DNA from: Tannerella sp.
Lineage (GTDB): Bacteria > Bacteroidota > Bacteroidia > Bacteroidales > Tannerellaceae
Length of the DNA stretch: 11,971 nt
Direction of reading: 5' to 3'
Assembly: GCA_031260095.1 (NCBI GenBank)
Contig: JAIRKN010000109.1
Coordinates: 1-11,971, forward strand
The number at the start of each line of letters is the position of its first letter. The first letter of the stretch is position 1. A program made the position numbers and the translations under genes. The notes below the pieces were generated by a model. The model made no database searches. It was not told the origin of the DNA and saw only the letters and a list, made by a program, of their open reading frames with translations. This document shows, one piece after another, positions 1-11,971 of the stretch.

Positions 1-845
1 GCATAGAACGTTAATCCGGGAATCGTTTTAATACCGAGTTTGGAGGTGATGTTTTTGCGATGTGTCAGGACGGTATTTAAGCTGATACATAAGTGTTCCG
101 CGACTTCTTTATTTGTTTCGCCTTTTACAATTTGTTTGAGTACTTCGATTTCGCGTGAAGAAAGATTTTTGCTGCCCTCTTTTTCTATTCCGCAGACTAT
201 GGGGGCGAGAATACGGTAGCGTATCCGGTTGTGTTGCTTGATATCCGTATGTAGTGTGTTGATGGCAAATATGACCGCATAACACAGGTTTTCATCATAG
301 TTGCCCGATAGATGTTTTATTATGATATGTTTTAAATCAGTAAGGAGCGCTTCCGTCGGTTCTTCAAGGTCGGGTATACTCACCGGATGATAGGTCAGGG
401 ATTTGTTTTTGGTTTGTTTTTCGCACAACCGGGTAATGTGGGGAAACCATTCGGATTCATCTGTCTCTATTCGTTCCAGGAGGCGTTTCCTGAAAGTTTC
501 GAATAACTTTCCGATAAGTGTGAGGGATTCGTTTGCAGGGTCGCTGACCGATATGAAGGAGCGCAGGTGACGTTCGATATTAGGGAGTTGTGAGTATAGA
601 TAATATTGATTTGTTTTGGTTAGATAATCAATGATCTGCGCGAGATGAAAGCCTTGAAGTTTCTTTTCCGGAAAATAACTTTCATTCAGGAACGTATTTA
701 TCATTGTAATGAAGAAATCAATATTGATATCATGTTTGTTGCATATTTCCTGTGCCGTATTTTCTCCAAGCCCGAGCCGGATGCCAAACCTGTTAATAAC
801 AGGAATGAGTGAAGGGTGTTCTTCCACCACCTCACTCATTCTCAT
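1..845 (-). CDS. LuxR-type regulator with ScdA_N/hemerythrin-like N-terminal half (C-terminus cut by window)
   Basis: Predicted DNA-binding transcription regulator, 281 complete codons visible and still open at the window edge. Residues about 228-281 are a LuxR/GerE helix-turn-helix: LSSREIEVLKQI, then NKEVAEHLCIS and NTVLTHRKNI. The N-terminal half is not a receiver domain. Residues 3-53 resemble the ScdA_N domain of iron-centre repair proteins (RIC/YtfE), and about 70-222 follow the hemerythrin-like layout of that family (QLPNIERH near 86, EWFPHI near 132, HNRIRYRILAP near 205). Aligned by eye to YtfE, the paired cysteines of ScdA_N are absent and most di-iron ligands are replaced; H205 is kept, but the partner Glu is Arg. 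It may therefore sense something without a classical di-iron site. The start is the first in-frame ATG (843-845), with a second two codons later. It lies 22 bp after the TIM-barrel gene, so it is probably co-transcribed and may regulate the unit. HTH call is firm; sensory-domain call is inference. Confidence 0.85.
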   Translation of the reverse strand, partial: MRMSEVVEEHPSLIPVINRFGIRLGLGENTAQEICNKHDINIDFFITMINTFLNESYFPEKKLQGFHLAQIIDYLTKTNQYYLYSQLPNIERHLRSFISVSDPANESLTLIGKLFETFRKRLLERIETDESEWFPHITRLCEKQTKNKSLTYHPVSIPDLEEPTEALLTDLKHIIIKHLSGNYDENLCYAVIFAINTLHTDIKQHNRIRYRILAPIVCGIEKEGSKNLSSREIEVLKQIVKGETNKEVAEHLCISLNTVLTHRKNITSKLGIKTIPGLTFY

Positions 846-867
846 ATTTGCATATATTAAAGGCAAT

Positions 868-1803
868 TTATGCTTCCTCCCATTGTTTACGGATTAGCTC
901 AACGCCGGCTGCGGCCGCTGCGTTACGGTCTTCGGCTTTGCTTCCACATTCGAAGCTGATATACTTATCAAAACCAATGATTTTCAATCCGCGGAATCCG
1001 TCCACATAATTATCCGCATCGCCGTCCTCGCCCGGCATCAGGCGTCGTTTACGACTTGCAATATGTACGTGCTGAATATACTTCCCTCCGGAGATGAACG
1101 CACCCATGTCGGACGTTTCTTCCCAGGTCATGTGCCAGAAATCGCCGAGGCATGTCACGCCCGGATTGTTGATGTCGCGACAAATGGATGCGGCGTCGGC
1201 GACCAGACGCAGATAAAACGCTTCGCGGCGGTTGAGCGGTTCGAGTATGACCGTTGTTCCGTTCTCCGTAGCAAACGTTCCGAGTTCATCAAACCATTGG
1301 CACAGAAAATCGCGCGTTTCCTGCGTATGTGGTTTCACCGGTTTTTGCGAATTGAAAGCGGGTACAATGATAACGCCGGTTGAGCCTAATGCTCCGGCGG
1401 CGGTTATGATCTCGCGCATGGAATCGCGGCACTCGTTTCGTACACTCTCTTCTTCCGATAACATGAAACCTTTGAAGCCTGCACAGATCGCGCTGATTTT
1501 AATGTCACGCCCGTTCAACGCCTGCTTCAATTCATTTACACGACCCGACAATCCGTTCCCACCGACTTCAAGCCCTTTAACGCCGAGCTTTTCCATGAAA
1601 TCCAGTTTGCCGCTGAGAGACTCTCCCTCAAGCGTCCATTCCTGGAACGAAATGTTTACATCCTTGCCTTTGCCTGTGCAGCAAGCGTCTTTGCTGTCTT
1701 TGCAGCAACTTTTTTCCTTCGTTCCTCCTCCGCAGGCGGACAAGGCTGCGCCGCCGACTGTTGCGGCGGCCGCCTTTAAAAAGTTTCTTCTGTCCAGTGC
1801 CAT
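868..1803 (-). CDS. Tat-exported lipoprotein, sugar isomerase/epimerase-like TIM barrel
   Basis: 311 residues. The N-terminus carries a twin-arginine signal (DRRNFLK, residues 4-10), a short hydrophobic stretch and a lipobox LSAC with Cys24, so the mature protein should be a lipid-anchored envelope protein. Residues about 50-310 form a xylose-isomerase-like TIM barrel (AP-endonuclease family 2). The four usual metal ligands are readable: E188 in ILEPL, D221 in GDFWH, H247 in HVHIA and E285 in SFECG. Such proteins isomerise, epimerise or eliminate on sugars and keto-sugars; the substrate cannot be read. An unusual CC-x6-CC cluster (C33, C34, C41, C42) sits between the lipid anchor and the barrel. 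The gene starts 4 bp after the stop of the lipoprotein Gfo/Idh/MocA gene, implying translational coupling and a shared pathway: oxidoreductase first, then isomerase or lyase on the keto product. Start fixed by the Tat signal. Confidence 0.88.
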   Translation of the reverse strand: MALDRRNFLKAAAATVGGAALSACGGGTKEKSCCKDSKDACCTGKGKDVNISFQEWTLEGESLSGKLDFMEKLGVKGLEVGGNGLSGRVNELKQALNGRDIKISAICAGFKGFMLSEEESVRNECRDSMREIITAAGALGSTGVIIVPAFNSQKPVKPHTQETRDFLCQWFDELGTFATENGTTVILEPLNRREAFYLRLVADAASICRDINNPGVTCLGDFWHMTWEETSDMGAFISGGKYIQHVHIASRKRRLMPGEDGDADNYVDGFRGLKIIGFDKYISFECGSKAEDRNAAAAAGVELIRKQWEEA

Positions 1804-1807
1804 GACT

Positions 1808-3241
1808 TTAACGTGTTTGGTTACCCTGAGGTTTTCCAGGAATATGGATAAAGTCGTGCAACTTAAATTCTTTCCCCGAGCCGTATCCGTTAATAGCCAT
1901 CTTGTTCTTCAGATCAATATCTTTCGGATAGAGGTCAAGCGGGGAAGCTGTCATTTCGTCCCATGTGACTTTCACACCGGTGTAGGCCGATTCGCGTCCC
2001 ATGATAGCGGCCATGTTGGCGACGGCCGTTTCGGAAGCCTGTTCGATCGGTTTCCCGCTACGGATGTGGTTGATCCAGTTCACGTGTTCCAGCGTGTACG
2101 GGTCGGTTTGCTTGTAGTTGGCACGTTCGGCTTCGCCGTCAAATACCCACACCGTATTGCCTTTCAAATCTTTGATTATGGCGTTCCCTGTTGGCGAACC
2201 GTTTGATGACCATGAGCCTTTCGTTCCTTGAAAAAATTCGCTCACGTTGCTGACCGTTTCGTGTATCTGGCGGCACATGCTGTGCACGTGAATGCCGTTT
2301 TCCATTTCAAAGTCGATACTGAAATTGTCGAACTGATTGCCCGTGACACGGCGCTGACGTGAGCCGAAGCCTACGGCGCTCTTCGGTTTTAATCCTGTAA
2401 ACCATGTTAGAACATCCAGATTGTGCACATGCTGTTCCACAATGTGGTCGCCCGACAGCCATATCCAGTTCACCCAGTCGCGGATCATCCACTCGCCGTC
2501 CGACCATCCGGGCTGGCGGTCTCTGTACCACAACATGCCGCCGTTCCAGTAAACCGTACCGCCGGTGATTTCGCCGATAGCGCCGTCCATAATCAGCTTG
2601 TAGGATTCTACATAGCTGCGCTGGTGGTGACGTTGCGTACCGGTCACGACGCACAGATTCTTTGCAGCAGCCTGTCTGGAGGAAGCCACGATCATACGAT
2701 AGCCCACGGGGTCTACGCAGATCGGTTTTTCAAGGAAAGAATGTTTCCCTTTTTCGGTTGCGTACTGGAAATGAATCGGGCGGAAATTAGGGGGAGTCGC
2801 CACGATGATGACATCTACTCCACTGTCAATAACCTGTTTGTAAGCATCTAATCCGGTGAAGCGCTTGTTTTCCGGGATGTCGATGTTCTTTTCACTTTTC
2901 AACTTGCCGGCCAAATTGTCTACCCTGTCTTTGAAGGTGTCGCCCAGGGCTGTAATTGTCACGCCGTTAGCTGCGTTCAAAAAGTTGAATGCAGCGCCGG
3001 AACCGCGTCCGCCGCAACCGATGATGCCGGCTTTCAGTTCCTTACCGTCTGTTGCAAAATCTACCAAATCAGGCACATAATATGTTCCCCGTTCTTTAAG
3101 AGGTACGTTGGCCGGAGCATTACCGCTTCCTCCGGAGCATGATGTTAACGCACTTCCGCTCCCAACCATTCCTGCTGCACCGGCAAGCGCCGAACTTTTT
3201 AAAAATGTTCTTCTACTAATACTGTTTTTTCCCTTTTTCAT
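1808..3241 (-). CDS. Tat-exported lipoprotein Gfo/Idh/MocA-family oxidoreductase
   Basis: 477 residues. Signal: SRRTFLK (residues 9-15), hydrophobic stretch, lipobox LTSC with Cys35. The Rossmann fold begins near residue 70 with GIIGCGGRG (72-80), an NAD(P)-binding glycine motif; the family lysine is in EKP (171-173). The C-terminal catalytic half has the signature GDHIVEQHVHNLD (264-276), typical of the long secreted Bacteroidetes/Planctomycetes branch. Tat use fits export of a folded protein with tightly held nucleotide, as established for Zymomonas glucose-fructose oxidoreductase. Likely reaction: oxidation, or redox-neutral oxidation/elimination/reduction, at a sugar carbon in the periplasm. 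Relatives include GH109-type NAD-dependent glycosidases and 3-keto-glycoside-forming dehydrogenases of Bacteroides, so a glycosidase role is possible. It follows the cytochrome gene by 42 bp (which includes the palindrome ATTTTTAAAAAT) and precedes the TIM-barrel gene by 4 bp. Confidence 0.9.
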   Translation of the reverse strand: MKKGKNSISRRTFLKSSALAGAAGMVGSGSALTSCSGGSGNAPANVPLKERGTYYVPDLVDFATDGKELKAGIIGCGGRGSGAAFNFLNAANGVTITALGDTFKDRVDNLAGKLKSEKNIDIPENKRFTGLDAYKQVIDSGVDVIIVATPPNFRPIHFQYATEKGKHSFLEKPICVDPVGYRMIVASSRQAAAKNLCVVTGTQRHHQRSYVESYKLIMDGAIGEITGGTVYWNGGMLWYRDRQPGWSDGEWMIRDWVNWIWLSGDHIVEQHVHNLDVLTWFTGLKPKSAVGFGSRQRRVTGNQFDNFSIDFEMENGIHVHSMCRQIHETVSNVSEFFQGTKGSWSSNGSPTGNAIIKDLKGNTVWVFDGEAERANYKQTDPYTLEHVNWINHIRSGKPIEQASETAVANMAAIMGRESAYTGVKVTWDEMTASPLDLYPKDIDLKNKMAINGYGSGKEFKLHDFIHIPGKPQGNQTR

Positions 3242-3283
3242 GATGTTTAATTTTTAAAAATGTAATGTGTATATGTTATTTTA

Positions 3284-4849
3284 TCATTTCAATATAGATG
3301 TATCCGGTTCGCAAACAATCCGAAAACCGATCCCCCGGATATCGGAATACCACCAGATGCTTTTAGGTTGTTGCGGGTCGGTTTTCAGCCATTCGTCATG
3401 ATATGTATGAGAACGTGCTGCACAACGCAAATCGGCGGCGTCCGAATTATAGAATCCTCCGCGAACGACCCATTCTTCTCCTTCGGTTGCAAGTGGGTCC
3501 GTCACGCTTTCCCCTGTTTTACTATATACATCAGATGTATATTTGTCCGCGCAATATTCCATCACGTTTCCAAGCATATTTTTTAGTCCGAACGGATTTG
3601 CCTTTACATTTTCAGGCGTCTGTGTGCGGTTATTACTGTTTTTTTCATAGACCACAAAATCACGGATTACTTCTGTCTTCGCACTGAAAAATTTGCGCAT
3701 GAACCCTTCATCCGAATAATCCTTCGGTTTTCCTTCAAAAAAGTAAGGTGTTTCCGTTCCTCCGCGCGCGGCGTATTCCCATTCTGCTTCCGTTGGCAGG
3801 CGGTACTTCTTTCCGGTCTTGAGAGACAACCATTGGCAGAATGTCTCCGCCGCATAATGGGTCATAGTAATAGCCGGACGTGAACCGCCGCCCCATCCTT
3901 GATCGGGAAATCCGAACGGAGGCGTAGGCCCTGTTATAGCGTCCACATCCGGACGGCTGTTATTGGCATATACCGTTTCGGGAGGCGTACGCCCTTCGCT
4001 CATCGTCTGTGAGTAGAATGCCCAGTATTGATCCCACGTAACTTCTACTTCCGCCATGAAAAACGGGCTTACGGTTACGTTACGTACCGGCGCTTCGTCT
4101 TCCTTGTGGAATGATTCTTTCTTATCGCTTCCCATCCTGAATACGCCTCCTTTTATGGCGATCATGTGGAATGACACAGTCGTTCCGGGAATTTGTTCGG
4201 TATAATTATCAAAAGACGTTACGACAGTTGCCGAGTCAAATACAGGGCCGTTTTCCGTACTACTTCCCGCTCCCGGTATTCCGGTCAGTTTCCCGTGGCT
4301 GTAATTCGGATTATAATGGCCTGCATCCAAGTGGCAACTTATGCACTGCAGATCAAGTTTTTTTTCGTTTTCCTCATAATAAAGGTGAGCGGTGATGCCA
4401 TCATCTGTAATACCGGAAGGGAAAAGATTCCGGTGACACTCTTTACATGATTCGTTGGGTATATATTTGATTGCATGTTCTAACTCGGATTTCATATCCC
4501 AGTTAAAATCGGCGCTATCTTTGGTCAGATAGCTCCATACATCTTTCATTCCTAATTTAACTTTTGCAGAATAGTGATTCCATGTCTGATCTTTGGGCGG
4601 TAAGTGACAGTCGACGCAATGCACTGTGACTCCGCTTCCGTTATTTACATGTACAGATTGCTTCCAACTTTCCTCCACATGCGGATGAACGTGGCATATC
4701 ATACATGATTCATCACTTGAATAATATACGGAAACCTGATAGGCTGAAACAAAAATGATAAAACCGGTAATGATTCCGAAAAAGAAAATCCACTTTTTCT
4801 TTCCCTTTTTCTTCTTACCGTCGTATCTTAGTCTACCCATTCTACCCAT
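3284..4849 (-). CDS. Membrane-anchored tetraheme NapC/NrfH-like cytochrome c fused to an FGE/SUMF1-like domain
   Basis: 521 residues. A lysine-rich cytoplasmic tail is followed by one membrane helix (about 19-39) and a periplasmic part. Residues 46-185 are a NapC/NirT/NrfH-type tetraheme domain with four CxxCH sites: CMICH 49-53, CVDCH 78-82, CKECH 135-139 and CISCH 169-173. That family takes electrons from menaquinol and passes them to periplasmic partners. Residues about 227-515 are a formylglycine-generating-enzyme-like domain: GGVFRMGS, RLPTEAEWEYAARGG (350-364), GNVMEYCADKY, VVRGGFYNS and a closing GIGFRI. Of the catalytic cysteine pair (C-x4-C) of true FGE, only the second seems kept (C476 in RCAARS); the first falls on A471. 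No sulfatase gene is nearby, so I infer a binding or structural domain, not formylglycine formation. It overlaps the preceding Gfo/Idh/MocA gene by 22 bp (13 bp if the second ATG at 4838-4840 is used). Confidence 0.9.
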   Translation of the reverse strand: MGRMGRLRYDGKKKKGKKKWIFFFGIITGFIIFVSAYQVSVYYSSDESCMICHVHPHVEESWKQSVHVNNGSGVTVHCVDCHLPPKDQTWNHYSAKVKLGMKDVWSYLTKDSADFNWDMKSELEHAIKYIPNESCKECHRNLFPSGITDDGITAHLYYEENEKKLDLQCISCHLDAGHYNPNYSHGKLTGIPGAGSSTENGPVFDSATVVTSFDNYTEQIPGTTVSFHMIAIKGGVFRMGSDKKESFHKEDEAPVRNVTVSPFFMAEVEVTWDQYWAFYSQTMSEGRTPPETVYANNSRPDVDAITGPTPPFGFPDQGWGGGSRPAITMTHYAAETFCQWLSLKTGKKYRLPTEAEWEYAARGGTETPYFFEGKPKDYSDEGFMRKFFSAKTEVIRDFVVYEKNSNNRTQTPENVKANPFGLKNMLGNVMEYCADKYTSDVYSKTGESVTDPLATEGEEWVVRGGFYNSDAADLRCAARSHTYHDEWLKTDPQQPKSIWWYSDIRGIGFRIVCEPDTSILK

Positions 4850-5997
4850 TTTCTGTCATTATCATAGCCTGCGGCTATCATTGTTTCAATGAATTGCATA
4901 CCACGTACTCCATCATAAACATTGGGGAAGTCAAGATATTCCGCTTTTGGCGTTTCTCCGGCGATACGCGCCTTAACCGTTAATGCGAAATTTCTGTAAA
5001 TGTTTGCAAATGCTTCGATGAATCCTTCCGGATGTCCTCCCGGTATGCGGATATTCCATTTTGCCGGATCGCTCAGGTAGGCATATCCGTTTCCGATTCT
5101 TATTTCTTGTGTAGGACTGTCCGCCCACTTGGCGTATAATGTGTTAGGTTCCATCTGTTTCCATTCCAACCCGCCTTTTTCACCATAAATACGTATGCGT
5201 AAATTATTTTCTTCTCCGGTTGCTATTTGTGAGGTTTGTAATATTCCTGTTACCCCGTTTTCGAAATGCATGAATGCCGCCGCATCATCATCAATAGGCC
5301 TTCCGGGGACAAATGCTTTTAATTCCGCACAAATCTCTGTTACTTTAAGCCCTGTTACATATTCGCTCAAATGCCAGGCATGTGTGCCGATATCGCCTAC
5401 ACATCCACCTTTGCCCGAAGTTTTCGGGTTCGTACGCCATCCGGCATTATTACCTCCCTCCAATTCAATGCGCCGGGCAAGCCATCCCTGTGAATATTCA
5501 ACGAAGACACGACGTATTTTACCAAGGTCACCGCGCGCTATACGTGCTTTGGCTTCTTTTATGGCAGGATATCCGCTATATACATGTGTCAGGGCCAGTG
5601 TACGTCCGTTTTTTTCTACTTTTTCCTGTAATGCTTTGGCCTCTTCCAGCGAGAAGGTCATAGGTTTATCGATCACAACATCATAGCCATGATCCAATGC
5701 CATGGCAGCAGGTTCGTAATGTACGTGATTCGGCGTAACGACAACAACAAACTGCATGCGTTCGTCATCAGGCAATAATGCTTCTTTTTCAAACATCTCG
5801 TGATAGGTTTCGTATATACGATCATCCGAGACTGAGTAGTAACGTCCGGATTTATAGGATATTTCCGGGTTGATACTGAAACATCCGCAAACCAATTCGA
5901 TCTGACTTTCCATTAAGGCGGCACGTATGTGGACAGAACCAATAAATCCATCCAATCCTCCTCCTATGATTCCCATGCGTAACTTTTTGTTTCCCAT
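4828..5997 (-). CDS. Cytoplasmic Gfo/Idh/MocA-family oxidoreductase
   Basis: 389 residues, no signal peptide, so cytoplasmic. The N-terminal Rossmann fold starts with MGIIGGGLDGFIG (8-20), followed by TPNHVHYEPA and the DKP motif (110-112; K111 is the usual catalytic lysine). The C-terminal half has GDIGTHAWHL (201-210), with D202, H206 and H209 matching the catalytic D-x3-H-x2-H pattern of this family, and GHPEGF near 321. These are NAD(P)-dependent dehydrogenases of sugars, inositols and deoxysugars; the exact substrate is not readable. It is the first gene of the minus-strand unit and its end overlaps the cytochrome start. It differs clearly from the exported homologue downstream, so the unit appears to have one dehydrogenase on each side of the inner membrane. 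I infer that it handles the imported product, or reduces what the exported enzyme oxidised. Start at the only Met before the Rossmann strand. Confidence 0.9.
   Translation of the reverse strand: MGNKKLRMGIIGGGLDGFIGSVHIRAALMESQIELVCGCFSINPEISYKSGRYYSVSDDRIYETYHEMFEKEALLPDDERMQFVVVVTPNHVHYEPAAMALDHGYDVVIDKPMTFSLEEAKALQEKVEKNGRTLALTHVYSGYPAIKEAKARIARGDLGKIRRVFVEYSQGWLARRIELEGGNNAGWRTNPKTSGKGGCVGDIGTHAWHLSEYVTGLKVTEICAELKAFVPGRPIDDDAAAFMHFENGVTGILQTSQIATGEENNLRIRIYGEKGGLEWKQMEPNTLYAKWADSPTQEIRIGNGYAYLSDPAKWNIRIPGGHPEGFIEAFANIYRNFALTVKARIAGETPKAEYLDFPNVYDGVRGMQFIETMIAAGYDNDRKWVEWVD
4832..4849. repeat. 9-bp perfect tandem duplication at the gene overlap
   Basis: TCTACCCAT occurs twice head to tail (4832-4840 and 4841-4849). 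On the minus strand the unit encodes WVE/WVD at the end of the upstream oxidoreductase and MGR/MGR at the start of the cytochrome, so it duplicates the cytochrome start codon. Confidence 0.95.
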
Positions 5998-6041
5998 GTT
6001 ATTGTGCTGTTTATATTGTTAATAGTTCTTTTTTTAGGGCA

Positions 6042-6071
6042 TAAAATTAATGGATTATTTTTATATGCAAA
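6042..6071 (-). promoter_or_regulatory. Candidate Bacteroidetes promoter for the redox operon
   Basis: Read on the minus strand: TTTG (plus 6068-6071), an 18-bp spacer, then TAATTTTA (plus 6042-6049), one base off the TAnnTTTG element. The predicted start lies about 35-40 bp before the first oxidoreductase ATG. The spacer is a base or two short of the usual 19-20, so this is tentative. Confidence 0.35.
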
Positions 6072-6155
6072 AATGAATAGAAAAAAACACACGTCTTTTA
6101 TAGAAGATTAACTTATCTTTGATAATAGAAATCGAAAATTTATGTTTGTATTGTT

Positions 6156-6191
6156 CTAAAAATCTGCATAATGTTTTGCTAAAAATGCAGA
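6156..6191. repeat. Overlapping inverted and direct repeat in the divergent intergenic region
   Basis: TCTGCAT (6163-6169) and ATGCAGA (6185-6191) are exact reverse complements, 22 bp centre to centre (about two helical turns). The same two places also carry a direct repeat CTAAAAAT (6156-6163 and 6179-6186). It lies between the operon start and the lptB promoter, so it may be an operator or simply AT-rich coincidence. The rest of 5998-6294 is AT-rich and holds only the two promoter candidates. Confidence 0.5.
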
Positions 6192-6230
6192 ATACGGATT
6201 GCGTTTGACTACAAAAATAAGCAGGTTTAT

Positions 6231-6261
6231 TTTGTACTTCTCCCGGCTTGCACTATATTTG
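6231..6261 (+). promoter_or_regulatory. Bacteroidetes-type promoter of lptB
   Basis: TTTG (6231-6234), 19-bp spacer, TATATTTG (6254-6261): a full match to the TTTG/TAnnTTTG consensus of the Bacteroidetes primary sigma factor. The transcript should begin around 6267-6271, too late to include the upstream TTG at 6199 and practically on the ATG at 6271. This favours ATG 6295 as the lptB start, with a leader of about 25 nt. Confidence 0.75.
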
Positions 6262-6294
6262 TCCCCATATATGGAAAATGTAGAAAGACAGCAG

Positions 6295-7029
6295 ATGATT
6301 CTGCGGACGGAAGATCTGGTTAAGAAATACCGCAACCGGACGGTTGTGAATCACGTATCCGTCAATGTAAAGCAGGGTGAAATAGTAGGATTACTCGGGC
6401 CTAATGGTGCGGGTAAGACAACCACTTTTTATATGACCGTAGGTCTTGTAACTCCTAATAATGGTAAGATTTTTCTTGATGATTTGGAGATTACGGATTA
6501 TCCGGTTTATAAGCGTGCCCGTCAGGGTATCGGTTACCTGGCTCAGGAGGCCTCTATTTTTCGTAAAATGACGGTGGAAGATAATTTAAAGGCGGTTCTT
6601 GAAATGACGGACAAACCGAAAGATTATCAGAAAGAGAAGATAGAAAGTCTGATTGATGAGTTCGGTTTGCATAAAGTGAGGAAGAATCTTGGCGATCGTC
6701 TTTCGGGAGGTGAACGTCGTCGCGCGGAGATCGCCCGGTGTCTGGCTATAGATCCTAAATTTATTATGCTTGACGAGCCTTTTGCCGGAGTGGATCCGAT
6801 TGCCGTACAGGATATACAAACAATCGTTGGTCGTCTTAAACATAAAAATATCGGAATCCTGATAACCGATCACAATGTTCATGAAACATTGAGTATAACC
6901 GATCGTGCCTATCTCCTGTTTGAAGGAAAAGTTTTATTCCAGGGAACAGCCGAAGAACTGGCGGCCAATGAGATTGTTCGTGAAAAATACTTAGGACGCG
7001 ATTTTGAACTTCGAAAGAAAACCTTATAG
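6295..7029 (+). CDS. lptB: LPS export ABC transporter ATP-binding protein LptB
   Basis: 244 residues from ATG 6295, close to the usual 240 or so for LptB. It is the cytosolic ATPase that, as a dimer with LptF and LptG, drives lipopolysaccharide from the inner membrane to the Lpt bridge. All ABC motifs are intact: Walker A GPNGAGKT (35-42), Q-loop Q84, signature LSGGE (136-140), Walker B FIMLDEP (156-162) and switch His193 in TDHN. The opening [16 protein letters not shown] and the [13 protein letters not shown] stretch are typical of LptB. The frame stays open upstream to a TTG at 6199, and an ATG at 6271 would add eight residues, but the promoter position and the conserved N-terminus support 6295. 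No partner Lpt gene lies in the window. It ends 8 bp from the convergent CPBP protease gene. Confidence 0.95.
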
Positions 7030-7037
7030 CCTTTACT

Positions 7038-7928
7038 TTATCCCGCGCTTATTTTTTTCATCATTTTTGCGCATATTACAAACAATATTAACCCGGCTAT
7101 TGCGATGATTATTGTCATAATTATGTCTTCTGTTTCCGGTATTTCGGATGTAATGTTTTTGTCCGAATCCGGGAAGAATCCCATATAACTTCCGGTTACG
7201 GCAATTGCATTATTTAAGAAATGGGCAAATACGGGTACCCAGATGCTGTTGCTCCAATATAGTAGATATCCGAGGAATACACCTAACAGGATGCGTGGTA
7301 TGAAGCCGTAAAACTGAAAGTGTATGGCGCTGAAGAGGATGGCGACGATCCATATAGCCATGTGGGGATTGGCCGTTTTTTTTCTTATAATCGAAAGAAG
7401 AGCGCCTCTGAATAGAATCTCTTCCGACAGACCTGCCATTACTGCAATAATGAAAATGTTTATTATAAATGGAATGATGCCTTTTTCAGAAAGCATACTT
7501 TCTGTGATTTGAGTAAGATTTTCTTCCGTTTCATACATCCATTTTTCCAAAGGGGACATACATTCAGGCAAGTGTATTTTTTGATTAAGGTAGGATGTAA
7601 TATCAATTGCCGGTATTATCAGAAATACCATAAATGTCACTAATATAAATATACGTAAGTCGGATATTTTTCGGAAATGCAGGAATTCTCCGGGGGTGCG
7701 ACTGCACAAATAAGCGGTGCAGATACCCGGTAGTATAAAGATGAATAGATCGGAAATAAATTGTATTGCGTGTATATTATAGAATGACGGATCACCATTC
7801 GCCGTCATATCGAACAGGCTGTTCAGTGCATAAGTAATCACTGAGCCTAATGTCAGGCCAAGCAGGAATAAATAAGATAATATTCCTAACTGAAACCACG
7901 TCGAACGGTTTGAAAAAATACCTTTCAT
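7038..7928 (-). CDS. CPBP (Abi/CAAX-like) family intramembrane metalloprotease
   Basis: 296 residues, very hydrophobic, with about eight membrane helices (near 12-36, 56-75, 91-111, 151-168, 190-203, 209-225, 229-250 and 268-288). The glutamate-type protease signature is complete: motif 1 EEILFR (E169, E170, R174), motif 2 around H203 in HFQFYGF, and motif 3 HFLNN with H236 and N240. Relatives include Rce1-like prenyl-CAAX proteases and bacterial immunity or processing proteases; the bacterial substrate is unknown. It starts just after the terminator of the RRM gene, so it probably has its own promoter or is expressed by readthrough. It converges on lptB with only 8 bp between the stops. No bacteriocin gene is next to it, so a self-immunity role has no contextual support. 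Confidence 0.88.
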   Translation of the reverse strand: MKGIFSNRSTWFQLGILSYLFLLGLTLGSVITYALNSLFDMTANGDPSFYNIHAIQFISDLFIFILPGICTAYLCSRTPGEFLHFRKISDLRIFILVTFMVFLIIPAIDITSYLNQKIHLPECMSPLEKWMYETEENLTQITESMLSEKGIIPFIINIFIIAVMAGLSEEILFRGALLSIIRKKTANPHMAIWIVAILFSAIHFQFYGFIPRILLGVFLGYLLYWSNSIWVPVFAHFLNNAIAVTGSYMGFFPDSDKNITSEIPETEDIIMTIIIAIAGLILFVICAKMMKKISAG

Positions 7929-7942
7929 GAAGATGATATTTG

Positions 7943-7981
7943 AAAAAAGAGGGTGAAATCATCTTGTGATACACCCTCTTT
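7943..7981 (-). terminator. Intrinsic terminator after the RRM gene
   Basis: Perfect 10-bp stem AAAGAGGGTG (7946-7955) / CACCCTCTTT (7972-7981) with a 16-nt loop that can form an inner ATCA/TGAT pair. On the minus strand it ends in a run of six T (plus 7943-7948). It sits 21 bp after the RRM stop and before the CPBP start. Confidence 0.85.
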
Positions 7982-8002
7982 CATTTATTGAAAAAAAAAT
8001 GT

Positions 8003-8248
8003 TTACTTTTTGGGTATAGCTTCTTTAACAACCATCTGGCGTCCTTCAAGTTCTTTTTCATTCAATTCATTGATGGCCTTTTTAGCCTCTTTGTCGTCTT
8101 GCATTTCAACGAAAGCAAAGCCTTTCGAACGACCCGTTTCACGGTCTTTGATTACTTTTACCGAGTCAACAGTTCCATATTGCTCCATAATTGATTTCAA
8201 ATCATCTTCCCGAATACGATAATTAAGGTTTCCTACATAAATGTTCAT
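8003..8248 (-). CDS. Single-RRM RNA-binding protein
   Basis: 81 residues, consisting almost wholly of one RNA recognition motif. RNP2 is IYVGNL (3-8) and RNP1 is KGFAFVEM (42-49), with the DRETGRSKG loop before it; the aromatic residues that stack on RNA (Y4, F44, F46) are present. Small stand-alone RRM proteins are abundant in Bacteroides, where they are thought to act as global post-transcriptional regulators in species without Hfq. The tail IPKK is basic. The frame remains open upstream to 8425, but that extension lacks RRM homology and overlaps the plsC end. ATG 8246-8248 gives the exact RRM start, and a promoter candidate lies just upstream. Monocistronic: own promoter, own terminator. 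Confidence 0.93.
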   Translation of the reverse strand: MNIYVGNLNYRIREDDLKSIMEQYGTVDSVKVIKDRETGRSKGFAFVEMQDDKEAKKAINELNEKELEGRQMVVKEAIPKK

Positions 8249-8281
8249 ATAAATAAAAATTAAAAAATAAATAATACCCTG

Positions 8282-8311
8282 CAAAGGAAAGGATTTATTT
8301 TTGATAAACAA
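8282..8311 (-). promoter_or_regulatory. Candidate promoter of the RRM gene
   Basis: On the minus strand: TTG (plus 8309-8311), 19-bp spacer, TTCCTTTG (plus 8282-8289), one base off TAnnTTTG. It gives an AT-rich leader of about 25-30 nt before ATG 8248 and supports the short start. Confidence 0.45.
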
Positions 8312-8339
8312 GTTTTTTGGAGATAAAAAGTAAAAAATA

Positions 8340-9062
8340 TTATTTGAACTCTTCCCACAGCGCTGAATAAATGGTTTGTCGGGTAGAACATACCAGATCA
8401 TCTTTTTCTTTTTGATAGGGCACAACGGGAGGATGTATAATCATTTCCATACGATGTGGTCGTACGTCCCAGGAGCCTATGGGCATTACTTTATAGGGTC
8501 CGTTGAGCGTTATGGGAATGATCGGTAATTGTTGGTCAACCGCAATTTGGAATGCTCCTCTTTTGAATCGTCCCAGATGACCGTCGGGTGTGCGTGCTCC
8601 TTCCGGGAAAATAATAAGCGAACGGCCATGTTTTAGTTTTCGTTCCGCTTCGGCCACGCTTTTTTGTGCAGAGCGGGCCGAAGAGTTATCCACAAAGATA
8701 AAACCGGCCATACGACAGGCATAACCAACGAATGGTATTTTAGCCAGTCCCTTTTTCATCATCCATTTTATAGGAGTGCCCAGAAAACCGTATATAACGA
8801 AAATATCATAGGCGCTTTGATGATTGGCTACAAAAACATACGATTGTCCTTTTTTTATATTATTCCTTCCCTTTACACTTACCGGACATAGGGTTAATAT
8901 ACATGCCATGCGCGACCAGAGTGCGCCGGGATAATAGGAAAAAAAACGTTCTCTTCCCAACAGACAACCTATGATCACAATCACGGCTGTTAGTAGGGTT
9001 AATACGGCAAATACAGGTATGACGATCAGCCGGAAATATATCTTATACAATATACGTAACAT
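8340..9062 (-). CDS. plsC: 1-acyl-sn-glycerol-3-phosphate acyltransferase
   Basis: 240 residues. It transfers an acyl chain to lysophosphatidic acid to make phosphatidic acid, at the inner membrane. An N-terminal hydrophobic helix (about 12-35) anchors it. The family blocks are in order: NHQSAYD (80-86; H81 and D86 of the catalytic HX4D), the KGLAKIPFVG block (104-113), FVDNSS (123-128), FPEGARTPDG (152-161; glycerol-phosphate binding) and the IIPITLNGP block (181-189). Length is normal. It is transcribed away from the small membrane protein gene, and the RRM gene follows after a 91-bp gap that has its own promoter candidate. PlsC-like acyltransferases also act in ornithine-lipid synthesis (OlsA), but no OlsB partner is present, so plain PlsC is preferred. 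Confidence 0.92.
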   Translation of the reverse strand: MLRILYKIYFRLIVIPVFAVLTLLTAVIVIIGCLLGRERFFSYYPGALWSRMACILTLCPVSVKGRNNIKKGQSYVFVANHQSAYDIFVIYGFLGTPIKWMMKKGLAKIPFVGYACRMAGFIFVDNSSARSAQKSVAEAERKLKHGRSLIIFPEGARTPDGHLGRFKRGAFQIAVDQQLPIIPITLNGPYKVMPIGSWDVRPHRMEMIIHPPVVPYQKEKDDLVCSTRQTIYSALWEEFK

Positions 9063-9084
9063 GCTATTTTGTTAAAAACATTTG

Positions 9085-9092
9085 CAAAAATA
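9085..9092 (-). promoter_or_regulatory. Possible -7 element of the plsC promoter
   Basis: TATTTTTG on the minus strand, a full TAnnTTTG match 22 bp before the plsC ATG. I see no TTTG box at the right distance upstream, so the call is weak. Confidence 0.3.
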
Positions 9093-9134
9093 AAAGGAAA
9101 AATGAATTTCTTTATCATTTTCTCCTTAAAAAAT

Positions 9135-9165
9135 TTTTCAGATCGGTTTATTATTACTTTATTTG
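9135..9165 (+). promoter_or_regulatory. Possible promoter of the 57-residue membrane protein
   Basis: TTTT (9135-9138), 19-bp spacer, TTTATTTG (9158-9165): each element is one base off consensus. It would give a leader of about 30 nt. Confidence 0.3.
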
Positions 9166-9202
9166 TAGCAGAAAAAAAGCAATACAAATTAAAAAGATTA
9201 AT

Positions 9203-9376
9203 ATGATGAACACATTAATGAAGAGTTTAGGAGCTGTTATTCTTCTTATTGGCGTAGGAATGTTGGCTTTTGCGGCATTTACGGGTATACGAAGTAATAC
9301 GATTCTGGCTATAGGATTAGCCACTATTATTATTGGCTTTTTGGCCCACATATACCTCAATAAGAAATTTGAGTAA
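9203..9376 (+). CDS. Small two-helix membrane protein, 57 residues
   Basis: Not recognised by name. It starts MMNTLMKSLGAVILLIG and ends AHIYLNKKFE. Two hydrophobic segments (about 8-27 and 33-51) are joined by a short polar turn with an arginine (TGIRSNT), and the tail is charged, so a helical hairpin in the inner membrane is expected. Support for a real gene: purely hydrophobic periodic composition, a promoter-like sequence upstream, an A-rich leader (AAAAAGATTAAT) before the ATG, and a strong terminator 23 bp after the stop. A second ATG follows the first directly (9206), so the start is uncertain by one codon. Proteins of this style are common hypothetical genes in Bacteroidales. The function is unknown; the single-gene transcript gives no clue. 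Confidence 0.75.
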   Translation: MMNTLMKSLGAVILLIGVGMLAFAAFTGIRSNTILAIGLATIIIGFLAHIYLNKKFE

Positions 9377-9399
9377 TATTTTCTACAAAAGGTAAACCC

Positions 9400-9430
9400 G
9401 GGCGCGTCGGTTATCTGATGCGCCCTTTTT
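9400..9430 (+). terminator. Intrinsic terminator after the small membrane protein
   Basis: GGGCGCGTC (9400-9408) pairs with GATGCGCCC (9417-9425), 9 bp with one G-T wobble and an 8-nt loop, followed by TTTTT (9426-9430). It isolates this gene from glyA. Confidence 0.9.
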
Positions 9431-9576
9431 GTGCCATAAGGCCGGAAAAACCGTCGGCTAACAAGATAAAAACTTAAACTGAATTGTTCCATAACATTTT
9501 AGTAATGAAAAAAAATCAATTCACACCACCGTGCGCAATATAAAGGATTGCTAAAATATGCGGGTTCCGTCTTTTT

Positions 9577-9608
9577 TTTGTGTAGTTACATAATAATGTT
9601 TAATTTTA
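9577..9608 (+). promoter_or_regulatory. Candidate promoter of glyA
   Basis: TTTG (9577-9580), 20-bp spacer, TAATTTTA (9601-9608), one base off TAnnTTTG. The predicted leader is about 40-45 nt. The remainder of the 9431-9658 gap shows no further gene or clear RNA structure. Confidence 0.5.
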
Positions 9609-9658
9609 CAACCGGATTCGAGATGATATGTGTACATTAAACTTTATAAATTAGATAT

Positions 9659-10939
9659 ATGAAACGAGATCATGTGATTTTTGAAATTATTGAACGCGAA
9701 TATCAGCGTCAGTTGAAAGGGATTGAATTGATTGCTTCCGAGAATTTTGTCAGTGAACAGGTTATGCAGGCGATGGGGAACTGCCTGACGAATAAGTACG
9801 CCGAAGGATATCCGGGCAAACGGTATTATGGGGGTTGTGAGGTCGTAGACGAGAGTGAGAACCTTGCCATCGAACGTCTTAAGAAACTGTTTGATGCGGA
9901 ATGGGTCAACGTGCAGCCTCATTCCGGGGCGCAGGCGAATGCTGCGGTATTTCTTGCGGTTATGAATCCGGGAGATACGTTTCTGGGGTTAAACCTGTCG
10001 CATGGAGGGCATTTGTCTCACGGATCGCCGGTCAACAGTTCCGGGATCCTGTATCGTGCGACCGAATACAATGTGCGCGAAGATACGGGGCGTGTGGATT
10101 ATGAGCAGATGGAGAAAGTCGCTTTATGCGAGAAACCGAAACTCATCGTCGGCGGAGCGTCTGCCTATTCCCGTGAGTGGGATTACCGGCGGATGCGTGA
10201 AATAGCGGATCAGGCAGGCGCCTTACTGATGATCGACATGGCGCATCCGGCAGGACTTATTGCGGCGGGACTACTCGATAACCCGCTGAAATATGCGCAT
10301 ATTGTCACCTCCACGACCCATAAAACATTGCGCGGCCCACGCGGAGGCGTGATCTTGCTGGGCAGGGATTTTGAGAATCCATGGGGTAAGAAAACGCCGA
10401 AAGGGGAGGTGCGGATGATGTCGCAGTTGCTTGATTCGGCTGTTTTTCCGGGCATTCAGGGCGGTCCGCTCGAACATGTGATTGCGGCGAAAGCCGTATC
10501 TTTTGATGAAGCGTTGCAACCCGAATACAGGGAATATCAGGCGCGGGTGAAAGCCAATGCCGCAGCCATGGCCGGAGCCTTTACGGATAAAGGATATAAG
10601 ATCATATCGGGAGGAACGGATAATCACAGTATGCTGATAGATCTTCGCAGCAAATTTCCGCAGCTGACCGGGAAGGTGGCCGAAAACGTGCTGGTGAAAG
10701 CAGATATTACCGTCAATAAGAATATGGTACCGTTCGACAGCCGTTCGCCGTTCCAGACTTCGGGTATACGTGTCGGGACGCCGGCCGTTTCTACCCGCGG
10801 AGCAAAGGAAGCGCTGATGGGTGAAATTGTAGAAATGATAGACCGGGTATTATCTGATCCGGAATCGGAAGCCACCGTCCGTTCCGTGCGCGAGAGGGTG
10901 AATGCTACGATGAAGGAATATCCCCTGTTTGCATGGTAA
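9659..10939 (+). CDS. glyA: Serine hydroxymethyltransferase
   Basis: 426 residues, full length. It converts serine and tetrahydrofolate to glycine and 5,10-methylenetetrahydrofolate with PLP, in the cytoplasm; it is the main source of one-carbon units. Diagnostic parts: substrate-binding ELIASENF (23-30), [15 protein letters not shown] (45-59), QPHSGAQAN (86-94), [10 protein letters not shown] (191-200; D193 and H196 contact the PLP ring), [14 protein letters not shown] (217-230) with the Schiff-base Lys222, and the closing [12 protein letters not shown]. Relative to the E. coli enzyme it has the longer [17 protein letters not shown] stretch after the lysine, as in Bacteroides. Start: the first ATG, matching the conserved MKRD-like N-terminus of Bacteroidales homologues. 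The next gene starts 33 bp downstream, so an operon is likely. Confidence 0.98.
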
Positions 10940-10962
10940 AGCGTTAACGGGCCGCGACAGCC

Positions 10963-10967
10963 GGAGG
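10963..10967 (+). promoter_or_regulatory. Strong Shine-Dalgarno site
   Basis: GGAGG, 5 nt before the ATG at 10973. It is the only classical ribosome-binding site I see in this window; the other starts follow AT-rich leaders, as usual in Bacteroidetes. It fixes the start of the CNNM-family gene. Confidence 0.75.
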
Positions 10968-10972
10968 TCTTT

Positions 10973-11971
10973 ATGGAAATAATTATCATACTCGGATTGA
11001 TTCTGCTTAACGGGATCTTATCAATGTCTGAAATCGCGCTTATTTCGGCGCGGAAAGCGCGTCTGGACGCACAGGCTAAGAAAGGGAAAAAATCAGCACA
11101 AAAAGCATTGACACTGGCCAGGGAGCCGGACCGGTTTCTTTCGACGATACAGATTGGTATCACGTTAACCGGCATCCTTACCGGTTTGTTTTCGGGTGAA
11201 GCATTTGCGGCAGACCTGGCCGAGGTCGTATCACGCATTACGGTTCTGCAATCGTATTCGTATATGATATCCAAATTAGTGATTGTCGTGATTGTGACCT
11301 ATCTGACCCTTGTGTTGGGCGAGTTGGTGCCTAAACGGATCGGTATGGGCTTTGCCGAGCAGGTAGCGATGCTTGTGGCGGCTCCCATGAACGGCCTTTC
11401 CAGGTTGACGGCTCCTTTTGTGTGGATCCTGTCCGAGAGTTCGAAGGCTGTTGTCGGGCTGATCGGGCTTGGTAATACGGGGGATCGTAACCGGGTGACG
11501 GAAGAAGAGATCAAAGCGATTGTGCATGAAGGATACGAGGGCGGCGAGGTGCAGGAGGTCGAGCAGGATATCGTAGAGCGCGTCTTTCATCTGGGCGACC
11601 GTACCGTAGGGAGTATCATGACACACCGGAGCGATCTGGTCTGGATAGATCTGTCCGACAGTGTAGAGAAGATACGTGAGAAAGTAAAAACCCATCTTTA
11701 TAACACGTATCCCGTTGCATCCGGGAAATTTAATAATATAAAAGGCGTAGTATTCCTGAAAGACCTGTTCGGGCGGATCGACTCGCCGGACTTTTCTGTT
11801 GCGGGCGTTCTGCGGCGGCCACAGTTTGTGCAGGAAAACATGAGCGTCTATAAAGCGCTGGAAGAGTTTCGTCAGGCCCATGTTAAATATGGCATGGTGA
11901 CGGACGAATTTGGAAGCGTACAGGGGATTGTCACCCTGAAGGATATCGTGGACGCTCTGATCGGCGAGGTC
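10973..11971 (+). CDS. CNNM/CBS-domain 'hemolysin C' family transporter (3' end outside window)
   Basis: 333 codons visible, still open at the window end; family members are usually 420-450 residues. Residues 1-150 are the CNNM (DUF21) membrane domain: helix 1 MEIIIILGLILLNGILSMSE, a second hydrophobic segment around 60-78 (IQIGITLTGILTGL), a third around 98-118 ending in the hallmark LGELVPKR, then a segment near 147-165. After VTEEEIKAIVHEGYEGGEV comes a CBS pair: VGSIMTHRSDLVWID in the first, and MSVYKALEEF and YGMVTDEFGSVQGIVTLKDI in the second. A CorC_HlyC domain is expected beyond the edge. The family includes CorB/CorC Mg2+ (or Na+) exporters and GldE-like proteins of Bacteroidetes; 'hemolysin' is a historical name. 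No gliding gene is beside it, so cation transport is the better guess. Probably co-transcribed with glyA. Confidence 0.92.
   Translation, partial: MEIIIILGLILLNGILSMSEIALISARKARLDAQAKKGKKSAQKALTLAREPDRFLSTIQIGITLTGILTGLFSGEAFAADLAEVVSRITVLQSYSYMISKLVIVVIVTYLTLVLGELVPKRIGMGFAEQVAMLVAAPMNGLSRLTAPFVWILSESSKAVVGLIGLGNTGDRNRVTEEEIKAIVHEGYEGGEVQEVEQDIVERVFHLGDRTVGSIMTHRSDLVWIDLSDSVEKIREKVKTHLYNTYPVASGKFNNIKGVVFLKDLFGRIDSPDFSVAGVLRRPQFVQENMSVYKALEEFRQAHVKYGMVTDEFGSVQGIVTLKDIVDALIGEV

Follow-up and report, generated by a model that had tools for sequence, protein, structure and literature searches.

A tetraheme cytochrome with a fused FGE-fold domain is paired with an exported Gfo/Idh/MocA enzyme in Bacteroidales: a possible route from periplasmic sugar oxidation to the respiratory chain

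A NapC/NrfH-like tetraheme cytochrome with a fused FGE-fold domain (Cyt) and an exported Gfo/Idh/MocA enzyme (GfoB) form a strongly supported conserved unit in Bacteroidales. Cyt is nearly always found beside GfoB, a probable sugar-oxidizing enzyme, in some members of this gut-associated order, which suggests an undescribed route from sugar oxidation outside the inner membrane into the respiratory chain. Our reading is that GfoB oxidizes a periplasmic glycoside or sugar and that the electrons pass via Cyt to menaquinone (probability about 0.5). The papers we read do not say where exported nicotinamide-dependent sugar dehydrogenases of Bacteroidales, working in a compartment without free NAD, discharge their electrons. 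Cyt is a named, deletable candidate for this outlet. If so, it would give glycoside breakdown a respiratory outlet in Parabacteroides, Tannerella, Dysgonomonas and similar genera.

Locus layout

The window (the whole stretch of DNA analyzed, 11,971 bases) is an entire contig (G000:C8), and the regulator gene is therefore cut at the contig end. The five genes all lie on the minus strand (Table 1), as an earlier note on this DNA had described. The junctions given there for GfoA/Cyt (-22), Cyt/GfoB (+42) and GfoB/TIM (+4) stand. The last one, TIM/regulator, was given as +22, which holds only with an internal ATG at 845; a TTG start at 866 fits the N-termini of regulator homologues (MPLVYPNM in L026, MSLVYANM in L015), so a junction of +1 is more likely. 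The claim that no terminator interrupts the genes agrees with our predictions, which place no terminator-like site at the minus-strand junctions (consensus matches only). A promoter-like site, likewise a predicted consensus match only, directly precedes Cyt (4889-4861).

Table 1. Positions of the genes and protein features in the window
Feature	Positions	Strand	Evidence
GfoA: Gfo/Idh/MocA oxidoreductase, 389 aa	4828..5997	-	Gene call, domain profiles, 3v5n (E 3.2e-93)
Cyt: NapC/NrfH-like tetraheme cytochrome with fused FGE-fold domain, 521 aa	3284..4849	-	Gene call, Pfam, alignments, model
Cyt single N-terminal membrane helix, residues 15-43	4721..4807	-	Predicted model, hydrophobic sequence
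Cyt heme site 1, CMICH, then invariant His55	4691..4705	-	H53 and H55 in 100/100
Cyt heme site 2, CVDCH	4604..4618	-	Alignment of 100 Cyt
Cyt heme site 3, CKECH	4433..4447	-	Alignment of 100 Cyt
Cyt heme site 4, CISCH	4331..4345	-	Alignment of 100 Cyt
Cyt FGE-fold domain, residues 228-484 (Pfam match), without catalytic Cys pair	3398..4168	-	Pfam, alignments
GfoB: exported (Tat, lipobox) Gfo/Idh/MocA dehydrogenase, 477 aa	1808..3241	-	Gene call, profiles, alignment, model
GfoB twin-arginine R10-R11 through lipobox Cys35	3137..3214	-	R10, R11 and C35 in 97/97
TIM: AP_endonuc_2 TIM barrel, Tat-type signal and lipobox, accessory	868..1803	-	Profiles, structure matches, 73-sequence alignment
RIC-like/LuxR regulator, incomplete at contig end, lineage-specific accessory	1..866	-	Gene call, profiles, locus survey

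Co-occurrence and gene order of Cyt and GfoB

Among 344 Bacteroidales genomes, 44 have both genes, one (G357) has GfoB only and 299 have neither. A cytochrome found mostly without the oxidoreductases had been named beforehand as the outcome that would speak against the idea; this is not what we see, because Cyt alone occurs in none of these genomes and GfoB lies directly downstream of 46 of the 51 Cyt copies. Scoring covered the four best first-look candidates of each genome, which makes the copy numbers lower bounds and leaves room for single misses; the Fisher p-values ignore the kinship of the genomes. In G088, G475 and G387, which belong to a single genus, a GfoB copy lies on the contig of Cyt within ~5 kb of it, though not directly downstream on its strand, and the Cyt of G467 and the second Cyt of G112 have no adjacent GfoB. 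In a set of loci the pairing was found by gene calls in 95 of 99, and two of the four exceptions are short contigs in which tblastn places GfoB in position.

It is very improbable that Cyt and GfoB are mere neighbors inherited together with no reaction in common. Genomes of one order are related and adjacency can persist, but families f20, f43 and f79 each include a genome that has the pair and another that lacks the two genes, each copy has GfoB beside it in six of the seven genomes with two Cyt copies, and the gene order is kept at ~45-50% protein identity. We are highly confident that the two form one functional unit. The five-gene system of the earlier note thus holds as a pair and not as a fixed set of five, since GfoA, TIM and the regulator are often absent or encoded elsewhere.

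The cytochrome and its FGE-fold domain

The four-heme membrane cytochrome claimed for this locus is borne out. Cyt belongs to the NapC/NirT/NrfH cytochromes by its PF03264 score (88.1 bits, cut-off 24.1), its N-terminal helix and four CXXCH motifs (residues 49, 78, 135 and 169), all kept in 100/100 aligned sequences. K96 is kept in 100/100 and D103 in 99/100. The structure model has a mean pLDDT of 67.8 over the whole protein, with low confidence in the heme half. Cyt is not an NrfH equivalog (TIGR03153, 66.2 bits, below 134.2). NrfH has a Met after heme 1 (CXXCHxM), a position held by His55 in all 100 aligned Cyt. No ResB match was found in 3 of 19 Cyt-positive genomes (G011, 61% complete; G032 and G146, 96%), where heme attachment is unexplained. 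In 4 of the 80 closest loci, TIM is followed by a CcsBA-type cytochrome-maturation gene (by Pfam for three of the four).

The second half of Cyt matches PF03781 (FGE-sulfatase, 135.2 bits, cut-off 23.3) and has the FGE fold; both domains are present in 120/120 protein matches of Cyt, among the matches listed. Cyt shows an FGE fold recruited beside an electron-transport domain. The Cu-binding Cys pair of formylglycine-generating enzymes (human C336, C341) is missing: the aligned places in Cyt hold no Cys, one being a gap, and no Cys is among the common residues of alignment columns 466-475 in the 100 sequences. The missing pair, together with the lack of any identified conserved metal-ligand set, makes it improbable that the FGE-fold domain is the catalytic center, for instance a heme-fed PvdO- or EgtB-like oxidoreductase, with GfoB doing no more than making or using up its substrate. 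A structural role is also known for some proteins with this fold, PorK among them. Most likely, the domain would dock a partner or substrate.

The exported dehydrogenase and the direction of electron flow

GfoB carries PF01408 and PF22725, and its Rossmann fold with GxGxxG, EKP and C-terminal alpha/beta domain are those of the Gfo/Idh/MocA family. Each residue of the GxGxxG, EKP and HxHxxD segments is kept in 95 to 97 of 97 aligned sequences (G75, G77 and E171-K172-P173 in 97/97, G80 in 96/97). The Tat signal scores 26.2 bits (cut-off 22.7), and a simple lipobox pattern fits 82/97 sequences although the lipobox Cys is invariant. With TIM (below), this agrees with the claim that two genes carry Tat and lipobox signals. 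GfoB and GfoA are not members of BT_2158_fam (NF058561; 23.5 and 36.3 bits, cut-off 750), so GfoB is of another subfamily. No GH109 enzyme is named among the 11 PDB sequence matches of GfoB.

In the proposed mechanism GfoB would be exported by Tat in the folded state and lipid-anchored in the envelope, where it would oxidize a hydroxyl, probably at C3, of a periplasmic glycoside or sugar with tightly held NAD. Through a putative contact with Cyt, the hydride would be passed on as single electrons, and the Cyt hemes would deliver them to inner-membrane menaquinone. Where DUF1080 hydrolases and metal-dependent TIM barrels are present, they may cleave or isomerize the keto-glycoside, and GfoA may reduce the keto-sugar in the cytosol with NAD(P)H. 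Against this proposal, the Pfam matches of Cyt, GfoB, TIM and GfoA in the window include no flavin-binding or Fe-S domain, and these proteins contain no ApbE-type flavinylation motif; a known hydride-to-heme converter is therefore lacking and this transfer is unexplained. Rather doubtful is the bolder idea that a periplasmic Gfo/Idh/MocA enzyme gives hydride-derived electrons straight to the c-type hemes of a quinone-linked cytochrome with no flavin, the nicotinamide being a fixed prosthetic group of the respiratory chain. With cytosolic GfoA, the keto-sugar would then be a redox shuttle that takes the electrons of cytosolic NAD(P)H across the membrane to menaquinone.

GfoB could also be redox-neutral in the style of glucose-fructose oxidoreductase (GFOR) or an NAD-dependent glycosidase, the product or a second sugar re-oxidizing the bound NAD, with Cyt only resetting dead-end NADH or serving a separate step such as oxidation of an enediol product. 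The missing converter fits this, as do GFOR (1h6d, 1rye, 1ofg) and aldose-aldose oxidoreductase (5a02, 5a03) among the structural neighbors of the GfoB model and the ~30 residues between Cys35 and the Rossmann fold, as in the GFOR arm. In GFOR-type enzymes a second sugar recycles the bound cofactor and no cytochrome is needed. By itself, this would leave the presence of Cyt in 44 of the 45 sampled GfoB genomes, mostly in one gene order, unexplained, and we consider it unlikely.

Still less probable is a reverse flow, in which menaquinol via Cyt drives the reduction of a keto-sugar or other carbonyl by GfoB as an anaerobic respiration. The profile matches of Cyt are NapC, NrfH and TorC, families of quinol oxidases, and NapC/NrfH proteins mainly work in this direction, opposite to our proposal. 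However, ketone/alcohol couples lie below the potential of menaquinone (about -0.07 V), so ketone reduction by menaquinol is uphill, and the neighboring DUF1080 and ThuA genes look catabolic. Flow from GfoB to the quinone is our tentative choice, at slightly short of even odds.

Accessory genes

TIM, the adjacency of GfoA and the LuxR regulator are accessory. We saw no Tat or lipobox signal in GfoA and propose that it is a cytosolic reductase of the keto-sugar. Its homologues (E <= 1e-40) occur in 18 of 149 genomes, 17 of them Cyt-positive (17/19 versus 1/130 Cyt-negative). They are on a contig other than that of Cyt in 11 of the 17; in several Tannerella loci GfoA overlaps Cyt.

TIM matches AP_endonuc_2 (100.3 bits), 3kws (E 2.8e-136) and 6wn6 (E 6.3e-20). 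Its Tat match of 20.2 bits is below the Pfam cut-off (22.7) and above that of NCBIfam (16.7); the twin Arg is kept in 73/73 aligned sequences and the lipobox pattern in 55/73. TIM has the four ligands (Glu, Asp, His, Glu) of sugar epimerase/eliminase TIM barrels: E188, D221, H247 and E285, each in 73/73, which we take to be the metal site after D-tagatose/psicose epimerases. Asked whether both partners stay near the cytochrome across Bacteroidales, the neighborhoods say yes for GfoB and no for TIM, whose homologues (E <= 1e-40) occur in only 8/149 genomes (8/19 Cyt-positive versus 0/130 Cyt-negative), in three of the eight on a contig other than that of Cyt. TIM is present in 70 and the regulator in 55 of the 80 closest loci; among 38 diverse Cyt loci, only 2 have the regulator. 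The regulator matches GerE (59 bits) and is not a RIC/ScdA equivalog (TIGR03652, 47.6 bits over residues 11-212, cut-off 204.7).

Link to 3-keto-glycoside metabolism

The BT_2158_fam glycoside 3-dehydrogenase (E <= 1e-60) is found in 18/19 Cyt-positive and 15/130 Cyt-negative genomes; the latter indicate that keto-glycosides can be used without Cyt. Genes for 3-keto-disaccharide hydrolases, ThuA and TIM barrels recur beside the Cyt-GfoB pair. DUF1080 (PF06439) directly follows the pair in L110, and ThuA is near Cyt in L106 and L107. In L186, GfoA and TIM homologues share the locus with genes of the BT2158 family and the DUF1080 type, and GfoA adjoins BT2158-family genes in L187 and L188. The pair thus probably works in keto-sugar metabolism.

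This upholds the link to keto-sugar chemistry made in the earlier note. The envelope setting proposed there was already known, since BT2158, a glycoside 3-dehydrogenase of B. thetaiotaomicron, is described as periplasmic in excerpts of PMC11300592. The B. thetaiotaomicron BT2156-BT2160 cluster is alike in its exported Gfo/Idh/MocA enzyme, of a subfamily different from GfoB, and BT2158-type loci are alike in their neighboring TIM-barrel and DUF1080 genes. The TIM-barrel protein that the note places in that chemistry agrees with the TIM-type genes of BT2158-type loci L189-L192; the role in breaking the glycoside given to it there does not, as in excerpts of PMC9007349 it is the DUF1080 protein BT2157 that hydrolyzes 3-ketotrehalose. 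These four loci come from the four Cyt-negative genomes that match the BT2158 type most strongly, and no gene in them is labeled as Cyt-type. What is new here is the cytochrome and the GfoB subfamily.

Comparison with known systems

Cyt shares PF03264, one membrane helix and four heme sites with the quinol cytochromes NrfH, NapC, TorC and CymA. Unlike them, it has a fused FGE-fold domain, and its partner is a Gfo/Idh/MocA enzyme rather than a nitrite, nitrate or TMAO reductase. The glucose-fructose oxidoreductase of Zymomonas, a structural match to the GfoB model, is a Tat-exported Gfo fold with retained nicotinamide; it is soluble and self-recycling, and we know of no cytochrome partner. LacABC, the glucoside 3-dehydrogenase of Caulobacter/Agrobacterium, is a GMC-type flavin dehydrogenase that includes a small cytochrome subunit, to our knowledge with no NapC-type cytochrome and no FGE domain. 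It is alike in being membrane-bound and oxidizing sugar in the periplasm, to 3'-ketolactose (PMC9007349, in excerpt). The A. tumefaciens GlycDH-AtOGE-AtHYD-Gfo operon encodes a dehydrogenase, a Mn TIM eliminase, a probable TIM hydratase and a Gfo reductase, and is alike in its order of oxidation, elimination, hydration and reduction with a Gfo enzyme (PMC10628242, in excerpt). Its first oxidation is done by a flavoenzyme, whereas here an exported Gfo enzyme stands with a tetraheme cytochrome.

The Cyt-GfoB Pair

The cytochrome (Cyt, NapC/NrfH-like, with four hemes and an FGE-fold domain) and the Gfo/Idh/MocA dehydrogenase carrying Tat and lipobox signals (GfoB) occur together well beyond the window. 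Our locus set of 99 consists of the best 80 of 319 confirmed stretches plus 19 loci from an order sample. Gene clustering found GfoB in 96 of these loci, and in 95 it lies immediately downstream of Cyt on the same strand, although the 80 stretches are nearest relatives and are not independent, and a sample of 344 genomes is the better test. In L012 and L019, two short contigs on which GfoB was uncalled downstream, tblastn places the gene there; L106 and L108 are genuine exceptions.

Among the 344 Bacteroidales genomes, 44 have Cyt and 45 have GfoB: both genes are found in 44, Cyt only in none, GfoB only in one (G357), and neither in 299. The thresholds (E ≤ 1e-60 for Cyt, E ≤ 1e-40 for GfoB) were set on a first sample of 149 genomes, where the Cyt and GfoB sets were identical (19 genomes each), and the larger sample contains those 19 genomes. 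Fisher's test of the co-occurrence gives p = 5e-55, a value that disregards phylogeny and means merely "not chance". GfoB lies directly 3′ of 46 of the 51 Cyt copies. The 44 pair-bearing genomes are spread over 19 family labels, and three families (f20, f43, and f79) each include a pair-bearing genome and a genome with neither gene. Cyt was found at E ≤ 1e-60 in none of the 197 other genomes of the phylum sample, the 20 listed being all "same class". Two Cyt copies of the larger sample lack an adjoining GfoB, L108 (the second Cyt of G112) and L149 (G467). In L108, Cyt is followed by two genes that are SusC/SusD-like, a label given from appearance and not from domains.

Exported sugar dehydrogenases that work with a quinone-linked cytochrome are known; what we rate as new here is that both parts come from unexpected families. 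We found no description of the pair in the open-licence full-text literature, judged on the titles and the openings of abstracts of the papers listed.

Association with Keto-Sugar Genes

The BT2158 protein of B. thetaiotaomicron is described as a periplasmic glycoside 3-dehydrogenase (excerpt of PMC11300592), and its neighbor BT2157, a DUF1080 protein, as a 3-ketotrehalose hydrolase (excerpt of PMC9007349). According to the excerpted text of PMC11501099, deletion of either gene left growth on raffinose-family sugars unimpaired. GfoB falls outside the curated BT2158 family (BT_2158_fam); membership was rejected on the family profile score. The family itself was detected at E ≤ 1e-60 in 33 of the 149 genomes (32 above the family cut-off), and its members are found in 18 of the 19 genomes with Cyt versus 15 of the 130 without. 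The sole Cyt-bearing genome that lacks it, G011, is 61% complete.

Homologs of GfoA, the Gfo/Idh/MocA oxidoreductase proposed to be cytosolic, were found (E ≤ 1e-40) in 18 of the 149 genomes, 17 of which carry Cyt; G118 has a homolog but no Cyt, and the converse holds for G023 and G043. With the window's own genome excluded, these homologs are 39-71% identical, and the weaker ones may be non-orthologous. TIM, an AP_endonuc_2 TIM-barrel protein, has homologs in eight of the 149 genomes, all with Cyt. As 11 of the 17 GfoA and three of the eight TIM homologs are on a different contig from Cyt, simple operon hitch-hiking does not account for the association. In L186, genes of the DUF1080 type and the BT2158 family adjoin the TIM and GfoA homologs; in both L187 and L188, GfoA has a member of the BT2158 family as its neighbor; a PF06439 gene (3-keto-disaccharide hydrolase) is immediately behind Cyt-GfoB in L110; and ThuA is in the vicinity of Cyt in L106 and L107.

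At least one gene for a TIM barrel, DUF1080, ThuA, another Gfo, or GfoA is present at 26 of 38 Cyt loci versus three of 20 control windows, and a TIM barrel at 20 of 38 versus one of 20; the control windows, taken from long contigs in Cyt-bearing genomes, were hand-picked by round coordinate and are not a random draw. The queries for the TIM types, DUF1080, ThuA, and other Gfo genes came partly from test loci (L106, L107, L110, L112, and L114). With these source loci removed, the counts are 21/33 for any such gene and 16/33 for TIM types, against the same 3/20 and 1/20.

GfoB also occurs in excess of Cyt, with at least 79 copies in 45 genomes versus at least 51 in 44; both numbers are lower bounds because four candidates were scored per genome. 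Single-Cyt genomes include G038, with seven GfoB copies (ten candidates scored), and G467, with four. Another keto-sugar-type gene is found at nine of 20 loci around unlinked GfoB copies, one of which yielded no GfoB gene call, a weak contrast to the three of 20 control windows. The surplus would fit several substrate-specific dehydrogenases sharing one cytochrome.

Proposed Electron Route

In the pathway of an A. tumefaciens operon, a dehydrogenase acts first, followed by a TIM-barrel eliminase, then a TIM-barrel enzyme that is probably a hydratase, and finally a Gfo reductase (excerpt of PMC10628242). By analogy, GfoB would perform the first oxidation, TIM-type or DUF1080 enzymes would cleave or rearrange the keto-glycoside, and GfoA would then reduce the keto-sugar. 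Cyt, the quinone-type cytochrome accompanying GfoB, would be the exit for the GfoB electrons. We consider this scheme the most likely. The electrons require an exit since free NAD is absent from the periplasm. Menaquinone, at about −0.07 V, accepts electrons more readily than does a ketone/alcohol couple, at about −0.2 V, thus flow from sugar to quinone is favorable.

Nicotinamide donates hydride and hemes accept single electrons, and we recognized no converter between the two for GfoB/Cyt. An ApbE-type flavinylation motif was searched for in the window's Cyt, GfoB, TIM, and GfoA, and none was found. A gene of the ApbE type (flavin transferase) adjoins Cyt in four of 80 loci, all from Dysgonomonas (L052, L064, L065, and L079; by Pfam in L065 only). 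ApbE-like and TIM-like genes are also found in the BT2158-type loci L189 and L192, from genomes without Cyt, and Pfam confirmed DUF1080 and TatC genes in L189. These ApbE-type genes make a periplasmic flavin carrier a live possibility for the missing link. A CcsBA-type cytochrome-maturation gene directly behind TIM ties cytochrome maturation to the cassette in the ApbE-type loci L052, L065, and L079, and in L074. Three of the 19 Cyt-bearing genomes lack a ResB match, which counts against a simple story.

Domains of the Cytochrome

With the heme half of Cyt alone as query, PDB sequences gave matches to neither NrfH nor NapC at E values of 10 or below, and the structure-comparison rows cover residues 209-517. 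The assignment of the heme half therefore rests on Pfam and NCBIfam. FGE maturase activity was rejected since the Cys pair is missing and the sulfatase-type motif C-x-P/A-x-R is found in none of the window's Cyt, GfoB, TIM, and GfoA. A role in nitrite respiration was also rejected, as CXXCH counts in the nearest genes of 19 diverse loci revealed a second multiheme pair only in L119. These two genes (491 and 202 aa, four CXXCH each) are at about 4202-6303 of the oriented locus on the strand opposite Cyt, and resemble NrfA/NrfH in size and motif only.

Gene Order in the Window

The source genome is 1.83 Mb in 284 contigs and 73.3% complete, and the window is one entire contig of 11,971 bases (G000:C8). 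The closest relatives in the genome collection are Tannerella sp. MAGs, whose Cyt is 87-88% identical.

Gene calls of the cassette in the window
Feature	Coordinates	Strand	Basis
GfoA	5997-4828	minus	gene call
Cyt	4849-3284	minus	gene call
GfoB	3241-1808	minus	gene call
TIM	1803-868	minus	gene call
LuxR-type regulator	1-866, truncated at contig end	minus	gene call

The junction distances given in the earlier note for its five-gene set hold except for the last, which we place at +1 and not +22 bp because a TTG start of the regulator fits the homologs. A Cys-rich stretch right behind the TIM lipobox (1678-1707) is variable in some relatives and missing in others. The regulator is a single protein both in the window, where it combines a RIC-like N-terminal part with GerE, and in the T. 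forsythia-type locus L015. In Parabacteroides gordonii (L026), the RIC-like (236 aa, 11940-12650) and GerE (196 aa, 12654-13244) parts are separate adjacent genes.
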